Origin: Candidatus Zambryskibacteria bacterium RIFOXYD1_FULL_40_13
GTDB lineage: Bacteria; Patescibacteriota; Minisyncoccia; Phycocordibacterales; DATDWN01
Reading direction: 5' to 3'
Assembly (NCBI GenBank): GCA_001824295.1
Contig: MHWY01000003.1
Coordinates: forward strand, 1 to 59,065
Length of the DNA: 59,065 nucleotides
The notes below the pieces were generated by a model. The model worked only from the letters and a program-made list of their open reading frames with translations. It ran no database searches and was not told the origin of the DNA. The stretch's first letter is position 1. Every line of letters starts with the position of its first letter. This document shows, in pieces, positions 1-59,065 of the stretch. A program made the position numbers and the translations under genes.

Positions 1-1
1 T

Positions 2-2620
2 GCTTCATCTGCTACTCTAACAATCTTCACTACAGTGAAGACTGGTTATCAAGGACAAACAATACCAAACACAGCTACAACAACAGCAAACCAAACAGAT
101 CCAACTCCAGGAAACAATACTTCTACAGTAACTGTTGTGGTAAATGGGTTAGTAAATCATCCACCAGTTCTAACACTTGTTGGTGCAAATCCTGCAACGG
201 TAAATGTTGGGAGTACATATACAGACCCAGGTGCTACAGCACTTGACCAGGAAGATGGAGATATCACAGCAAATATAATCGCATCAAGTACAGTAAATAG
301 TAATGTGGTTGGAACATATACAGTTATATACAATGTTTCCGATTCACAAGGCCTTGCAGCTGTTCCAGTCTCTAGAACAGTCAATGTAATTGGCCTACCA
401 GCTGTTCTTGGAAAAATATCATTCTGTCTAGTGCTTACTGATACAAATAATGCAATCGCAACATCTTCAAATGGATTACCTGCAGGTATCTTCTCAATGA
501 ATCTTGCAACCTCTACTGATTTAACAAACACCTCTATATATACAAGAAGCTGGATGACAACTACATTCTCTCCAAACAGAAGAATTATTTTGGGAACTGA
601 TTTTGATTCAGATTGTGTGACCTATGATAACCTAGCACTTGGTACTTATTATTATTCTACACTTTCTGTAACCGGTGGTTCATGGCTTACTCCACAATAC
701 AATGATCAGAATAATCATCCGATAAACAACGTATTTGATTTCTTTGCATACAGTCCAGAATTATTTAATGCAACATCAACTGATGATGCGGGTAGAAATC
801 TAAACTCCGATGGTCAGATTGTTCTAACATCAGGGAACAGGGATCAAACCTTGGTGGTGTTTGAAAAAGATGGACCTGCTCAATGTGTTATACCACCCGT
901 TATTACTTCATCACTCACAGCATCGGGTTTCGTTGGACAACCATTTACTTATACAGTGACAGCGAACTCAGTTTCGACAACAACATATTCTGTTACAGGA
1001 CTTCCTGCTGGTTTAACTTTCTCAACAACAACAAATACAATCAGTGGAACACCAACCACCGCTGGAGTATTTAACATAACACTGAATGCTGTTAATGAGT
1101 GTGTTGCTGGTATCGATACAAAAATTTTAGTACTTACAATAACAACCCCAACATCATCAGCCGATATATCAGTGGTTAAAACTGCTGATAAAACTTCAGT
1201 AAATACTGGAGATGCAGTGACCTATACAATTACAGTAACAAATATTGGAACAAGCCACGCAACTGGAGTGGTGGTTACAGATGTGCTACATGCCGGATTG
1301 AATCTTACTACGTATGCTTTCTCTAGTGGTACATTTGCTACAACAACCGGAGTATGGACAATAGGCAATTTGAATCATGGCTCATCAACAACAATGACTC
1401 TTGCCACAACAATAAAGGCGGGATATCAGGGCCAAACCATACCAAACACTGCGGTTGGAACATCTGCATTACCCGATCCAATTCCAGGCAATAACACTTC
1501 TACAGTGAATGTTTCAGTTAATAATCCAAATCCTCCTTGTACAGTAAACTGTGGTGGCGGAGGGGGCGGTGGTGGAGGCGGTGGACCAATATACCCAAAT
1601 AACCTTACAATCTTTAATGAACAAGTGGTTGAGACTGTGCCTGGTATTGCATTTGTAACATGGAATACAAACCTTCCAGCAACGAGACGGGTTGTTTACG
1701 GAAACACATCAAATCCAACAGTCGGAAGTGCGCCAAACTACGGCTACTCAGCATCAACAGAAACAGTATCATCCCCACTTCTTACTGCTCATGGAATGGT
1801 TGTCGGAATTGAGGCAAACAGAACTTACTACTTCAGAGAGATATCAACCGACATAGCAAATGGTTCAGTGAGAACAGTCGTGGGCAAAGAATTAGTTCTA
1901 AACCCTGGTATAGTTCCTAACTCTTGCTATTACCTATATGATTTCCTTAGAGCAGACTTCAATAACAATCCAGTGGAAGTTAGAAAACTTCAGGTGTTCT
2001 TACGAGATTTGGAAGGTTTCAATACGGTACAGATCACAGGTGTGTATGATGCCCAAACAATAGTTGCGCTTGATGCATTTCAAAACAGATATGCTGGAGA
2101 TATTCTTACACCATGGGGACATACCGCACCAACAAGCTACACTTATATTCTAACCAAGAAAAAAGTAAATGAAATATATTGCCAAAGAGCCTTTCCAGTT
2201 ACTCCACTAGAACAAGTTGAGATAGATAGTTACAGAGCGTTCTTACTTGGTTTGCAGGGTGCAGGAATCGTATTGCCACCTGATGTTACTATTCCACCAA
2301 CAACACCTGCCACAACAACTCCACTAACGAATGATATTATTGGTGTGGCATCAAGTACCAACAACACTACACTTGCGGGCGTTTCAACAACCACCACAGG
2401 AATTATGTCCAGGTTTACAGCAAACGTATCAGCTGCATGGGGTAAAGTAGGTGGATGGACAGGTTTAAGTTGTCCTGCGGGTGGTGGAGTAAATTGTGCA
2501 TGTAGGTTTGTTAGCTGGTTACTTCTAATAATTATTCTTGTTGTATCATATCTCTGGTATCGCGAGTGGGATCAAAACAGAAAGATAGAAAAAATTAATA
2601 AGGAAATAGATCTCAAATAA
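2..2620 (+). CDS. Large surface protein with DUF11, DUF5011 and peptidoglycan-binding-like modules (5' end outside window)
   Basis: The frame is open to the left edge, so the protein is N-terminally truncated here. Visible modules in order: the end of a DUF11 repeat (nt 35-150), a DUF5011-type Ig-like domain (about 155-412), an unassigned beta-rich region, a putative-Ig (He_PIG-like) domain (about 890-1140), a full DUF11 repeat (about 1160-1530) whose end repeats the first (both contain GYQGQTIPNTA and PGNNTSTV), a poly-Gly linker (about 1550-1590), a fibronectin-like region, and a peptidoglycan-binding-like module typical of CPR surface proteins (about 1920-2240). Near the C-terminus are a membrane segment (about 2515-2575) and a short charged tail. 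I infer an exported, C-terminally anchored surface or adhesion protein. Module names are from motif memory. Confidence 0.85.
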   Translation, partial: ASSATLTIFTTVKTGYQGQTIPNTATTTANQTDPTPGNNTSTVTVVVNGLVNHPPVLTLVGANPATVNVGSTYTDPGATALDQEDGDITANIIASSTVNSNVVGTYTVIYNVSDSQGLAAVPVSRTVNVIGLPAVLGKISFCLVLTDTNNAIATSSNGLPAGIFSMNLATSTDLTNTSIYTRSWMTTTFSPNRRIILGTDFDSDCVTYDNLALGTYYYSTLSVTGGSWLTPQYNDQNNHPINNVFDFFAYSPELFNATSTDDAGRNLNSDGQIVLTSGNRDQTLVVFEKDGPAQCVIPPVITSSLTASGFVGQPFTYTVTANSVSTTTYSVTGLPAGLTFSTTTNTISGTPTTAGVFNITLNAVNECVAGIDTKILVLTITTPTSSADISVVKTADKTSVNTGDAVTYTITVTNIGTSHATGVVVTDVLHAGLNLTTYAFSSGTFATTTGVWTIGNLNHGSSTTMTLATTIKAGYQGQTIPNTAVGTSALPDPIPGNNTSTVNVSVNNPNPPCTVNCGGGGGGGGGGGPIYPNNLTIFNEQVVETVPGIAFVTWNTNLPATRRVVYGNTSNPTVGSAPNYGYSASTETVSSPLLTAHGMVVGIEANRTYYFREISTDIANGSVRTVVGKELVLNPGIVPNSCYYLYDFLRADFNNNPVEVRKLQVFLRDLEGFNTVQITGVYDAQTIVALDAFQNRYAGDILTPWGHTAPTSYTYILTKKKVNEIYCQRAFPVTPLEQVEIDSYRAFLLGLQGAGIVLPPDVTIPPTTPATTTPLTNDIIGVASSTNNTTLAGVSTTTTGIMSRFTANVSAAWGKVGGWTGLSCPAGGGVNCACRFVSWLLLIIILVVSYLWYREWDQNRKIEKINKEIDLK

Positions 2621-2624
2621 ATAA

Positions 2625-2662
2625 AAAGAAAGAGCCCACACAAAGTGGGCTCTTTCTTTTTT
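2625..2662. terminator. Bidirectional intrinsic terminator
   Basis: A perfect 15-bp inverted repeat (2625-2639 with 2645-2659, loop ACAAA) is followed by T's on the + strand and preceded by A's. It can end both the surface-protein gene and the convergent tsaD. Confidence 0.9.
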
Positions 2663-2697
2663 GTACCTCCAGGCACGATTATAATATATGTGGTTTT

Positions 2698-3873
2698 TTA
2701 TTTCAACTTCAGGTTTCCATCTGCAGTGATTTTGACCGAGCCATGCATTAAATCAGGATGAAGTAAGACATTAAAGTATGTAGCGCAAGCTATCATTAAC
2801 GCATTATCTGTGGACATTTTATTTGTTGGTATTTTTATTATTAATCCAGGGTATTCTCTCTCTAGGTTTACAATCTCAGACCTTATCCGCTTGTTTGCTA
2901 TAACCCCACCCGCCACAATCAGGGTCTTGGCTGTAGTTTGGTCCAGTGCTTTTCTGGTCTTACTTAGTAGTACATCTACAACAGAATCCTCAAATTCCTT
3001 GGCAATATCCACCTTTTCTTCGTGCAAAAGCTCCCTATTGCCGTATTTGTCTCTAATATGGTATAGAACAGAGGTTTTTAGCCCAGAAAAGGAGAAGTTG
3101 AGGTTATTTGAATGAATCATTGGTCTTGGAAATTTGGCTAAGCGATGGTATTCAGGAGAGAATGTTTCTTCCGCCAGTTTGGATATTTCCGGTCCACCTG
3201 GGTAGGGGAGACAGAGCATTCTTGCTGTTTTGTCGTATGCCTCGCCAACAGCGTCATCTAAAGTTTCTCCAAGTATTTTATATTGTCCCCAGTCTTTTAC
3301 TTCAACCAACTCGGTATGACCTCCGGATATAAGAAGAGCTAGGGCGGGGAACTCTATTGGTTTATCGTCCATGCTTTCCATGAGTACAGAAACAATATGC
3401 CCCTCCATATGATTGATTGGCACAACAGGAATATTCCAAATTTTTCCGAGAGCAACTGCACAGCTTATTCCGACCCACAAAGCAGGCGCAAGGCCCGGAC
3501 CTGATGTAACACCAATGACGTCAATATCTGGTTTATCTATATTATTAAAAATTTCTCGTAAGCTCTCGTATAGTCCCTCTTCTCTGGAAAGTATTTCCTT
3601 AACATCTTTCCATATGTTCTCAGAATATTGAGCGTCAGTTTTATTGAACATAGACGCTTCAGCCAAAGCTCTTGTTAATAAATGTGGAAGATTTTTTCCG
3701 TGCTCTCTTTTTGCAAGCATTGGATAGACACCTCCATATTCCTTATGAATATCAATTTGTGAAAAAAGTGCATTACCAAGAATAGAAAAAGAAGGGGATT
3801 CTTTTTTTTCTTTTGCCTCAATAATACTAACAGCTGTTTCGTCACAAGAAGTTTCTATGGAAAGTATTTTCAT
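2698..3873 (-). CDS. tsaD: tRNA N6-adenosine threonylcarbamoyltransferase TsaD
   Basis: TsaD transfers threonylcarbamoyl to A37 of ANN-reading tRNAs with TsaB and TsaE in the cytoplasm. The start MKILSIETSCDETAVSI, the metal-binding HMEGH and the ISGGHTEL motif are visible, on the ASKHA fold. I chose the ATG at 3873: a longer in-frame start at 3885 would run into the tRNA-Glu gene, and the family begins exactly at this methionine. The protein is 391 aa, longer than the usual ~340, with extra sequence between the REHGKNL region and the SGPGLAPAL motif. The tRNA gene immediately upstream on the same strand leaves only 3 nt, so the two may be co-transcribed. Confidence 0.95.
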   Translation of the reverse strand: MKILSIETSCDETAVSIIEAKEKKESPSFSILGNALFSQIDIHKEYGGVYPMLAKREHGKNLPHLLTRALAEASMFNKTDAQYSENIWKDVKEILSREEGLYESLREIFNNIDKPDIDVIGVTSGPGLAPALWVGISCAVALGKIWNIPVVPINHMEGHIVSVLMESMDDKPIEFPALALLISGGHTELVEVKDWGQYKILGETLDDAVGEAYDKTARMLCLPYPGGPEISKLAEETFSPEYHRLAKFPRPMIHSNNLNFSFSGLKTSVLYHIRDKYGNRELLHEEKVDIAKEFEDSVVDVLLSKTRKALDQTTAKTLIVAGGVIANKRIRSEIVNLEREYPGLIIKIPTNKMSTDNALMIACATYFNVLLHPDLMHGSVKITADGNLKLK

Positions 3874-3876
3874 TTG

Positions 3877-3948
3877 TGACCTCACGGAGAGTCGAACTCC
3901 GGTTAACGGATTGAAAACCCGTTGTCCTAACCATTAGACGATGAGGCC
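3877..3948 (-). tRNA. tRNA-Glu(TTC)
   Basis: A cloverleaf is readable on the minus strand with acceptor GGCCTCA/TGAGGTC, anticodon loop TTTTCAA (anticodon TTC) and a GTTCGA T-loop. No CCA is encoded. Its 3' side runs straight into tsaD, and it carries no 3' repeat element. Confidence 0.95.
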
Positions 3949-4021
3949 AAGCGAACCGAAACATTATAGCATTTTTTGTAGAAAAAGCAAAAACATGATA
4001 ATATTCAAGTACAAGTATTTT

Positions 4022-4094
4022 GCGCGATTAGCTCAGTTGGTAGAGCGACTCATTGACGTTGAGTAGGCCACAGGTTCGAGTCCTGTATCGCGCA
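4022..4094 (+). tRNA. tRNA-Val(GAC)
   Basis: Acceptor GCGCGAT/ATCGCGC, anticodon stem ACTCA/TGAGT with loop TTGACGT (anticodon GAC), T-arm GGTTCGAGTCC. No CCA is encoded. Its 3' end (TCCTGTATCGCGCA, from 4081) recurs exactly at 4217 and 4381, at the ends of two stacked elements. Confidence 0.95.
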
Positions 4095-4230
4095 CAAAGA
4101 CGAAGTCTTGTGCCAGGACTCGAACAGATTAGCGGTTTACGCTTGCACCAGCAAGTGTCGCTAATCTGCGTTTTTGATTTTGGTTTTTGACGAAAAATCA
4201 AAATCGAAAAAGAGACTCCTGTATCGCGCA
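4095..4230 (+). repeat. tRNA-3'-end element, family A (tRNA-Val copy)
   Basis: Noncoding, about 136 bp. In order: a stem-loop built on the tRNA 3' end (GCACAAAGAC-GAA-GTCTTGTGC), an inverted T-arm copy (CAGGACTCGAAC, 4114-4125), hairpin 1 (4126-4167, outer stem AGATTAGCG/CGCTAATCT, inner stem ACGCTTGC/GCAAGTGT, loop ACCA), a T5 run, hairpin 2 (4171-4211) capped by GACG, and a direct copy of the tRNA 3' end (TCCTGTATCGCGCA, 4217-4230). The same order with compensatory changes occurs after Leu-TAG, Leu-TAA and Gln tRNAs. No ORF. Function unknown. Confidence 0.85.
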
Positions 4231-4394
4231 CAATAAAGCCACCGTAAGGTGGATTTTTTGTGCGTTATAAGTAAAGTCATGTCATGACTTTACGTCAGGA
4301 TTCGAAAACCCTTGATAGTTTTTTGTGAGTCTACGAAACAAAAAACAGAAAAGGTGTACTGACCATGTAATGGTCGAGACTCCTGTATCGCGCA
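4231..4394 (+). repeat. tRNA-3'-end element, family B (tRNA-Val copy, stacked on family A)
   Basis: Follows the second copy of the tRNA-Val 3' end. It has a hairpin (GCCACC-GTAA-GGTGG), a lateral hairpin (GTAAAGTCAT-GTC-ATGACTTTAC), an inverted T-arm copy (CAGGATTCGAA), a stem GTTTTTTGT/ACAAAAAAC with a GAG...CGAA loop, the string AAAAGGTGTACTGACCATG with hairpin GACCAT-GTA-ATGGTC, and a third copy of the tRNA 3' end (4381-4394). The last block is nearly identical to the one after tRNA-Lys. Confidence 0.82.
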
Positions 4395-4444
4395 CCCTAA
4401 TCTAACATTGGAAAAAACACAGAAGAAGATAAATAGGTACCAAT

Positions 4445-4483
4445 AAAACAAGCCTAAAATTCTCTATATTTTAGCCTTGTTTT
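4445..4483 (+). terminator. Probable terminator of the tRNA-Val unit
   Basis: An inverted repeat of 16 nt (4445-4460 with 4468-4483, one mismatch) has a 7-nt loop and ends in TTTT. It separates the tRNA-Val/element unit from the next promoter. Confidence 0.65.
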
Positions 4484-4487
4484 GTGC

Positions 4488-4517
4488 TTGACAAATGACG
4501 CCACTTGGGAATATAAT
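4488..4517 (+). promoter_or_regulatory. Strong sigma70-type promoter for the structured RNA
   Basis: TTGACA (4488-4493), an 18-nt spacer and TATAAT (4512-4517) are both consensus. The predicted start is about 4524. Confidence 0.8.
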
Positions 4518-4523
4518 AATAAT

Positions 4524-4759
4524 GTGGGTTGGAGAGGTTCTCGGTCCCGCAGGCAGTCCCAGCACTGCCAGCCTCCTCCTTTGGTCCTCCGGGACCCCTC
4601 CACCCCACTCGTTCGTCGCTTATGCTCACGCATTCGCGACACCCTGTCCTTTCGCGGTCATCAAGGCAATGGCCAAGATGACGCACTTCGTTCCGTGACC
4701 TATCCTCTTAGGTCACACTCGCGCTCTCTCCTCGGCTTCGGCTGAGCGAGAGGGTTTTT
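4524..4759 (+). ncRNA. Unassigned structured RNA, about 235 nt
   Basis: A consensus promoter, GC-rich sequence and a terminal GC hairpin plus T-run (about 4724-4759) delimit an RNA with no convincing ORF. Stem-loops are readable throughout: a long 5' domain closed by GTGGG...CCCAC, GGCAGT/ACTGCC, GTCGC/GCGAC, GTCATC/GATGAC enclosing GGC/GCC, and GTGACCTA/TAGGTCAC. The size fits 6S or SRP RNA, but I see neither the SRP GGAAG...AGCA core nor RNase P conserved blocks, so I leave it unnamed. Confidence 0.65.
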
Positions 4760-4810
4760 AAATATAAAAAAACGCAAATCTTTTTCTCACAAAGACTTTT
4801 TTAAATCATG

Positions 4811-5734
4811 TTATTTAGCACGCAGAGTTATATAAATATCCTCAAGAGCTTTAACAGCATCACCTGAAGCGATGTTGTTTTGGTGGTATAGGCCATCTGT
4901 GCAATCCCCAGCAGCCCATATGCCGAGGATACTCGTTTGTTGAGTCCTTGGGTCTGTTGGTATTTGGCCAATTTCATTGAGCTTAATTATGTTTTTTGCA
5001 AAGTCTGTTGTTGGGATTAGTCCAATTTCTACAAAAATTCCAGATACTTTTAATCTGTCCCTTTCACCCGTTATTTTGTTTCTGTAATAAAGACCATCCA
5101 CAAATTTTCCTCCCTGTACCTCGATAATTTCTGAATTATTCAAAACCTTCATATTTGGGTGAGAGAGTACTTTTTTTACTGTAATTTCATCGGCTCTGAA
5201 TCTGTCGGAACGGTTTAGTAGAGTGACACTTTTACAATAGGCTAATAGTTGGGCAGCTGACTCAAATGCGGCATTTCCACCACCAATTACGGCAACATCT
5301 TGACCCGCGAAGAGGGGACCATCACATGATGCGCAATAGATTAGTCCTCTGTTGTCATATTCTTTCGCTCCAGGAACGTCTAATTTGCGTCTGGTAGACC
5401 CTGTGGCAATAAGTATGGTTTGTGTATGGTATTCTTCTTTTTCTGTAATTACGATTAATTTTTCACCGTCTTTTCTTATGTCTTGTACTGCTTCACCTTC
5501 TTTTATTTCTAGAGATTCGCCAGAATAAGCTAATAAGTGATTCTTAAGATTTTTTGCTAAATCATTGCCAGATATCTTGATTGTGCCAATCCAGTTTTCT
5601 ATACCTTCTGAAACTGTGCTCTGTCCCCCAAAATCTGGTGTAATTAAAAGGGTTTTAAGCTTTTTTCTAGCAGAATAAACACCGGCTGACACACCGGCCG
5701 GCCCTCCACCGATTATTATTAGTTCATAAGTCAT
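4811..5734 (-). CDS. trxB: Thioredoxin reductase (NADPH)
   Basis: FAD-dependent NADPH:thioredoxin oxidoreductase. It has an N-terminal GGGPAG dinucleotide fold, the redox pair CASC at residues 134-137, and an NADPH site GGGNAA at about 151-156. At 307 aa it is the normal length for low-molecular-weight TrxR. The C-terminal FAD motif (AAGDCTDG) is present. It lies downstream of ftsZ on the same strand across an AT-rich imperfect palindrome, so co-transcription is uncertain. Confidence 0.95.
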   Translation of the reverse strand: MTYELIIIGGGPAGVSAGVYSARKKLKTLLITPDFGGQSTVSEGIENWIGTIKISGNDLAKNLKNHLLAYSGESLEIKEGEAVQDIRKDGEKLIVITEKEEYHTQTILIATGSTRRKLDVPGAKEYDNRGLIYCASCDGPLFAGQDVAVIGGGNAAFESAAQLLAYCKSVTLLNRSDRFRADEITVKKVLSHPNMKVLNNSEIIEVQGGKFVDGLYYRNKITGERDRLKVSGIFVEIGLIPTTDFAKNIIKLNEIGQIPTDPRTQQTSILGIWAAGDCTDGLYHQNNIASGDAVKALEDIYITLRAK

Positions 5735-5827
5735 AAAATGTATAAGGTATTATGTATAAAGTATAATGTATAAAAATTAACACGCATAAAACACATTATA
5801 CATAATACCTAATACTTTATACAGGTA
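5735..5827. repeat. AT-rich intergenic imperfect palindrome
   Basis: Arms rich in GTATAAGGTATTATGTATA and its complement face each other around a GC-poor centre and fill the whole trxB-ftsZ gap. It belongs to a class of AT-rich palindromic spacers seen several times in this window. Confidence 0.6.
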
Positions 5828-6985
5828 TTATTTTAACTTGCTTCTTCGAAGGAAAGCTGGTACAGCACCCCACTCATCATCATCTGTAATTTCTAGAGTT
5901 TTTTCTGGTGTTTCTTGTGTTTGTGTGGGAATAGAATTAAATATTTTACCCTTTTCTTCCTTTACCACCTCCTTGTCTTTGTTATCGCCCATTATTTGCG
6001 TTGACTGAAAAAGAGTTTTCTTTGTAAAGTTCTCTGGAAAGTTTGAGGCTATAACGGTAATTTTAACTTCACCCTTCTTTAGTTTCTCGTCTCGCACTGT
6101 TCCGAATATTATTTTTGCATTAGGGTCAACTGATTCAGTAATAATTTTGGCAGCATCTTGAATTTCAAACATTCCTAAGTCATCTCCACCAGCAATTGAG
6201 AATAGTACGCCCTTAGCCCCGTTAATTGAAACCTCCAAAAGAGGGGAATTTATAGCCATTTTTGCCGCTTCCTCAGCTCTTTTCTCACCTGTTGCCGTAC
6301 CAATGCCCATGAGTGCTGAACCAGCATTTTCCATGATAGCCTTTATGTCTGCAAAGTCGATATTGATTATTCCGGGTGTGGTGATAAGGTCCGAGATTCC
6401 CTCAACAGCAGATTTCAAAACATCATCACATGTTGCGAAAGCACTTTTTGCTGTGGTTTCTTTGCTAATAGTTGAAAGTAGTCTGTCGTTTGGAATGACA
6501 ATGATTGCATCAACAGCCAAGCGTAGCTCCTCGAGTCCGACTTCAGCAAGCTTCATTCTCTGTTGACCTTCAAAGAAAAATGGTTTTGTGATGACTGCAA
6601 CAGTTAGGGCACCCATCTCCTTGGAAATTCTGGCAATTATAGGAGCAGCACCGGTTCCTGTTCCACCCCCAAGACCACAGGTAATAAACACCATATCTGC
6701 ACCCTTGATGGCTTCTTGTATTTCTTCTTTGGTTTCCTCTACTGCCCGTTTTCCAAGTTCTGGATTCATACCTGCTCCCAAGCCGTGTGTGAGGTTCTTG
6801 CCAATATGTATCTTTCTCTTGGCCATAGAGTGATGCAGGTCCTGAGAGTCAGTGTTTACAGCGATGAAATCCACTCCTCTGACCTTCGAATTTATCATGT
6901 GGTTTAAGGCGTTTTTTCCGGAACCACCTACTCCTAGGACTTTGATTCGTGCAAATGCTTCTACGTCTGGTTTGATTTGGGGCAT
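5828..6985 (-). CDS. ftsZ: Cell division protein FtsZ
   Basis: Tubulin-like GTPase that polymerises into the cytokinetic ring. The tubulin signature [10 protein letters not shown] lies at about residues 106-115, the N-terminal [11 protein letters not shown] nucleotide-binding segment is intact, and the T7-loop region [10 protein letters not shown] is present. After a variable linker the C-terminal peptide [14 protein letters not shown] matches the usual FtsA-binding tail. At 385 aa it is full length. It follows ftsA on the same strand. Confidence 0.97.
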
Positions 6986-7099
6986 GTTGTTTATAATTAA
7001 GTTTAATTGGTATGGCTATAATAACAGAAAACCAAACAAATAAAAACAATTGACCCAATTACAACTTTGTGTCTTATTTTAAGCCATTTTATTGTGTTT

Positions 7100-8281
7100 T
7101 TATGGAAGAAATTGCTTTATCCATTCGCCGATTTTTCCTCCAGCTTTATTTATTGTACTACGAAGTCCAACATTTATTTTTTCCTCATTAGATGCTCCAA
7201 CCATACAAAGTCCACAGGCGACTGCCCAAATAGAATCCTTGATGTTTGTTTTTTGCCCACCAAGATTTATTGTGGCGATACGCGCTGGAAGTTTCAAAGC
7301 TGTCTTTGCAAAATCCTCTATGTCTGTAGTTGAGCTTCCTCCACCAGTAATAAATATACCTGCTGGCAAGAGTTCATTACGACCCATTTTTTTTAGATGG
7401 CTTTCAATCAGTTCAAATATATCATAAAGTCTTGCAGAAATAATTTCATCTATTTTTTTCTTTGGATATGAACTAGAACCAATACTACCCACTTTTATGT
7501 TTTCGGCGTCCTCTGGGGTAATTTTCAATCCTAGGGCTATATCATTGGTTATATCTGTTGAGCCGACTGGAAAAACCTCAAGGGAAATAGGAATATTGTT
7601 TTCAAAAACAACCAAGGAAACCGTTTCAGAGCCAATATTAACTAGCACACAGCCGGCCATTTTTTGTGATTTTGATACATTTACAAACGAAGAGGCGATA
7701 GGTGAGGCCAAGCAGTCCATAATCTCCACCCCCGCTTCATCTACTGCTTCAAGAAGACTGTTTAGGTGAGGTTCAAGGCATATAACAAAAAGCATTTTCA
7801 CCTCAAGTTTTGTACCCTTCATGTCTAGGGGGCTTTTTGCTAGTACGATTTTTCCATCAATCTTGTATTGTATCGGTATGCTGTGTAAGATTCTGTAATT
7901 CTGAATAAGGTTTGATGGCAACTCTTCCTCACATATTTCATTAAGTTTTTTTATATCCAGCTCTGTGATTTGAAGGTCTGCTCTACTAATAACAACACTG
8001 GCTGTCCCAGTAATGGCCGTAAGCCCGATTCCACCAATTGCCACAAAGGCCTTCCTAACTTTGATTCCAGAGGTTTTTTCTGCTTGTTTTATGGCTATAC
8101 TTAGGCTTTCTACAACATCATCGCTGTTTACGATGTATCCATGTCGCAGTCCCTTAGATTCAGACAATCCAGTGCCAATAACTTTTGTTATTAGTTTTTC
8201 ATTTTCTCTCACGAGTTCAGTTACCACCACTTTTATCTGGTGTGTGCCGATATCTATTCCGACTGTTGTGTTGCGCATCAT
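7100..8281 (-). CDS. ftsA: Cell division protein FtsA
   Basis: Actin-like ATPase that tethers FtsZ to the membrane. The phosphate-1 motif GIDIGTHQIKVVV near the N-terminus, the SHS2-containing 1C region and the ITGGGS adenosine motif near residue 310 are recognisable. The C-terminus ends in the amphipathic GEWIKQFLP, a plausible membrane-targeting helix. Two adjacent ATGs are possible starts; the first (8281) is used. The ftsA-ftsZ order is the usual dcw arrangement. Confidence 0.96.
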   Translation of the reverse strand: MMRNTTVGIDIGTHQIKVVVTELVRENEKLITKVIGTGLSESKGLRHGYIVNSDDVVESLSIAIKQAEKTSGIKVRKAFVAIGGIGLTAITGTASVVISRADLQITELDIKKLNEICEEELPSNLIQNYRILHSIPIQYKIDGKIVLAKSPLDMKGTKLEVKMLFVICLEPHLNSLLEAVDEAGVEIMDCLASPIASSFVNVSKSQKMAGCVLVNIGSETVSLVVFENNIPISLEVFPVGSTDITNDIALGLKITPEDAENIKVGSIGSSSYPKKKIDEIISARLYDIFELIESHLKKMGRNELLPAGIFITGGGSSTTDIEDFAKTALKLPARIATINLGGQKTNIKDSIWAVACGLCMVGASNEEKINVGLRSTINKAGGKIGEWIKQFLP

Positions 8282-8283
8282 GT

Positions 8284-8372
8284 AGAAGAATTTTCAATTT
8301 CTAATTTTCAATTTTCAAACGAGTCCAGGTGAATTCGTTTAGAAATTAGAAATTAAGAATTAGAAATTTAGA
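8284..8372. repeat. AT-rich intergenic imperfect palindrome
   Basis: AATTTCTAATTTTCAATTTTC facing TTAGAAATTAGAAATTAAG between ftsA and ybeY. It resembles the spacers at 14566 and 47755, which use the same AATTTCTAATT wording. Confidence 0.55.
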
Positions 8373-8759
8373 TTAGATGCCAAATTGTTTTTGAAATTTG
8401 GCCTCCAATCTATCCATTCTACTACCATGTCGCATTCCTTTCAAATGCATTAAACCGTGGATAAACAAGAAAGCCACAAAGTTTGTCGGTTTTCTGTCAA
8501 ACCGTGGAGACTCTTTTTTCGCAAGTGATAGGTTAATGAAAATTTCTCCAGTCGTCTTGTCCAGCGGGAAACTTAAAATATTAGTAGGTTTATTTTTTCC
8601 TCGGTATGAATTGTTGAGCTCCTGGGATTTTTTGTTTCCCACAAAAACAAGCGAAAGACTATATTTTTTACCCAACACCACGTCCTTCATTAGAGCAAAA
8701 GACACGCTGGGGAGCGTGTTTTTTGTTTTGTTTGTTATTGTAAAGTTGTTATCTGTCAT
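8373..8759 (-). CDS. ybeY: Endoribonuclease YbeY (rRNA maturation)
   Basis: Metal-dependent RNase acting in 16S rRNA 3' maturation and ribosome quality control. The metal-binding signature appears as HGLMHLKGMRH (three His spaced as in the family), preceded by the conserved LSFPLD strand. At 128 aa it is slightly short. It lies downstream of rpsU on the same strand, separated by a palindromic element. Confidence 0.92.
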   Translation of the reverse strand: MTDNNFTITNKTKNTLPSVSFALMKDVVLGKKYSLSLVFVGNKKSQELNNSYRGKNKPTNILSFPLDKTTGEIFINLSLAKKESPRFDRKPTNFVAFLFIHGLMHLKGMRHGSRMDRLEAKFQKQFGI

Positions 8760-8769
8760 TTACTTTGTT

Positions 8770-8892
8770 AATAACACGCAAATATGGATGCAGTTCAAGG
8801 AGTCAGCGAGTATTGCGACCAAGCTGTATAGAGATACTGCGCGAGAGAAACGGAGCCAGCGACAAAGAAATGCGCCAGATTTGCGTGTTATT
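8770..8892. repeat. MITE-like palindromic element between rpsU and ybeY
   Basis: 14-bp terminal inverted repeats (AATAACACGCAAAT at 8770-8783; its complement at 8879-8892) bound a GC-richer, partly self-complementary core of about 95 bp with no ORF. The right arm overlaps the rpsU stop codon. Confidence 0.7.
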
Positions 8893-9133
8893 TTCTGCCT
8901 CCTTTTGTGTACTCTGACATCTTACCCAACTTAATAAGCTCCGCCACCTCTTCTCGTCTCCTGAGAACTTTCAGTGTTTTCTTTTGTTTGACGTAAGGGG
9001 ATAGCTTACGAGCAGAATAGCGAATACTTCGTACACGAGATAAGACCCCAGAGCCCTGGACCTTTTTTGTGAATCTTCTAATAAGATTTACATTGTTTTC
9101 GTTGCCTGTTTTTATTACTTCTGCATTTATCAT
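8888..9133 (-). CDS. rpsU: 30S ribosomal protein bS21
   Basis: Small basic ribosomal protein next to the anti-SD end of 16S rRNA. The MINAEVIKTGNENN start and the Arg-rich body (FTKKVQGSGVLSRVRSIRYSARK) match bS21, with a somewhat long C-terminus. I prefer the ATG at 9133 (81 aa) over an upstream GTG at 9151, because the family starts just before the first beta strand. It follows the hisS-like gene on the same strand. Confidence 0.88.
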   Translation of the reverse strand: MINAEVIKTGNENNVNLIRRFTKKVQGSGVLSRVRSIRYSARKLSPYVKQKKTLKVLRRREEVAELIKLGKMSEYTKGGRK

Positions 9134-9174
9134 AGATTTCGATTCTAGCACAAACAGCAGGGCATTTCAAGCCC

Positions 9175-10401
9175 TTATTTGTTCTTTGTTTTTACGAGTT
9201 TTTTGAGATACTCACCAAGCTCGTTTAGGGATACAGTTTCTTGTTCTCTATTAGTAATGTTTCTGACAACAATGGTATTTTCAATAGCTTCTTTCTGGCC
9301 GATTATAAGGACATGGGTAGCCTTCATATACTCCGCCCCAGAAAGCTGTCCCGTAATCTTGTCCTTGGTTATGGAGTGATATACAGGTATTTTTTGTTTT
9401 CTCAGCAATTCTACGACTTGTAGTGCTTTTAATTTCGCACTTGAACCCAATTGAACTAGGTAAAATTTTGGTTTTTTGATGTTTTTTACAAGTACTTTTT
9501 TAAGCATTTTAGGGTTCTTTTTTACAAAAATTGTCACACCCACGGTTGGAATTTCTCTCTTTGAACCTATCTTTTTTGCCAAGTGATTGTATCTATAACC
9601 ATAAGCCAATAATTCGCCAGAGTTTTCGTCAGTCTGGGCGTCAGTCTTGGACACATCTTTTGGTTTTATAATTTCAAATATTGTGTTTGTGGCAAAAAGT
9701 TTGTTGGATAGAATGCTCGATTTTATTTTATAGGCAGTATCAAACGTCTCCACGCACTCCAAGACCTCCTTGAAATGTATTCTGCTGTTTTCTGACAAGG
9801 AGCCTATAGGTTGGGGTGTATTTTTTCTGAAATCTTGTGTCTCAGGTCTTTCGTCCGACAACATCAAGTGATGATCCTTTTTGAACTCTTGCTTTATCTT
9901 AGCTGGTATTGTGCCTGAATGCTTTCTAAAGTAACTACCTAGTTCTCTTTCAAATCTTGCTATTGATTCTCTGTCACCAATGCTGTTTATATCTATAAAA
10001 AGGTTTGTGTAGCCGTGTTCCTCAAGCACCGCAAGTGCACACCGTAGAAGCAATGCCTCACTTGTAGACTTTAGACTACCCATAATTTCAAAACCATAGG
10101 TCTCTACATTTGTTTTCTTTTTGCTTAGTCCTCCAGGTAGAGGTTTTTTGTAGTGAAAGGCTTGGGGTTGAGCCTCAAGGTCCAGTCTCTCTTCCATATA
10201 CCACCTGGTTAAGGCAACTTTCTCGGGTGAATCTTCATAGCGGTCAAACTCCTTGAACTGTTTTGATTTGTGTATATCGTCGTTACTGATTTGCGGTGGT
10301 TTAATCACCACAAAGCCATAGTGCACGGCAATTTCTCCGGTCTTGTCGGTTACACTTTCCAGGTATGATTTTTCCTGCTTGGTTTTTTCTTTTTTAGGCA
10401 T
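9175..10401 (-). CDS. Divergent class II aminoacyl-tRNA synthetase-like protein (HisRS family)
   Basis: 408 aa. The class II core and the C-terminal His/Gly/Thr/Pro-type anticodon-binding domain are recognisable: YGFEIMGS resembles the end of motif 2, and YGYRYNHLAKKIG...IPTVGVT resembles motif 3. However, the HisRS signature RGLDYY is replaced by SNKLFATNTIFEI, and the N-terminal G-T-P motif is absent (it opens with a Lys-rich tail, then ESVTDKTGEIAVHYGF). It may still charge tRNA-His in this lineage, or be a HisZ-like or other noncanonical paralogue. It lies 2 nt downstream of lepB. Confidence 0.75.
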   Translation of the reverse strand: MPKKEKTKQEKSYLESVTDKTGEIAVHYGFVVIKPPQISNDDIHKSKQFKEFDRYEDSPEKVALTRWYMEERLDLEAQPQAFHYKKPLPGGLSKKKTNVETYGFEIMGSLKSTSEALLLRCALAVLEEHGYTNLFIDINSIGDRESIARFERELGSYFRKHSGTIPAKIKQEFKKDHHLMLSDERPETQDFRKNTPQPIGSLSENSRIHFKEVLECVETFDTAYKIKSSILSNKLFATNTIFEIIKPKDVSKTDAQTDENSGELLAYGYRYNHLAKKIGSKREIPTVGVTIFVKKNPKMLKKVLVKNIKKPKFYLVQLGSSAKLKALQVVELLRKQKIPVYHSITKDKITGQLSGAEYMKATHVLIIGQKEAIENTIVVRNITNREQETVSLNELGEYLKKLVKTKNK

Positions 10402-10403
10402 CT

Positions 10404-10994
10404 CTATTTGTCTATGCTTCCTGGTAATACGTCAATTTTCTTAACTGGAAATAGTCGTACCAAAGGCTTTCCCAACATGTATTTTTTTTGCAGTGGTCCC
10501 CAATATCGTGAATCATAGCTTTCTGCTCTGTTGTCTCCCAATACATAGTATTCGTCCTCCGCTAACATTTTTTCATACGAATCAAGTGATGGGTGTGTCA
10601 CATAAGACCCATCAACCACAAAACCATCTGGATTCTCTGTGTTTACGATGGTGACAACTCCGTTACTTATTTTTACTGTTTCTCCTGGTAGGCCGATTAT
10701 CCTCTTTATGAAGTTTTTACTGGTATCTTCGGGGTATTTGAAGACAAGCACACTGTTTCTCTCTGGTGTCTTGAATTTGTAGGATAATTTATCAACTATT
10801 AGGTAATCTCCAGTGGCGAATGTAGGGTCCATGGATCTTCCATCAACAAGATATGGCTCAGCCACATATGCTCTAAAGGGTAGTACAATTCCAAAGGCAA
10901 TAATTGCAAATGTTATAATCTCTTTCACTATCTCTCTCCGATTGTATTTCTTATCTTTTTTTTCTTGTGAAAGGTCAGTTGTTTCGTCACTCAT
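10404..10994 (-). CDS. lepB: Signal peptidase I
   Basis: Membrane serine protease that removes signal peptides at the outer face. One N-terminal membrane segment (about 24-44) is followed by catalytic Ser54 in GRSMDPT and Lys97 in NFIKRIIGLPGE, and the GDNRAESYDSR box. At 196 aa it is the compact single-span type. It serves the exported proteins seen in this window and lies immediately upstream of the hisS-like gene. Confidence 0.95.
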   Translation of the reverse strand: MSDETTDLSQEKKDKKYNRREIVKEIITFAIIAFGIVLPFRAYVAEPYLVDGRSMDPTFATGDYLIVDKLSYKFKTPERNSVLVFKYPEDTSKNFIKRIIGLPGETVKISNGVVTIVNTENPDGFVVDGSYVTHPSLDSYEKMLAEDEYYVLGDNRAESYDSRYWGPLQKKYMLGKPLVRLFPVKKIDVLPGSIDK

Positions 10995-11060
10995 TGCGAT
11001 AGTATACAGGGGAAGTTAACTTGACACAATAGAATTATTTGTAGTTTGATAAATTTACCA

Positions 11061-11184
11061 ACAAAATCTCTTTTTCGTAATGTTTCTTCGAGAGACACGC
11101 ATAAATTTTTGCTAAAATTTTGCTTGAGTTCAGCTCGACAGCCTCACTAGTCTCTCTTAGAAACATTACTCAACGAGATTTTGT
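11061..11184. repeat. Palindromic element with ACAAAATCTC ends
   Basis: Ends ACAAAATCTC (11061-11070) and GAGATTTTGT (11175-11184), with a second inner inverted pair GTAATGTTTCTTCGAGAGAC / GTCTCTCTTAGAAACATTAC. The same ends occur at 12408-12571 and, shortened, at 17566-17602. The right end abuts the pth leader. Confidence 0.7.
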
Positions 11185-11216
11185 TTAATGGTAATTTGTG
11201 TGTTACTATTTCTATT

Positions 11217-11840
11217 ATGTCAAATTATGTTTTTGTTGGGTTGGGGAATCCAGGGCAGGAATATGAAGGAACCCGCCACAATACGGGAAGGATTTTGCTG
11301 TCTATTATAGGCAAGCAGTACGACGCGGAATGGAAAGAAGACAAAAAACTCTCGGCACAGGTTGCAAAAATTAAGGTGGGCCTGCCCGCCAGTGCCAGCC
11401 GTAGGCAGGCGGGGAAGTCACCCGTTACCTTGGTGTTGCCAGATACTTTTATGAACAACTCTGGTAAGTCTATTAAACCACTCATCACAAGCGTGAAGTC
11501 AGCCGAGAAGCTCGTGGTGGTTTATGACGATTTGGATATGCCTTTCGGTAGTAGCAAAATATCTTTCAATAAATCCTCGGGCGGTCATAGGGGACTTGAG
11601 TCAATAATAAAAGCAATAAAGACAGAGAAATTTGCCAGAGTTCGTGTGGGCATTTCACCCAAAACTCCTACAGGAAAATTGAAAAAACCAAGCGGGGAAG
11701 ACGCCGTAATGAAAGTAATAATGGGAAAGTTCAAGCCAGAAGAAATGCTAGTTCTCAAGAAGTTGTCCAAAAAAATCTCCGAAGCCCTGGAAACCTTTGT
11801 TTCTAGTGGTCTAGAGCGAGCAATGACTAGGTTTAACTAA
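11217..11840 (+). CDS. pth: Peptidyl-tRNA hydrolase with an in-frame palindromic insert
   Basis: Recycles peptidyl-tRNA by cleaving the ester bond. The N-terminal FVGLGNPGQEYEGTRHN contains catalytic His21, and DDLDMPFG contains the conserved Asp. I start at the ATG 11217 (MSNYVFVGLG); the upstream in-frame TTG at 11181 lies in the repeat. Residues around 53-66 (VGLPASASRRQAG) are foreign to the family. They are encoded by a 34-bp GC-rich palindrome (11381-11414) whose ends match an intergenic copy at 46385-46418. The insert keeps the frame and falls before the PDTFMN motif. Confidence 0.94.
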   Translation: MSNYVFVGLGNPGQEYEGTRHNTGRILLSIIGKQYDAEWKEDKKLSAQVAKIKVGLPASASRRQAGKSPVTLVLPDTFMNNSGKSIKPLITSVKSAEKLVVVYDDLDMPFGSSKISFNKSSGGHRGLESIIKAIKTEKFARVRVGISPKTPTGKLKKPSGEDAVMKVIMGKFKPEEMLVLKKLSKKISEALETFVSSGLERAMTRFN

Positions 11841-11852
11841 AAATCAATAAAA

Positions 11853-11953
11853 TTACCCCATCTGCGTTGTTGCTGTTCACATTTGCGCGTTCACCGTACG
11901 CCTAGTACGGCTCACTTGCAAATGCTCCAGCGCCTAGCATCTAGGGCAATTTA
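11853..11953. repeat. 101-bp interspersed palindromic repeat, copy 1
   Basis: Begins TTACCCCATCTGCG and ends GCATCTAGGGCAATTTA, with an imperfect central palindrome (CCGTAC...GTACGG, CATTTGC...GCAAATG). A second copy at 48746-48846 differs at only two positions. Noncoding. Confidence 0.85.
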
Positions 11954-11969
11954 ATTGTTTTTTGGCTTA

Positions 11970-11998
11970 TTGACTTGTTGGTGCAATGGGTGTCTAAT
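11970..11998 (+). promoter_or_regulatory. Promoter of GC-rich cassette gene
   Basis: TTGACT (11970-11975), a 17-nt spacer and TCTAAT (11993-11998). Transcription would begin near 12005, which rules out the ATG at 12001 and supports the start at 12028. Confidence 0.65.
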
Positions 11999-12027
11999 TA
12001 ATGACGGAGAACAAAGGAGCTCCAGGC

Positions 12028-12300
12028 ATGACCACATCTGTTCCGTATCACAAATGGCTGTTGGGGGCCATCAGGCAGGCATCTTTCGTGGGGATTCATG
12101 AGTTGGCTCCGATGGCCAAGGAAGTGAGAATCCCCGTCGGATTCCACGACGGAATCATTGAGGCATGGAGAAGGAAGGTGTCGAGGCTCGGCATGAAAGA
12201 TGACCTCAGTGTCCCAGCGGCGCTGCTCAAACAGAAGGACGAGGTTGAGGCCGAGGCTCAGAAGGAATCGGCGGCCAAGGTCGCCAAGGGCATGTTCTAG
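12028..12300 (+). CDS. Small GC-rich cassette protein, unknown function
   Basis: 90 aa (MTTSVPYHKWLLGAIRQ...). I do not recognise it. It is mostly helical by composition, with an amphipathic first half and a Lys/Glu/Ala-rich C-terminus (QKDEVEAEAQKESAAKVAKG). The start is set by AAAGGAG 8 nt upstream of ATG 12028; an earlier ATG at 12001 has no SD and would precede the predicted transcription start. Codons are strongly G/C-ending, unlike neighbours. A GC terminator follows. One of about fourteen such units in the window. Confidence 0.75.
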   Translation: MTTSVPYHKWLLGAIRQASFVGIHELAPMAKEVRIPVGFHDGIIEAWRRKVSRLGMKDDLSVPAALLKQKDEVEAEAQKESAAKVAKGMF

Positions 12301-12318
12301 GGACGGCCGGCCACCAAG

Positions 12319-12342
12319 GGCCCGAGCGGGAAACCGCTCGGG
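12319..12342 (+). terminator. Terminator of GC-rich cassette
   Basis: Perfect 10-bp stem GCCCGAGCGG / CCGCTCGGGC with a GAAA tetraloop. Confidence 0.75.
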
Positions 12343-12390
12343 CTCAATTCGTATTCAAAAATCTCGTCGAGTTATATTTGAGTAAAATTT

Positions 12391-12409
12391 GTCAACCTGC
12401 CAGGTTGAC
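12391..12409. repeat. 19-bp palindrome GTCAACCTGCCAGGTTGAC, copy 1
   Basis: Near-perfect palindrome, extended to TTTGTCAACC...GGTTGACAAA. Other copies lie at 52539, 57368 and 58323. Confidence 0.85.
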
Positions 12410-12571
12410 AAAATCTCGTTGAACCAAAATTTTTTCAGAGCACCCGCAGTGCCTGAAGCATGGTTCTGTCAAGGTATTCTGCCTTGACAGATTCAGGCCG
12501 AGGACCAGAACAAAACCGGTGCTGGCCGGTTTTGTGTCTCTGAAAAGATTTTGGTGAGAAAGAGATTTTGT
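12408..12571. repeat. Palindromic element with ACAAAATCTC ends, copy 2
   Basis: Outer ends ACAAAATCTC and GAGATTTTGT, with inner complementary blocks ACCAAAATTTTTTCAGAG / CTCTGAAAAGATTTTGGT and GC-rich hairpins inside. It overlaps the 19-bp palindrome by two bases and ends at the 3' side of rpsA. Confidence 0.7.
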
Positions 12572-12577
12572 TCTCAC

Positions 12578-13726
12578 TTACTCTGCTTTCTTGTTTGGAT
12601 CAATGAATGACAAAGTCATCTTCTGCTCCTTAGCGTCAAACAAAGTAATCTTGAATTTGTAGTTTTTACCAAGCTCTAGAGTGTCGTGTAGCTTCTCGTC
12701 ACTGCCAAACTCTGAAATATGGACTAGTCCAGCTATACCTTCCTCTATACTTGCTAGGGCTCCGTGTTTGTTAAATTTGATAACGACACCGTCCACAACG
12801 TCATCTTTTTTGTATTTCTTCTCAGCATCGTGCCATGGGTTTTCCTTCAAAGCTTTGATAGATAGGGAAATCTTGCCATCCTTAATTTCAATTATTTTAA
12901 CTTTTACCTTCTCACCTATATGGAACATAAGTTTTGGATTCTCAACTAGCGCCCAGTCTATTTCTGATATGTGAACCAAACCTTCCAAACCCTCCTCAAG
13001 CTTTACGAATACTCCGAAGTCAACCATGCCGGTTACTTCACCCATTACTTCCTCGTTTAGAGCGTATTTACCAATAATAGAATCTTTGTTCTTTTGTTCT
13101 GGATTTTTCTCCGAGAAGATAAGTTTACCTTCTTTTGGAGATGCACCAATAATAGCAACAGAGATTTTCTGTCCAACAAGCTTCTTTAGTTCCTCCAATA
13201 TTCTGTCCTTGTCTCCATCTGCAACTCTTGGATAATGTTCTGTCTTGAGTTGTGAGGCTGGAAGGAAGCCAGAGATACCCTGCCATGACATGATAAGACC
13301 ACCCTTGTTAGCTTCCTGGATAGGCAACTCAAATATTCTTTTATCCTTGATAGCTTCCTCTGCTTCACTCCAGATTAGTGCTTGGCGAGCTTCCTTTAGG
13401 GAAATCTCAATGTAGCCATCTTTGTTGGAAAGACTTATAACCTTACCAGCAACTCCATCACCAACATTTATCTTTTTTATTATGTCTCTAGCATTTATAT
13501 ATTCACGACCATAAATAATACCAGTTCCAAATGGTGGTATATCTATGTAAACTATCGATTTTTCTATACCAATAACAGTCCCCTCTATAACATCATCAAT
13601 TGATGGTGGGGTTGCACTTGCATTTAGTACCTTTGACATAACCCCATCATCTTTTGACTGGGTATGTTCATCTTGTACTGAATCTTGTGAGGCCAAATCA
13701 GCCTCGTCTTTAACTAATGTATCCAT
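12578..13726 (-). CDS. rpsA: 30S ribosomal protein bS1 homologue (four S1 domains)
   Basis: RNA-binding protein that brings mRNA to the 30S subunit. Four S1 OB-fold repeats are visible at about residues 44-110, 125-205, 222-292 and 308-376. The last two carry the classic DFGVFVKLEEGLEGLVHISE and KHGALASIEEGIAGLVHISE patterns. At 382 aa it is the four-domain type found in Gram-positive-like lineages rather than the six-domain enterobacterial form. An acidic 35-residue N-terminal tail precedes domain 1. Confidence 0.92.
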   Translation of the reverse strand: MDTLVKDEADLASQDSVQDEHTQSKDDGVMSKVLNASATPPSIDDVIEGTVIGIEKSIVYIDIPPFGTGIIYGREYINARDIIKKINVGDGVAGKVISLSNKDGYIEISLKEARQALIWSEAEEAIKDKRIFELPIQEANKGGLIMSWQGISGFLPASQLKTEHYPRVADGDKDRILEELKKLVGQKISVAIIGASPKEGKLIFSEKNPEQKNKDSIIGKYALNEEVMGEVTGMVDFGVFVKLEEGLEGLVHISEIDWALVENPKLMFHIGEKVKVKIIEIKDGKISLSIKALKENPWHDAEKKYKKDDVVDGVVIKFNKHGALASIEEGIAGLVHISEFGSDEKLHDTLELGKNYKFKITLFDAKEQKMTLSFIDPNKKAE

Positions 13727-13790
13727 GTAGTATATGTGTCAAAAGCGGTCATGTTCGGGATGTCTTCGGCCATTGCCTCGGAGGTCCACT

Positions 13791-13806
13791 ACCAGCCTAG
13801 GCTGGT
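13791..13806. repeat. Short perfect palindrome upstream of rpsA
   Basis: ACCAGCCTAGGCTGGT lies in the otherwise featureless 200-bp gap between divergent rpsA and the MBL-fold gene. Confidence 0.5.
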
Positions 13807-13895
13807 TGAATATGATTTATCACCTTTGACGGTTGATAATATACGAAGCTAAGTATACATAAATAGTGTACTATTGCAATCTCTTTCCTGAGAGT

Positions 13896-13923
13896 TTGAA
13901 ATATTAAGCAATTTTGTTATACT
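13896..13923 (+). promoter_or_regulatory. Promoter predicting a leaderless mRNA
   Basis: TTGAAA (13896-13901), a 16-nt spacer and TATACT (13918-13923) end only 6 nt before the ATG at 13930, so transcription would start at or next to the start codon. Confidence 0.7.
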
Positions 13924-13929
13924 GCCAGC

Positions 13930-14565
13930 ATGATTATTACATATCACGGTGTAGATTTTTTCAAGGTTTCGTTTGGTGACACCACCATAGCTATTAATCC
14001 AATCTCAAAGTCCTCAAAACTTAAGAGCTCCACATTTGGAAGCGATATAACTCTTATTTCACTAAATAGTCCAGAACACAATGGGGCTGACATTACTTCC
14101 AGGGGTGACAAGGAATCATTTCTAATAAACGGTCCTGGAGAATATGAAGTCTCAGGGGTTTTTATAAAAGGCTTCCTTTCTAAGTCAAACTATGGAGGGG
14201 AAGAGCGAATAAATACTATATATACTGTCTCTCTTGAGGGTATTAACCTCTGTTTTCTTGGCGCTTTGGGTGACAAAGATCTCTCACCCCAAACAAAGGA
14301 GGCAATAGATGGTATTGATATACTTTTTGTACCAGTTGGCGGGGAGGGTGTACTGGACCCAGCTGTTGCACATAAACTAGCGGTTCAGTTTGAACCCAAA
14401 ATAATTATTCCAAGTCATCATGGTGATGTTGGGGTTAATAATTCTCTAAAAATGTTTTTGAAGGAAGCTGGAGAAGAAGGGATTAAACCTGTTGATAAGC
14501 TGACCATAAAGAAGAAAGATTTAGAAGGGAAAGAAGGGGAGGTTGTAGTGCTGGAGGCGGTATAA
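13930..14565 (+). CDS. MBL-fold hydrolase-like protein with degenerate metal site
   Basis: 211 aa, resembling the UPF0173/YqjP-like metallo-beta-lactamase fold: MIITYHGVDFFKVSFGDTTIAINP is the typical first strand pair, and KIIIPSHHGD the late His strand. The HxHxDH metal motif expected after the first strands is replaced by LISLNSPEHNGAD, so one or both zinc sites are probably lost. It is predicted to be leaderless. Its substrate cannot be read from the sequence. Confidence 0.78.
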   Translation: MIITYHGVDFFKVSFGDTTIAINPISKSSKLKSSTFGSDITLISLNSPEHNGADITSRGDKESFLINGPGEYEVSGVFIKGFLSKSNYGGEERINTIYTVSLEGINLCFLGALGDKDLSPQTKEAIDGIDILFVPVGGEGVLDPAVAHKLAVQFEPKIIIPSHHGDVGVNNSLKMFLKEAGEEGIKPVDKLTIKKKDLEGKEGEVVVLEAV

Positions 14566-14689
14566 ATAAATTACTAATTTCTAATTACTAATTAACCTAA
14601 ATAATGTCCAAGTGCCAATGATGAGTTGGGGTTTGGAGATTGGGATTTATTTAGAAATTAAAAATTAGGTTAATTAGGAATTTTATTTC
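14566..14689. repeat. AT-rich intergenic imperfect palindrome
   Basis: AATTTCTAATTACTAATTAACC faces GGTTAATTAGGAATT around a G-rich centre (GTTGGGGTTTGGAGATTGGG). The wording is very similar to 47755-47870. Confidence 0.6.
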
Positions 14690-15031
14690 ATGTTCAATTT
14701 CATTGAAAAACTAAGACAGAAACCGGATAAGACCAAGAAGAAAGTTGCCTTTCTTTCAGCTCTTTTTTTGTGTGGAATTATTTTTGTGGTTTGGTTGTCG
14801 GTCATTTTTCCAGGTTTCAGAGAAGACCAGGCAAAGAAACAGGCGGTTCAAAAACTTGAACCAAGCCCGCTTGGGACTTTCAAGGCGACATTTGAAGCCG
14901 GTCTGTCTACTATGAAAGACCAATACACAGAACTTAGGAATTCTATCGCTGAAGTGGCCACAAGTTCTCTTGGTATTGTTACTGCCACAAGCACGCTCGT
15001 GTCCGCCACAACCACAGAACCAACAGATTAA
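14690..15031 (+). CDS. Single-pass membrane protein, unknown
   Basis: 113 aa. A basic N-terminus (KLRQKPDKTKKK) is followed by one hydrophobic helix at about 21-42, then a soluble extracytoplasmic region ending in a Thr/Ser/Ala-rich tail. The positive-inside rule places the N-terminus in the cytoplasm. No family recognised. It lies 56 nt upstream of gyrA and may share its transcript. Confidence 0.75.
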   Translation: MFNFIEKLRQKPDKTKKKVAFLSALFLCGIIFVVWLSVIFPGFREDQAKKQAVQKLEPSPLGTFKATFEAGLSTMKDQYTELRNSIAEVATSSLGIVTATSTLVSATTTEPTD

Positions 15032-15087
15032 TCATTTGAAAATCATCACCTATTATGATATAATAGGAGGACTTACTATTATTTTTT

Positions 15088-17559
15088 ATGTCTAAAAACC
15101 AGACGATGAAACAGCCGGACGAGGCCAAAATCCCGCATAGATTAAGCATTATCTCACAGGAAATAGTTGATGAAATGAAGACCTCTTTTATCGACTACGC
15201 CATGTCAGTTATTACTGACCGTGCTCTTCCTGATGTTCGTGACGGGTTAAAGCCCGTTCATCGTCGTGTGCTTTTCGCCATGAATGAGCTTGGTTTGACT
15301 TCTGGTGCCAAAACTCGAAAATCAGCTGCCGTTGTTGGAGAGGTTTTGGGTAACTATCACCCCCATGGTGATGTTGCTGTGTACGACTCGATGGTCAAGA
15401 TGGCTCAGGACTTCACCATGCGTTATCCTCTTGTTCTGGGACAAGGTAACTTCGGTTCGATAGACGGGGATTCACCTGCAGCCATGAGATACACCGAGGC
15501 CAAGATGACCAAACTTTCTTCAGAGCTTCTGCGCGACATAGAAAAGGAGACAGTTGACTTCATCCCAAACTACGATGGCACGAAAAAGGAGCCAAAAGTT
15601 TTACCAACCACAGTCCCCGCTCTTCTCTTGAACGGAACCTTGGGCATTGCGGTGGGTATGGCTACAAACATTCCGCCCCACAACCTAAACGAAGTGATGG
15701 ATGCTGTGTCATATCTGGTAGATAACAAGGATGCAACAACCGAGGATTTATTACAGTTTATTAAAGGCCCTGATTTCCCAATAGGGGGTGTTGCTTTTAA
15801 CCAGAAAGATATTGCTCATGCCTATGCAAATGGGAAAGGCGGCGTGGTAGTTCGTGGTGTGGCTGAGATAGTAGAAAACAAGGCAGGCCAAAACCAGATT
15901 ATTATTACCTCTATTCCATTTAGAGTAAACAAATCAAATCTCATCACAAAGATTGCCGAACTTGTTCGGGACAAAAAACTTGATGGGGTAAAGGGCTTGC
16001 GTGACGAGTCAGCAAAGGATATTCGCATCGCCATAGATCTCAAGGGCACAAGTCACCCACAGACGGTCTTGAATTATATATACAAACATACCCAGCTAGA
16101 AGAAGCATTTCACTACAACATGGTGGCTCTGGTTAACGGGGTGCCGGAAACTTTGTCACTCAAAGGCATTTTGGAAGAATTCGTTTCTCACAGAGTATCT
16201 GTCATAAGACGCAGGACGGAGTATGACCTAAGGAAAGCTCTGGAGAGAGAGCACATCTTGCTTGGACTGAAAAAGGCCCTAGACCATATAGATAGAATCA
16301 TCAAGCTCATAAAGAGTTCAAAGGATACAACCGAGGCACATAAGAATTTAATGAAGGAGTTTAAGTTTTCTGCCATTCAGGCGACTGCTATTCTGGAAAT
16401 GAAACTTTCTCGTTTAGCCGGTCTTGAGAGAAAGAAAATAGAGGATGAACTCAAGGCTATTCAGGAGTTTATTGCCCAAATGAAAGCCATTCTTGCTAGC
16501 CCAAAGAAGATTCTTGGAATAATAAAAGATGAATGCAAAGAAATTAAGGAAAAGTATGGAGATGAGAGAAGAACGAGAATCATAAAGGGTGGTGTTCAGG
16601 TCCTTTCAGTTGAGGACTTAATTCCAGACGAGGAGAATGCTCTAGTTCTGACTGCTGGTGGGTATATAAAACGAACAAATCCTGATGAGTTCAGAAAACA
16701 AAAACGAGGTGGGGTTGGTGTTGTTGATATGGACACAAAGGAGGAGGATTTTGTCACAAACTTGCTCATTGCCTCAACACACAGTGACCTTCTGTTCTTT
16801 ACTGATAAAGGTAAGTCTTATCAGACCAAGATGTATGACATTCCGGAGGGCAGGCGGGCAACTAGGGGTAAGTCAGTCATGAACTTTTTACCACTTTCTG
16901 AAGGGGAGAAAATTACTTCTATCTTACCAATGCCAAAGGAGGTGAAAAAATCAGAGTCCTCTCTCATGATGGTTACAAAACACGGAATTGCAAAAAAGGT
17001 GGCTACATCTAGTTTCCACGATGTTCGTATTTCTGGAATTATTGCAATAAAGCTTGATGAAAAGGATTCTTTGATCTCAGCTTCGTTTGTTCACAAGAAA
17101 GATACTGTTATGGTTGTCACTGCTAGGGGCCAATCTATTCATTTCAAGGAATCGGATATTCGCGAGATGGGTAGGACAGCTATGGGTGTGAGGGGTATGA
17201 AGCTCGGCAAGGGTGACGAGGTCATATCAGCCGAGCCAATTTCGCACGAGCTAAACAGTGCTACTCTCATGGTTATTTCAGAAAACGGATATGGAAAGAG
17301 AACAGATATAGATGAATACAAGGTTCAAAATCGTGGTGGTTCAGGTATAAAGACAGCCAAGGTTACTCCAAAGACCGGCAAACTCATTTCTGCAAAGGTT
17401 TTTGCTTCGGACGAGGCAGAGGTGGTAGCGATTTCCAAGAAATCTCAAGTTATACGAGTAGATGCAAAAGAAATCAATGTTCTAGGTCGCCAAACCCAGG
17501 GTGTTCGGGTAATGAAACTCCGCGAAGGGGATTCTATTGCATCTCTGATTTGTTTATAG
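15088..17559 (+). CDS. gyrA: DNA gyrase subunit A
   Basis: Breaks and rejoins the DNA gate of gyrase; partner is GyrB (not in the window). The winged-helix region carries the catalytic Tyr135 in [10 protein letters not shown], after DGLKPVHRR and GNYHPHGD. The C-terminal beta-pinwheel repeats begin near residue 510, with KQKRGGVGV in the position of the GyrA box (QRRGGKG), which is needed for wrapping. This and its 823 aa support gyrase over ParC, though a GyrA box with substitutions leaves some doubt. A GGAGG-like sequence lies about 20 nt upstream. Confidence 0.95.
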
Positions 17560-17565
17560 TTGTAT

Positions 17566-17602
17566 ACAATCTCTTTCTCAAGACATGACTCAACGAGATT
17601 GT
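17566..17602. repeat. Short palindromic element with ACAATCTC ends
   Basis: ACAATCTC...GAGATTGTGT. The right end, CTCAACGAGATT, is shared with the 11061 element. It may act as the gyrA terminator. Confidence 0.55.
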
Positions 17603-17610
17603 GTTTTGAC

Positions 17611-17639
17611 TTGACAAGTTATTAAAATATGTGTATAAT
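17611..17639 (+). promoter_or_regulatory. Promoter of GC-rich cassette gene
   Basis: TTGACA (17611-17616), a 17-nt spacer and TATAAT (17634-17639), both consensus. Confidence 0.8.
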
Positions 17640-17674
17640 AGCAAAAGAATGGAACTTAGAGAGGATGGTGACAA

Positions 17675-17950
17675 ATGGTAGACAGAAACACGAGATGGAT
17701 GATTGTTTCTGGACTGGTTGGGCTCTCCTTCTTTCTCATTGCGAATTTCACGGACCTCTTTACTGGCTCGAGTGTTCTTGCTGGGTGTCTGCAACTTTGC
17801 GTTAACGCTTTCGTGTTTGTCGTTTGGAGTAAGGCGTTTTCGCAAAGTCGTGGGTTTATGAGGTTTGTAGCATTCTTTGGGGTTGTTGTGCCGGCTGTAA
17901 TGGCGAGTATAACTATTCTGAGAGTGCTGATACCCGCAATCGTCAACTAA
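17675..17950 (+). CDS. Small polytopic membrane protein of a GC-rich cassette
   Basis: 91 aa, with about three hydrophobic helices (roughly 8-28, 32-52, 62-86) and short loops. Not recognised. GAGAGG precedes the ATG at SD distance and a consensus promoter lies 36 nt upstream. The hairpin CCACGGTG...CACCGTGG (about 17953-17981) follows as terminator. It sits between gyrA and the convergent RAYT transposase. Confidence 0.75.
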   Translation: MVDRNTRWMIVSGLVGLSFFLIANFTDLFTGSSVLAGCLQLCVNAFVFVVWSKAFSQSRGFMRFVAFFGVVVPAVMASITILRVLIPAIVN

Positions 17951-17991
17951 CTCCACGGTGGAGCATCAGCTCACACCGTGGGGTTTGCCGT

Positions 17992-18639
17992 TTATATGTC
18001 AAGGGGCATCCTTGACATACTCGTTTCTTTTAAATAATTTTCTGTCTCACCGACCAGTGAGTTTTTATCTCCAAATATTCCTAGCAGTAAATCTGTAGTG
18101 ACTATTTGTAGACCTCTTTCTTCACTGTAGTCTTTAAAACTACTCCACTTATATTGGCCCGGGTGTTTTACTAGTCCATCTTTTACTGGGTTCATGTGTA
18201 TGTATGCCGAGGCCCACATTAGTTGTGCGTCATCTTCTATTTGCACGGCCTTAAACTGATCTTGAAAGACATGGCCCACCCTTTTGTGTTTTTTGTTTAC
18301 AAACATGGCGTAACTCGTGCAAACCTTTGATAACATTTTTGAAATTGATGTGTTGTTTGTTTGTTCAACTAGTAGATGAAAATGGTTTGGCATTAGGCAA
18401 AAAGCATGAAGTTTGTAGTCACTTTTATTTGTATCCGTAATTCTTATTCTTGAGTAGGGAAGTGAAAGTAAATTATCTTTCTGAATTTCTTTTTCATCAA
18501 ATCCAAGACTTAGGCCAAGTCTAAAAAGAAACGCTCGATAATCTTGCTCGTCAAAGAATATTTTTTCTTTATTGTTTCCACGGTTGTAAATATGAACTAT
18601 TGTGCCGGGACCAAATTCCTTGAAGTCTCTATTTTTCAT
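17992..18639 (-). CDS. REP-associated tyrosine transposase (RAYT, Y1 family)
   Basis: HUH single-strand transposase, 215 aa. The N-terminus VHIYNRGNNKEKIFFDEQDY, the HUH motif PNHFHLLVEQ and a candidate nucleophile Tyr in SYAMFVNKKHKRVGHVFQ are present, followed by the family-typical YIHMNPVKDGLV. The last codons (…MSRMPLDI) are encoded by the left terminal hairpin. The gene looks intact. It may mobilise the hairpins at its ends and perhaps the GTCAACC palindromes elsewhere in the window. Confidence 0.93.
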   Translation of the reverse strand: MKNRDFKEFGPGTIVHIYNRGNNKEKIFFDEQDYRAFLFRLGLSLGFDEKEIQKDNLLSLPYSRIRITDTNKSDYKLHAFCLMPNHFHLLVEQTNNTSISKMLSKVCTSYAMFVNKKHKRVGHVFQDQFKAVQIEDDAQLMWASAYIHMNPVKDGLVKHPGQYKWSSFKDYSEERGLQIVTTDLLLGIFGDKNSLVGETENYLKETSMSRMPLDI

Positions 18640-18670
18640 TCTTATATTATGTCAAGGATGCCCCTTGACA
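17995..18670. mobile_element. RAYT-type unit bounded by exact inverted hairpins
   Basis: The left end TGTCAAGGGGCATCCTTGACATA (17997-18019) and the right end (18648-18670) are exact reverse complements. Each end is itself a small hairpin (GTCAAGG/CCTTGAC). This REP-like hairpin at both ends is the expected substrate of a Y1 RAYT transposase. The left end forms the 3' end of the transposase gene. Confidence 0.85.
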
Positions 18671-18703
18671 GCAAGGGGTGGTGGGGTTAGTAGTTGTAAT
18701 TGT

Positions 18704-18732
18704 TTGACACTTTTTTACTACTCATCTACTCT
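18704..18732 (+). promoter_or_regulatory. Promoter of GC-rich cassette gene
   Basis: TTGACA (18704-18709), a 17-nt spacer and TACTCT (18727-18732). AGGGGG precedes the GTG at 18755. Confidence 0.65.
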
Positions 18733-18754
18733 TATGAAAGAGGGGGAAACGACT

Positions 18755-19015
18755 GTGCCGACGATTAAAGACCTGTTGCGACAAGTTGAATCCGGTTCTT
18801 GCGACTCTGGCGCATGTTTTGGAGTGACTGACCCAAGCAGGTTGCGTCCAGTGTTGCACCGGACAATGCCCAAGATTGTTTGTCTTGGTTGTGTCGGTCC
18901 AGAGCACCGGTGTGAGAAAAAGGTCCCGGTTCTTCGTGTCACTTTTCCGAAGCCGGGCCGCACAAGAAAGCGACGGACCTTTGTGAAGTGTGGCTGTTCT
19001 ATGTGCAACAAGTAG
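18755..19015 (+). CDS. Small Cys-rich cassette protein, probable zinc-binding
   Basis: 86 aa, from a GTG start chosen because AGGGGG lies 8 nt upstream and the promoter predicts a short leader. Cysteines occur in CDSGAC, CLGC, a later HRC and CGCSMC, separated by a basic Arg/Lys stretch. This suggests metal-binding knuckles with nucleic-acid contact, but I recognise no family. GC-rich codons contrast with neighbours. A terminator follows at 19061-19095. Confidence 0.72.
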   Translation: MPTIKDLLRQVESGSCDSGACFGVTDPSRLRPVLHRTMPKIVCLGCVGPEHRCEKKVPVLRVTFPKPGRTRKRRTFVKCGCSMCNK

Positions 19016-19060
19016 TGAGGCTGTAATGCTTGTGACACAACATCGGTCGGAGTTACACTA

Positions 19061-19096
19061 AGTCCCCAAGACCATTGAAGTCTTCGGGGCTTCTTT
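19061..19096 (+). terminator. Terminator of Cys-rich cassette
   Basis: Stem GTCCCCAAGAC / GTCTTCGGGGC with one mismatch and a 7-nt loop, then a T-rich tract. Confidence 0.7.
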
Positions 19097-19192
19097 GGTT
19101 TTTTGTTAATAACTAGAATGCAGAAAAGATTTTTTCATACTATAATATGTACTAGTATTTACTTTATAAACTTTTAACCTCATAACTCATTC

Positions 19193-19720
19193 ATGTTTTC
19201 TGATCCTATAAAAAATATAGAACAGTGTGGGATTCAGGCCGGTATGGAAATTGCAGATTTTGGCAGTGGTTCTGGACATTACAGCATCGCAGCAGGCAGA
19301 GCACTTATCTCAACAGGAAGGGTCTACGCCATTGACGTTCAGCAAGAGCTTTTGACAAAGCTTAAAAACACAGCTACTCGGGAAGGTGTATATAATGTTG
19401 AGGTTATTTGGGGAGATATAGAAAAGATTGGTGGTACCAAGCTTCGGGACAACACAATTGACCTGGTGTTTCTCTCTAACATTCTTTTTCAGGTGGAACA
19501 CAAGGAAAATGTTGTAAAAGAGGTCAAGCGTGTTCTTCGAGCTGGTGGTCGGGTCTTGGTTATTGATTGGACGGATTCTTTTGGAGGTTTAGGTCCAAAA
19601 CCGGATATGCTTTTCAGGAAAGATTCAGCAGTCAGTCTCTTTGAAAAAAACGGTTTTCATTTGGATAGGGAGATTCTGGCTGGGGCGCATCATTATGGAC
19701 TTATATACAAGAAGCTATAA
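19193..19720 (+). CDS. Class I SAM-dependent methyltransferase
   Basis: 175 aa Rossmann methyltransferase. SAM motif I is ADFGSGSGHYS near residue 22, the acidic end of strand 2 is VYAIDVQ, and motif IV/post-motif strands are LVFLSNILFQ and RVLVIDW. It resembles UbiE/type-11 methyltransferases; the substrate cannot be inferred. It lies 27 nt before the solute-binding protein gene on the same strand. Confidence 0.88.
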   Translation: MFSDPIKNIEQCGIQAGMEIADFGSGSGHYSIAAGRALISTGRVYAIDVQQELLTKLKNTATREGVYNVEVIWGDIEKIGGTKLRDNTIDLVFLSNILFQVEHKENVVKEVKRVLRAGGRVLVIDWTDSFGGLGPKPDMLFRKDSAVSLFEKNGFHLDREILAGAHHYGLIYKKL

Positions 19721-19747
19721 TGCAAAAAAGTTTTTTATACAAACCAC

Positions 19748-21031
19748 ATGAGTACTTTTAAAATAATCGTTACAACTGTTTTCGTGGGCTCTTTCGTTAT
19801 TGGAATTATTCTTTTTGCCATGTCCAAGAGCACTCCATCTGCTGGTTCTGCCGATTTGGTGGTTTGGGGGACTGTTCCAAGAGAGGTATTTGATATTGCC
19901 TACAAGAACTCTTCTCTCAAAGCTAACAAGGCCATCAGGATTACTTATGTTGAGAAGGATGCACTAACCTTTGATACTGACTTCGTTGGAGCCCTATCAG
20001 AAGGTATTGGTCCGGATATTGTTATATTGCGAGATGACTATATGTATAAGAACCGCAACAAGTTGTTTGTCATACCATATTCGTACTACACACAGAGGGG
20101 TTTCAAGGATACCTTTATTGAAGCAGGAGAGATGTTTCTTGATCCAAACGGGGTCGTGGCTCTGCCATTTATGATAGACCCATTGGTTATGTATTGGAAT
20201 AGAGATATATTTTCAAGCAATAGTATTTCCGAACCGCCTAAGAACTGGGACCAGATATATGGCCTTATTGAGAAAGTCACTCGTCGTGACGCCAATGCCA
20301 ATGTTCTCCAGAGTACTATTGCTTTGGGTGAGTGGCGCAATATAACAAATGCAAAGGAGATATTAACCATGCTCTTACTTCAGGCTGGAACTCCAATAAC
20401 TACCAGAACCTCAAGTGGGGTCGTCTCTGTTCTGAAATCTCAGTTTGATTACCCAATTGCTCCTTCCCAGAGTGCAATAAGTTTTTACACTCAATTTTCA
20501 AATCCAACCTCACCTTCATACACTTGGAACCGTTCTCTGCCCGAGTCGTTCAACATGTTTCTTTCTGGGGGGCTTGCAACATATATTGGTTTTGCAAGTG
20601 AGCTGTTTTCTATCCAAGAAAAAAACCCAAACCTAAACTTTGATGTCACAGCTGTTCCACAAGTCAGAGATTCAGCAAAAAAGGTGGTCTTTGGGAGAAT
20701 GTATGCTCTAGCCATAGTCAAACAGACAAAGCAGGTTGGTGGGGCCTTTGTTGCTGTTAATGGTTTAACGGAGCCCACATCTATTAAGTCGCTTGAGGCT
20801 GTAACAAACCTTCCTCCTGTCAGAAGAGATTTGTTTTTGGAAAAACCAACTGACGCATACAGGATAGTTTTTTATGACTCTGCACTTGTTTCTCGTTCCT
20901 GGATTGATCCGAACGGAGCTGGAAGTGAAAAAGTCTTCCGTGATATGATAGATATGATTACGAGTGGACGAGGGAAGATAAGCGAGGCATTGAGTTTGGC
21001 GGATACAGAGCTTAGTAATTTGTTAAAATAA
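19748..21031 (+). CDS. Extracellular solute-binding protein, family 1-like
   Basis: 427 aa. One N-terminal hydrophobic segment (about 4-26), without an obvious lipobox Cys, anchors or exports the protein. The rest has the periplasmic-binding fold pattern of ABC sugar-binding proteins (DLVVWGT near the start; DIVILRDD; FMIDPLVMYWNRDIF; PKNWDQIYGLIEKV). No permease or ATPase genes are adjacent. Instead it heads a run of pilin-like genes, so a role with that surface apparatus is possible. Confidence 0.85.
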   Translation: MSTFKIIVTTVFVGSFVIGIILFAMSKSTPSAGSADLVVWGTVPREVFDIAYKNSSLKANKAIRITYVEKDALTFDTDFVGALSEGIGPDIVILRDDYMYKNRNKLFVIPYSYYTQRGFKDTFIEAGEMFLDPNGVVALPFMIDPLVMYWNRDIFSSNSISEPPKNWDQIYGLIEKVTRRDANANVLQSTIALGEWRNITNAKEILTMLLLQAGTPITTRTSSGVVSVLKSQFDYPIAPSQSAISFYTQFSNPTSPSYTWNRSLPESFNMFLSGGLATYIGFASELFSIQEKNPNLNFDVTAVPQVRDSAKKVVFGRMYALAIVKQTKQVGGAFVAVNGLTEPTSIKSLEAVTNLPPVRRDLFLEKPTDAYRIVFYDSALVSRSWIDPNGAGSEKVFRDMIDMITSGRGKISEALSLADTELSNLLK

Positions 21032-21046
21032 ATTTTTATGTTAACC

Positions 21047-21478
21047 ATGAATATTAAAAGGTTTGGTGGGATGACACTTTTGGCTTTTACTCTCCTTTTT
21101 ATTTTTTTACCTACTCTTGTTTTTTCAGCTGAAAGCCCAGATTCTGCGAATGACAAGACCGGCATTACATATGAGTGTGCAACAGAGGTGAACGGTGTTA
21201 TGGTTTATGGCGAATGTACTTTTCAGGATCTAATAGCGGCAGTTAAAAAGGTTGTTGATATAGCAGTAAAGCTCGCCTTGTCGCTTTCTGTGATTGCTAT
21301 AACATATGCAGGTTTTCTTTATATGAAATCTGGCGATAATCCAGGTGATAGAAAGAGAGCAAACAAAATGCTCTTAAATGTCGTGAAGGGAATAGTCTTT
21401 ATCCTCGCAGCCTGGCTAATCGTATCATTAATAGCTAACGCGCTTTTGAGACCTGGTGTTGTGCAGTTTGGTATGTAA
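21047..21478 (+). CDS. TrbC/VirB2-like small membrane protein 1
   Basis: About 143 aa. A cleavable signal sequence ends near FSAES, then a short Cys-containing segment (YECATEVNGVMVYGEC) and two hydrophobic helices separated by the charged loop MKSGDNPGDRKRANKML. This two-helix plan is that of VirB2/TrbC pilins and of CPR pilin-like proteins. Start ATG 21047 (an in-frame ATG lies at 21038). It overlaps nothing and is followed within 5 nt by the next member. Confidence 0.8.
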   Translation: MNIKRFGGMTLLAFTLLFIFLPTLVFSAESPDSANDKTGITYECATEVNGVMVYGECTFQDLIAAVKKVVDIAVKLALSLSVIAITYAGFLYMKSGDNPGDRKRANKMLLNVVKGIVFILAAWLIVSLIANALLRPGVVQFGM

Positions 21479-21482
21479 AACT

Positions 21483-21893
21483 ATGAAAACATTTAAACAA
21501 ATTTCAATACACCTTTTTATTCTAAGTTTTATTGTTCTTCCTGTTTTTGTCTATGCAGGACCAACCCCACCTGCCCCAACCCCTTCGGCTCCTACAACAA
21601 TCAAAATAGGGATTCAAAATCCATTTAACTGTGGGGGTCAGCCAGATTGTACTATCATGACCCTGATTGTGGCCATACTTGAAAAAATAGTTATGCCTAT
21701 TGCAGCGGTTGGGGTGGTCATGTGGATAGTCTATGCTGGATTTACATTTGTCACCGCCCAGGGTGTTCCAAAGAAGATAGAAGAAGCAAAACAGCGCCTT
21801 CTGTGGTCCCTCGTTGGTGCAGGCATATTACTAGGCGCAGTTGCAATATCAAAGGTGGTAGAGAGCACGGTGGGGGCCTTAATAGCACCATAA
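21483..21893 (+). CDS. TrbC/VirB2-like small membrane protein 2
   Basis: 136 aa from ATG 21483 (MKTFKQISIHLFI); the upstream in-frame ATG at 21456 would overlap the previous gene. Signal sequence, Pro/Thr-rich spacer, NPFNCGGQPDC segment, then two helices around the charged loop TAQGVPKKIEEAKQRLLW. Same architecture as its neighbours. Confidence 0.8.
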   Translation: MKTFKQISIHLFILSFIVLPVFVYAGPTPPAPTPSAPTTIKIGIQNPFNCGGQPDCTIMTLIVAILEKIVMPIAAVGVVMWIVYAGFTFVTAQGVPKKIEEAKQRLLWSLVGAGILLGAVAISKVVESTVGALIAP

Positions 21894-21899
21894 ACAAAC

Positions 21900-22265
21900 A
21901 TGAACAGAATACAAAAAATTTTTTCATTCGGTTTAATCTCTCTCGTTCCACAGATGGTCTTTAGTTTCGATTTGGCTAGTAGTAACTTCAAAGGAGTTTT
22001 AGAGGAGGTGGGTAGCGTAATAAGTATTCTAATTCCAATATTGTCTGGTATCGCCCTAATCTATTTCTTTTGGGGTTTGTCAAAGTTTATCCTCAATTCA
22101 AGTAAACCAGAGGATATCAAAAAGGGTAGAGAGTACATGCTTTGGGGGATATTGGTGCTATTTATTTTATTTACATTCCAAACAATTATTGGGTTAGTAT
22201 CAAATGAGCTGGAGATAGGAGGTAAAACCCCAGCTATTCCTGCGTTAAAAACAAATATACAATAA
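21900..22265 (+). CDS. TrbC/VirB2-like small membrane protein 3
   Basis: 121 aa. N-terminal signal-like helix, then helix IPILSGIALIYFFWGLSKFI, charged loop NSSKPEDIKKGREYM and helix LWGILVLFILFTFQTI. The YFFWG...KFI...G(R/K)...WGI wording is shared with members 4 and 5, so these are paralogues. Confidence 0.8.
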   Translation: MNRIQKIFSFGLISLVPQMVFSFDLASSNFKGVLEEVGSVISILIPILSGIALIYFFWGLSKFILNSSKPEDIKKGREYMLWGILVLFILFTFQTIIGLVSNELEIGGKTPAIPALKTNIQ

Positions 22266-22269
22266 ATCT

Positions 22270-22692
22270 ATGAAAAAAAATTATATAACATTTAGTTTCT
22301 TCCTAGTTGCACTTTGTGCTTTACCCATACCAGCCCTCGCTGCCTTAGATGGGGTTAAAGGGTTACTTCGGGCGTTTGGTGGCATATTGGGATTAATTGT
22401 CCCAGTGTTGTTTTCCCTCTCTTTGGTGTATTTTTTTTGGGGAGTTACTCAGTTTATATTGAAAGATGCTGGCAATGATAAAACTCGTGAGGATGGAAAG
22501 AAAAAGATGATATGGGGACTTATTGCCCTCTTTGTTTTTGTCTCAATCTACGGCATTTTGAGTGCCTTTGGTAGTGCTATCGGTATACCTTTTCGGGTCT
22601 CGGGTCTAAGCCCTACCGGTGGTGCAAATAACTCAAACAGCTCAGGATACATGACACCCACACAGGGCGGTTGGACGCCACCAAAGTTTTAG
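22270..22692 (+). CDS. TrbC/VirB2-like small membrane protein 4
   Basis: 140 aa. Signal sequence ending near PALAAL, two helices with YFFWGVTQFIL and the loop KDAGNDKTREDGKKKM, then a flexible Asn/Ser/Gly/Pro-rich tail (GGANNSNSSGYMTPTQGGW) that could be surface-exposed. 4 nt after member 3. Confidence 0.8.
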   Translation: MKKNYITFSFFLVALCALPIPALAALDGVKGLLRAFGGILGLIVPVLFSLSLVYFFWGVTQFILKDAGNDKTREDGKKKMIWGLIALFVFVSIYGILSAFGSAIGIPFRVSGLSPTGGANNSNSSGYMTPTQGGWTPPKF

Positions 22693-22792
22693 CCAACAGG
22701 CTTCTCATTTATCCACAGTTTATTGTTTATTTTATGTTTTTGTATTATAATTTTGGTATTACACATTATTTAATAATAACTTAAGTAAAAAT

Positions 22793-23146
22793 ATGAAGAA
22801 ATTTATTTATGGTTTGATTTCTTTTTCACCAACATTGGCTCTTGCAGCAGATGCTGATTTGAGTGGAATTCAGAGATTAGTTATACAAGTCGGAAATATA
22901 ATAAAAAGTATTGTACCTCTACTCTTTGCTTTGGCTGTGGTTTACTTCTTCTGGGGTCTTGCAAAGTTCATTAAATCAGCTGGCGATCCAAAGGCACAGG
23001 GCGAAGGTAAGTCAATTATGATATATGGTATTATCGCTCTTGCTGTTATGGCTTCTGTCTATGGTTTGATAGGTTGGTTGCAGTCATCTCTTGGCGTTAC
23101 TGGTGGTGGAACAGTAGTTCTTCCAACTTTGCCTCCAATACAATAA
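22793..23146 (+). CDS. TrbC/VirB2-like small membrane protein 5
   Basis: 117 aa. Signal sequence ending near LALAAD, first helix VVYFFWGLAKFI, loop KSAGDPKAQGEGKSIM and second helix IYGIIALAVMASVYGLIGW. Separated from member 4 by a 100-bp AT-rich gap that may hold its own promoter. Confidence 0.8.
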   Translation: MKKFIYGLISFSPTLALAADADLSGIQRLVIQVGNIIKSIVPLLFALAVVYFFWGLAKFIKSAGDPKAQGEGKSIMIYGIIALAVMASVYGLIGWLQSSLGVTGGGTVVLPTLPPIQ

Positions 23147-23164
23147 CAGTTTGCTTTCATACTC

Positions 23165-23443
23165 ATGACTATTGCTACTTTTCTCAATAGGGTAAACGAA
23201 CTAATCCTTAACCCTTTGATTGTGCTTGCTTTCGGTCTTTCATTTGTCTACTTTACCTATGGTATAGTCAAATTTTTGAGACTTGAAGCGGGGGACAAGA
23301 GCAGAAAGGAAGCTCAGGATGCCATACTTTGGGGAATTGTTGGAATGGTCATCATGTTTTCTGTTTACGGGATTATAAAGTTTGTGCTTGCAACATTCGG
23401 TGTTACGGCAAATCCCGGTGCTGGACAATACCTCAATCCATAG
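23165..23443 (+). CDS. TrbC/VirB2-like small membrane protein 6 (no signal sequence)
   Basis: 92 aa. The two-helix core is kept (VYFTYGIVKFL, loop RLEAGDKSRKEAQDA, helix ILWGIVGMVIMFSVYGII) but the cleavable N-terminus is missing and replaced by TIATFLNRVNELILNP. It may be a membrane platform or accessory rather than a subunit. Confidence 0.75.
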   Translation: MTIATFLNRVNELILNPLIVLAFGLSFVYFTYGIVKFLRLEAGDKSRKEAQDAILWGIVGMVIMFSVYGIIKFVLATFGVTANPGAGQYLNP

Positions 23444-23465
23444 GAACAAATAGTAAAATATAAAC

Positions 23466-23502
23466 AAAACCCGCGCACCTCTCGATGAGTGTGCGCGGTT
23501 TT
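23466..23502. terminator. Bidirectional terminator
   Basis: AAAACCCGCGCAC / GTGCGCGGTTTT stem serves the pilin-like operon on + and the GC-rich membrane gene on -. Confidence 0.85.
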
Positions 23503-23520
23503 GCCTTTACGGCGAACGAA

Positions 23521-24252
23521 CTACTTCCCGACCGTGACCTTGACGGTCACTGGCCAGGAGACTCTAGATTGGAATTCGCCCCAGTCCATCCAGGGCAAGT
23601 TGCTATTAGTTTCTTTCCCAGGGCCGTCCTTGTACGGCTTTCCCCTGTGGTCCCAGATAGTGATGAGCCCTTCTGGCTCAATCATGCTACCTTTGGTGAG
23701 GTCTACCCGACAGCTCGGGCGTCCGACTGGGGCCGTGACGGTGTATGTCCCGTCGGCGTTCTGCTCACACCATTTGACGGCGCGTGTGGCCGACTCTGGC
23801 GACCAGAAGTTCTTCCAGGCCGCCCCGACATGTCCGGGGATTTCCACGAGGTTGACGCCCTTGGCGAGCACCGTCCTCCCCACCATGAACCCGAGGCCCA
23901 CGATGAGGATGGTCAGCATGACCCGCCCCAAGAAGTTCATCTTCTTCTCACCCTTCTTGCCGTCTTCCCTGTAGAACAGGAAGGCGACGGCGATGAGAGG
24001 GTGAGCGAGAAGTGACCACTTGGTGAAGAAGAGTGCCTTCCACACTTCTGGCCAGAAGCACCAGAAGGTGAAGTGACACAGAGCCACCCCGGCGAGTGGC
24101 TTGAGCCACCTACCGCTTTTGGACAAGTCGGGGAGGCGTAGCTGTCCCGTTGCCGAGCGAACCCGCGACGGCAGGGAGCTTTTCCCCACAATCACGAGGA
24201 CTATGATGGCCACAAGGATGGCCACATAGTTTTCGTTCCAAAACTCAATCAT
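23521..24252 (-). CDS. GC-rich membrane protein, unknown (pairs with SPFH gene)
   Basis: 243 aa. Hydrophobic segments at about 9-22, 55-72, 82-93 and 107-127, then a soluble C-terminal part of about 110 residues that includes two Cys (KWCEQNADGTY and RPSCRVDL) and many Trp. Not recognised. Its ATG overlaps the stop of the SPFH gene (ATGATTGAG), showing translational coupling. It is GC-rich in codon use, like all cassette genes here. Confidence 0.75.
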   Translation of the reverse strand: MIEFWNENYVAILVAIIVLVIVGKSSLPSRVRSATGQLRLPDLSKSGRWLKPLAGVALCHFTFWCFWPEVWKALFFTKWSLLAHPLIAVAFLFYREDGKKGEKKMNFLGRVMLTILIVGLGFMVGRTVLAKGVNLVEIPGHVGAAWKNFWSPESATRAVKWCEQNADGTYTVTAPVGRPSCRVDLTKGSMIEPEGLITIWDHRGKPYKDGPGKETNSNLPWMDWGEFQSRVSWPVTVKVTVGK

Positions 24253-25327
24253 GCGACCCTCCCTTCTGGTTCATGGCCGTCTTGAATGCGTCGACTAGGC
24301 TTTGGATAAGGCTGCCCCCCGCGAGGAACGTGTTGTGCCCACCCTTCAAGGCGTCGACAAGTGTTTGGAGCTGAAGGGCGTCCATGCCGTTCTTTTTCTC
24401 CATGACGAGGCGAATGACCTCCGTGCCTTCTGCCTGTTTCGTAAGCTGGGCAAGCAGGCCGTCAGCTTCTGCTAGAAGCAGGGCCTTCTTGGCTTTGGCC
24501 TCACCAACGCCGTGAGCAGTCAACTCGTATTTCTTGGCATCCGCTGCTGTTTTAGTTGCGCTGGCTTCTTGGGTCGCAGCGTGTGCCTTGGTCACTGATT
24601 CGTTGAGGGTGTGGCTAAAGATGATGGGCTTGATCTCAGCTACACTGATCCTGATGCCCCAGTCCACCACATTGTCAGCAAACACCTTTAGTAATGCTGC
24701 ATTGTGTGTCCCGAGGTCTCTGTTCACTGCGGCCGGCGACTTCACTGTGAACTCCCTGTTGAACAGGGCAATCGCCACGTCCTCCAGGTTTTTCAGGGTT
24801 CTCTCGACCGTTCCCATCTTCTGAAGCCAACGGCACGGGTCGCTGATTTCAAAACTCACGAAGATTGGCACTTCTGCCACGATTCGCGAGTTGTACGGGT
24901 CGTCCTTCGGCAAGTTTTCATCCGCTGGTCCGAACAAGATTCGGATTGGCGGTTTCATGTCAGACCCAACTGGGGGTGGAGCGTACTTGTCATCTTTGGT
25001 ACCGCGCCAGATTTTGTCTGGCTCTGCTGGCAGTTCTGCTTGAACTATCCGTCCTTCCACGGTTTTGAGCTTGATGAGACCGAGTGGTGCGAGCACTGGT
25101 CCCGGCCCAACGTTTGCATATGGGTATCCGAGAAACAGCAAGGCGCCTTTCTGGTCATGCTCGACTTTGTCGATGCTTGCCCAGATGTAGTACCCCCCTC
25201 CGATGAGGGAGAGGAGTCCGAGGCCCTTGATGCCGTAGGTGGCCCCGAGGGTCGTTCCAACAAACATCAGGACTCCGAGAACGATCGCGAAGCAGGTGAT
25301 TCCAACCAGGTCGATATTCTTCATCAT
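24245..25327 (-). CDS. SPFH/Band 7-domain protein of a GC-rich cassette
   Basis: 360 aa. Two N-terminal hydrophobic helices (about 6-44) precede an SPFH-like domain: TVEGRIVQ, SRIVAEVPIFVSFEISDP and VVDWGIRISVAEIKPI. A long Ala/Lys/Glu helical segment (KAHAATQEASATKTAADAKK, EAKAKKALLLAEADG) is typical of prohibitin/flotillin-type coiled regions. Start ATG 25327 is set by AGGAG 7 nt upstream; the frame extends further to 25366 without an SD. It is co-translated with the next gene. I infer a membrane-microdomain scaffold; partner unknown. Confidence 0.85.
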   Translation of the reverse strand: MMKNIDLVGITCFAIVLGVLMFVGTTLGATYGIKGLGLLSLIGGGYYIWASIDKVEHDQKGALLFLGYPYANVGPGPVLAPLGLIKLKTVEGRIVQAELPAEPDKIWRGTKDDKYAPPPVGSDMKPPIRILFGPADENLPKDDPYNSRIVAEVPIFVSFEISDPCRWLQKMGTVERTLKNLEDVAIALFNREFTVKSPAAVNRDLGTHNAALLKVFADNVVDWGIRISVAEIKPIIFSHTLNESVTKAHAATQEASATKTAADAKKYELTAHGVGEAKAKKALLLAEADGLLAQLTKQAEGTEVIRLVMEKKNGMDALQLQTLVDALKGGHNTFLAGGSLIQSLVDAFKTAMNQKGGSHD

Positions 25328-25435
25328 GGTTTCTCTCCTAAGTCGTGTTTCCAATCTAGATGTCAACGAACTCTTCCAGGAACTTCCTGGAAACCTCTCG
25401 GGAAATTCCCGTGAGTATCCGTTGTCTCTGTATAT

Positions 25436-25464
25436 ATTCTATCACAAAACACACAGAAAGTCAA
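25436..25464 (-). promoter_or_regulatory. Promoter of the SPFH pair
   Basis: On the minus strand, TTGACT (25464-25459), a 17-nt spacer and TAGAAT (25441-25436). Confidence 0.7.
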
Positions 25465-25516
25465 TGTTTATGTGCTACGAAACATGGCCTAAATAAAGGA
25501 TATTTTTTGAGCAAAA

Positions 25517-25549
25517 ATAGCCCGGCCGACTCGAGTCGGCGGGGCTATC
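25517..25549 (-). terminator. Terminator of GC-rich cassette
   Basis: ATAGCCCCGCCGACT / AGTCGGCCGGGCTAT stem followed by TTTTT on the minus strand. It overlaps the stop region of the 25545-25829 gene. Confidence 0.8.
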
Positions 25550-25829
25550 TGTGACGAAGGGTGAACTTCAGCCCGTGGTCGTTTGCGTTGTAGTACGCTT
25601 CGACCACCCAGCCGTGGTAGATGCTCTCAAGCTCTACCATCTGTGCGAAATTAACCCTAGCACCTCTACGGCACTTCTCTGGCCCGTTCATACTGACAAA
25701 TGTCGGGCCCGTGTACCTCTGGTCGCGAGCAAGTAGGGCTTTGTCGATGATGTCCAGAAGCCCAGTTACCCGTGTGGTGTCAGCGGAAACCTTCCGCTCA
25801 AGCACCGCAGATTGGGCTCTTGTGTGCAT
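25545..25829 (-). CDS. Small GC-rich cassette protein, unknown
   Basis: 94 aa, from ATG 25829 with GAGG 6 nt upstream. A helical N-terminal half (LLDIIDKALLARDQRY) and a beta-like C-terminal half (HGWVVEAYYNANDHGLKFTLRHR). No family recognised. It lies just downstream of the tRNA-Leu(TAG) element on the same strand. Confidence 0.68.
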   Translation of the reverse strand: MHTRAQSAVLERKVSADTTRVTGLLDIIDKALLARDQRYTGPTFVSMNGPEKCRRGARVNFAQMVELESIYHGWVVEAYYNANDHGLKFTLRHR

Positions 25830-25890
25830 CTTACACCTCACAATTTACTGTTCGCAGTTATGCTACTACAGACAGATGCTCCTGTCTAAT

Positions 25891-26072
25891 TGTGGGTAAG
25901 GAGGGGTACTCTTTTTTAATAATAAAATGTCGTCACATTTTATTATTAAAAACCCAGATTCACGACACTCGCTGGTGCGAGCGTAAACCGTGAATCTGTT
26001 CGAGCCCCTCACGCAAAGCTTCGCTTTGCTCTTACCCACAAATCAAAAAACCGCTTTCGCGGTTTAGATTTG
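25891..26072 (-). repeat. tRNA-3'-end element, family A (tRNA-Leu(TAG) copy)
   Basis: Read on the minus strand: acceptor 3' strand and its inverted copy (CTTACCCACAAATC / GATTTGTGGGTAAG), a lateral hairpin (GCAAAG-CGAAG-CTTTGC), inverted T-arm (25998-26010), hairpin 1 (25956-25997, AGATTCACG/CGTGAATCT and ACGCTCGC/GCGAGTGT, loop ACCA), T5, hairpin 2 (about 25913-25952) capped by GACG, and a direct copy of the tRNA 3' end (25891-25905). Both hairpin-1 stems differ from the Val copy by paired, compensatory changes. Confidence 0.85.
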
Positions 26073-26154
26073 TGGGTAAGGAGGGACTCGAACCCTCAAG
26101 CCTTACGGCACTAGTTCCTAAGACTAGCGTGTCTACCAATTGCACCACTTACCC
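26073..26154 (-). tRNA. tRNA-Leu(TAG)
   Basis: Acceptor GGGTAAG/CTTACCC, anticodon loop CTTAGGA (TAG), long variable arm typical of Leu. No CCA is encoded. A family A element follows its 3' end. Confidence 0.94.
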
Positions 26155-26168
26155 AAAAAATACGAAAT

Positions 26169-26316
26169 CAGTAGGGAATCGACCATTACATGGTCAGTAC
26201 ACCTTTTTGTTATTTGTTTCGCTTTGCTCACAAATAACTATCAAAGGTTTTCGATCCCTAACGCAGACTATAACATAGTCTGCTCTGGGCGTAAAAAAAT
26301 CGTAACCGATTTTTTG
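26169..26316 (-). repeat. tRNA-3'-end element, family B (tRNA-Lys copy)
   Basis: On the minus strand after tRNA-Lys: inverted acceptor copy, lateral hairpin (GCAGACTAT...ATAGTCTGC), inverted T-arm (TAGGGATCGAA), stem GTTATTTGT/ACAAATAAC with a GAG...CGAA loop, AAAAAGGTGTACTGACCATG with hairpin GACCAT-GTA-ATGGTC, then a partial direct copy of the tRNA 3' end (CCCTACTG). It ends 14 nt before tRNA-Leu(TAG). Confidence 0.82.
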
Positions 26317-26389
26317 TGCGCCCAGTAGGGATCGAACCTACGACCTTATCCTTAAGAGGGATCTGCTCTACCAGCTGAGCTATGGGCGC
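26317..26389 (-). tRNA. tRNA-Lys(CTT)
   Basis: Acceptor GCGCCCA/TGGGCGC, anticodon loop CTCTTAA (CTT), T-loop GTTCGAT. No CCA is encoded. Carries a family B element. Confidence 0.93.
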
Positions 26390-26498
26390 ATATATGAAAA
26401 AGTACTTTGGTACTATACCACAAACCTTTGTATAAAATAAAGACATAGTAAAAAAATATAATTAATTATGAAAAAGAATACTCCTCCTTGCCCACAAA

Positions 26499-26527
26499 TT
26501 GACAAAGTAACTATATTCTGCTATGAT
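26499..26527 (+). promoter_or_regulatory. Promoter of GC-rich cassette gene
   Basis: TTGACA (26499-26504), a 17-nt spacer and TATGAT (26522-26527). Confidence 0.78.
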
Positions 26528-26544
26528 TTGGATAGGAGGCCACG

Positions 26545-26757
26545 ATGCCCGACCCGTTTCTTGTTTTAGCTGCATCTTTCGCAAGCAGTGCCGTCCCGCA
26601 GGCTGATGCGGACGATTCAATGGCCGGGGCGACATCTATCCCCTCGGAGGTCACTGTTGCTCGCCGTCGTGCCGAGCAAGTGACATTTGTCCAAAGTGGA
26701 AGACGAAAAGACTGGTACTGGCTACTGCCAGATGGTACAAAAGTCTTCCATCAGTAA
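26545..26757 (+). CDS. Small GC-rich cassette protein, unknown
   Basis: 70 aa. The N-terminus (MPDPFLVLAASFASSAVPQADADD) could be a weak signal sequence. The C-terminus is basic/aromatic (RRAEQVTFVQSGRRKDWYWLLPDGTKVFHQ). AGGAGG lies 5 nt before the ATG and the promoter is near consensus. A GC hairpin containing GTGAGAA/TTCTCAC (about 26774-26799) within CGCCGCC...GGCGG follows. No family recognised. Confidence 0.72.
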   Translation: MPDPFLVLAASFASSAVPQADADDSMAGATSIPSEVTVARRRAEQVTFVQSGRRKDWYWLLPDGTKVFHQ

Positions 26758-26848
26758 GACACGCCGCCCGCTAGTGAGAACGCCTTGTCGTTTCTCACGG
26801 CGAGGCGGTTTCTCATTTTAAAACCTTGTAGTCAATTTGTTTATATAA

Positions 26849-26879
26849 AAAAGAGTGGGCGAACTCGAGTCCGCCCACC
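26849..26879 (-). terminator. Terminator of a GC-rich cassette
   Basis: GTGGGCGGACTCGAGTTCGCCCAC followed by TTTTTT on the minus strand. Confidence 0.8.
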
Positions 26880-26884
26880 AATCC

Positions 26885-27040
26885 CTACTGAAGTAAGGTG
26901 CGCAACGTTTCCGTTCGCACCTTGAGCAACGGCTCAAGACTTTCTCTCATCTCTTTCCTGTACGCTCCACCCTTGCGGAGGAGTTGCCAGAATCGTTCTG
27001 GCGTGAGTGTCAGCCGTTGTGTCGTTTTAGCATCTTTCAT
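26885..27040 (-). CDS. 51-aa GC-rich cassette protein, unknown
   Basis: A very short gene: ATG 27040 with AAGGAG 6 nt upstream, ending at TAG 26885, with a terminator 6 nt further on. Its sequence (MKDAKTTQRLTLTPERFWQL...) is basic and helical, with Leu-rich heptad-like spacing (LEPLLKVRTETLRTLL), so a small helical protein or coiled coil is likely. Codons are GC-rich. Signals on both sides make it credible despite its length. Confidence 0.65.
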   Translation of the reverse strand: MKDAKTTQRLTLTPERFWQLLRKGGAYRKEMRESLEPLLKVRTETLRTLLQ

Positions 27041-27109
27041 CACTAGCTCCTTCCATTAATAATAATACACAAAATATTTGATACTACCAATTTTCAAAAC
27101 AATGTGGGG

Positions 27110-27288
27110 TGGTGCCCGAGGTGGGAATCTTCCGCAACTAAAAATTTTTCGTCAAAAATTTTTGTCGTGTCCGCAGCTCGCGACCCGCGCTGTTGCACGG
27201 GTACCCCGCTTCGCTTTTCGATTCCCAACATAAAGCAATAACATTGCTTTATTCCTCGGACACACAAAACTACCGCATGGTAGTTTTT
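27110..27288 (-). repeat. tRNA-3'-end element, family A (tRNA-Leu(TAA) copy)
   Basis: On the minus strand after an encoded CCA: stem ACTACC-ATGC-GGTAGT, inverted acceptor copy, lateral hairpin (AATAAAGCAAT...ATTGCTTTAT), inverted T-arm (TTGGGAATCGAA), hairpin 1 (27175-27215, inner stem ACCCGTGC/GCGCGGGT, loop AACA), hairpin 2 (27138-27166) capped by GACG, and an exact 20-bp direct copy of the tRNA 3' end including CCA (27110-27129 vs 27289-27308). Most diverged family A member, yet the inner stem is fully paired. Confidence 0.8.
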
Positions 27289-27375
27289 TGGTGCCCGAGG
27301 TGGGAATCGAACCCACATGACCTTGCGGTCACAAAATTTTAAGTCTTGCGTGTATACCAATTCCACCACTCGGGC
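27289..27375 (-). tRNA. tRNA-Leu(TAA)
   Basis: Acceptor GCCCGAG/CTCGGGC, anticodon loop CTTAAAA (TAA), long variable arm, and an encoded CCA (27289-27291), unlike most tRNAs here. Confidence 0.94.
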
Positions 27376-27396
27376 AGTGCCTAAATTACTTTAGGG

Positions 27397-27468
27397 AGGC
27401 GTGGGGCGGAATTGAACCGCCGTATATTTCTTTTGCAGAGAAATGCCTTACCACTTGGCTACCACGCC
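27397..27468 (-). tRNA. tRNA-Cys(GCA)
   Basis: Acceptor GGCGTGG/CCACGCC with discriminator T, anticodon loop CTGCAAA (GCA), T-loop GTTCAAT. Upstream of tRNA-Leu(TAA), probably one transcript. No 3' element. Confidence 0.93.
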
Positions 27469-27475
27469 CTTTGTC

Positions 27476-27799
27476 TTATCCCTGGTTTAACAGGTTATCA
27501 ATTTTTTGTCGGTTTTTTTCTCCAGAATCCAAGGCAAAATCCATTTGTGGGATTCTACCAAGTCTTGAGTTTTCCTTAATATACTCCTTGAATTCGCTTC
27601 TTTTTCTCTTAGCAAACTCAAGAGCGGTCTTCTCAAAACTATCTGGAAATACCGTAAAAAGAATAGTAGCATATTTTCCATCTCTCGTTAAATTAACACC
27701 AGTTACTGTTATAAGTGAGGAACCATTTCCGTTTAGTGATAAGAAGCGTGCACCCAAATCATGAAGTATCTCTTTTATTTTTTCGTTTCTATTTGCCAT
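27476..27799 (-). CDS. rbfA: Ribosome-binding factor A
   Basis: 107 aa KH-type protein that helps 30S maturation at the 16S 5' end. The N-terminal EKIKEILHDLGARFL and the C-terminal GRIPQMDFALDSGEKNRQKIDNLL match the family (usual RxxPxLxFxxD motif). It starts 1 nt after infB stops, the standard infB-rbfA pairing. Confidence 0.92.
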   Translation of the reverse strand: MANRNEKIKEILHDLGARFLSLNGNGSSLITVTGVNLTRDGKYATILFTVFPDSFEKTALEFAKRKRSEFKEYIKENSRLGRIPQMDFALDSGEKNRQKIDNLLNQG

Positions 27800-27800
27800 C

Positions 27801-29315
27801 TTATTTTTCAGTAATCACAAAACTTTCTATATAATCTCCTGGTGCTATTTCAGTATCAGAAACAATCATCGTTCCAAACTCTCCCTTTGTCACTTCCTTG
27901 GTTGCTACTTTTTGTTGCTGAAGTTCTCTAACCCTGCCTTCACCTATTGATTCGTCTCTGCGGATTATTTTTACTTGTGAACCCAGTGAGATTTCTCCTT
28001 TCTCCACCCTTGCCCCTAATATTTGTTTATCTTTAACCTTACTAAAGATTTTCAAAACTTTTACTGTTCCCAGTGATTCAGCAACCTTAATTTTTGGTGT
28101 GCGTGTTTCCAAGGCTTCCTTTAGCCACTCATTCATCTTATATATTATTTCAAAAGTTTTGATTTCTGTCTCATTTCTTTCTGCAAGGTTTTTGGCCGGA
28201 GAATCAATCTTAACATTGAAGCCAATAACTATTGCTTTTTCTTTGCCACCCGCCTGTCTCACATCGTTTTCGGAGATTGTTCCTATTCCACAACAAATAA
28301 CGTTTGCCGACATTCTTTCTGTTTTCAATTTTTTTATTTCTGATATTAATGCCTCTAAACTACTTCCAGTATCTGCCTTAACGATTATTGAAATACTATT
28401 TGTTGATGGGGTAGAATCATCAGGACTGTTTTGAGAATCACCATGACAAAGCAACCTAACACTTTTTTCTTTCTCTATTTTTTCGCGAGCATCCTCACGA
28501 TTTTTGTGAGATACAAATGTGTCACCAACTAAAGGTAGCTCATCCCAGCCAATAATTTTAATAGGGGAGGAGAAAGAAGCCTTGTCTAATTGTTTACCTA
28601 GATAGTTTTCCATTATCCGAACCGGGGCTGTGGCAAGGCCGGAGGTGATATACATACCTTTTTCTATTGTGCCGTTTTTAATAATACAGGTGGCAGAAAT
28701 ACCCTTTTTTATATCCATATTGCTTTCAATTACCATACCAGAAGCTGGGACAGTTTGGTCCCCAGTTAGGCTTTCCATCTCAGCTACTAGTGCAATCATA
28801 TCCAGTAGTTCTGGTACACCTTCACCACTCTTAGCTGAAAGAGCTACAGATGGAATATCTCCTCCATAACCCTCAACATAGACACCATTTTCAGCCAAAC
28901 TTTGTTTGGTTTTTTCAACGTTTGCTTCCGGTTTATCTATTTTGTTGATTGCGATAATGAACGGAGTGTTTGAGTTCTTGATTGAGGAAAGGGCTTCCAT
29001 GGTTTGTGGTTTGACTCCATCTTCTGCTGATACAACAAGCACAACCACGTCGGCCACAGAAGCGCCTCTTTTTCTTATTCCGTTGAAGGCTTCATGTCCG
29101 GGTGTATCAACAAAAGTGATACCATATTTTTTTCCTTCCTTTGAAACATATTCAACTTCGTAAGCAGAAATATGTTGAGTGATTCCACCCGCCTCGTTTA
29201 ACGGCTCGTTACTTTTGCGTATATAGGAAAGGAGAGTTGATTTTCCGTGATCAATGTGACCCATTATTGCCACGACAGGTCCGCGCTCTATTGTGTTCGA
29301 ATTCTGATTTTGCAT
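27801..29315 (-). CDS. infB: Translation initiation factor IF-2 (short form)
   Basis: GTPase that brings initiator tRNA to the ribosome. G1 GHIDHGKST, the switch region AGGITQHI, G3 DTPGHEAF and G4 NKID are intact, followed by beta-barrel and fMet-tRNA-binding C-terminal domains (KVLKIFSKVKDKQILGARVEKG). At 504 aa it lacks the long N-terminal extension of most bacterial IF-2s, starting almost directly at the G domain. This is in keeping with a reduced genome. Confidence 0.94.
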   Translation of the reverse strand: MQNQNSNTIERGPVVAIMGHIDHGKSTLLSYIRKSNEPLNEAGGITQHISAYEVEYVSKEGKKYGITFVDTPGHEAFNGIRKRGASVADVVVLVVSAEDGVKPQTMEALSSIKNSNTPFIIAINKIDKPEANVEKTKQSLAENGVYVEGYGGDIPSVALSAKSGEGVPELLDMIALVAEMESLTGDQTVPASGMVIESNMDIKKGISATCIIKNGTIEKGMYITSGLATAPVRIMENYLGKQLDKASFSSPIKIIGWDELPLVGDTFVSHKNREDAREKIEKEKSVRLLCHGDSQNSPDDSTPSTNSISIIVKADTGSSLEALISEIKKLKTERMSANVICCGIGTISENDVRQAGGKEKAIVIGFNVKIDSPAKNLAERNETEIKTFEIIYKMNEWLKEALETRTPKIKVAESLGTVKVLKIFSKVKDKQILGARVEKGEISLGSQVKIIRRDESIGEGRVRELQQQKVATKEVTKGEFGTMIVSDTEIAPGDYIESFVITEK

Positions 29316-29343
29316 TGTGGTAATTGATTAAGTCCATGTAAAA

Positions 29344-29814
29344 TTATTTACCTAGATTTTTTTTAGCTCCCAGCACCACCTCTTTTTCCTCTTCCGTTAA
29401 TTCGAAACTGCTTTCAAACTTGGATAGTGGTTTAGAAAATATACTGACTCTGTCTCTGGAATATAGACTAGAAATAACTACTCCATCGCCTTTTTCACTA
29501 AGAAATGAAGTCGAGAAGCTCTGGCTTCCTCCTTCACCTGTGCCCTTGAATGGATTGAAACGAATTGTCTCAACTGCCTGTATACTGCGGTTTACACGTT
29601 TCTCTACATCAATAAAATATTGAATAGATTCTCTCTGAAACTCATTCAGTTTATCTAGGTTGTCATGTGCGGATACGATGGAATCTTCCAGAGACCTAGC
29701 ATTCTTTCCACGCAAGAGTTTATACATTTTTATTTCAATGCGCACAAGCCACCCAATAAGTATTACAATACATAGTATTAGACCATATGTAACAAATAGA
29801 GGATTAGAAAGCAT
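29344..29814 (-). CDS. DUF4446 family membrane protein
   Basis: 156 aa from ATG 29814. One N-terminal membrane helix (about 5-24), a coiled region with RSLEDSIVSAHDNLDKLNE, then the conserved family block VETIRFNPFKGTGEGGSQSFSTSFL and GVVISSLYSRDRVSIFSKPL, and a C-terminal LTEEEKEVVLGA helix. The function of DUF4446 is unknown to me. The upstream TTG at 29832 is a poorer start. It lies 28 nt before infB on the same strand. Confidence 0.85.
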   Translation of the reverse strand: MLSNPLFVTYGLILCIVILIGWLVRIEIKMYKLLRGKNARSLEDSIVSAHDNLDKLNEFQRESIQYFIDVEKRVNRSIQAVETIRFNPFKGTGEGGSQSFSTSFLSEKGDGVVISSLYSRDRVSIFSKPLSKFESSFELTEEEKEVVLGAKKNLGK

Positions 29815-29859
29815 GCTGTGATTATTGCACAAATAGTTGTCTTTTGCAAAAAAATCTCC

Positions 29860-30044
29860 GTCATAATTTTCTGAGGACGCGCATATTCGCCTGGTGGCGA
29901 ATTGCTATGCTCGTCAATCAAGAAAACAATGCACTCTAGAGACACGGCTTCCCGGCAAACTCGCTACGCTCAAACAGTGCCTCCAGCCGGCTCTCTCGTG
30001 CTTGTTTTCTAATTGACTGCGCAATGTCCTCAGAAAATTATGAC
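29860..30044. repeat. Nested palindromic element, about 185 bp
   Basis: Exact 19-bp outer inverted repeats (GTCATAATTTTCTGAGGAC at 29860-29878; complement at 30026-30044) enclose GCGCA and a second near-perfect pair, GTCAATCAAGAAAACAA / TTGTTTTCTAATTGAC. Inside is a GC-rich core with further hairpins. No ORF. It could extrude as a long cruciform. Confidence 0.8.
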
Positions 30045-30068
30045 TTCGAAAACTGAGGGTCTGGTATA

Positions 30069-30105
30069 AAACAAAACTCTCAGCCAATAGACTGAGAGTT
30101 TTGTT
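30069..30105. terminator. Bidirectional terminator
   Basis: AACTCTCAG / CTGAGAGTT stem with an 8-nt loop, flanked by A-rich and T-rich tracts on both sides. Confidence 0.8.
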
Positions 30106-30149
30106 TTGTTGAGTAGTAAAATAAAAATTAATTCTTAACGTTCATTTTA

Positions 30150-30572
30150 CTACTCCTCATCAAGAAACTTGATGAGAGAGATTTTGAGAGTTCTGGGATT
30201 TACGTCCATGAGCTCACAACGACAGGACGGGGTTGCAACACACAATGTTGCGGGGCAGAGAAGTGGTCTAGAGTATTTTTTTATCTGGAGGATTTCGGTT
30301 ATTATCACCCCAGATTCTAGTACTCGATCATGTTTGCCTTTGATCTTATTTTGGCATTGCTCAAGTTCCACTTGGGCAATATGCCGGGCGTGATTATGAC
30401 TAGTCGCCTCGACGTCAACATGGACGGTCTCTGATTCATACCCCTCGTAATCTACCGTTTCCCAGTGTGCACGGCATCTTGTGTCAGAGTATGGCAAGAA
30501 ACCTTCTTCCAGCCACTTCTTCTCTGAGTACACGAACCGACACCAGGTATTCATGATGATTCTGTATTTCAT
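30150..30572 (-). CDS. GC-rich cassette protein, unknown
   Basis: 140 aa from ATG 30572, chosen because GGAGG lies 5 nt upstream and a consensus promoter sits 50 nt further; the longer frame from 30611 has no SD. It contains DTRCRAHWETVDYEGYESETVHVDVEATSHNHARHIAQVELEQC, suggesting a small alpha/beta fold, and later Cys pairs (LLCPATLC, SCRC). No family recognised. Confidence 0.7.
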   Translation of the reverse strand: MKYRIIMNTWCRFVYSEKKWLEEGFLPYSDTRCRAHWETVDYEGYESETVHVDVEATSHNHARHIAQVELEQCQNKIKGKHDRVLESGVIITEILQIKKYSRPLLCPATLCVATPSCRCELMDVNPRTLKISLIKFLDEE

Positions 30573-30623
30573 CACACCCTCCTGTTTTGGCAAGGAACCA
30601 TTCCTTACCATTTTCTAATCAGA

Positions 30624-30652
30624 ATTATACACCCAGTAGACACAAATGTCAA
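30624..30652 (-). promoter_or_regulatory. Promoter of GC-rich cassette gene
   Basis: On the minus strand, TTGACA (30652-30647), a 17-nt spacer and TATAAT (30629-30624), both consensus. Confidence 0.8.
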
Positions 30653-30689
30653 GGTTTTGGTGACAGGTCAAAACATATATACTTACAGC

Positions 30690-31541
30690 ATGTATGATGC
30701 TCAAAGAAAGGAATTATTGCTAAACACATTGAATTATTTTATTCACGGGCGAAAATCATTATCTTTTCTTAATTTGCTTTTTGTTTTGGATTCTTTTCGT
30801 TTTTTGGGTGAAAAAATTCCGGAGATTGAAACCATTTTGGAAGAATTTAATAGTATTCAATCTGATGATGGAACATGGAAAACCGGCCACGAACACTATG
30901 TGCCAATTACTGCTCAAGCTTTTATGTTCTATAAACACATTGGTGCCGTGCCAAAGAAGTCGTTAGAGCCATTTCTATTAAGCATTGATACTTGGGAAAA
31001 AACTCTAGCTCACAATGAAAAATATGAACCTGGAAATTATTGGGGTGGACTTTGGGGTTATGTGGGGTGCTTTGTTGCAGTTGGTCAGAGACCACCATGG
31101 GTAGATAAATTTATTGAAGAAATGCACAGCAGGTTTGGCGAGTGGTCTTCTGACAACCACCAGCGTAGTCATGTGGTCATCTCTCTTGGTCAGTTGGGTG
31201 AATCAATACCGCAGGTCAAAAAACTTATCGACATAACAATTAAAGATCAAATGTCAGACGGTAGATGGACAGCAGAAGATTGGAATCCCGCTGTTCCACA
31301 AACTGCCTTTGGGATTTCAACTCTCAAAATTTTAGATAAAGAGAAACGACCTAAAGTAAATGATGCAATTGAGCGAGGGCTTACATTTATGGAATCCTGT
31401 TTTAAGATAGTTGATTGGAAGGGAAGAAAGTGTGGCGGATATTCAGAAAATCCAGATGATAAGAGCCCCGACGCACTTGCAACATCTATTGCTATCGGGG
31501 CACAACTATCATCATTACAAATAGAAGAGTGGATGAAATAA
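30690..31541 (+). CDS. Alpha/alpha-toroid (prenyltransferase/cyclase-like) protein
   Basis: 283 aa. Repeated helical hairpins with QW-like wording (IQSDDGTWKTG, QMSDGRWTAEDWNPAVPQTAFGISTLKIL, GGYSENPDDKSPDALATSIAIGAQL) point to the terpenoid-cyclase/prenyltransferase toroid fold. The DXDD motif of cyclases is not evident, so catalytic activity is uncertain. TATACT ends 6 nt before ATG 30690, predicting a leaderless mRNA; the frame runs open to 30657. Confidence 0.75.
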   Translation: MYDAQRKELLLNTLNYFIHGRKSLSFLNLLFVLDSFRFLGEKIPEIETILEEFNSIQSDDGTWKTGHEHYVPITAQAFMFYKHIGAVPKKSLEPFLLSIDTWEKTLAHNEKYEPGNYWGGLWGYVGCFVAVGQRPPWVDKFIEEMHSRFGEWSSDNHQRSHVVISLGQLGESIPQVKKLIDITIKDQMSDGRWTAEDWNPAVPQTAFGISTLKILDKEKRPKVNDAIERGLTFMESCFKIVDWKGRKCGGYSENPDDKSPDALATSIAIGAQLSSLQIEEWMK

Positions 31542-31625
31542 AGTTTTGAATAATCGGCGTTTTGCAAAATGTTCTAATGTGTAGTAAATTGAAATCTCTA
31601 AGTTGCAGATTGGGTTTGCTTAAAT

Positions 31626-32807
31626 ATGTTTTTTAAAAAAAATAAAAAAAGAATATTTTTGGACTATGCATCACTTACGCCAATTGACGAAAATGTCTTG
31701 GCCAAAATGAAACAAGTCCAAAAGAAGACATTTGCAAACCCATCAGCACTCTACGGAGAGGCACTCATAGCAAGAGACATAATAAAAGAATCAAGAGAAA
31801 AAATTGCCAAAATACTTCACTCGCAGAAAGAGGAGATTTTTTTCACAAGCGGTGGTACGGAGTCAAACAATCTAGCCTTATTAGGAATTTATGAATTTTG
31901 TACAAGGTTCCACCTTGTATCAGGGAAGCCACACATAATAACTACGACCATAGAACACCCGGCCATATTGGAAGTATGTAAGGAGATAGAAGAGAGAGGC
32001 GGAGAGGTGACGTATCTATCTGTTTCAGAGGATGGACTTGTCTCTCTCACGGATGTTCGCAACGCTCTAAAAGAAAATACTATTTTAGTTACTGTCTCAT
32101 ATGCCAACAATGAGATAGGTACTGTACAGCCAATTCATGATATTGGCAGAGTGATAAAGGACTTTAGGCAAAAAAATAGTACAAAATTTCCATATTTTCA
32201 CACTGATGCCTGTCAGGCAGGTTTATATCTTCCGTTAGACGTCTTGAAACTTGGTGTGGATATGATGACCTTGGATGGAATAAAAATGTATGGACCTAGA
32301 AATGTGGGGCTTCTGTATGTTAAATCAGGAGTAGAGATTTCTCCCGTCATATTTGGAGGTGGTCAGGAGAAAGGCAAGAGAAGTGGAACAGAGAATACTG
32401 CTGGGATAGCTGGCCTGGCCACCGCATTTGAAATTGCAGAAAAGATGAGGGAGAAAGAGGTTGAAAGAGTTGGCGCTATTCGTGACTACGGTATAAAACA
32501 CCTTCTCAAGTCCTTTAGCGACTCAACAATAAACGGTTCTATTGAACATCGCCTACCGAATAATATTAATATTTGTTTTCCCGACCTAGATGCAGAATTT
32601 GCCGTTGTTTTTCTGGATGTTTGGGGCGTCTCCGCTTCGTATTCTTCTTCTTGTCGGACACTGAAAGAAGACTCATCCTCTTATGTTATAAAAAGTATTG
32701 GTAAAGAGAAATGTGGAGAATCAAGTTTGCGATTTACCCTTGGAAGAGAAAGCAAAAAAAGTGATATAGATACATTGATAAAGATACTAAAAAGGGTAGT
32801 GAAGTAG
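31626..32807 (+). CDS. Cysteine desulfurase (NifS/IscS family)
   Basis: PLP enzyme that takes sulfur from cysteine for Fe-S clusters or tRNA thiolation. FLDYASLTPID opens the protein, TSGGTESNNLAL binds the cofactor phosphate, and HTDACQAG is present. The Schiff-base Lys is in DGIKMYGPRNVG, where the usual His before the Lys (SSHK) is Ile. The catalytic Cys lies in SYSSSCRTLKEDSS. 393 aa, full length. No iscU/sufU is adjacent, so a role in tRNA thiolation is equally possible. Confidence 0.93.
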   Translation: MFFKKNKKRIFLDYASLTPIDENVLAKMKQVQKKTFANPSALYGEALIARDIIKESREKIAKILHSQKEEIFFTSGGTESNNLALLGIYEFCTRFHLVSGKPHIITTTIEHPAILEVCKEIEERGGEVTYLSVSEDGLVSLTDVRNALKENTILVTVSYANNEIGTVQPIHDIGRVIKDFRQKNSTKFPYFHTDACQAGLYLPLDVLKLGVDMMTLDGIKMYGPRNVGLLYVKSGVEISPVIFGGGQEKGKRSGTENTAGIAGLATAFEIAEKMREKEVERVGAIRDYGIKHLLKSFSDSTINGSIEHRLPNNINICFPDLDAEFAVVFLDVWGVSASYSSSCRTLKEDSSSYVIKSIGKEKCGESSLRFTLGRESKKSDIDTLIKILKRVVK

Positions 32808-32866
32808 GGCGTGATTGCACCCGTATCTTCTCGGTGCTACAATTTCATCATTAAGCTCAATTATCT

Positions 32867-33700
32867 ATGGAAGACCTAAATAAAAATCAGATTATTTTGT
32901 TGGTATTACTTATCAGTTTTGTGACATCTATTGCCACTGGTATTATGACGACCGCTCTTCTTCAGGAAGCGCCTATCGAGGTTACTAGAAACATAAACAG
33001 AATTGTGGAAAAAACTATTGAGACAGTTACCACACCAACAAACATAACCACCCCAGGGCAGAAGGAGGTCACAACAGTGGTTGTAAAAGAAGAAGATTTG
33101 ATAATGAGTTCAATTGATAAAAATGTAAAAAGTATTGTTCGTATAACAGAAAAGGATTCGGTTACTGGAGTTGTTAATTTTTTTGGTTTGGGTTTGGTGA
33201 TAAACAAAGAGGGCTTCATAGTCGCTGATAGAAAAATGATGACAGTCGGTAACACATATTCAGTAAAAATGAGTGATGACACCGAATTCTCACTTGCTCC
33301 ACAGAATCTAGATAAGCAAACAAATTTTGCTATGTTCAAAGTTGTTAAACCTGAGAAAAGTACGTACAACTTTGTGTCGGCCACGCTCGCAGATAATGAA
33401 CCGAAACTTGGTCAGACATTAACCAGTCTCAGTGGAGAAACAAACAACTCGGTTTCAGTTGGAAGAGTAGTTTCTCTTATAATGAAAGAGTCAGGGACGG
33501 GGACATCTACAGTAAGATTTCTTGATGCTATAAACACAGACATCACTTCTGGCAATTTGCTCGTAGGAAGTCCCGCTTTTAACCTCTCAGGTGATGTGGT
33601 TGGAATCAAACTTTCTTCTGATTTGTCCAAATCTTTCACCCCAATCTCGGTTTTAAGGAAGGAACTTGGTGTCTTGATGGAATCTCCCAAAACTCAATAG
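32867..33700 (+). CDS. Trypsin-like (HtrA-type) protein with lost catalytic triad
   Basis: 277 aa. One N-terminal membrane helix (about 9-30) and a Thr-rich linker lead to a protease-like fold: FGLGLVINKEGFIVADRKMM, TNFAMFKVV, and NLLVGSPAFNLSGDVVGIKL. In HtrA these positions carry the His (TNxHV), Asp (TDLA) and Ser (GNSGGP). All three appear changed, so I infer an inactive, membrane-anchored pseudoprotease, perhaps a scaffold. No PDZ domain follows. It lies upstream of clpC on the same strand. Confidence 0.82.
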   Translation: MEDLNKNQIILLVLLISFVTSIATGIMTTALLQEAPIEVTRNINRIVEKTIETVTTPTNITTPGQKEVTTVVVKEEDLIMSSIDKNVKSIVRITEKDSVTGVVNFFGLGLVINKEGFIVADRKMMTVGNTYSVKMSDDTEFSLAPQNLDKQTNFAMFKVVKPEKSTYNFVSATLADNEPKLGQTLTSLSGETNNSVSVGRVVSLIMKESGTGTSTVRFLDAINTDITSGNLLVGSPAFNLSGDVVGIKLSSDLSKSFTPISVLRKELGVLMESPKTQ

Positions 33701-33718
33701 TTTATAAAATTCCCAAAT

Positions 33719-33747
33719 TTGACTCTGGCTAATAATAAGGCTATAAT
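33719..33747 (+). promoter_or_regulatory. clpC promoter with very short leader
   Basis: TTGACT (33719-33724), a 17-nt spacer and TATAAT (33742-33747). The ATG is 10 nt beyond the -10 box. Confidence 0.75.
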
Positions 33748-33757
33748 ACAGCCAATT

Positions 33758-36433
33758 ATGCCACCGATTAATCATTTTACGACAAAAGCAAAGGAAGCAA
33801 TTCGTAGGGCCCATGAGCTGGCTATTGAGCGTGGCCAAAGTCATGTCAATTCACTGCATTTACTGACCGCTCTGATTCTCCAGGAGGAGGGAATTGTCAC
33901 TTCTATCTTAGATAAAATGGAAATAGATTCCATTCTTTTAACCGATTCACTTATTGAGGCCATAGAAGGTTCGGATGCAGGACAAACTCTTTCGGCTTCG
34001 TATCAGGTTTATCTTACGCCAGACTTAGCTGGGGTTTTAGAGGGTTCAGTAAAACAAACGCCAATACTTGGTGATGATTTTGTTTCTACCGAACATCTTT
34101 TCTTGGCCCTTATTGATGTCACAAGTCCAGCCAAAGATTTGTTGATGAAATTTAAAATCCAAAAGGATGCTGTTCTTCGTGTCATTGAGGAAATAAGGAG
34201 CGTAAAAACTACCAACACTGACTTGCCAAAGAAATTTAAGTCACTGACAAAATATACAAGGAATCTGACAAAGCTCGCAAGCATGAATAAGCTTGATCCA
34301 GTAATCGGAAGAGATGATGAGATAGGACGCATCATGCAGATTCTTTCTCGCAGAACAAAAAACAATCCGATTTTGATAGGAGAAGCTGGTGTGGGCAAGA
34401 CTGCTATCGTTGAAGGCTTGGCTATCAGAATATCAATGGGTGAAGTACCAGAATCACTTCGTGATAAGGAACTCGTTTCTCTGGATTTAGGTCTCTTGGT
34501 TGCTGGTACAAAGTATCGTGGCGAGTTTGAGGAAAGATTGAAAAATATATTGAAAGAAATAGAAAAATCAGACGGCAAAATAATCTTGTTTGTTGACGAG
34601 ATTCACACCATAGTTGGTGCTGGTTCTGCCGAGGGGTCACTTGATGCTTCAAACATGTTAAAGCCCGCTTTAGCTCGTGGTGAGCTTCGTGCCATCGGTG
34701 CTACAACCCTCAAGGAATACCAGAAACATATTGAGAAAGACCCCGCACTTTCAAGAAGATTTCAGCCGGTGTATGTAAATGAGCCAAGTATAGAAGACGC
34801 AATAACTATTCTTCGAGGGCTTAAGGAAAAATATGAACTCTATCATGGGGTTCGTATAACAGATGAGGCTATTATTTCTGCTGTAAACCTTTCAAGTAGA
34901 TATATTTCTGACAGATTTCTTCCAGACAAAGCCGTTGACCTTATAGATGAATCAGCTTCTTATCTGAAGATTGCTTTGGAAAACAAGCCACCTGTATTAC
35001 AGAGTGCCCACTCCAAAATAGTAAAACTTCAGATAGAACATGAGGCACTGAAAAAGGAAACAGACATGAAATCCAAAACTCGCATTAAGGATATAGAAAA
35101 GGCAGTTGCAGACCTTAAGGAAGAAACCGGAGAACTTGAGCTCAAGTGGAACAATGAAAAGGAAACAGTAAACGATATTAAAAACATCAAGAAACAACTT
35201 GAGGAGTTTCGTCGTGAGGCAGAGGTGGCAGAAGCCAAATCAGACTTAGCTCTTGCAGCTGAAATCAGATACGGGAAAATTCCATTACTGGAAAAAGATT
35301 TAGATGGGAAATCAAAGAGACTGAAGAAGCTTCAAAGTTCAAGGAGGATTTTGAAGGAAGAAATAACTGAAAATGATATAGCCATGATTGTTTCCAGGTG
35401 GACAGGTATTCCTGTTACAAGGATGTTAGAAGAGGAGGCAGATAAATTAAATCGCATGGAAGATGTGTTGCAGAAAACTATTGTTGGACAGAAAGAGGCA
35501 GTGCAGAAAATATCCGATACTATCAAGAGAAGTCGTGCGGGTATCTCCGATCCAAACCGACCAATAGGCTCTTTCTTGTTCCTTGGGCCCACTGGTGTTG
35601 GAAAAACAGAACTGACAAAGGCTTTGGCTCAGTTTATGTTCAACGATGAGAAATCACTTATCAGAATAGACATGTCTGAGTTTATGGAGAAGCACAGTGT
35701 GTCAAAAATACTTGGTGCTCCTCCAGGATATGTCGGGCATGAGGAGGGTGGAACTATAACCGAAATGGTTCGTCATAGACCATACTCTGTTATTCTTTTT
35801 GACGAGGTAGAGAAAGCGCATCCTGAGGTGTTCAATGTTTTACTGCAGATTCTTGACAACGGCAGGCTGACCGACGCAAAAGGAAGGGTTGTAAACTTTA
35901 GAAACACAGTTATTATCCTAACCTCAAACATCGGTTCTCAATATGTAGATAAAATGGAAAAGATAGGTTTTGCTTCCGGGGGCAGTGAAAAAGCAGTTTA
36001 TGAAGATGCAAAAGCAAGAGTAATGGGGGCTCTAAAGGATCACTTCCGACCAGAGTTTCTTAACCGCCTGGATGACATCGTGGTGTTCGATATATTGAGT
36101 CGTGAAGCTGTAGCTGAAATAGTTAAAATTCAAGTAGAAATAGTGCGCGAGAGATTGGCGCAAAAGGAAATCAAATTAATCCTTTCTTCTTCTGTTCTAA
36201 GTTATCTTGCAAGTGAAGGTTATAGTCCTCAGTATGGTGCAAGACCACTGAAGCGTCTAATACAGACAAAAATACTGACACCAATCGCCTCCCTTATGAT
36301 TAGTAAGGGTCTCTCTAAGGGCGGCTCAATATCTGTAGATATGAAGGGTGGAGAGCTTACATTCAATGTAAAGAAAGGTAGGAATGGTTCGTTTGTGGCG
36401 AATTCGTTTGTCCAGGATGGAGCCTTGGCATAG
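33758..36433 (+). CDS. clpC: ClpC-type AAA+ ATPase of the Clp protease
   Basis: Hexameric unfoldase, 891 aa from ATG 33758 ([21 protein letters not shown]); the extension to 33719 is the promoter. N domain (1-150), AAA-1 with Walker [11 protein letters not shown] and Walker B ILFVDEIH, a middle coiled coil (about 405-535), and AAA-2 with [10 protein letters not shown] and ILFDEVEK. An IGF tripeptide after [14 protein letters not shown] fits the ClpP-binding loop, favouring ClpC/ClpA over ClpB disaggregase. clpP is not in the window. Confidence 0.93.
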
Positions 36434-36471
36434 ACCACTTTCTTGTGTTAAAGTGTTTAAGTTAGAAAAAT

Positions 36472-36554
36472 GCGTCGGTGGTGGAGTGGTCTATCACAAC
36501 AGACTGTAAATCTGTCGCCTTCGGGCTTCGTTGGTTCGAATCCAACCCGGCGCA
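36472..36554 (+). tRNA. tRNA-Tyr(GTA)
   Basis: Acceptor GCGTCGG/CCGGCGC, anticodon loop CTGTAAA (GTA), variable arm CGCCTTCGGGCTTCG, T-loop GTTCGAA. A short CCCC-GGAA-GGGG terminator follows at about 36562-36580. No 3' element. Confidence 0.94.
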
Positions 36555-36634
36555 CAAAAATATCCCCGGAAGGGGATTTTCTTGCTTTTTTACGGTTTTT
36601 TGCTATGCTGTAGGAACTTAATTAAAATACAAAT

Positions 36635-36790
36635 ATGTCACAAGATAGATTAATACAACTAAAGAATAAGGAATCCAAGGAGGTTTATTGGACTTCAAAG
36701 AATAAGAAAAAAGTTGAGCGAAAAATAGAGCTCAAGAAATACAGCAAGAAACTTCGAAAGCGGATTACATTCAAGGAAGCTAAAAAATAA
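36635..36790 (+). CDS. rpmG: 50S ribosomal protein bL33
   Basis: 51 aa. The body VYWTSKNKKKVERKIELKKYSKKLRKRITFKEAKK aligns with bL33 (TTKNKR...KLELKKFDP..RKHVIYKE). The N-terminus lacks the Cys pairs of zinc-binding bL33, so this is the C-minus type. It sits between tRNA-Tyr and tRNA-Trp, as ribosomal and tRNA genes often do. A hairpin terminator (TCGCC-ATACA-GGCGA plus T6) follows. Confidence 0.9.
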   Translation: MSQDRLIQLKNKESKEVYWTSKNKKKVERKIELKKYSKKLRKRITFKEAKK

Positions 36791-36804
36791 AGATAAACAA
36801 AAAC

Positions 36805-36825
36805 TCGCCATACAGGCGATTTTTT
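36805..36825 (+). terminator. rpmG terminator
   Basis: TCGCC (36805-36809), loop ATACA, GGCGA (36815-36819), then TTTTTT. Confidence 0.8.
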
Positions 36826-36844
36826 GTTATATTTGAATACGTTA

Positions 36845-36915
36845 GGGGGATTAGTTAAGTGGCATAACAGCGCTCTCCAAAAGCACTGTCGGGAGTTCGA
36901 TTCTTCCATCCCCCG
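36845..36915 (+). tRNA. tRNA-Trp(CCA)
   Basis: Acceptor GGGGGAT/ATCCCCC with discriminator G, anticodon loop CTCCAAA (CCA), T-loop TTCGATT. One C-A mismatch is seen in the anticodon stem. No 3' element. Confidence 0.9.
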
Positions 36916-36960
36916 CAGAAAACGCAGTTTTGTGCTAAGAAAAAAATTTTTATAAAAATA

Positions 36961-36996
36961 ACCGCCCGGCCGAGACGCGATGTCTCGGGGGGCGGG
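36961..36996 (-). terminator. Terminator of GC-rich cassette
   Basis: CCGCCC...CCGAGAC / GTCTCGG...GGGCGG stem followed by T's on the minus strand. Confidence 0.75.
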
Positions 36997-37006
36997 ATGC
37001 ACCAGG

Positions 37007-37168
37007 CTAGTTCCTGGGACCAGACGACTTAGCGTCACAGACGGCGCACTCGTGCGAGGTTGTGACGGCGACTCCTTCACCGCATGTCCGACAATCCTCA
37101 TTGCGCGAGGGTGTCGGAGGGGGTGCTGGGGGTTGGGCTGACGGCGACTGCGTGAGGGTGGTCGGCAT
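37007..37168 (-). CDS. 53-aa zinc-ribbon-like cassette protein
   Basis: Start ATG 37168 with GGAG 9 nt upstream. A Pro/Ser/Thr-rich disordered N-terminus (about 25 residues) precedes DCRTCGEGVAVTTSHECAVCDAKS, two CxxC pairs 15 residues apart that look like a rubredoxin/zinc-ribbon knuckle. GC-rich codons, TTGAAT-N17-TTTAAT upstream and a strong terminator 11 nt after the stop support a real gene. Function unknown. Confidence 0.68.
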   Translation of the reverse strand: MPTTLTQSPSAQPPAPPPTPSRNEDCRTCGEGVAVTTSHECAVCDAKSSGPRN

Positions 37169-37233
37169 CGTGGGTTCTCCAGTGATATTAAATCACACAC
37201 GGTGCGATAATTCAACCACCAGGTTTTCAGGAT

Positions 37234-38496
37234 TTACTCAATTATTTTTTCAATTTTCATGCCCCTTGAGCCCTTAAGGAGGAAAGTGTAACTCTTAAAT
37301 TTTTGTTTATCAAACCAGGTTTTTGCTGAAACAGAGTCAGGGAACCAGTCGTGCGGTTTCCTTGTCTTACCAACTGCTATCTTGAAATTTTTACCGACAA
37401 ATATTACCTGGTCTATTTTTTGTTTTAAAACATAGCTTGCAATCTTCTTGTGCTCTGATGCGGAATATTTTCCAAGCTCAAGCATGTCACCAAGGATAAC
37501 GCCTCTGGGTCCGTTGGTTGATTTAATAAAGCTCTGAAGTGATAGGGAAACGCTGGTTGGGTTTGCATTGTAGCAATCCACAATGTATTTAATTTTATTT
37601 TTTGACAGGAATTGAGACCTCTTTGACGTTGGTTTATATTTACAGATAGTCTTTAGGGCCTCTTCAACAGTAACACCAAAGTTTTTACCGACAGAAACGG
37701 AAAGCAGGACGTTCTCAATGTTGTAGTTACCGAACATCTTCGTTTTGTATTTTTTTTGTTTCCACACCACAGTCAATGGGTTTTGGTTGGTATTTTTTAT
37801 ATTTACCTCTGGATAAGTGATTCGTATGTTTCTTTTTGAGTCAGACATCAAATCCTTGTGTTCCTTGTTTACAAACACTTTCACTCTGTTTTTGAGTGCC
37901 CAGTCATATATTTCTTTATTGGCTTTTCTTGCTCCGCTTGGCGAGCCAAAGCCTTCCAGGTGGTCCATTCCGTTGTTTGTAACCACAACATGAGTCGGAT
38001 TTATTATATTCAATAATTCTATGTGTTCGTTTGGATGGTTTGCTCCTATTTCAAAAACCCCAATTTGAGTTTTTTTATTCATTGAAAAAATAGAAAGTGG
38101 TACCCCAAGATGATTATTCAGACTTCCTTCTGTTGCACACACCTTGTATTTTGTTTTCAATATGTCACGAACGAGCTCTTTGCTTGTTGTTTTACCGTTT
38201 GACCCTCCGATTACAAGGATTGGAATTTGAAAAGTTTGTCTATATTTCCTAGCGAGGTTCTGAAGTGTGTTTAGTACATTTGGTACAAAATAAATATTAT
38301 CACCAATCTTTTTAATATCATCAGTGACAGCAATAACAGCTCCTTTTCTAAGGGCTTCATCTACAAACCTGTTTCCATCAAAAGAGTCGCCTTTAATGGC
38401 AAAGTAGGCCTTTCCCCTTAGGTCCTCCCGAGTGTCTTTTGACACCTTAAATTGGCATTTTTTCAGTATCTCAAAAAGTTTTTCCTCAGTATTCAT
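37234..38496 (-). CDS. murF: UDP-MurNAc-tripeptide--D-Ala-D-Ala ligase
   Basis: ATP-dependent Mur ligase that adds the terminal D-Ala-D-Ala (or an equivalent step) to the peptidoglycan precursor. P-loop GGSNGKTTSKE, the following GSLNNHLGVPLS, central NNGMDHLEGFGS and EIGANHPNEH match MurF. The C-terminal domain carries DCYNANPTSVSLSL and GDMLELG. 420 aa, normal length. It shares the minus strand with miaA upstream. Confidence 0.92.
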   Translation of the reverse strand: MNTEEKLFEILKKCQFKVSKDTREDLRGKAYFAIKGDSFDGNRFVDEALRKGAVIAVTDDIKKIGDNIYFVPNVLNTLQNLARKYRQTFQIPILVIGGSNGKTTSKELVRDILKTKYKVCATEGSLNNHLGVPLSIFSMNKKTQIGVFEIGANHPNEHIELLNIINPTHVVVTNNGMDHLEGFGSPSGARKANKEIYDWALKNRVKVFVNKEHKDLMSDSKRNIRITYPEVNIKNTNQNPLTVVWKQKKYKTKMFGNYNIENVLLSVSVGKNFGVTVEEALKTICKYKPTSKRSQFLSKNKIKYIVDCYNANPTSVSLSLQSFIKSTNGPRGVILGDMLELGKYSASEHKKIASYVLKQKIDQVIFVGKNFKIAVGKTRKPHDWFPDSVSAKTWFDKQKFKSYTFLLKGSRGMKIEKIIE

Positions 38497-38538
38497 TAAT
38501 GGAACAATAAATCAAAACCTAAATAATATCAAATACAG

Positions 38539-39432
38539 TTATGAGACAAAACCAGCCAAAGACTTATCAATTTTTCTAGTTTCTCTCGGTGAAAACCACT
38601 TGATATTCTTATCCCTCTTAAACCAAGTTATCTGACGTTTGGCATAGCGCCAGATTTCTGTTTCAAGTTTCTGGATAAATTCAGCTTTAGTCATTTTCTT
38701 TTCTAAATAATCTGCCTCATATCGGTATTCTAGTCCAAGTTCTCTCATGCGTTTCCAGGACAAACCTTCTCGGTGTAATTTCTTGGCTTCATTTATCATA
38801 CCGCCCTTGATCCGAAGAAGTAGTCGCTTGTGAATATTTTCTTTTAGCTTCTTATCCGGAAGTGTTAGTCCAATTTGTAAAGACTTATAAGAATTCTCCG
38901 CACCAGTCCTCTCGAGGGTTGGTACTGAACCCAAGTAAGTCGCGATTTCTATTGCTCGTATCAATCTTACTTTGTTTTTTATATCTATATCTGAAAACCG
39001 TCTTATGTCTAGTCTCGCCAATGTTTTTTGTAGTTTCTCCAAACTATTTTTCTCCATCTTTTTTCGAAGTATTTTGTTTGGTGGCACTTCTGGCAGAACA
39101 ATATTATCGACGACTGACTGGATGTAGAATCCAGTACCGCCACAAATGATTGGTAGTTTACCTCTTGAAATAATATCCGCAATAGTTTTCCTTGTTCTCT
39201 TTTGCCAATCTGAAACCGAGTAGACTTTTTTTGGCGAAACTACATCTAGCATGTAGTGGGGAACACCCCGCATCTCTTTTTTAGTGATTTTTCCTGTGCC
39301 GATATTTAGTCGCTTGTAGACCTGTCTTGAATCAGCGGAGATTATTTCTCCGTTGTATTTTTTGGCCAGTTTAACAGCTAGGCTACTTTTACCCGTGGCA
39401 GTTGGCCCGAGGATAACAAGGATTTTATTCAT
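38539..39432 (-). CDS. miaA: tRNA dimethylallyltransferase
   Basis: Adds a dimethylallyl group to A37 of UNN-reading tRNAs. Walker-like GPTATGKSSLA, SADSRQVYKRLNIGTGK and CGGTGFYI are diagnostic, and the C-terminal KRQITWFKRD motif is present. 297 aa. The gene begins 4 nt after the tRNA-Leu(CAA) 3' end, so tRNA and modifying enzyme are probably co-transcribed; Leu(CAA) is itself a UNN-decoding substrate type. Confidence 0.95.
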   Translation of the reverse strand: MNKILVILGPTATGKSSLAVKLAKKYNGEIISADSRQVYKRLNIGTGKITKKEMRGVPHYMLDVVSPKKVYSVSDWQKRTRKTIADIISRGKLPIICGGTGFYIQSVVDNIVLPEVPPNKILRKKMEKNSLEKLQKTLARLDIRRFSDIDIKNKVRLIRAIEIATYLGSVPTLERTGAENSYKSLQIGLTLPDKKLKENIHKRLLLRIKGGMINEAKKLHREGLSWKRMRELGLEYRYEADYLEKKMTKAEFIQKLETEIWRYAKRQITWFKRDKNIKWFSPRETRKIDKSLAGFVS

Positions 39433-39436
39433 TTTG

Positions 39437-39518
39437 TGCCGGGGAGAGGACTTGAACCTCCATCCCTTGCGAGACGCGATTTTGAGTCGCGCGCGTATAC
39501 CAATTCCGCCACCCCGGC
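39437..39518 (-). tRNA. tRNA-Leu(CAA)
   Basis: Acceptor GCCGGGG/CCCCGGC, anticodon loop CTCAAAA (CAA), long variable arm. No encoded CCA and no 3' element, in contrast to the other two Leu tRNAs here. Confidence 0.94.
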
Positions 39519-39540
39519 AATGAAGAAAGTCTATCTTTAT

Positions 39541-39570
39541 TTTACTAAAAAATCAATTTCGTGATAAAAT
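39541..39570 (+). promoter_or_regulatory. parB promoter, leaderless layout
   Basis: TTTACT (39541-39546) and TAAAAT (39565-39570), with the ATG only 6 nt further on. Confidence 0.5.
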
Positions 39571-39576
39571 ACTTTT

Positions 39577-40620
39577 ATGACACAGTTTTATAACGATTCA
39601 GTATTTTGGATTGATGTGGACAAGATTCACCCAAATCCCTTTCAGCCAAGGAGAGAGTTTGATGAAGCCCAGATGCAGAGTTTGTCCGATTCCATACGAC
39701 AGTACGGGGTGCTTCAGGCCCTAGTTGTAACCAGAAAGGAGTATCAGAAGGAAGATGGTGGTCTTGGGGTAGAATACGAGCTTATTGCTGGCGAAAGGAG
39801 ACTTCGAGCGTCAAAGCTGGCTGGCCTTTCTCAAGTACCTGTTCTTATAAAGGTTGGGGACGAGACAAACGACCTCATGAAGCTAGAGCTGGCTATTATT
39901 GAAAACATTCAGCGCGAGGATTTGAATCCCGTAGACCGCTCACGAGCCTTCCAGCGCCTTATAGATGAGTTTGGTTTCAAACATGTTGAGATTGCCAAAA
40001 AAGTTGGTAAAAGTCGGGAGTATGTTTCAAACTCAATCCGTCTACTTCTTCTTCCTCCAGAAATACTGGACGCACTTTCACAGGGCAAAATATCCGAAGG
40101 TCATGCACGGCCTCTTATGATGCTTGGCGATAGACCAGAGGAGCAGGGGACTTTGTTCAAGGAAATAATGTTTAGAAAACTGACTGTGCGTGAGGCCGAG
40201 GCCATTGGACGCAGGATTGCTTACGACAAGATTCGCAAGAAAGGAATAACCCTTGATCCCGAGACGCAAGAGATGGAGGAGAAGCTTACTGAAACACTTG
40301 GTACAAGAGTTTCCATAGAGAAACGGGAGAACGGCGGGAAGATACTCATAGACTTTTTCTCGGTTGATGATTTGAAGGATATTTTAGAATTACTTAAAAC
40401 AAACAAGGCAAAATCTCCAACAGAGATGCTAGACAGACACATAGAGAAAAACCCAGTTCCGCCAAAGAATGAATTTACCCCAGAATATGTTAGAGACGAA
40501 AAATTAGCAGAAATGACCATTGAAGACTTGAATAATCTTGACGACCGCACACCAGAAGAAAAGAAAGAAGGGGAGAATAGTGAGGAAGAGATTTACTCAA
40601 TCAAAAATTTCTCTATCTAA
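39577..40620 (+). CDS. parB: ParB/Spo0J chromosome-partitioning protein
   Basis: 347 aa. The ParB/Srx CTPase domain shows IHPNPFQPRREFD, the GERRLRASK motif and ENIQREDLNPVDRSRAF. A helix-turn-helix follows (VEIAKKVGKSREYVSNSIRLLLLPPEI), then a dimerisation region and an acidic tail. It would load at parS sites and slide as a CTP clamp. No parA is adjacent. I did not find an obvious 16-bp parS palindrome nearby. Confidence 0.93.
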   Translation: MTQFYNDSVFWIDVDKIHPNPFQPRREFDEAQMQSLSDSIRQYGVLQALVVTRKEYQKEDGGLGVEYELIAGERRLRASKLAGLSQVPVLIKVGDETNDLMKLELAIIENIQREDLNPVDRSRAFQRLIDEFGFKHVEIAKKVGKSREYVSNSIRLLLLPPEILDALSQGKISEGHARPLMMLGDRPEEQGTLFKEIMFRKLTVREAEAIGRRIAYDKIRKKGITLDPETQEMEEKLTETLGTRVSIEKRENGGKILIDFFSVDDLKDILELLKTNKAKSPTEMLDRHIEKNPVPPKNEFTPEYVRDEKLAEMTIEDLNNLDDRTPEEKKEGENSEEEIYSIKNFSI

Positions 40621-40757
40621 ATTTCCAAATTTGACGAACTCCTTTGTTGGACTTCAAAAAATACTTCTCACTTTACGATAAGTAAAGCTCAAAGTATTTT
40701 TCTCGTCCGCCTCAGATTTCATTCAAATTTGAAAATTTGACGGACTCGCCACCTTTA
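40617..40757. repeat. Intergenic imperfect palindrome between parB and relA/spoT
   Basis: AAATTTCCAAATTTGACGAACTC faces GAAAATTTGACGGACTCG, and AAAAAATACTT...AAGTATTTTT forms the inner arms. It fills the convergent gap and probably serves as terminator for both genes. Confidence 0.55.
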
Positions 40758-42260
40758 TTTTTTATTGTTCTCTAGGTAATTATTTATTCTTCTCTTTGCC
40801 ATTGTTGTCTTGCAGAACTCAAGCCACTTACGACTGGGTTTTGAACTTTTTTTTGTCTCAATTTCCACGCGGTCACCATTTTGAAGTATTGTGCTCAATG
40901 CGACAAATTTACCGTTTACTTTTGCTCCGGACATATGGCTTCCAATATCTGTATGTATTGCGTATGCAAAGTCAATAACAGAGGAATCTTTTGGCAAGTC
41001 AATCACATCACCTATGGGGGTAAAAACAAAAATTCTTTCCTCAAAAAAATCATCCTTTATTTCATCAACGAGTCCATCTCCTGTTTCCTTTTGATATTCA
41101 ACTAATTCTTTGACCCAGTGTGGTATATCAACAGAACTAGAGTGTATCCCAGCGTTTGGGTTTTCGTTCTGCTTCCATGGCAGTATCTTTGTTACCCAAA
41201 GCAGGTCAGGGTTGGTTGTTTTTTTCTTTATTCCTTCCTTGTATGAAAGGTGAGAAGCGATACCATACTCTGCTTCCTTGTGCATGTCCTCTGTCCTTAT
41301 TTGTACTTCAATAATACCCCCATCACCAGAGAAAATGGTGGTATGTATGGACCTGTAACCATTTAGTTTGGGTGAGGCAATATAATCTTTTATTCTTCCA
41401 GGTAGAGGTCTCCATGAACCATGAATGATCCCAAGAATTTTATAACAGTCGGCTATATCTGGAACGGTGATGCGCAGAGCAGAGATATCATATACTTTTT
41501 CAATATCCATATCCTTTTGCTTCAGTTTCTTGTACAACGAATACATACCTTTGACACGATGGTCAATTTTGAAATCAATTATGTTGTTTTTTGCCAACTC
41601 TTTCTTGATTAGTTTTTCAAATTTCTCCAGATATTTCTCCTGCTCTTTCTCTTTTGTTTTAAGCAAATCTTGGACATTTTTCCAGTCTTCAGGATACACA
41701 TACATGAAGGATATATCCTCCAGTTCTCTCTGAAGTTTTTTTATACCAAGACGGCTGGCGATAGGCGCATATATCTCTAGGGTTTCCTTTGCAATGCGCA
41801 ACTGCTTTTCTTCCGGAACATATGCCAGTGTTTGCATATTATGTAGTCGGTCACAGAGTTTAACAATAAGTACCCTTATATCTTGTGACATTGCTACAAA
41901 AAGTTTACGGAGACTTTCGTTGTATCTGTTTGTTCCACGATATTTAATTTCTCCAAGTTTTGTTACGCCCTCTATGAGAAACAAAATTTCTCTTCCAAAC
42001 TCTTTTTCCACTTCCTCACTGGTAATATCTGTATCTTCAAGCATGTCATGTAAAAACCCCGCAGAAATAGTTGTTGGGCTCATACCCAACTCGGCTATGT
42101 TTTTTGCTGTGGCGAATAGGTGATTAAAGTATTCCTCCCCACTGTTCCGTTTGTGTGTGGCATGTGCTTTCCTGGCAAAATCATACGCTTTTTGGATAAG
42201 TGCAATATCGTTCTCTGTTGGGTTGTATAATAGAGATACTATCTCTTTTATATCATTCAT
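40755..42260 (-). CDS. RelA/SpoT-type (p)ppGpp synthetase/hydrolase
   Basis: 501 aa. The N-terminal HD hydrolase domain keeps HxxHD features (YFNHLFATAK, FLHDMLEDTDIT), followed by the synthetase domain with YDISALRITV and GRIKDYIASPKLNGYRSIHTT, and a TGS domain (VFTPIGDVIDLPKDSSVIDFAYAIHTDIG). The ACT/RRM regulatory C-terminus of long RSH proteins is missing, so this is a shortened bifunctional-type enzyme for the stringent response. Confidence 0.92.
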   Translation of the reverse strand: MNDIKEIVSLLYNPTENDIALIQKAYDFARKAHATHKRNSGEEYFNHLFATAKNIAELGMSPTTISAGFLHDMLEDTDITSEEVEKEFGREILFLIEGVTKLGEIKYRGTNRYNESLRKLFVAMSQDIRVLIVKLCDRLHNMQTLAYVPEEKQLRIAKETLEIYAPIASRLGIKKLQRELEDISFMYVYPEDWKNVQDLLKTKEKEQEKYLEKFEKLIKKELAKNNIIDFKIDHRVKGMYSLYKKLKQKDMDIEKVYDISALRITVPDIADCYKILGIIHGSWRPLPGRIKDYIASPKLNGYRSIHTTIFSGDGGIIEVQIRTEDMHKEAEYGIASHLSYKEGIKKKTTNPDLLWVTKILPWKQNENPNAGIHSSSVDIPHWVKELVEYQKETGDGLVDEIKDDFFEERIFVFTPIGDVIDLPKDSSVIDFAYAIHTDIGSHMSGAKVNGKFVALSTILQNGDRVEIETKKSSKPSRKWLEFCKTTMAKRRINNYLENNKK

Positions 42261-42360
42261 GGGTATTTCTATATTGTAATGAAAATCGGCTTAAATACAA
42301 CAAACCATATCTAGCTAGTATTCTGTCCTGTATGTGCTAGTCTGACTCATGGAGGGTCGC

Positions 42361-42570
42361 ATGACCACATTTCTCGTTCTTCTGTTGTTTGGATGGCTTA
42401 GGAAACGCTACAAGCCCCCATTCGTAAAGTGTGAACAGTGCGGAAGCAGAAAGACAGTTTGGCATAGGAACAAGGGTGAGTGCCATCTGCTCTGTAGTGG
42501 GTGGCGACATTGCTATGCCTGTGGTCACGAAGAAGTCGGGTGTAGCAATACGCCCGGCGGGTCTCAATAG
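42361..42570 (+). CDS. Small zinc-ribbon cassette protein
   Basis: 69 aa from ATG 42361, with GGAGGG 4 nt upstream; an ATG at 42349 overlaps that SD and is not used. A hydrophobic start (TTFLVLLLFGWL) is followed by Cys pairs CEQCGS, CHLLC and CYACGHEEVGC, likely two zinc knuckles. GC-rich codons; function unknown. A long hairpin with ends AGAAAAGGT/ACCTTTTCT follows (42568-42627). Confidence 0.7.
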   Translation: MTTFLVLLLFGWLRKRYKPPFVKCEQCGSRKTVWHRNKGECHLLCSGWRHCYACGHEEVGCSNTPGGSQ

Positions 42571-42627
42571 AAAAGGTTCTCGCGCAAGCGTATGCTCGGG
42601 GTCCTGAGTAACATTGGGACCTTTTCT
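42568..42627 (+). terminator. Cassette terminator-like hairpin
   Basis: AGAAAAGGT...ACCTTTTCT outer stem with a large GC-rich loop and short inner pairings. Confidence 0.5.
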
Positions 42628-42689
42628 ATAAAACTATTTATGTGTCTCTCTCTGAGGAACATGGCGAGAAGGAGATTTTATATCTTAAT

Positions 42690-44918
42690 TTATTCAGCTT
42701 TTTTCTTTCTAAACCCACGTTTTTTCTTTTCTTGAGCAAATATTTCAAGTGCTCTCGGAAGTTCTATGGTGTAGACGTCATCTTCTTTAAGCGAGCGAAA
42801 ATCTTTTTGATGCACAACATATGGTCCAAACATCCCGACGTTTGCTGTAATTTTTTCTCCTGTTTCCGGATGAACACCAAGAACTCTTGGTAAGGTGAGA
42901 TATGTAAGAGCATCTTCAAGCGTAACGCTGGATAAGTCCTTGCCTTTCGGAATACTTGTCATCTTTGGCTTCGGGGCTTTTTTGCTTCCTTTTCCTTTGA
43001 CTCTGTCTCCAAGTTGGACATATGGGCCATACTTTCCAATCATGATATAAATTGGCAGTCCTGACTCTGGATCTGTTCCTATCGGTTCTTCTTTCTTTAT
43101 CTCTAGCCCATCCATTGTTAGTGAGCCCTCGCATTCAGGATATTTGGCACAGGAAAGAAATTTTCCTCCCCTAGATAATTTTATTATCATTGGTCCGTCA
43201 CATGTTGGGCACTTGAGGCTAGGGTCGGCGTCTCCCATGTTTGTAACCTTATCCATTTTGTCTTTGCTTTTCACTTCAGCGAGAAATGGACCATAAAATG
43301 TCTTCAATGTTTTTACATATTCTTCCTTACCGTCAGCGATAAGGTCTAGCTTGTCTTCCATTTCTGCTGTAAAACTGTCACTTATATAATCTGCGAAATT
43401 AGCTTCCAAGAAACTTGAAACCACATCACCTGTATCTGTCGGTACTAAAGCCTTATTTACTTTATCAACATACCCCCTGTCCTCAAGAGTTTTTATAGTT
43501 GAGGCGTATGTACTAGGTCGCCCTATGCCTCTTTTTTCTAGCTCTTTAATAAGTCCAGCTTCGGAGTATCTTCCAGGTGGTTCGGTTTGTTTCTCTTCTG
43601 TGGAAACCTTTTTCAATTCCAGTTTTTCGTCCACAGAGACCTTTGGCAGTTCAACATCATCACCTCTCGATGCAGGGTCTCCAAGAAGCCACCCAGGAAA
43701 CTTTATTTGTGAGCCAGTAATAGAAAAGTCTGGAATGTCGGCATCCTTTACATTTGCTGTAATTTTTGTCCGAAGAGTGAGTGCATCTTTCATCTGTGAA
43801 GAAACTGCTCGTCTCCATATGAGCTCATATAGTTTTTTTTGTTCATCATTTATTCCGGCGTGTTCCACGTTGAAGTGGGATGGCCTCACAGCTTCGTGTG
43901 CTTCCTGCGCGTTTTTGCTTTTTGTTGCGAACTTTCTTATCTGTAGGTATTCCTTACCAAACTTTTTTTCAACTACCTCGGCAATCTGTGCTATTGCAAC
44001 ACCACTTAAGTTTGTTGAGTCAGTACGCATGTATGTAATATGTCCTGCCTCATATAGTTTTTGTGCGATTCCCATCGTGCGTGAAGGAGAGAAGCCGAGT
44101 CTAGAGCTGGCTGTCTGCTGTAGGGTGGACGTGATAAAAGGTGCACGAGGAGATTTTTTTACATCACTTTCTTTTATATCTTTTACAAACCACTTCCTTT
44201 CTTCGCCACCCTTCTCTGCAACATCCACAATATGCTTGAGGGTTTTTTCGTCCGTTGGTTCAACTTCACAGACAAGGGTCATGTTGTTTTTCTTTGCTGT
44301 ACTTACATCTGCTGAAATAACCCAGAATGTATGTGACTTGAAGGCTCTGATTTCTCTTTCTCTTTCCATTATTATACGGAGTGCGGGGGATTGGACTCTA
44401 CCTGCTGATAAGCCGTATCTAACCTTTTTCCATATAAGTCCAGATAGGTCGTATCCAACAAGTCTGTCCAACACCCGTCTTGCCTCCTGCGCTTGTCGTA
44501 AATTCTGGTCTATTTCTCTGGGGTGACCAAGTGCCTCTCGTATCGCTTCTTCTGTAATTTCCACATATGAGACTCTCTTCACTTTTGAATTTTGACTTTC
44601 GGCTTTGGACTTGCCAGACTTATCTTCTATAAGTTCGGCAATATGCCAGGCAATGGCTTCTCCCTCGCGGTCAGGGTCAGTTGCAAGTAGTATCTCGCTT
44701 GCCTTCTTGGAAAGTGATTTTATTTCACTAACCACTTTTTCCTTACCTTTTGATATTTCGTAATGGGGAATAAAGCCACCTTCGATGTCAATGGCTTGCT
44801 TGTTTGATTTCGGTAAATCACGAATATGTCCGACAGAAGCAACAACGGTGTATTCACCGTTAAGGTATTTTGAAATTGTTTTTGCTTTTGCGGGTGATTC
44901 AACGATTAGTAACTTCAT
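42690..44918 (-). CDS. topA: DNA topoisomerase I
   Basis: Type IA topoisomerase relaxing negative supercoils. The TOPRIM domain opens with LLIVESPAKAKTISKYL and has ATDPDREGEAIAWH. The nucleophile Tyr is in AGHITYMRTDST. One C-terminal zinc finger (CPTCDGPMII...CAKYPEC) is followed by two TopA repeat-like segments (YGPYVQLGD, FGPYVVHQ). 742 aa. Full set of active-site motifs. Confidence 0.96.
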   Translation of the reverse strand: MKLLIVESPAKAKTISKYLNGEYTVVASVGHIRDLPKSNKQAIDIEGGFIPHYEISKGKEKVVSEIKSLSKKASEILLATDPDREGEAIAWHIAELIEDKSGKSKAESQNSKVKRVSYVEITEEAIREALGHPREIDQNLRQAQEARRVLDRLVGYDLSGLIWKKVRYGLSAGRVQSPALRIIMEREREIRAFKSHTFWVISADVSTAKKNNMTLVCEVEPTDEKTLKHIVDVAEKGGEERKWFVKDIKESDVKKSPRAPFITSTLQQTASSRLGFSPSRTMGIAQKLYEAGHITYMRTDSTNLSGVAIAQIAEVVEKKFGKEYLQIRKFATKSKNAQEAHEAVRPSHFNVEHAGINDEQKKLYELIWRRAVSSQMKDALTLRTKITANVKDADIPDFSITGSQIKFPGWLLGDPASRGDDVELPKVSVDEKLELKKVSTEEKQTEPPGRYSEAGLIKELEKRGIGRPSTYASTIKTLEDRGYVDKVNKALVPTDTGDVVSSFLEANFADYISDSFTAEMEDKLDLIADGKEEYVKTLKTFYGPFLAEVKSKDKMDKVTNMGDADPSLKCPTCDGPMIIKLSRGGKFLSCAKYPECEGSLTMDGLEIKKEEPIGTDPESGLPIYIMIGKYGPYVQLGDRVKGKGSKKAPKPKMTSIPKGKDLSSVTLEDALTYLTLPRVLGVHPETGEKITANVGMFGPYVVHQKDFRSLKEDDVYTIELPRALEIFAQEKKKRGFRKKKAE

Positions 44919-45060
44919 TTTAATTAAATATACGAATATACGAATTATGCAAATCTACGAATAGCTACGAATAGAATAATAACACAGTCTCATTATTCGC
45001 ATACATTCGTATCATTCGCACGATGTTCGTATCTCGTAGTATTACTGCAAAATAATTTTT
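44919..45060. repeat. AT-rich intergenic palindrome with TACGAAT repeats
   Basis: Several TACGAAT units upstream of topA face ATTCGTA/ATTCGCA units across a TGAGACTG-like centre. The spacer carries topA's promoter region but no clear consensus boxes. Confidence 0.55.
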
Positions 45061-45102
45061 TTGCAAATTACTGGTGTAAATTATTTCCATATATACGATC
45101 AT

Positions 45103-45136
45103 CCGCCGTACGCAACTCTCGTTGCGCCGGCGGATT
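45103..45136 (-). terminator. Hairpin after GC-rich cassette
   Basis: TCCGCCG-GCGCAAC-GAGA-GTTGCGT-ACGGCGGA on the minus strand, 17 nt beyond the stop of the 45153-45380 gene. It has no T-run. Confidence 0.6.
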
Positions 45137-45152
45137 GCTGTGAACTCCGTGT

Positions 45153-45380
45153 TCACGGAAGGCGAAAGATGTTTTGTTCTTTCAGCCCGACTGGTGGTAT
45201 TTCAGCGAATCGAGCTTCCTTGCCCGGATGGTCTGCGTTGACCAAGATCCCGGATATTGTTGGGTGTGGGTTCCACCCCATTCCTCCGAACCATGCATCA
45301 GCCTCGGCTTGAGTGAAACGGCCGTCTGCCGTTGTTACGGCGTGGAGTTCACCACCACCCTCGATTAGAGCGTAGCCCAT
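45153..45380 (-). CDS. Small GC-rich cassette protein, unknown
   Basis: 75 aa. Start ATG 45380 with GGGAGG 9 nt upstream. FTQAEADAWFGGMGWNPHPTISGILVNADHPGKEARF has an EF-hand-like or binding-module feel, but I recognise no family. TGA stop. TTGACA-N16-TATGAT lies just upstream (45402-45429). GC-rich codons. Confidence 0.7.
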   Translation of the reverse strand: MGYALIEGGGELHAVTTADGRFTQAEADAWFGGMGWNPHPTISGILVNADHPGKEARFAEIPPVGLKEQNIFRLP

Positions 45381-45401
45381 CGCGTTTGTCCTCCCACAGA
45401 A

Positions 45402-45429
45402 ATCATAGTGTGTTCCCGCAATTTGTCAA
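45402..45429 (-). promoter_or_regulatory. Promoter of GC-rich cassette gene
   Basis: On the minus strand, TTGACA (45429-45424), a 16-nt spacer and TATGAT (45407-45402). Confidence 0.72.
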
Positions 45430-45474
45430 TTTTGTATTTTCTTTATGGACTTTATAAACTTTATGAACTTTTGA

Positions 45475-46329
45475 CTACTTTAGGTGTATCTCTCCCATAA
45501 CTTCTTCTAAGAGACCCTTAATCTCCATTGTGGCGATGATGGTTTGTGTTACATAAACAGGTTTTCCAAGTTTGCGAATTATTTCGTTACGAGTCATTGG
45601 TTCATTCAGGATGTTTATAACCTCATGTTCGTCTGTTGAGCAGTCGGAATAGTCGCGCCTCTGGAAAAGGTCCTCGTGTGGTCGCAGTCCCAGAGCAGTC
45701 ACGATGTCACTTGGTTGTGTTATTGGGGTTGCTCCGAGTCGGAGGAGCATGTGTGGTCCCTCTGAGGTTTTAGAGAAGATAGAGTTTGGCACAGTGAAAA
45801 CATCACGGTTATATTCAATAGCATATTTTGATGTAATAAGTGTGCCAGACTTTAATTCCGCCTCTATTATAAGAGTGGCGTGGCACATTCCAGCCATTAT
45901 CCTGTTTCGTTGGGGAAAGCTGTATAGTTTTGGTTGCCAGTCATCAGGGAACTCAGAGATAAGTGCACCGCCACTCTCCACAATCTCCTCTGCAATCATT
46001 CTATTTGTAACAGGATATAAAACCTTTTGACCGAGACCAGAACCAGGCACTCCAACAACAGGTAACCCTGCTCTTAGAGCAGAACGCAGAGCTATCCCAT
46101 CCATACCAAGGGCGAGACCGGAGACAATAGTGATAGAGTAACCCCGCAAACCCTCTATCAATTTCTCGCAGACATTTTTGCCGTATTCACTGTATTTGCG
46201 AGAGCCAACAACAGCCAGATATTTTTCTGTTTGTGGTAATTCACCCACAATCCTCATTGATTTTGGTGGGTCGTTGATTTCAAGAAGGAGAGGAGGAAAA
46301 TCTTTCTTGGGTAAATCACGAATTTGCAT
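45475..46329 (-). CDS. dprA: DNA-processing protein DprA
   Basis: Loads RecA on incoming single-stranded DNA during transformation. The Rossmann-like core has VVGSRKYSEYG, TIVSGLALGMDGIALRSAL and FPQRNRIMAG, all diagnostic. A C-terminal winged helix (EHEVINILNEPMTRNEIIRKLG) follows. 284 aa, lacking the N-terminal SAM-like domain. Natural competence is plausible for the host; no other com genes are in the window. Confidence 0.93.
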   Translation of the reverse strand: MQIRDLPKKDFPPLLLEINDPPKSMRIVGELPQTEKYLAVVGSRKYSEYGKNVCEKLIEGLRGYSITIVSGLALGMDGIALRSALRAGLPVVGVPGSGLGQKVLYPVTNRMIAEEIVESGGALISEFPDDWQPKLYSFPQRNRIMAGMCHATLIIEAELKSGTLITSKYAIEYNRDVFTVPNSIFSKTSEGPHMLLRLGATPITQPSDIVTALGLRPHEDLFQRRDYSDCSTDEHEVINILNEPMTRNEIIRKLGKPVYVTQTIIATMEIKGLLEEVMGEIHLK

Positions 46330-46349
46330 CGTTTAATTATATTTGAATT

Positions 46350-46440
46350 TGAAAATTATGTCATTGAATAATGTTTAGAAATTACCTGCCCGCCCTCACA
46401 AATCGGGAGCAGGCGGGGAAATTAGAAATTGAAAATTCCC
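46350..46440. repeat. Intergenic palindrome holding a 34-bp GC-rich repeat
   Basis: AT-rich arms (ATTTGAAAATTA, AATTGAAAATTC) surround CCTGCCCGCC...GCAGGCGGGG (46385-46418), the same 34-bp unit with the same ends as the one inside pth. Confidence 0.65.
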
Positions 46441-46457
46441 ATAGCATTTGATATGCT
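46430..46457 (+). promoter_or_regulatory. serS promoter, leaderless layout
   Basis: TTGAAA, a 16- to 17-nt spacer and TATGCT (46452-46457) end 8 nt before ATG 46466. Confidence 0.6.
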
Positions 46458-46465
46458 TGGGGTAT

Positions 46466-47749
46466 ATGTTGGACATAAAATTCATAAGGGAGAATAGAGA
46501 TATAGTCGAAAGCGCTATAAAGAACAAAAATCGAGAGATAAATCTGGATGATTTAATCGAATTATCAGATAGACGAAAAGCCCTCAAGCAGGAAGTGGAC
46601 GGAGTCAACCAAAAGAGGAATGAGGCCGCGAAGTCTAGAGATGTGGAAGCTGGGGGCCAACTAAAGAAGGAGTTGGAACTTCTTGAAAAAGATTATGACG
46701 AAGTAGACAAAAAGTTTATTTCTATGATGGTTAAAGTGCCTAACATACCATCGCTTGATACTCCAATTGGAAAAGATGATACGGAAAACAAAGTAGTTCG
46801 TAAGTGGGGGGAGCTTCCATCTTTTAGTTTTAAACCAAAAGAGCATGATGATATAGGTAAGGCGTTGGGAATTATTGATATTGATACAGCCGGAGAGATT
46901 TCTGGTTCCAGATTTGCTTATCTAAAAGGCGATTTGGTTTTAATGCAGTTTGCATTGCTACAGCACTGTTTTGGAATTTTAACTAACAAAGAAAAATTAG
47001 AACAATTGGCAAAAAATGTTAATCTGCCGAACGACCTTACTTCATTTACCCCAATAATCCCTCCTGTTTTTATAAAGACTGCAGTACAGAATCGCATGGC
47101 GAGATTTATGACACCAGACGAGCATTACATGTTTCCAAATGATGATTTAATGCTGATTGGTAGTGCGGAACACACTATGGGATCTATGCATATGGATCAG
47201 ATTATAGATGAGAGCAAGTTGCCACTAAGATATGTTGGATATTCAACCGCATTTCGTCGTGAAGCTGGAAGTCACGGAAGAGATACGAAGGGAATAATTC
47301 GTCAGCATCAATTCGATAAGCTAGAAATGGAAACATTCTGTCTTCCCGAACACTCAATACAAGAACAGGATTTCCTAGTTGCTATTCAGGAACACATATT
47401 ACAGTCTTTGGGTTTGCCATATCAGGTGGTTGCAGTCTGTACGGGAGATATGGGTTTTCCAGATTATAGACAGATTGATATTGAGACATGGATGCCTGGT
47501 CAGAATAAATACAGGGAGACACATAGTGCGGATTTAACTACAAGCTTTCAATCTCGTCGCTTGAATACGAGAGTTAAGCGTGCGGATGGAAAGATTGAAC
47601 CACTACATATGAATGACGCCACAGCGATTGCTATTGGCCGTACCTTAGTTGCTATTATAGAAAACTATCAGAACGAAGACGGAAGTATAAGAATTCCAGA
47701 AGTTCTTCAGCCTTACATGGGTGGACAACAAACTATTTCAAAGAAGTAG
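46466..47749 (+). CDS. serS: Seryl-tRNA synthetase
   Basis: Class II synthetase, 427 aa from ATG 46466 (MLDIKFIRENRD is the family start; the upstream TTG at 46448 lies in the promoter). An N-terminal coiled-coil arm (about 25-100) contacts the tRNA-Ser variable arm. Motif 2 FRREAGSHGRDTKGIIRQHQFDKLE and motif 3 MNDATAIAIGRTLVAIIENYQ are complete. GSAEH in the Ser pocket is present. Normal length. Confidence 0.97.
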   Translation: MLDIKFIRENRDIVESAIKNKNREINLDDLIELSDRRKALKQEVDGVNQKRNEAAKSRDVEAGGQLKKELELLEKDYDEVDKKFISMMVKVPNIPSLDTPIGKDDTENKVVRKWGELPSFSFKPKEHDDIGKALGIIDIDTAGEISGSRFAYLKGDLVLMQFALLQHCFGILTNKEKLEQLAKNVNLPNDLTSFTPIIPPVFIKTAVQNRMARFMTPDEHYMFPNDDLMLIGSAEHTMGSMHMDQIIDESKLPLRYVGYSTAFRREAGSHGRDTKGIIRQHQFDKLEMETFCLPEHSIQEQDFLVAIQEHILQSLGLPYQVVAVCTGDMGFPDYRQIDIETWMPGQNKYRETHSADLTTSFQSRRLNTRVKRADGKIEPLHMNDATAIAIGRTLVAIIENYQNEDGSIRIPEVLQPYMGGQQTISKK

Positions 47750-47754
47750 TTTGA

Positions 47755-47870
47755 ATTACTAATTTTTAATTCCTAATTTCTAAATAAGTACCAGTAAAAA
47801 ATTATTGGTTAAGGGTTGGGCTTTGGAATTTAGTTAGTAATTAGAAATTAGATTAATTAGAAATTTTCAT
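47755..47870. repeat. AT-rich intergenic imperfect palindrome
   Basis: AATTACTAATTTTTAATTCCTAATTTCTAA faces its loose complement around GGGTTGGGCTTTGG. Close in wording to 14566-14689. Confidence 0.6.
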
Positions 47871-47871
47871 T

Positions 47872-48744
47872 ATGCTTCCAAATAGGTCAATCTCACATGA
47901 AGAGTTTCTAAAGAGAAAAAGAAGAAGAAAGCTTTGGAAATTTGGTGTTGCTATTTTTTTGGTTCTACTTCTCCTAGGACTTGTTTCCTACGCTTCACAC
48001 AGACGAGAAATTCGTATATCAAAGATAGAGTTAAATGGTGGCATTCTCGTAACACAGGAGGACCTTGAGCCAAAGGCACTTGAATTCATGTATGGCTCGC
48101 ACCTCTGGTTATTTCCAAGAAATAATGCTCTCTGGTATCCGCATGGGGAACTTGAAAAATATCTGAGAGATACTTTCAAAAGAATTGATAGGATAGATAT
48201 AAGTCGTAAAAACTTCAATACACTTGTTGTGGATATAAAGGAACGCAAGCCGTTTGCTATGTGGTGTGAGAAAAACAATTCTTCTGTAGGGCTTTCTACA
48301 ACCACACCGGTTACAATAGAAACAGAGGCCTGTTATTTTATTGATCAGAACAGCACAATCTTTGCCAAGGCTCCGCATTTTTCTGGTGACGCTTACTTCA
48401 AATATTATGGACTTGTCGCTTCATCTACCACAGAGACACCGATTGGCAAAGAATATATAGCTGATGCCACCTTGTTTAGTGATATTTCCAATTTTGTTAC
48501 AAAGGCCAAAGAGCTTGAGGTAAGACCCTTATATGTTTTAGCAAAAGAGAACGATGAGTTTTCGCTTATTCTTCATGGTGGTGGGGAAATATATTTTGAC
48601 CTGAAGAAACCACTTTCACTCGTTGGTCAGAACCTGGAGGCGCTTTTGCGTACTACATTTGCAAGTAGTACGGGAGATTTGAAGATTGAGTATATCGACC
48701 TGCGCTATGGGAACAAACTTTTTTACAAGCTTAAAAATAACTAA
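47872..48744 (+). CDS. ftsQ: Cell division protein FtsQ/DivIB-like
   Basis: 290 aa. Basic cytoplasmic N-terminus (KRKRRRKLWK), one membrane helix at about 23-42, a POTRA domain (ISKIELNGGILVTQEDLEPKAL...LWLFPRNNALWYPHGELEKYLRDTFKRIDRIDISRKNFNTLVVDIKERKPFAMW), then the FtsQ beta domain. It acts in the divisome with FtsB/FtsL, not seen here. Identification rests on architecture and the POTRA wording. Confidence 0.85.
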   Translation: MLPNRSISHEEFLKRKRRRKLWKFGVAIFLVLLLLGLVSYASHRREIRISKIELNGGILVTQEDLEPKALEFMYGSHLWLFPRNNALWYPHGELEKYLRDTFKRIDRIDISRKNFNTLVVDIKERKPFAMWCEKNNSSVGLSTTTPVTIETEACYFIDQNSTIFAKAPHFSGDAYFKYYGLVASSTTETPIGKEYIADATLFSDISNFVTKAKELEVRPLYVLAKENDEFSLILHGGGEIYFDLKKPLSLVGQNLEALLRTTFASSTGDLKIEYIDLRYGNKLFYKLKNN

Positions 48745-48745
48745 C

Positions 48746-48846
48746 TTACCCCATCTGCGTTGTTGCTGTTCACATTTGCGCGTTCACCGTACGTCTAGTA
48801 CGGCTCACTTGCAAATGCTCCAGCGCCTAGCATCTGGGGCAATTTA
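48746..48846. repeat. 101-bp interspersed palindromic repeat, copy 2
   Basis: Matches 11853-11953 at all but two positions (C/T in the centre, A/G near the right end). Both copies lie just after a stop codon (ftsQ here, pth there), so they may double as terminators. Confidence 0.85.
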
Positions 48847-48897
48847 GTTATTTTAAGGAAAGGTGACTTTTTGGGGTAATTACAGTAATCTAACGAT

Positions 48898-49899
48898 ATG
48901 AACTTTTGGCAGAAATTAAAGAAACCAATAATGGTTCTAGCTCCTATGGCGGATGTGACCGATCCCGCTTTTCGTCGTGTTATTGCTAAATATGGAAAAC
49001 CAGATGTTTTGTGGACGGAGTTTGTTTCAGCAGATGGACTGTTCTTGGGGGGATATGATGCTCTTATAAAAGACTTAGCTTTTAGTAGAGAAGAGCGTCC
49101 TATCGTGGCTCAATTTTTCACAAGCAAACCCGAGATAATGGAGAAGGCATCAAGACTTGCTGTGGAACTTGGTTTTGACGGTGTAGATATAAATATGGGT
49201 TGTCCAGACAAAAGTATAGAAAAGCAAAATGCTGGAGCAAAACTTATGACCGACCCCAAACTTGCTCAGGAAATTATTTTGTCTGCTATGAAAGGGGCCC
49301 GTCGTCCAGGTGGACAGGACGGGCAGGCGGGGGATTTGCCTGTCAGTGTCAAAACAAGAATTGGTTGGAATAAAAACGAATTGGAAACATGGCTTCCTGT
49401 TTTGCTCGAAACAAACCCTGCTGTTATCACTGTTCATGCTCGTACTCGCAAAGAAATGTCTCTTGTTCCAGCTAGATGGGAACATGTGAAGAGGGCAGTG
49501 GAGATACGCGACAGTTTTGTTGATTCAAGTGGTGAGAAAAGCAAAACATTAATTTTTGGAAATGGTGATGTAAAAGATTTAGATGATGCCAGAAAGAAAG
49601 TTGCGGAAACTGGTTGTGATGGAGTAATGTTCGGCCGTGCCATTTTTGGAAATCCCTGGTTCTTTAATCCAAGGGTTCCCCTTGGACAGATTACGGTTGG
49701 GGAGAAGTTGGGAGTTTTGGTTGAGCATACAAAGTTATTTGAGGAATTATTGCCACACAAGAGCTTCGCAATAATGAAAAAGCACTACAAGGCTTACGCT
49801 GCTGGGTTTGACGGGTCAAAGGAACTAAGAATGAAACTAATGGAAGCGAGAGACGCTAACGAAGTTCAAGAAATAGTAAATCAATATCTAACCCGATAG
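48898..49899 (+). CDS. dus: tRNA-dihydrouridine synthase with in-frame insert
   Basis: FMN enzyme reducing uridine in tRNA D-loops. LAPMADVTDPAFRRV, FTSKPEIMEKASR, DINMGCPDK and VKTRIGWN are the family motifs. The usual catalytic Cys follows GCP-x-K only loosely: here KSIEKQNAGAKLM replaces the common KV...GAxL stretch with Cys. Residues about 134-146 (RRPGGQDGQAGDL) are encoded by a GC-rich palindromic insert (about 49296-49334) like that in pth. 333 aa; GFDGVMFGRAIFGNPW-type FMN site present. Confidence 0.93.
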   Translation: MNFWQKLKKPIMVLAPMADVTDPAFRRVIAKYGKPDVLWTEFVSADGLFLGGYDALIKDLAFSREERPIVAQFFTSKPEIMEKASRLAVELGFDGVDINMGCPDKSIEKQNAGAKLMTDPKLAQEIILSAMKGARRPGGQDGQAGDLPVSVKTRIGWNKNELETWLPVLLETNPAVITVHARTRKEMSLVPARWEHVKRAVEIRDSFVDSSGEKSKTLIFGNGDVKDLDDARKKVAETGCDGVMFGRAIFGNPWFFNPRVPLGQITVGEKLGVLVEHTKLFEELLPHKSFAIMKKHYKAYAAGFDGSKELRMKLMEARDANEVQEIVNQYLTR

Positions 49900-49900
49900 T

Positions 49901-49950
49901 GAATTTTGACATCGGACACTGTCCTGCTCTGAAAGAGCAATGTCAAAATC
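49901..49950 (+). terminator. Hairpin after dus
   Basis: GAATTTTGACAT pairs with ATGTCAAAATC across a 27-nt loop containing GCTCT-GAA-AGAGC. Confidence 0.5.
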
Positions 49951-50019
49951 TACTACTGGGTAGATAATGGCTTAAAATAAGGGTATTTTTTTAATACACA
50001 AAACACGGGTCAAAATTGC

Positions 50020-50048
50020 TTGACTTATTTTTTATACTATGCTATGAT
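50020..50048 (+). promoter_or_regulatory. Promoter of the large structured RNA
   Basis: TTGACT (50020-50025), a 17-nt spacer and TATGAT (50043-50048). Predicted start about 50055. Confidence 0.75.
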
Positions 50049-50054
50049 TATAAA

Positions 50055-50520
50055 TGGAGATGGGCACTGCGTACCCTTTCTGCTATTCTAGGCCCGAAAG
50101 CAGACAGGCGCCGTACCCGGGCCCGTCTTCTTCTCATCACTGGTCCGTTATGTGGCGTACCACGGCTCGAGGCACGGGCACTGGGCGCCGCCCGGACTTA
50201 ACCAAAGCAGTGAGTTAATTCATTGCGCTTGGAAGGACAGCATGCCGAAGATATGACCGGTAGCGAGGGCCGTAAGCCTCGCCTCGGTCTGGACCCCGAG
50301 ATTTAATTTCACCTTTGGTCCAGAGGCAAGCATTTTGGTTCGGTGCCGACGAAGCTCCGCTCAGTCGAGCGCGGGCAACTGCACCGGACAAGTTCTTTCG
50401 GGGGTGGGGCGTTAGTCGCCCACTGTTCTCCCACAGCCATCAGCTGTGCGATCCGAACACCGGGTGAAGCGACACCCACCCCCGACGTCCCGAGTCTACA
50501 TTGTAGGTCCGGGCGTTTTT
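50055..50520 (+). ncRNA. Large unassigned structured RNA upstream of dnaX, about 465 nt
   Basis: A near-consensus promoter, uniformly GC-rich sequence, and a terminal hairpin with T5 (50486-50520) define a transcript with no convincing ORF. Self-complementary blocks include AGCGAGG-GCCGTAAG-CCTCGC, GGTCTGGACC, GGTCCAGA, GGTGTC/GACACC and GGGGTGGG...CCCACCCCC. I found no RNase P P4 block, no tmRNA T-arm/CCA or tag frame. GGAAGGACAGCA at about 50231 loosely recalls the SRP GGAAG...AGCA tip, and SRP RNA lies upstream of dnaX in Bacillus, but the match is weak. Confidence 0.7.
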
Positions 50521-50551
50521 CGTATTTAAAAAATCTGCTATACTAGCAATT

Positions 50552-51580
50552 ATGAGTGAGGCACTATATAGAAAATACCGACCCCACAAATTCTCCGAGG
50601 TAATCGGTCAGGACCATGTTGTCAAAGTGCTTGAAGCCGAAATTAAGTCTGGAGAAATTTCTCACGCCTATCTCTTTGCTGGAACGCGCGGAACAGGCAA
50701 GACTTCTGTGGCCAGAATTTTTGCTTCTGAAATTGGTACGACACCAAATGATATTTATGAAATAGATTCTGCTTCAAATACGAGTGTAGATGATATCCGT
50801 GCTTTGAATGAATCCGTATTTACACTGCCTTTTGAATCAAAATACAAAGTTTACATATTGGACGAGGTTCACATGCTTTCCAAGTCTGCCTCAAACGCAC
50901 TACTTAAGACCTTGGAAGAGCCACCTGCACATGTGGTCTTTATTCTAGCTACAACAGAGACACACAAGATACCAGAGACGGTCTTGTCTCGTTGCGAGGT
51001 GTACACATTCAAAAAACCAAGTCAGGAGGTTTTGAAAAAGATGTCTGTCTCTATTGCAAAGAAAGAAGGTTTTGCGCTAGATGACTCGTCTGCAGAACTT
51101 ATCGCTATCTTAGGTGACGGTTCTTTCCGTGATACGCAGGGGATTATCCAAAAAGTTTTAGCTTATTCCAAGGACTCTAAAATTTCAGAGGAAGAGGTTC
51201 GTCTAGTTACAGGTTCGCCGTCTGTAGAGCTTGTTCACGAGATTGTGTCCTCTATTGCAGAAAAGAATCTAGCCCAGGGTTTTCAGGGTGTAAAGAAAGC
51301 GGTGGAGAAAAATATAGACATGGCAGTATTTCTCAAGCTTGTACTTCATACCATGCGAGCAGTCATGCTTGTTCGTTTTGGAGCAGGGGATTTAGTCCAA
51401 GACGACTTGTCGGAGAAGGAGTACGCCTTTGTCGGTGGTTTGGCCAAGACGGATAACCCAGTTTTTTCTTCCCAAACATTGGTTGAGCTCTTGACTGCAT
51501 ACGAGAGAACGACGGGAGCATATATTCCACAGTTGCCACTTGAACTTGCTTTGGTAAAAATAATAAGCGAGGGGGAATAA
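50552..51580 (+). CDS. dnaX: DNA polymerase III subunit gamma/tau, no zinc module
   Basis: Clamp-loader AAA+ ATPase, 342 aa. Walker A AGTRGTGKTSVA, Walker B YILDEVHML and the SRC arginine-finger motif (VLSRCEVYTF) are intact. The four-Cys zinc insert that normally follows the P-loop helix (before the EIDAAS motif) is absent: ARIFASEIGTTPNDIYEIDSASN runs straight through. The tau-type C-terminus is also absent. TATACT ends 7 nt before the ATG, so its mRNA is probably leaderless when not read through from the upstream RNA. Confidence 0.94.
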   Translation: MSEALYRKYRPHKFSEVIGQDHVVKVLEAEIKSGEISHAYLFAGTRGTGKTSVARIFASEIGTTPNDIYEIDSASNTSVDDIRALNESVFTLPFESKYKVYILDEVHMLSKSASNALLKTLEEPPAHVVFILATTETHKIPETVLSRCEVYTFKKPSQEVLKKMSVSIAKKEGFALDDSSAELIAILGDGSFRDTQGIIQKVLAYSKDSKISEEEVRLVTGSPSVELVHEIVSSIAEKNLAQGFQGVKKAVEKNIDMAVFLKLVLHTMRAVMLVRFGAGDLVQDDLSEKEYAFVGGLAKTDNPVFSSQTLVELLTAYERTTGAYIPQLPLELALVKIISEGE

Positions 51581-51582
51581 TT

Positions 51583-52479
51583 TTATTTCAACAGGCTGAG
51601 ATTATTTTTGTGAATAATCAGTGTGTCGTGTGCCCTCCACTCCTTTTCTTTTATTATATTTGGTTTGTATTCTTTCCAAGTTGGGTTTCCTTTCTTGTCT
51701 TTTTCTGGTCGCATGAAAACATATCCGAGTTTTAGAGTAATACCAATAACCGGAGTGGAATCCCACGGAGTTTCCCAGCCAGGCTGGAGCATAAGGGCTG
51801 TTATTTCTTTTTTCCATAACCTTGCCGTCCATGTGCCGATAGAGGAGCCCATTACCTCATGATTCTTAAACTTTCTTACTAGGGTCTGGGTCAGAGGAGA
51901 GTGGCTATCTATAGGGTTTCGTAGTAGGCATTGTGAGTCGGAAAGTTTTTTCAGCTTTAGTCCTGGTTCAAGTTGTTCAAAGGCATCCAGTCTGGTAATA
52001 CGGAATACTTTGTCTGAACCTGGTCTGTATCCGTAGACTTCATCTGTATTAATATCACCGATGTAGGCAGAAATAATTTCACCCTTATCTACCATAGCGA
52101 CCATTGTCGCTACACCATGAGACTGTCTTCTGACATAGGCTTTGGTTCCGTCCAGTGGGTCAACAGTGAAATAGGTTGTACACTTGCCACTGGCTTTTAT
52201 TGTCAGAGAATCTTCCTCGGCTATTACACCGCAGAGAGGGAAGCATTCCTTGAATGTTCGCAAATAAATATCTTGAGCTTTTTTGTCGGCAGAAGTGAAA
52301 ACATCATCCATTGTTCCACTGTAGCTTTCCTTGGTGTGCGCTTCAAAAATAGTTGTCTCGTTTCTTATAACCACCCCAGCTCTTCGGACAGTCTCCTTCA
52401 AAACCCTACCAATAACATGACCGTTGATGGAACCAACATTTACACTATTTGCTTTGTCATTTTTCTCAAGCTTTATCAT
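51583..52479 (-). CDS. Inositol monophosphatase-family phosphatase (CysQ/IMPase-like)
   Basis: 298 aa. Metal-binding motifs IAEEDSLT and DPLDGTKAYVRR are clear; the late motif is WDSTPVIGITLKLGY. The family covers inositol monophosphatase, 3'(2'),5'-bisphosphate nucleotidase (CysQ) and fructose bisphosphatase; the sequence alone does not settle which. Convergent with dnaX, with a 2-nt gap. Confidence 0.88.
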   Translation of the reverse strand: MIKLEKNDKANSVNVGSINGHVIGRVLKETVRRAGVVIRNETTIFEAHTKESYSGTMDDVFTSADKKAQDIYLRTFKECFPLCGVIAEEDSLTIKASGKCTTYFTVDPLDGTKAYVRRQSHGVATMVAMVDKGEIISAYIGDINTDEVYGYRPGSDKVFRITRLDAFEQLEPGLKLKKLSDSQCLLRNPIDSHSPLTQTLVRKFKNHEVMGSSIGTWTARLWKKEITALMLQPGWETPWDSTPVIGITLKLGYVFMRPEKDKKGNPTWKEYKPNIIKEKEWRAHDTLIIHKNNLSLLK

Positions 52480-52538
52480 ATTTTAAATATAACAAAAAAT
52501 AGAAAAAATTTCTGTATAAACGAGAAAGCCGTAAATTT

Positions 52539-52557
52539 GTCAACCTGGCAGGTTGAC
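52539..52557. repeat. 19-bp palindrome GTCAACCTGGCAGGTTGAC, copy 2
   Basis: Extended by TTT/AAA to 25 bp (52536-52560). It sits between the phosphatase start and the NUDIX gene end. Confidence 0.85.
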
Positions 52558-52604
52558 AAATTAGAAAAGGAAAGACTTTGCGCCTCTATTATCCGAGTCT
52601 GTTT

Positions 52605-53012
52605 TTAACATTCATCTAGAAAGTTTCTTGCTTTCAATAAAGTATCTCGACGCAGATCAGTAATTTTAAGTTTCAGTGCGTCGTCGACGGTGAACCAACC
52701 ATAACCCTTACCCTCATGTTGAACAAGCTGTTGTGATTTATCATACTTTTCAATAAAATTGTGTGTGACTATCTTACTATCACCATCTATAAATTCATTG
52801 GTTACCAAAAGTACAGGGTTTTTAACTTTGTATTCAAGCTCTTCAACCAGCTCTCTCTCTAAAGCATCTTTTGGCGTTTCATCGTTTTCCATATGCCCAC
52901 CAAAACAGCCCCAATATCCAGCATAATATTTCTCATCATTTCCACGTTGTTGCATCAATATTTTTTTATTGTCATCATATAAAATGACAACAGCTATTCC
53001 GATTAACTTCAT
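52605..53012 (-). CDS. NUDIX hydrolase
   Basis: 135 aa. The Nudix box is GGHMENDETPKDALERELVEELEY (G-x5-E-x7-REUxEE pattern, split here as GGHMENDE and RELVEEL). It hydrolyses a nucleoside diphosphate derivative, perhaps an oxidised nucleotide; the substrate is not evident. Compact single-domain form. Confidence 0.92.
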   Translation of the reverse strand: MKLIGIAVVILYDDNKKILMQQRGNDEKYYAGYWGCFGGHMENDETPKDALERELVEELEYKVKNPVLLVTNEFIDGDSKIVTHNFIEKYDKSQQLVQHEGKGYGWFTVDDALKLKITDLRRDTLLKARNFLDEC

Positions 53013-53078
53013 ACTGTAAATATAGCAAAAAATAGAAAAAAATTCTGCAAACTTGTTTGGGGTGGGATAAAGCGAAAC

Positions 53079-53112
53079 CGCGACGGGGTTGCCGTCGCGG
53101 CTGGTTTGTGTA
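53079..53112 (-). terminator. Terminator of the mutarotase cassette
   Basis: CCGCGACGG-CAACC-CCGTCGCGG stem followed by TTTCGCTTTATC on the minus strand. Confidence 0.75.
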
Positions 53113-53124
53113 CTGCGGTTCTAT

Positions 53125-53880
53125 CTAGAACCGCTTGAGGGTCATGCGGACCTCCCAGCTTCCGGATTCCGCCGGCTTCAGCCAGGTGCCATTCTGAGCG
53201 CCGAACGACCCCGGGCTTCCGAAGACGGGCTCAACGCACACATACTTGGCCGGCTGGTCCGACCAAAGTACGATGTGCGTACAGGAGTCGGGGAGGTCGA
53301 ACTGGATTCTCCCGATTCCTGCAAGTTCCACCACCAACTCCCCAGTACGCTTAAAGGTGTGAGCGTTTGCGGAGATGTTTAGTATCTCCCCTCTGCAGGG
53401 GATTGCTCTGGCGATGTCCCTGCCGTTCATATTCATCCAGAACCCTTTGGAGGGCACCTGAAAGTACGGGTGGAACGCTGGCAGAATCGGTGTTAGCTGG
53501 TTCCCTGAGTTCCACATACTCAGGGTTGTCGTGAGACAGTCATCCTTGACTGTCACCCTGACTTCGGTGGGTAGGTCCAGAGCCGGCATCGGGGCATTAC
53601 GACTAAGGTCGAGTGTCCCGAAGACAGCAGTGTCGCCGCTTATCCACGACGGCAACACGAGGCTCCGAAGCTTACCGTGCTTCGGCTGGTCCTTGGCGTA
53701 GGCCGGTGGTGGTGGGCCGTAGTTCGGCGCACACCAATGGCATTCGCCTCGGAATACCACTCTCTCTCCGACACGCTCGTAGCGTGCCGGACCGAGAATG
53801 AAGTGCTCTTCGTTCTGCCAGGCGTTCACTGAACCGCTTGGGGTTACCTGCACCGCGTTGTTTCCGCTTCTAATCCACAT
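53125..53880 (-). CDS. Aldose 1-epimerase-like (galactose mutarotase fold) cassette protein
   Basis: 251 aa. PKHGKLRS resembles the HGxxR of mutarotases, PAFHPYFQV the catalytic HPYF, and KYVCVEPV the catalytic Glu strand, so the active-site set looks complete. Likely substrate: a hexose or hexose-6-phosphate. GC-rich codons, an AAGGGAG SD 8 nt before the ATG and its own terminator place it with the cassette genes. It is the only one of them with a clearly enzymatic fold. Confidence 0.83.
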   Translation of the reverse strand: MWIRSGNNAVQVTPSGSVNAWQNEEHFILGPARYERVGERVVFRGECHWCAPNYGPPPPAYAKDQPKHGKLRSLVLPSWISGDTAVFGTLDLSRNAPMPALDLPTEVRVTVKDDCLTTTLSMWNSGNQLTPILPAFHPYFQVPSKGFWMNMNGRDIARAIPCRGEILNISANAHTFKRTGELVVELAGIGRIQFDLPDSCTHIVLWSDQPAKYVCVEPVFGSPGSFGAQNGTWLKPAESGSWEVRMTLKRF

Positions 53881-54002
53881 CTTCTGTCTCCCTTCTGTTT
53901 GGTGTTTCTGGTATCAAACTACAACATTTTTTCCAGTTTAGCAAGAAGGGATAAAGATACTACTGGTCAATGATTAAAAAAAATGATATAAAGTCTAAGT
54001 AT

Positions 54003-54063
54003 TGGGAGATCGCCCGTCTCGACTCGGCCAAGCTCGCGAGCCGAGGTGGATCTAACGGTAGGG
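54003..54063 (+). pseudogene. Partial 5' copy of tRNA-Gln split by a hairpin insert
   Basis: TGGGAGATCG (54003-54012) and TCTAACGGTAGG (54051-54062) are the first 22 bases of tRNA-Gln (54081-54102), separated by a 38-bp insert containing CTCGGC...GCCGAG. The remainder of the tRNA is absent. Confidence 0.8.
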
Positions 54064-54080
54064 TATTTGAAAATAAATTT

Positions 54081-54151
54081 TGGGAGATCGTCTAACGGTA
54101 GGACAGAGGCCTTTGAAGCCTTTAATTGGGGTTCGATTCCCTGTCTCCCAG
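54081..54151 (+). tRNA. tRNA-Gln(TTG)
   Basis: Acceptor TGGGAGA/TCTCCCA with discriminator G, anticodon loop CTTTGAA (TTG), T-loop GTTCGAT. No CCA is encoded. It is flanked by a partial 5' copy upstream and a family A element downstream. Confidence 0.94.
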
Positions 54152-54324
54152 CAAAGCAGAGCGAAGCGAAAGCTTTGCTGGGAGAAGCAAATTGAAAATT
54201 TGCGTCAGGGAATCGAACGGATTCGCGGTCTACTGACCGAGTACGGTCTGTCGCGAATCCGCGTTTTCACTTTTGATAAGTGTCGACGAATCAAAAGTGA
54301 AAAAGATTACCCCTGTCTCCCAGC
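54152..54324 (+). repeat. tRNA-3'-end element, family A (tRNA-Gln copy)
   Basis: Order: inverted acceptor copy (TCTCCCAGCAAAGC / GCTTTGCTGGGAGA), lateral hairpin (GCAAATT-GA-AAATTTGC), inverted T-arm (CAGGGAATCGAAC, 54206-54218), hairpin 1 (54219-54260, GGATTCGCG/CGCGAATCC, inner ACTGACCG/CGGTCTGT), T4, hairpin 2 (54264-54303) with GACGA in its loop, and a direct copy of the tRNA 3' end (CCCTGTCTCCCAGC, 54311-54324). Outer stem again covaries relative to the other copies. Confidence 0.85.
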
Positions 54325-54353
54325 GGTGTATATAATTTTCAATGAGGGGTGCT

Positions 54354-54384
54354 AGTCGGCCAGCCAATTTGAGATAAGTTTGGG
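54354..54384 (+). repeat. Shared leader repeat, copy 1
   Basis: AGTCGGCCAGCCAATTTGAG then ATAAGTTTGGG, 19 nt before the 54403 gene. A copy with about six differences lies at 55557-55586. Confidence 0.65.
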
Positions 54385-54402
54385 CTCTAAGAGGAATAAA
54401 AT

Positions 54403-55038
54403 ATGGAAAATCTAATCCTCAATCTTTATGAGAAATTAGGAGAATATTTTACAGGTAGTCAAAAAAAACGACCTGTCTATATTATTCTATTACTCATCTT
54501 TATTACTTTAAACCTTATTTCGTATCGGTGTGAAATCATACTTAGTCCAGAGGGTTTATATTGGGTGTTTAGTAGTCTGGTGCAAGCTTTGCTTGCTTTG
54601 GTTGCGTTAATGGGTGTTGTATCGGTTTTTAAACTCCAAGTCTTGTACAGCCATGAACAGAGAATTCTTGATGAAATCAACGATCCTGACAGAGGTTATT
54701 TTTATTTACTTAATAATAGATACTCGACAATACTATTAATAAAGGTTGCATTAACAAAATATCTTGCTTCCAATATGGTTGGAGAAACGCATTTAGTAGC
54801 AACTATGAGCAAACGAGTTGATGACCTGTTGTTGTCTAAAAAATTAGTGGCTGATTATGCGATAAGATATACTGTATATACATTTGCAGTTGCATTACTG
54901 TCACTTTTATTTTTGATTTTCGTTAAACAAATTTCTGGTTTGTATTTAGGACCAGGTACTCTTTACTTAATGTTTATATTATCGAGCCATTCTTTGTTTC
55001 TAGCAACGAAGGGGGTCGCTTATTCTATTAGAGATTAG
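54403..55038 (+). CDS. Four-helix membrane protein, possible defence-operon component
   Basis: 211 aa. Hydrophobic helices at about 24-40, 52-74, 153-173 and 178-196, with a central cytoplasmic loop of about 75 residues. No family recognised. The AbiU2/HEPN-like gene follows 10 nt later, so they look co-transcribed. Codon use is AT-rich like the host but the block resembles an accessory island. Confidence 0.7.
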   Translation: MENLILNLYEKLGEYFTGSQKKRPVYIILLLIFITLNLISYRCEIILSPEGLYWVFSSLVQALLALVALMGVVSVFKLQVLYSHEQRILDEINDPDRGYFYLLNNRYSTILLIKVALTKYLASNMVGETHLVATMSKRVDDLLLSKKLVADYAIRYTVYTFAVALLSLLFLIFVKQISGLYLGPGTLYLMFILSSHSLFLATKGVAYSIRD

Positions 55039-55048
55039 AATTTTACAA

Positions 55049-55468
55049 GTGTTTGAGAAGTATATGAAAAATGTGATAAAACGAAAACCAGAAATACTCC
55101 TCCCTCTTTCGATTAGGTTTGCAAAGGAATATTTTAATGAGCTTTGCAAAATGCAAGATGATATTATAAATACACAAGAATCGAAAGAACTCACCACAGT
55201 TTATAGAGCCTTATGGACGGCATTAATTATCGAGGTTGCTCGTCTTTTTGATACGCATCACAATGTTATTTCATTCAAGAAAATTCCTAAAATAAAAGCA
55301 GAGATAGACAAATACCACTCGGAAGCCATTATTGGAAAGATTATTGAAACAAGGAAAACTTTCACAGCACACTTTGCTGATGAGGGAAAGGAAATAACTT
55401 CTGCTTCAGAAATATGTCAATCTAAGCTTAGTGAAATCTTAGATGATTTGGATAAGCTCTCCGTCTAA
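55049..55468 (+). CDS. HEPN/AbiU2-like protein
   Basis: 139 aa, all-helical. The stretch ETRKTFTAHFADEG contains RKTFTAH, an R-x5-H spacing close to the R-x4-6-H active site of HEPN ribonucleases. TTVYRALWTALIIEVARLFDTHHNV resembles AbiU2 (abortive infection) proteins. An alternative ATG at 55064 (MKNVIKRKPEI) is possible. I infer a toxin-like RNase or defence role; no antitoxin-like gene is obvious apart from the membrane protein upstream. Confidence 0.65.
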   Translation: MFEKYMKNVIKRKPEILLPLSIRFAKEYFNELCKMQDDIINTQESKELTTVYRALWTALIIEVARLFDTHHNVISFKKIPKIKAEIDKYHSEAIIGKIIETRKTFTAHFADEGKEITSASEICQSKLSEILDDLDKLSV

Positions 55469-55556
55469 AAGTAAGTATTCCGAGGAGCGTCGAAACGACG
55501 CTCTCTTGTTGTCCAAAAAGTGATTGTGGTGTACCATTTCTAATATTACGAGACCG

Positions 55557-55586
55557 AGTCGGCCAACCAGTTCGAAATAGGTTTGG
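55557..55586 (+). repeat. Shared leader repeat, copy 2
   Basis: AGTCGGCCAACCAGTTCGAA then ATAGGTTTGG, 35 nt before the DUF5677-like start at 55622. Confidence 0.65.
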
Positions 55587-55621
55587 AGACTGACGGGCAC
55601 AGACGACCATTTTCCATATTA

Positions 55622-56350
55622 ATGATGAATAGCATGCTTAATTTTTTTAAGAAAAATCCGCATACTCAAGATTTAGAACATATAAAGATTTTTTTGCGTT
55701 CTCATTTGGACCAGCTGACTGAGGCTAAAGATAAAATTTCTCAAAATATTCTTGATGTAACGAAATTCTTTATAGAAGAAAACTTAGATTATTATGAGTC
55801 TATGGACATTCTTATGCGCAAAAATCATTTTAGGGGTTGTATTCCAATGGCACGATCTATCTTTGAAAATTCAATAAATCTCCAATATATATACAAAGAA
55901 AATACAGAACAAAGAGCTAGAAACTTTAAGTTAGCCTCGATGGATTCTTTTCTAAAAAGATGGACAGATTTTAAGGAGTACCCTCACGAAGTCGAGGAAA
56001 TGAAGAAGTATTTTGAAAGTGAGTTAAAGAATTATGTTCCAGATCGAAAGACTATAAAAGAAAAGGCTGAGGAAGTAGGCGTTCACTCAATGTATAGGGA
56101 TATATACAAAAGACTGTCTGAGTATGTCCATTCAGGCTATAAATCAAAAAGAGATTTTGATGATGGTGGGCCGTACTCTACCTATATGAAGAGAATCGTA
56201 TTTTCGGATGCACTCCTGGTTGTTTTAGAATCACTTAGAAAGATTTGTGAGAGATATGATTTTGACGGAGGAGTAATGATCATTGATGATCCTGGTTATA
56301 AAGGAGTTGTATTCTTCGCAACCAATCCAAAAAAACAGGAGAAAATCTAA
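55622..56350 (+). CDS. DUF5677-like helical protein
   Basis: 242 aa from ATG 55622. Helical throughout, with PMARSIFENSINLQYIYKE and KRLSEYVHSGYKSKRDFDD, wording I associate with DUF5677 (HEPN-superfamily-like) proteins found in defence neighbourhoods. No HEPN R-x4-H is clear. An earlier ATG at 55583 adds 13 residues inside the leader and is less likely. Its leader shares a 30-bp sequence with that of the 54403 gene. Confidence 0.65.
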   Translation: MMNSMLNFFKKNPHTQDLEHIKIFLRSHLDQLTEAKDKISQNILDVTKFFIEENLDYYESMDILMRKNHFRGCIPMARSIFENSINLQYIYKENTEQRARNFKLASMDSFLKRWTDFKEYPHEVEEMKKYFESELKNYVPDRKTIKEKAEEVGVHSMYRDIYKRLSEYVHSGYKSKRDFDDGGPYSTYMKRIVFSDALLVVLESLRKICERYDFDGGVMIIDDPGYKGVVFFATNPKKQEKI

Positions 56351-56426
56351 CTACATTAAGTAGTGTCGCTTTTGACCTATTCTGAGGAATGTTGAAATGA
56401 TAAGATAAGGATAATCATATAAAGTA

Positions 56427-56582
56427 ATGCTTTTTCACACAAACTTATACGATTTAGTACATGATTTGTTTCAAGTTATAATCTGGGTGTTTGTTCAATT
56501 TTGGCAGATTTGGCTTGTTGTTTTGTTGGTGTGTATAATTGTGTATTTAATTAATCATTTCTCTAAAAAACCAAGACCATGA
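56427..56582 (+). CDS. 51-aa single-pass membrane peptide
   Basis: ATG 56427 to TGA 56582. One strongly hydrophobic helix (IWLVVLLVCIIVYLI) with a basic C-terminal tail (SKKPRP). AT-rich codons. No SD; GATAATCATATAAAG upstream may be a -10. Small size leaves doubt. Confidence 0.45.
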   Translation: MLFHTNLYDLVHDLFQVIIWVFVQFWQIWLVVLLVCIIVYLINHFSKKPRP

Positions 56583-56663
56583 TAATAGTAATTTTTGAAG
56601 TACCTGAGATACTTGTTCCAGCTCATTATAAGTGACAACTTGGTTTGGGGTATAATTACTAAC

Positions 56664-57236
56664 ATGAAGGATACATATAGGAATTTTGTAGAATTACATG
56701 AGATTGAAAAAGAAGGTGAAGATTTTCGTATTGAAGCGAGGGATATTGGAAGTAAGGTGTGTGTCATCTCGATTCATGGTGGAAATATAGAGGTAGGTAC
56801 AACTGAAATTGCGAAGCAAATAGCAGGCGAAAGGTTCTCGTTTTATAGTTTTTCTGGATTGAAGAAGTCAGAAGAGGAAAGTGAGACACTTCATATAACA
56901 AGTTCAAATTTTGATGAACCTCAGTGCTGTGATCTGGTTTTTAAAAGTGAAAAAGTTTTGTCTATTCATGGAAAAGGTGAGATGGAGGATTTTGTTATGG
57001 TTGGTGGCCTTGATAATGAGAGTATGAATAAAGTAGTAGATGCATTAAACGATAGTGGTTTCAGAACCCCTCAATCACCAGAAAACGTCAATGGTAATTC
57101 ACCAATGAATATCTGTAATAGGTGTTATTCTAAAAAAGGCGTCCAGTTAGAAATAAGTCGTGGGTTGAGAAATAAACTTCTAAGCAATGAAAGTGAGATG
57201 TTGAAATTTTGTAATTCTATTAGGAATTGCTTTTAG
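56664..57236 (+). CDS. Poly-gamma-glutamate hydrolase family protein (YjqB/DUF867-like)
   Basis: 190 aa from ATG 56664. SIHGGNIEVGTTEIAKQIAG, FYSFSG, LHITSSNFDEP and a second SIHGKGE are the zinc-peptidase-like signature of the YjqB/phage PghP family, which cleaves poly-gamma-glutamate capsules. TATAAT ends 7 nt before this ATG, so the longer frame from 56595 is unlikely. No signal peptide. The family is often phage-linked, so the gene may mark a prophage relic or acquired island. Confidence 0.85.
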   Translation: MKDTYRNFVELHEIEKEGEDFRIEARDIGSKVCVISIHGGNIEVGTTEIAKQIAGERFSFYSFSGLKKSEEESETLHITSSNFDEPQCCDLVFKSEKVLSIHGKGEMEDFVMVGGLDNESMNKVVDALNDSGFRTPQSPENVNGNSPMNICNRCYSKKGVQLEISRGLRNKLLSNESEMLKFCNSIRNCF

Positions 57237-57367
57237 CCAGTTTGGTTTGCATCGCCTGATGAAACTAGCAATCTTAGGTGAGAAGACCGTTAAGGTTCGC
57301 AAAGCCCCTCGTGAAAAAATACCAGAAATTTTGAAATAAATATTGACGGACTATCATTCCTAAAAAC

Positions 57368-57386
57368 GTCAACCTGCCAGGTTGAC
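57368..57386. repeat. 19-bp palindrome GTCAACCTGCCAGGTTGAC, copy 3
   Basis: Same core as copy 1 but without the TTT/AAA extension. Upstream of the 57447 gene. Confidence 0.8.
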
Positions 57387-57446
57387 TAAAACAGGACATT
57401 TTACAACTATTTGTGTGCAAAACGTCATATTGTATAATACGGGCAT

Positions 57447-58307
57447 ATGAAAAAAATACTATCGTTTATCGTTGTTCTATTATTAATAGTCCTAGGTTTG
57501 TTTTATTTTCTAAGAGATAAGGAGGTTGAGCCAATTGTGGCTGTCGGTGGCAACAGGGACACTCATGGATGTCTCGGCCCTGCTGGTTATGGTTGGAGTG
57601 AAGAGGTTGGAGCGTGTCTGCGTGCCTTTGAAATGACCCCAGATATTTTGAAAGCGTCAAAGATAGCGGTTGACCATGTGGGACCTGGCTATGCCTTGAC
57701 TGTTGTTTCCTTTAACTCATACGAAGAAGCTGGTGCGTATGACATTGTTCTTGAGAGTGGAGAAGAGAGGTCAAAACAAACTGTATATATAAAAGATTGG
57801 AAGGTTCAGAGTGTTGTAGCCGACATGGAGTGTTTTGATTCGCCAAAATATTTTGCAATACAAAAAAGTCTAGCTCCGAATGTTGGTTCAGACATTTTAG
57901 TCAAATACAAAACAGAGGCAAATCAGAATTTGCCTTGTGCTTATGTATTAGCAACCAGCGATTTTGAAATAAAAAATGTTGATGCAGAATATTTCCTTGC
58001 ATTTACTGATAACTTCCTGGTTCTAGACAAGGGGACGGCCCCATCACCACGCGGACTTGTGGTTTACGACCTTCGTTCTCGCAAAATAGCTTTCACTGAT
58101 TCATACAAGAAGCCGGTAGTAGTGGCGGGGGATAGTATTACTTATTTATCACAAACCAGTCAAAAACCAACCACACAAAACTGTCCAAACTTAAATGAGT
58201 ATACAAGCAATGGTCTTGGAGCAGTAATAATGTCTAAGGTTACGGTTGATTTGCTGACACTTAATAAAAAGGAACTTGGTGTGACAGAATGTATGGCAAC
58301 ACAGTAG
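57447..58307 (+). CDS. Exported protein, unknown
   Basis: 286 aa. An N-terminal hydrophobic helix (about 5-22) is a signal anchor. The mature start has HGCLGPAGYGWSEEVGACLR, a small Cys-paired motif seen at the N-termini of various CPR exported proteins. The remainder appears beta-rich. TATAAT ends 8 nt before the ATG, predicting a leaderless mRNA. Confidence 0.75.
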   Translation: MKKILSFIVVLLLIVLGLFYFLRDKEVEPIVAVGGNRDTHGCLGPAGYGWSEEVGACLRAFEMTPDILKASKIAVDHVGPGYALTVVSFNSYEEAGAYDIVLESGEERSKQTVYIKDWKVQSVVADMECFDSPKYFAIQKSLAPNVGSDILVKYKTEANQNLPCAYVLATSDFEIKNVDAEYFLAFTDNFLVLDKGTAPSPRGLVVYDLRSRKIAFTDSYKKPVVVAGDSITYLSQTSQKPTTQNCPNLNEYTSNGLGAVIMSKVTVDLLTLNKKELGVTECMATQ

Positions 58308-58322
58308 GCGGAATTTATTTTT

Positions 58323-58341
58323 GTCAACCTGGCAGGTTGAC
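58323..58341. repeat. 19-bp palindrome GTCAACCTGGCAGGTTGAC, copy 4
   Basis: Extended by TTT/AAA (58320-58344), as in copy 2. 15 nt after the stop of the 57447 gene. Confidence 0.85.
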
Positions 58342-58436
58342 AAATTGAGTGGTAAATCTGGTTATCCTTGACTGGCTTTGGAATTTGATGTAACAATGTT
58401 GTTAGGCAGTTCCGCCTCTGGAGGAGGAGAGAAACC

Positions 58437-58883
58437 ATGCGTGCTTTTACAGCGTGTATCGTTGTTTTGCTTTTGGCCTTGGTCGTTCTTCTGGCTGTGG
58501 CCAACGCCCAGCCGTCGTCGATGGTGCCAGGATATGAAGCCGACCTGGTCAAGCTTGCACCACTCCAAGACAATGGGCTGGTTCTGGGGTGTGGGGAGTA
58601 CTTCCGCTACATTGATGCCAGGAGAGGTCCCAATGAAAAGGGGATGCTCATCTTCGTTGCATCATCCGTCAGGAACGGGATGAAAATGGTCACAACCCCT
58701 GCACTTGGAATCAATAAGTTCCAAGTCCTCTTGGTCAAGGGCCTCGCGGTTCCGAGGATGAAAGTTCTCCGGCCTAAGGGCCCCGTGTTCCCGTGGGTGG
58801 AGATTCAGATAAGTCCGGCTGACTATCAACGGGCGCCGTGCTTGTCCCATGTGGCAATCGTCGGTGGCATCTCCGCGCATTGA
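58437..58883 (+). CDS. Secreted GC-rich cassette protein, unknown
   Basis: 148 aa. A clear signal peptide (MRAFTACIVVLLLALVVLLAVANAQ, cleavage after ANA) is followed by a soluble domain with two Cys. GGAGGAG lies upstream of the ATG, and TTGACT-N17-TAACAA lies farther up. A hairpin CCCTAGGG-TTCGCT-CCCTAGGG (58912-58934) with T-rich tail terminates it. Unrecognised; GC-rich codons. Confidence 0.75.
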   Translation: MRAFTACIVVLLLALVVLLAVANAQPSSMVPGYEADLVKLAPLQDNGLVLGCGEYFRYIDARRGPNEKGMLIFVASSVRNGMKMVTTPALGINKFQVLLVKGLAVPRMKVLRPKGPVFPWVEIQISPADYQRAPCLSHVAIVGGISAH

Positions 58884-58911
58884 CCGTCCACCGCCGTTCC
58901 TCGTGTTCCAG

Positions 58912-58942
58912 GCCCTAGGGTTCGCTCCCTAGGGTCTTTCGT
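58912..58942 (+). terminator. Cassette terminator
   Basis: CCCTAGGG / CCCTAGGG around TTCGCT, then TCTTTCGTTT. Confidence 0.75.
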
Positions 58943-59053
58943 TTATAAATTGCCGATGATTATTGACAAAAATAAATTAAAATATCATAATCTTGTGGGC
59001 GTAACAATCAGACCATTCTGGTCTGGATTGCACATTTGAAACGAGGGATTGTC

Positions 59054-59065
59054 ATGGAGCGTGTT
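59054..59065 (+). CDS. Start of a further cassette gene (truncated by window)
   Basis: ATG 59054 follows GAGGG at SD distance and a TTGACA box near 58963. Only four codons (MERV) are visible, so this rests on the promoter/SD layout shared with the other cassettes. Confidence 0.4.

What the first reader, a model, noticed from the sequence alone, without database searches (positions are those of the whole stretch)
4095..4230. Conserved noncoding element (family A) on tRNA 3' ends, with compensatory stem changes
Four copies (4095-4230, 25891-26072, 27110-27288, 54152-54324) share one order: stem-loop on the tRNA 3' end, inverted T-arm copy, hairpin 1 (outer 9-bp stem, a GTTT-like bulge, inner 8-bp stem with a 4-nt loop), T-run, hairpin 2 capped by GACG, and a direct copy of the tRNA 3' end. 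Hairpin 1 stems change in pairs: AGATTAGCG/CGCTAATCT, AGATTCACG/CGTGAATCT and GGATTCGCG/CGCGAATCC outside; GCTTGC/GCAAGT, GCTCGC/GCGAGT and CCGTGC/GCGCGG inside. That is selection on structure across unrelated tRNA hosts (Val, Leu, Leu, Gln). I know of no description of such an element.
Basis: partly seen in the sequence, partly recalled or inferred. Interest (0 to 1): 0.95.

Follow-up and report, generated by a model that had tools for sequence, protein, structure and literature searches.

The report
Integron-like folding sites behind tRNA genes
Behind many transfer-RNA genes in an order of tiny Parcubacteria-type bacteria lie short inverted-repeat DNA sites that carry reversed and repeated copies of the end of the tRNA gene beside them and come in rows with or without genes between them; they are predicted to fold as single DNA strands and likely act as landing and exchange points for mobile gene cassettes, by an enzyme not yet known.

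Summary
The element is real. Covariance models match 19 (A), 90 (B) and 115 (C) of 148 genomes of the order. Of 185 mapped sites, 124 lie within 150 nt downstream of a same-strand tRNA; none within 150 nt of an opposite-strand one. Each typical site has an inverted T-arm copy (T') that fits its own tRNA, a two-hairpin core, and a direct copy of the tRNA end. Paired changes abound, but in the hairpin-1 stems G·T and A·C mispairs are about equally rare, whereas tRNA stems of the same genome keep G·U and no A·C: selection on DNA folding rather than RNA. Sites stand in arrays whose units, empty or with genes, end in a tRNA-end copy; at one orthologous tRNA the core is swapped just after T'. This works like an integron attC or folded phage attP site with a tRNA as landing site, but is not a member: no integron integrase was found, and 15 of 19 family-A genomes have exactly one tyrosine recombinase (that of the window genome, the only one scanned by family, is Xer-like). 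Mobility is inferred; the enzyme is unknown.

The parts
4022..4095 (+). tRNA-Val (GAC); its T-arm/acceptor 3' strand is the left copy of the repeat
4096..4113 (+). short hairpin (AAAGAC-GAA-GTCTT) joined to the inverted acceptor end, between tRNA-Val and the inverted T-arm
4113..4222 (+). family A site (model span): inverted T-arm T' 4114-4125, hairpin 1 4125-4168 with GTTT bulge, hairpin 2 4171-4210 with GACG loop, direct T part
4212..4231 (+). direct copy of the tRNA-Val 3' end closing unit 1
4295..4388 (+). family B site of the tandem second unit behind tRNA-Val; its left part (4232-4294) holds a terminator-like hairpin, inverted acceptor and hairpin 0
4376..4395 (+). second direct copy of the tRNA-Val 3' end closing unit 2
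26072..26154 (-). tRNA-Leu (TAG)
25901..26010 (-). family A site behind tRNA-Leu(TAG); left part 26011-26071 holds a terminator-like hairpin with inverted acceptor and hairpin 0
25892..25909 (-). direct copy of the tRNA-Leu(TAG) 3' end
26316..26389 (-). tRNA-Lys (CTT)
26168..26261 (-). family B site behind tRNA-Lys; at the corresponding tRNA-Lys of three relatives the core is of another family, while the left part is kept in two of the three
27289..27375 (-). tRNA-Leu (TAA)
27118..27228 (-). family C site behind tRNA-Leu(TAA); closes with a 16/16 direct copy of the tRNA end
54081..54152 (+). tRNA-Gln (TTG)
54144..54185 (+). acceptor 3' strand of tRNA-Gln, hairpin, inverted acceptor (TCTCCCAGC ... 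GCTGGGAGA)
54186..54205 (+). hairpin 0 (AGCAAATTGAAAATTTGCGT), set between inverted acceptor and inverted T-arm
54206..54315 (+). family A site behind tRNA-Gln; the direct copy of the tRNA end runs on to 54324

Best explanation
These are inverted-repeat DNA sites of about 94-112 nt placed behind tRNA genes across an order of Parcubacteria-type bacteria, predicted to fold as single strands and likely to work as integron-like exchange sites, where the T-arm of the tRNA would serve as the landing site for units that carry genes or none. SHOWN: a typical site reads inverted T-arm (T', fitting the host tRNA), two hairpins, then a direct copy of the T-arm and acceptor end. Units of this kind stand in tandem behind one tRNA, closed by copies of that tRNA's end; some units carry one to at least four ORFs, others none. 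Cores of different families stand at the same tRNA of a shared tRNA cluster, and in three of the four genomes compared the similarity breaks just after T'. Stem changes mostly keep Watson-Crick pairs. INFERRED: T' pairs with the direct T copy to give a forked hairpin, as integron attC sites and the folded attP of phage CTX do. A recombinase joins it to the T-arm of a tRNA gene, and the incoming unit supplies a fresh tRNA 3' end and, in about half of the tRNA-proximal units of the window genome, a terminator, so the tRNA survives. The old 3' end is left as the displaced direct copy. UNKNOWN: the enzyme. In 15 of 19 genomes with family A exactly one tyrosine recombinase was found; that of the window genome is Xer-like. 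Xer is therefore the first candidate, but genomes without sites have such a gene too.
For: DNA-level folding. On 62 aligned A sites the hairpin-1 outer stem has 533 Watson-Crick, 4 G·T and 6 A·C cells of 587, and the inner stem without one mostly-G·T pair has 419, 6 and 2 of 434. tRNA acceptor stems of the same genome have 220, 18 and 0 of 238. Family B has 1,642, 56 and 33 of 1,779; family C has 1,345, 21 and 9 of 1,444.

tRNA link. 124 of 185 distinct sites with at least 300 nt upstream have a same-strand tRNA within 150 nt (median 57), 26 more within 1 kb, none an opposite-strand tRNA within 150 nt; random positions 117 of 3,700 (part of these loci were chosen for dense hits, and weak matches down to E 0.01 are included). 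For family A alone 42 of 62 lie within 100 nt.

Host matching. T' matches its own tRNA at 10/11 or better in 95 of 124 sites against 224 of 2,271 for other isoacceptors; the direct acceptor copy at 9/10 or better in 69 of 124 against 4 of 2,271.

Arrays. L320: tRNA-Leu, B, C, four ORFs + B, one ORF + B, with end copies matching 16/16, 16/16, 14/16, 16/16 at +141, +315, +3446, +4890. Also L103, L087, L101, L113, L097, L038, L116 (second unit by reading) and L086 (three sites in a row without good end copies).

Core swap. At tRNA-Lys the left parts of G000, G008 and G010 are 70-87% identical, the cores 21-43%.

Cassette spread. Two adjacent genes of the tRNA-Asn unit in G000 recur at 77% nucleotide identity over 1,808 nt in a genome of another family, again ahead of a site (weak C match, 21.7 bits, E 0.0088), with a direct copy that reads like a tRNA-Glu end. 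One case.

Enzyme. One PF00589 match in G000 and in 14 of the 18 other family-A genomes.
Against: No recombinase was tied to the sites. The 29 PF00589 loci (about 1.5 kb each side) carry no family-A match (B and C were not run there, and the G000 locus was not included). 13 genomes without any A, B or C match also have PF00589 matches, one of them (G045) only weak partial ones, so Xer presence does not track the sites. No excised circle and no filled/empty pair with identical flanks was seen; mobility rests on comparison of species. Many sites carry no gene, so cassette traffic may be a side effect. In 47 of 124 sites the direct T copy matches its own tRNA at fewer than 7 of 8 positions. The DNA reading is cleanest for hairpin 1: hairpin 2 of A has 919 Watson-Crick, 40 G·T, 19 A·C and 132 other cells of 1,110, the T'/T stem 453, 23, 21 and 53 of 550, and G·T exceeds A·C in B and C, though both are rare. 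One inner pair of hairpin 1 is G·T (or T·G) in 38 of 62 sites, which an RNA reading would also allow. The alignments used for pair counts were fitted to the structure. 35 of 185 sites have no same-strand tRNA within 1 kb upstream in the sequence held. At the tRNA-Lys of the fourth genome (G004) both left part and core are diverged.
Confidence: 0.6

Rival explanations
1. Miniature tRNA-targeting elements recombined as ordinary double-stranded DNA. The units are non-autonomous satellites inserted at the T-arm by an integrase of a passing island or phage; the hairpins are arm-binding sites, not a folded strand.
For: Tyrosine integrases of genomic islands split tRNA genes and leave a displaced fragment (start of the abstract of PMC4383910, seen in the listing), as here. 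Some genomes of the order hold extra integrases, one directly beside a tRNA-Ala.
Against: The inverted T-arm inside each unit and the conservation of two long stems are not needed for double-stranded sites. 15 of 19 family-A genomes show no second tyrosine recombinase. The integrase loci carry no family-A site.
Confidence: 0.2
2. A structured RNA in the tRNA 3' trailer that controls maturation or decay of the tRNA; T' would pair with the T-arm in the transcript.
For: Same-strand position behind tRNAs and strong covariation. T' can pair with the tRNA end in the predicted fold.
Against: In hairpin 1 G·T and A·C mispairs are about equally rare while the tRNA control keeps G·U and no A·C. About half of the tRNA-proximal units of the window genome (6 of 11 by my reading) have a terminator-like hairpin with a T run before the core. 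Sites also close units with genes, kilobases from the tRNA. No Rfam family reaches its gathering score over the sites.
Confidence: 0.08
3. REP/RAYT or IS200/IS605-type hairpin elements moved by a Y1 transposase as single strands.
For: Short hairpin elements with a conserved tetranucleotide bulge; Y1 proteins occur in 92 of 148 genomes, two in the window's genome.
Against: Family-A genomes G001 (55% complete), G003, G011, G015 and G026 have no Y1 match. REP elements are not tied to tRNA ends and carry no host-matched arms or direct copies (recalled).
Confidence: 0.05
4. No dedicated recombinase: palindromes at tRNA ends arise and spread by replication slippage, template switching and homologous recombination.
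For: Inverted and direct repeats of the same tRNA end and tandem near-identical units are typical products of slippage (sequence reading).
Against: Slippage does not explain shared cores at 19 tRNA types in many families, paired changes that keep 10- to 18-bp stems, or core replacement just after T'.
Confidence: 0.07

Closest known systems
Integron attC sites and gene cassettes (IntI)
   Same: Folded-strand recombination site with complementary ends, little sequence but strong structure conservation, extrahelical bases, units with genes each closed by a site, growth at one landing site (attC features from passages of PMC4792948).
   Different: Landing site is a tRNA T-arm, not attI; arms match the tRNA beside them; two side hairpins in place of one; no integron integrase in the window's genome; many landing sites per genome.
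Folded attP(+) of phage CTX, integrated by host XerC/XerD
   Same: Two inverted att sequences separated by 90 bp pair within one strand and are used by the host's own Xer enzymes (passages of PMC4246890).
   Different: No phage genes seen at the sites, target is the tRNA T-arm and not dif, and use by Xer is only a guess here.
tRNA-integrated genomic islands and tyrosine integrases
   Same: Target is the tRNA gene, the unit restores it, and a displaced copy marks the far end (start of the abstract of PMC4383910).
   Different: Units are often under 200 nt, no integrase was found in them, and they hold an inverted copy of the target.
REP/BIME elements with RAYT
   Same: Short repeated hairpins with a conserved tetranucleotide next to a stem (recalled).
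   Different: No dependence on Y1 proteins, tRNA-bound, tandem units closed by tRNA-end copies.

Membership tests
Integron | integron-type tyrosine integrase (TIGR02249 above cut-off) in the genome | tested here: not met
   The only PF00589 match in G000 scores 139.7 bits against a cut-off of 265 for TIGR02249; it looks XerD/XerC-like, below those equivalog cut-offs too, and passes only NF040815, recomb_XerA_Arch, 225.8 against 220 (a model whose title also names integron integrase). The enzymes of relatives were not scanned with these models.
Integron | attC-type site: complementary ends, folded as one strand, structure conserved more than sequence | tested here: met
   (folding is predicted, not observed)
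Integron | array of gene cassettes each ended by a site | tested here: met
   L320, L103, L087, L038; many units carry no gene
Integron | crossover triplet AAC/GTT in the outer boxes | not tested
   GAAC follows T' in three A copies of the window, but the crossover position is unknown
tRNA-targeted integrative element | displaced copy of the tRNA 3' end at the far border | tested here: met
   not in every site
tRNA-targeted integrative element | own integrase gene | tested here: not met
   Many units are under 200 nt; no recombinase domain among the 20 ORFs from or beside units that were scanned with Pfam
REP/RAYT | cognate Y1 transposase in the genome | tested here: not met
   absent from five family-A genomes, present in others including G000
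Known RNA family (Rfam 15) | match at the gathering score | tested here: not met
CTX-type Xer-exploiting element | recombination by host Xer at the folded site | not testable with these tools
   needs an assay; PF00589 genes occur with and without sites

The most novel reading that the evidence does not exclude
A whole order of Patescibacteria runs an integrase-free integron: every tRNA gene is a landing site, the universal T-loop motif is the exchange point, folded single-stranded cassettes (perhaps taken up as DNA) are joined by the cell's own Xer recombinase, and each insertion rebuilds the tRNA with a new 3' end and terminator.
Probability: 0.3. Interest if true: 0.95.

Novelty: categorically new. 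Interest (0 to 1): 0.86.

Why it matters
Patescibacteria have small genomes, and how they gain genes is poorly known (recalled). An order-wide set of exchange sites at tRNA genes would give them a gene-capture system spread over the genome rather than at one platform. It would also be a case of single-stranded site recombination without a dedicated integrase, bearing on how integron integrases and their folded sites arose together, which PMC4792948 discusses as a chicken-and-egg problem (passage seen). Several sites lie near contig ends (coordinates against contig lengths), so arrays may break assemblies and their cargo may be under-counted (inference). The three models built here make the set searchable.

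Tried and rejected
Rfam: no match at gathering over the sites; weak matches only to miRNA, RNAI and Phe-leader models, all below gathering. Phage and plasmid records: no match at E 1e-5 with the Val A site. Viral contigs: 0 with an A pattern; the pattern matches only the closest A copies (26 of 125 loci), so this does not exclude B, C or diverged A. Genome contigs with the same pattern: 3 stretches in two named genomes, Parcubacteria bacterium C7867-006 and UBA910.

Y1 transposase as the enzyme: rejected for lack of co-occurrence. Dedicated tyrosine integrase: no second PF00589 match in most family-A genomes. An insertion in Xer that looked IntI-like was compared by eye across relatives and is of variable length in genomes with and without sites, so it was dropped. 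An integrase beside tRNA-Ala in G002 looks like an ordinary island; no A match lies there. First regular expressions for A and B sites returned nothing and were widened. Negative control: 50 kb of E. coli with 6 tRNAs gave 0, 0 and one R3 match at 13.4 bits, E 0.16.

From PMC4792948 and PMC4246890 I read passages; of PMC4383910 only the start of the abstract.

Full report
WHAT IS THERE. The window is contig C3 of a 0.73-Mb genome (96% complete by the tool's estimate). Relatives matched by a family-A pattern are named Parcubacteria bacterium C7867-006 and UBA910. Read 5' to 3', a full unit is: tRNA T-arm and acceptor; a hairpin, in about half of the tRNA-proximal units of this genome terminator-like with a T run (6 of 11 by my reading), whose foot pairs acceptor with inverted acceptor; hairpin 0 (AGC...GCGT); inverted T-arm T'; a core of two hairpins; a direct copy of T-arm and acceptor (sequence reading). 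Not every unit has every part.

Three core families were modelled: A (hairpin 1 with a GTYT bulge inside CG...CG/AC...GT, hairpin 2 with a GACG-like loop), B (TGATA/AGAA internal loop, GTGTAC, small TGTAA hairpin) and C (GGA/GA internal loop, then a hairpin like that of A). The C model also finds A sites at 24-56 bits, so A and C are relatives. At least one more core type stands behind two tRNAs on C5 and was not modelled.

MORE THAN CHANCE. Fold z-scores of the six window sites run from -3.2 to -10.8; only for Leu-TAA did one of 200 shuffles fold as well. Covariation beats all 500 shuffles and every slid control in A, B and C on the covariation score. In the own genome 9 of 33 tRNAs have both an inverted and a direct copy of their own end, against 6 of 1,066 cross pairs.

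SPREAD. Models R1 (A), R2 (B) and R3 (C) match 19, 90 and 115 of 148 genomes of the order, the own one included, at E 0.001 per genome; by comparing the R2 and R3 lists, 123 of 148 have at least one. E-values are rough by the tool's statement. E. coli control: no match at or below E 0.01 in 50 kb.

LINK TO tRNA. For family A, 42 of 62 local matches of at least 28.6 bits (three weaker ones dropped) lie within 100 nt of a same-strand tRNA end, 7 at 155-591 nt, 4 at 1.1-4.4 kb, 9 with none in the sequence held, three of which are less than 300 nt from the start of the sequence. Over all families, weak matches to E 0.01 included, there are 199 distinct sites, 185 with at least 300 nt upstream (14 dropped): 124 within 150 nt, 26 at 150-1,000 nt, 35 further or none; opposite strand within 150 nt 0; 19 tRNA types; random positions 117 of 3,700. 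The 20 regions were picked mainly for dense hits, so the array fraction is not a genome average.

HOST MATCHING. T' fits its own tRNA better than other isoacceptors (95 of 124 at 10/11 or better, against 224 of 2,271). The direct T part fits at 7/8 or better in 77 of 124 against 77 of 2,271, the direct acceptor copy at 9/10 in 69 of 124 against 4 of 2,271, the inverted acceptor at 9/10 in 22 of 124 against 5 of 2,271. The inverted acceptor is often absent or short, so it is not a fixed part.

DNA, NOT RNA. An RNA stem tolerates G-U but not A-C on its own strand; a DNA stem tolerates neither. Hairpin 1 of 62 A sites: outer 533 Watson-Crick, 4 G·T, 6 A·C of 587; inner without one pair 419, 6, 2 of 434. 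That one inner pair is G·T or T·G in 38 of 62 sites, a frequent mismatch on one strand. The T'/T stem has 453, 23, 21 of 550 and hairpin 2 919, 40, 19 of 1,110, with 53 and 132 other mispairs. tRNA acceptor stems of the same genome: 220, 18, 0 of 238 (the register was chosen to favour standard pairs). B: 1,642, 56, 33 of 1,779; C: 1,345, 21, 9 of 1,444. So the paired changes are best read as selection on a DNA hairpin or cruciform; the case is clearest for hairpin 1.

UNITS AND CARGO. Tandem units closed by copies of the tRNA end: Val in the window (+119, +283), L113, L097, L101 (four copies, two units nearly identical); in L116 the first unit has a 16/16 end copy and the second is by reading; L086 has three sites in a row without good end copies. 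Units with genes: L320 (four ORFs, then one), L103 (ArsP permease, thioredoxin-like and ArsR-like genes; then an FkbM methyltransferase), L038 (ORFs of 516 aa, 304 aa DUF4238, 309 aa with weak TPR matches, 134 aa), L125, L087. Of 20 ORFs from or beside units scanned, 7 have a Pfam match above its cut-off. In L320 the last B site lacks its left half. The DUF4238/TPR-like pair of L038 lies in a tRNA-Asn array in G000; 77% identical DNA over 1,808 nt lies in G110, of another family, followed by a weak C match (21.7 bits) and a direct copy that reads like a tRNA-Glu end; no tRNA was found in the 14.4 kb held there. One case only.

TURNOVER. The tRNA cluster Cys-Leu-Lys-Leu is shared by G000, G004, G008 and G010 (order read). 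First Leu: sites in G000 and G004, none in G008 and G010. Leu after Lys: sites in G000 and G010, none in G008 and G004. Lys: core B in G000, A in G008, C in G010 and G004. At Lys the left parts of G000, G008 and G010 are 70-87% identical and the cores 21-43%; G004 is diverged on both sides (46-51% and 17-38%). The Glu-Val pair has no site in G003 and G011 and two units in G000.

ENZYME. Tyrosine recombinases (PF00589): one in G000. Of the 18 other family-A genomes, 14 have one match, one (86% complete) none, three have three. The 13 genomes that I picked as free of A, B and C matches have PF00589 matches too, one of them only weak partial ones. That of G000 is Xer-like and well below the integron-integrase cut-off. 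Y1 transposases are missing from five family-A genomes. The enzyme is open; serine recombinases and others were not searched.

READING. The site behaves on paper like an attC site whose outer arms are copied from the tRNA next to it. T' can pair with the tRNA's own T-arm or with the direct copy on its right; each pairing encloses hairpins. I think an integrated unit renews the tRNA 3' end, in many cases with a terminator, and leaves the old end behind. The core swap at T' suggests that T' itself is also an exchange point. Recombination, strand use and Xer involvement are inferred.

LITERATURE. Eight searches of the open library listed no paper on such sites; the lists were capped, and subscription papers and preprints are mostly not held.

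Noticed in passing
L038:8360-8997 (G000:C7): tRNA-Asn gene split by a group I intron (RF00028, 81.5 bits at 8683-8949); the inserted stretch also holds a 112-aa ORF that looks like an HNH endonuclease (by eye, not scanned); a site array follows this tRNA.
   Followed up: partly
window 54003-54070: Just upstream of tRNA-Gln lies what looks like a truncated tRNA-Gln 5' half interrupted by a GC-rich palindrome of about 37 nt (CTCGACTCGGCC...GCGAGCCGAG); a similar insertion sits in a Gln-like tRNA copy at L049 (G000:C5).
   Followed up: no
L049 and L047 (G000:C5:34700-35500, 20900-22000): A further core type (GGGTCGGGAAACGG...GGAAGGCAGTGAGCGAAG) behind two tRNAs; the second looks like it has a family-B-like core nested inside it.
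   Followed up: no
window 17992-18639: Y1 (REP-associated type) transposase gene, PF01797 match at 18193-18429.
   Followed up: no
L103:2449-4066: Cassette-like unit behind tRNA-Asn with ArsR-like regulator, thioredoxin-like protein and ArsP permease.
   Followed up: partly
L327:3300-3560 (G026): A gene followed by a free-standing tRNA 3' half (GGGTTCGATCCCTACCGG...GCCA), then a terminator-like hairpin and a B site, with no full tRNA found upstream in the stretch held.
   Followed up: no
L116:4850-4931: A B core in the opposite orientation directly after a C site (27.2 bits), which could be an inversion product.
   Followed up: no
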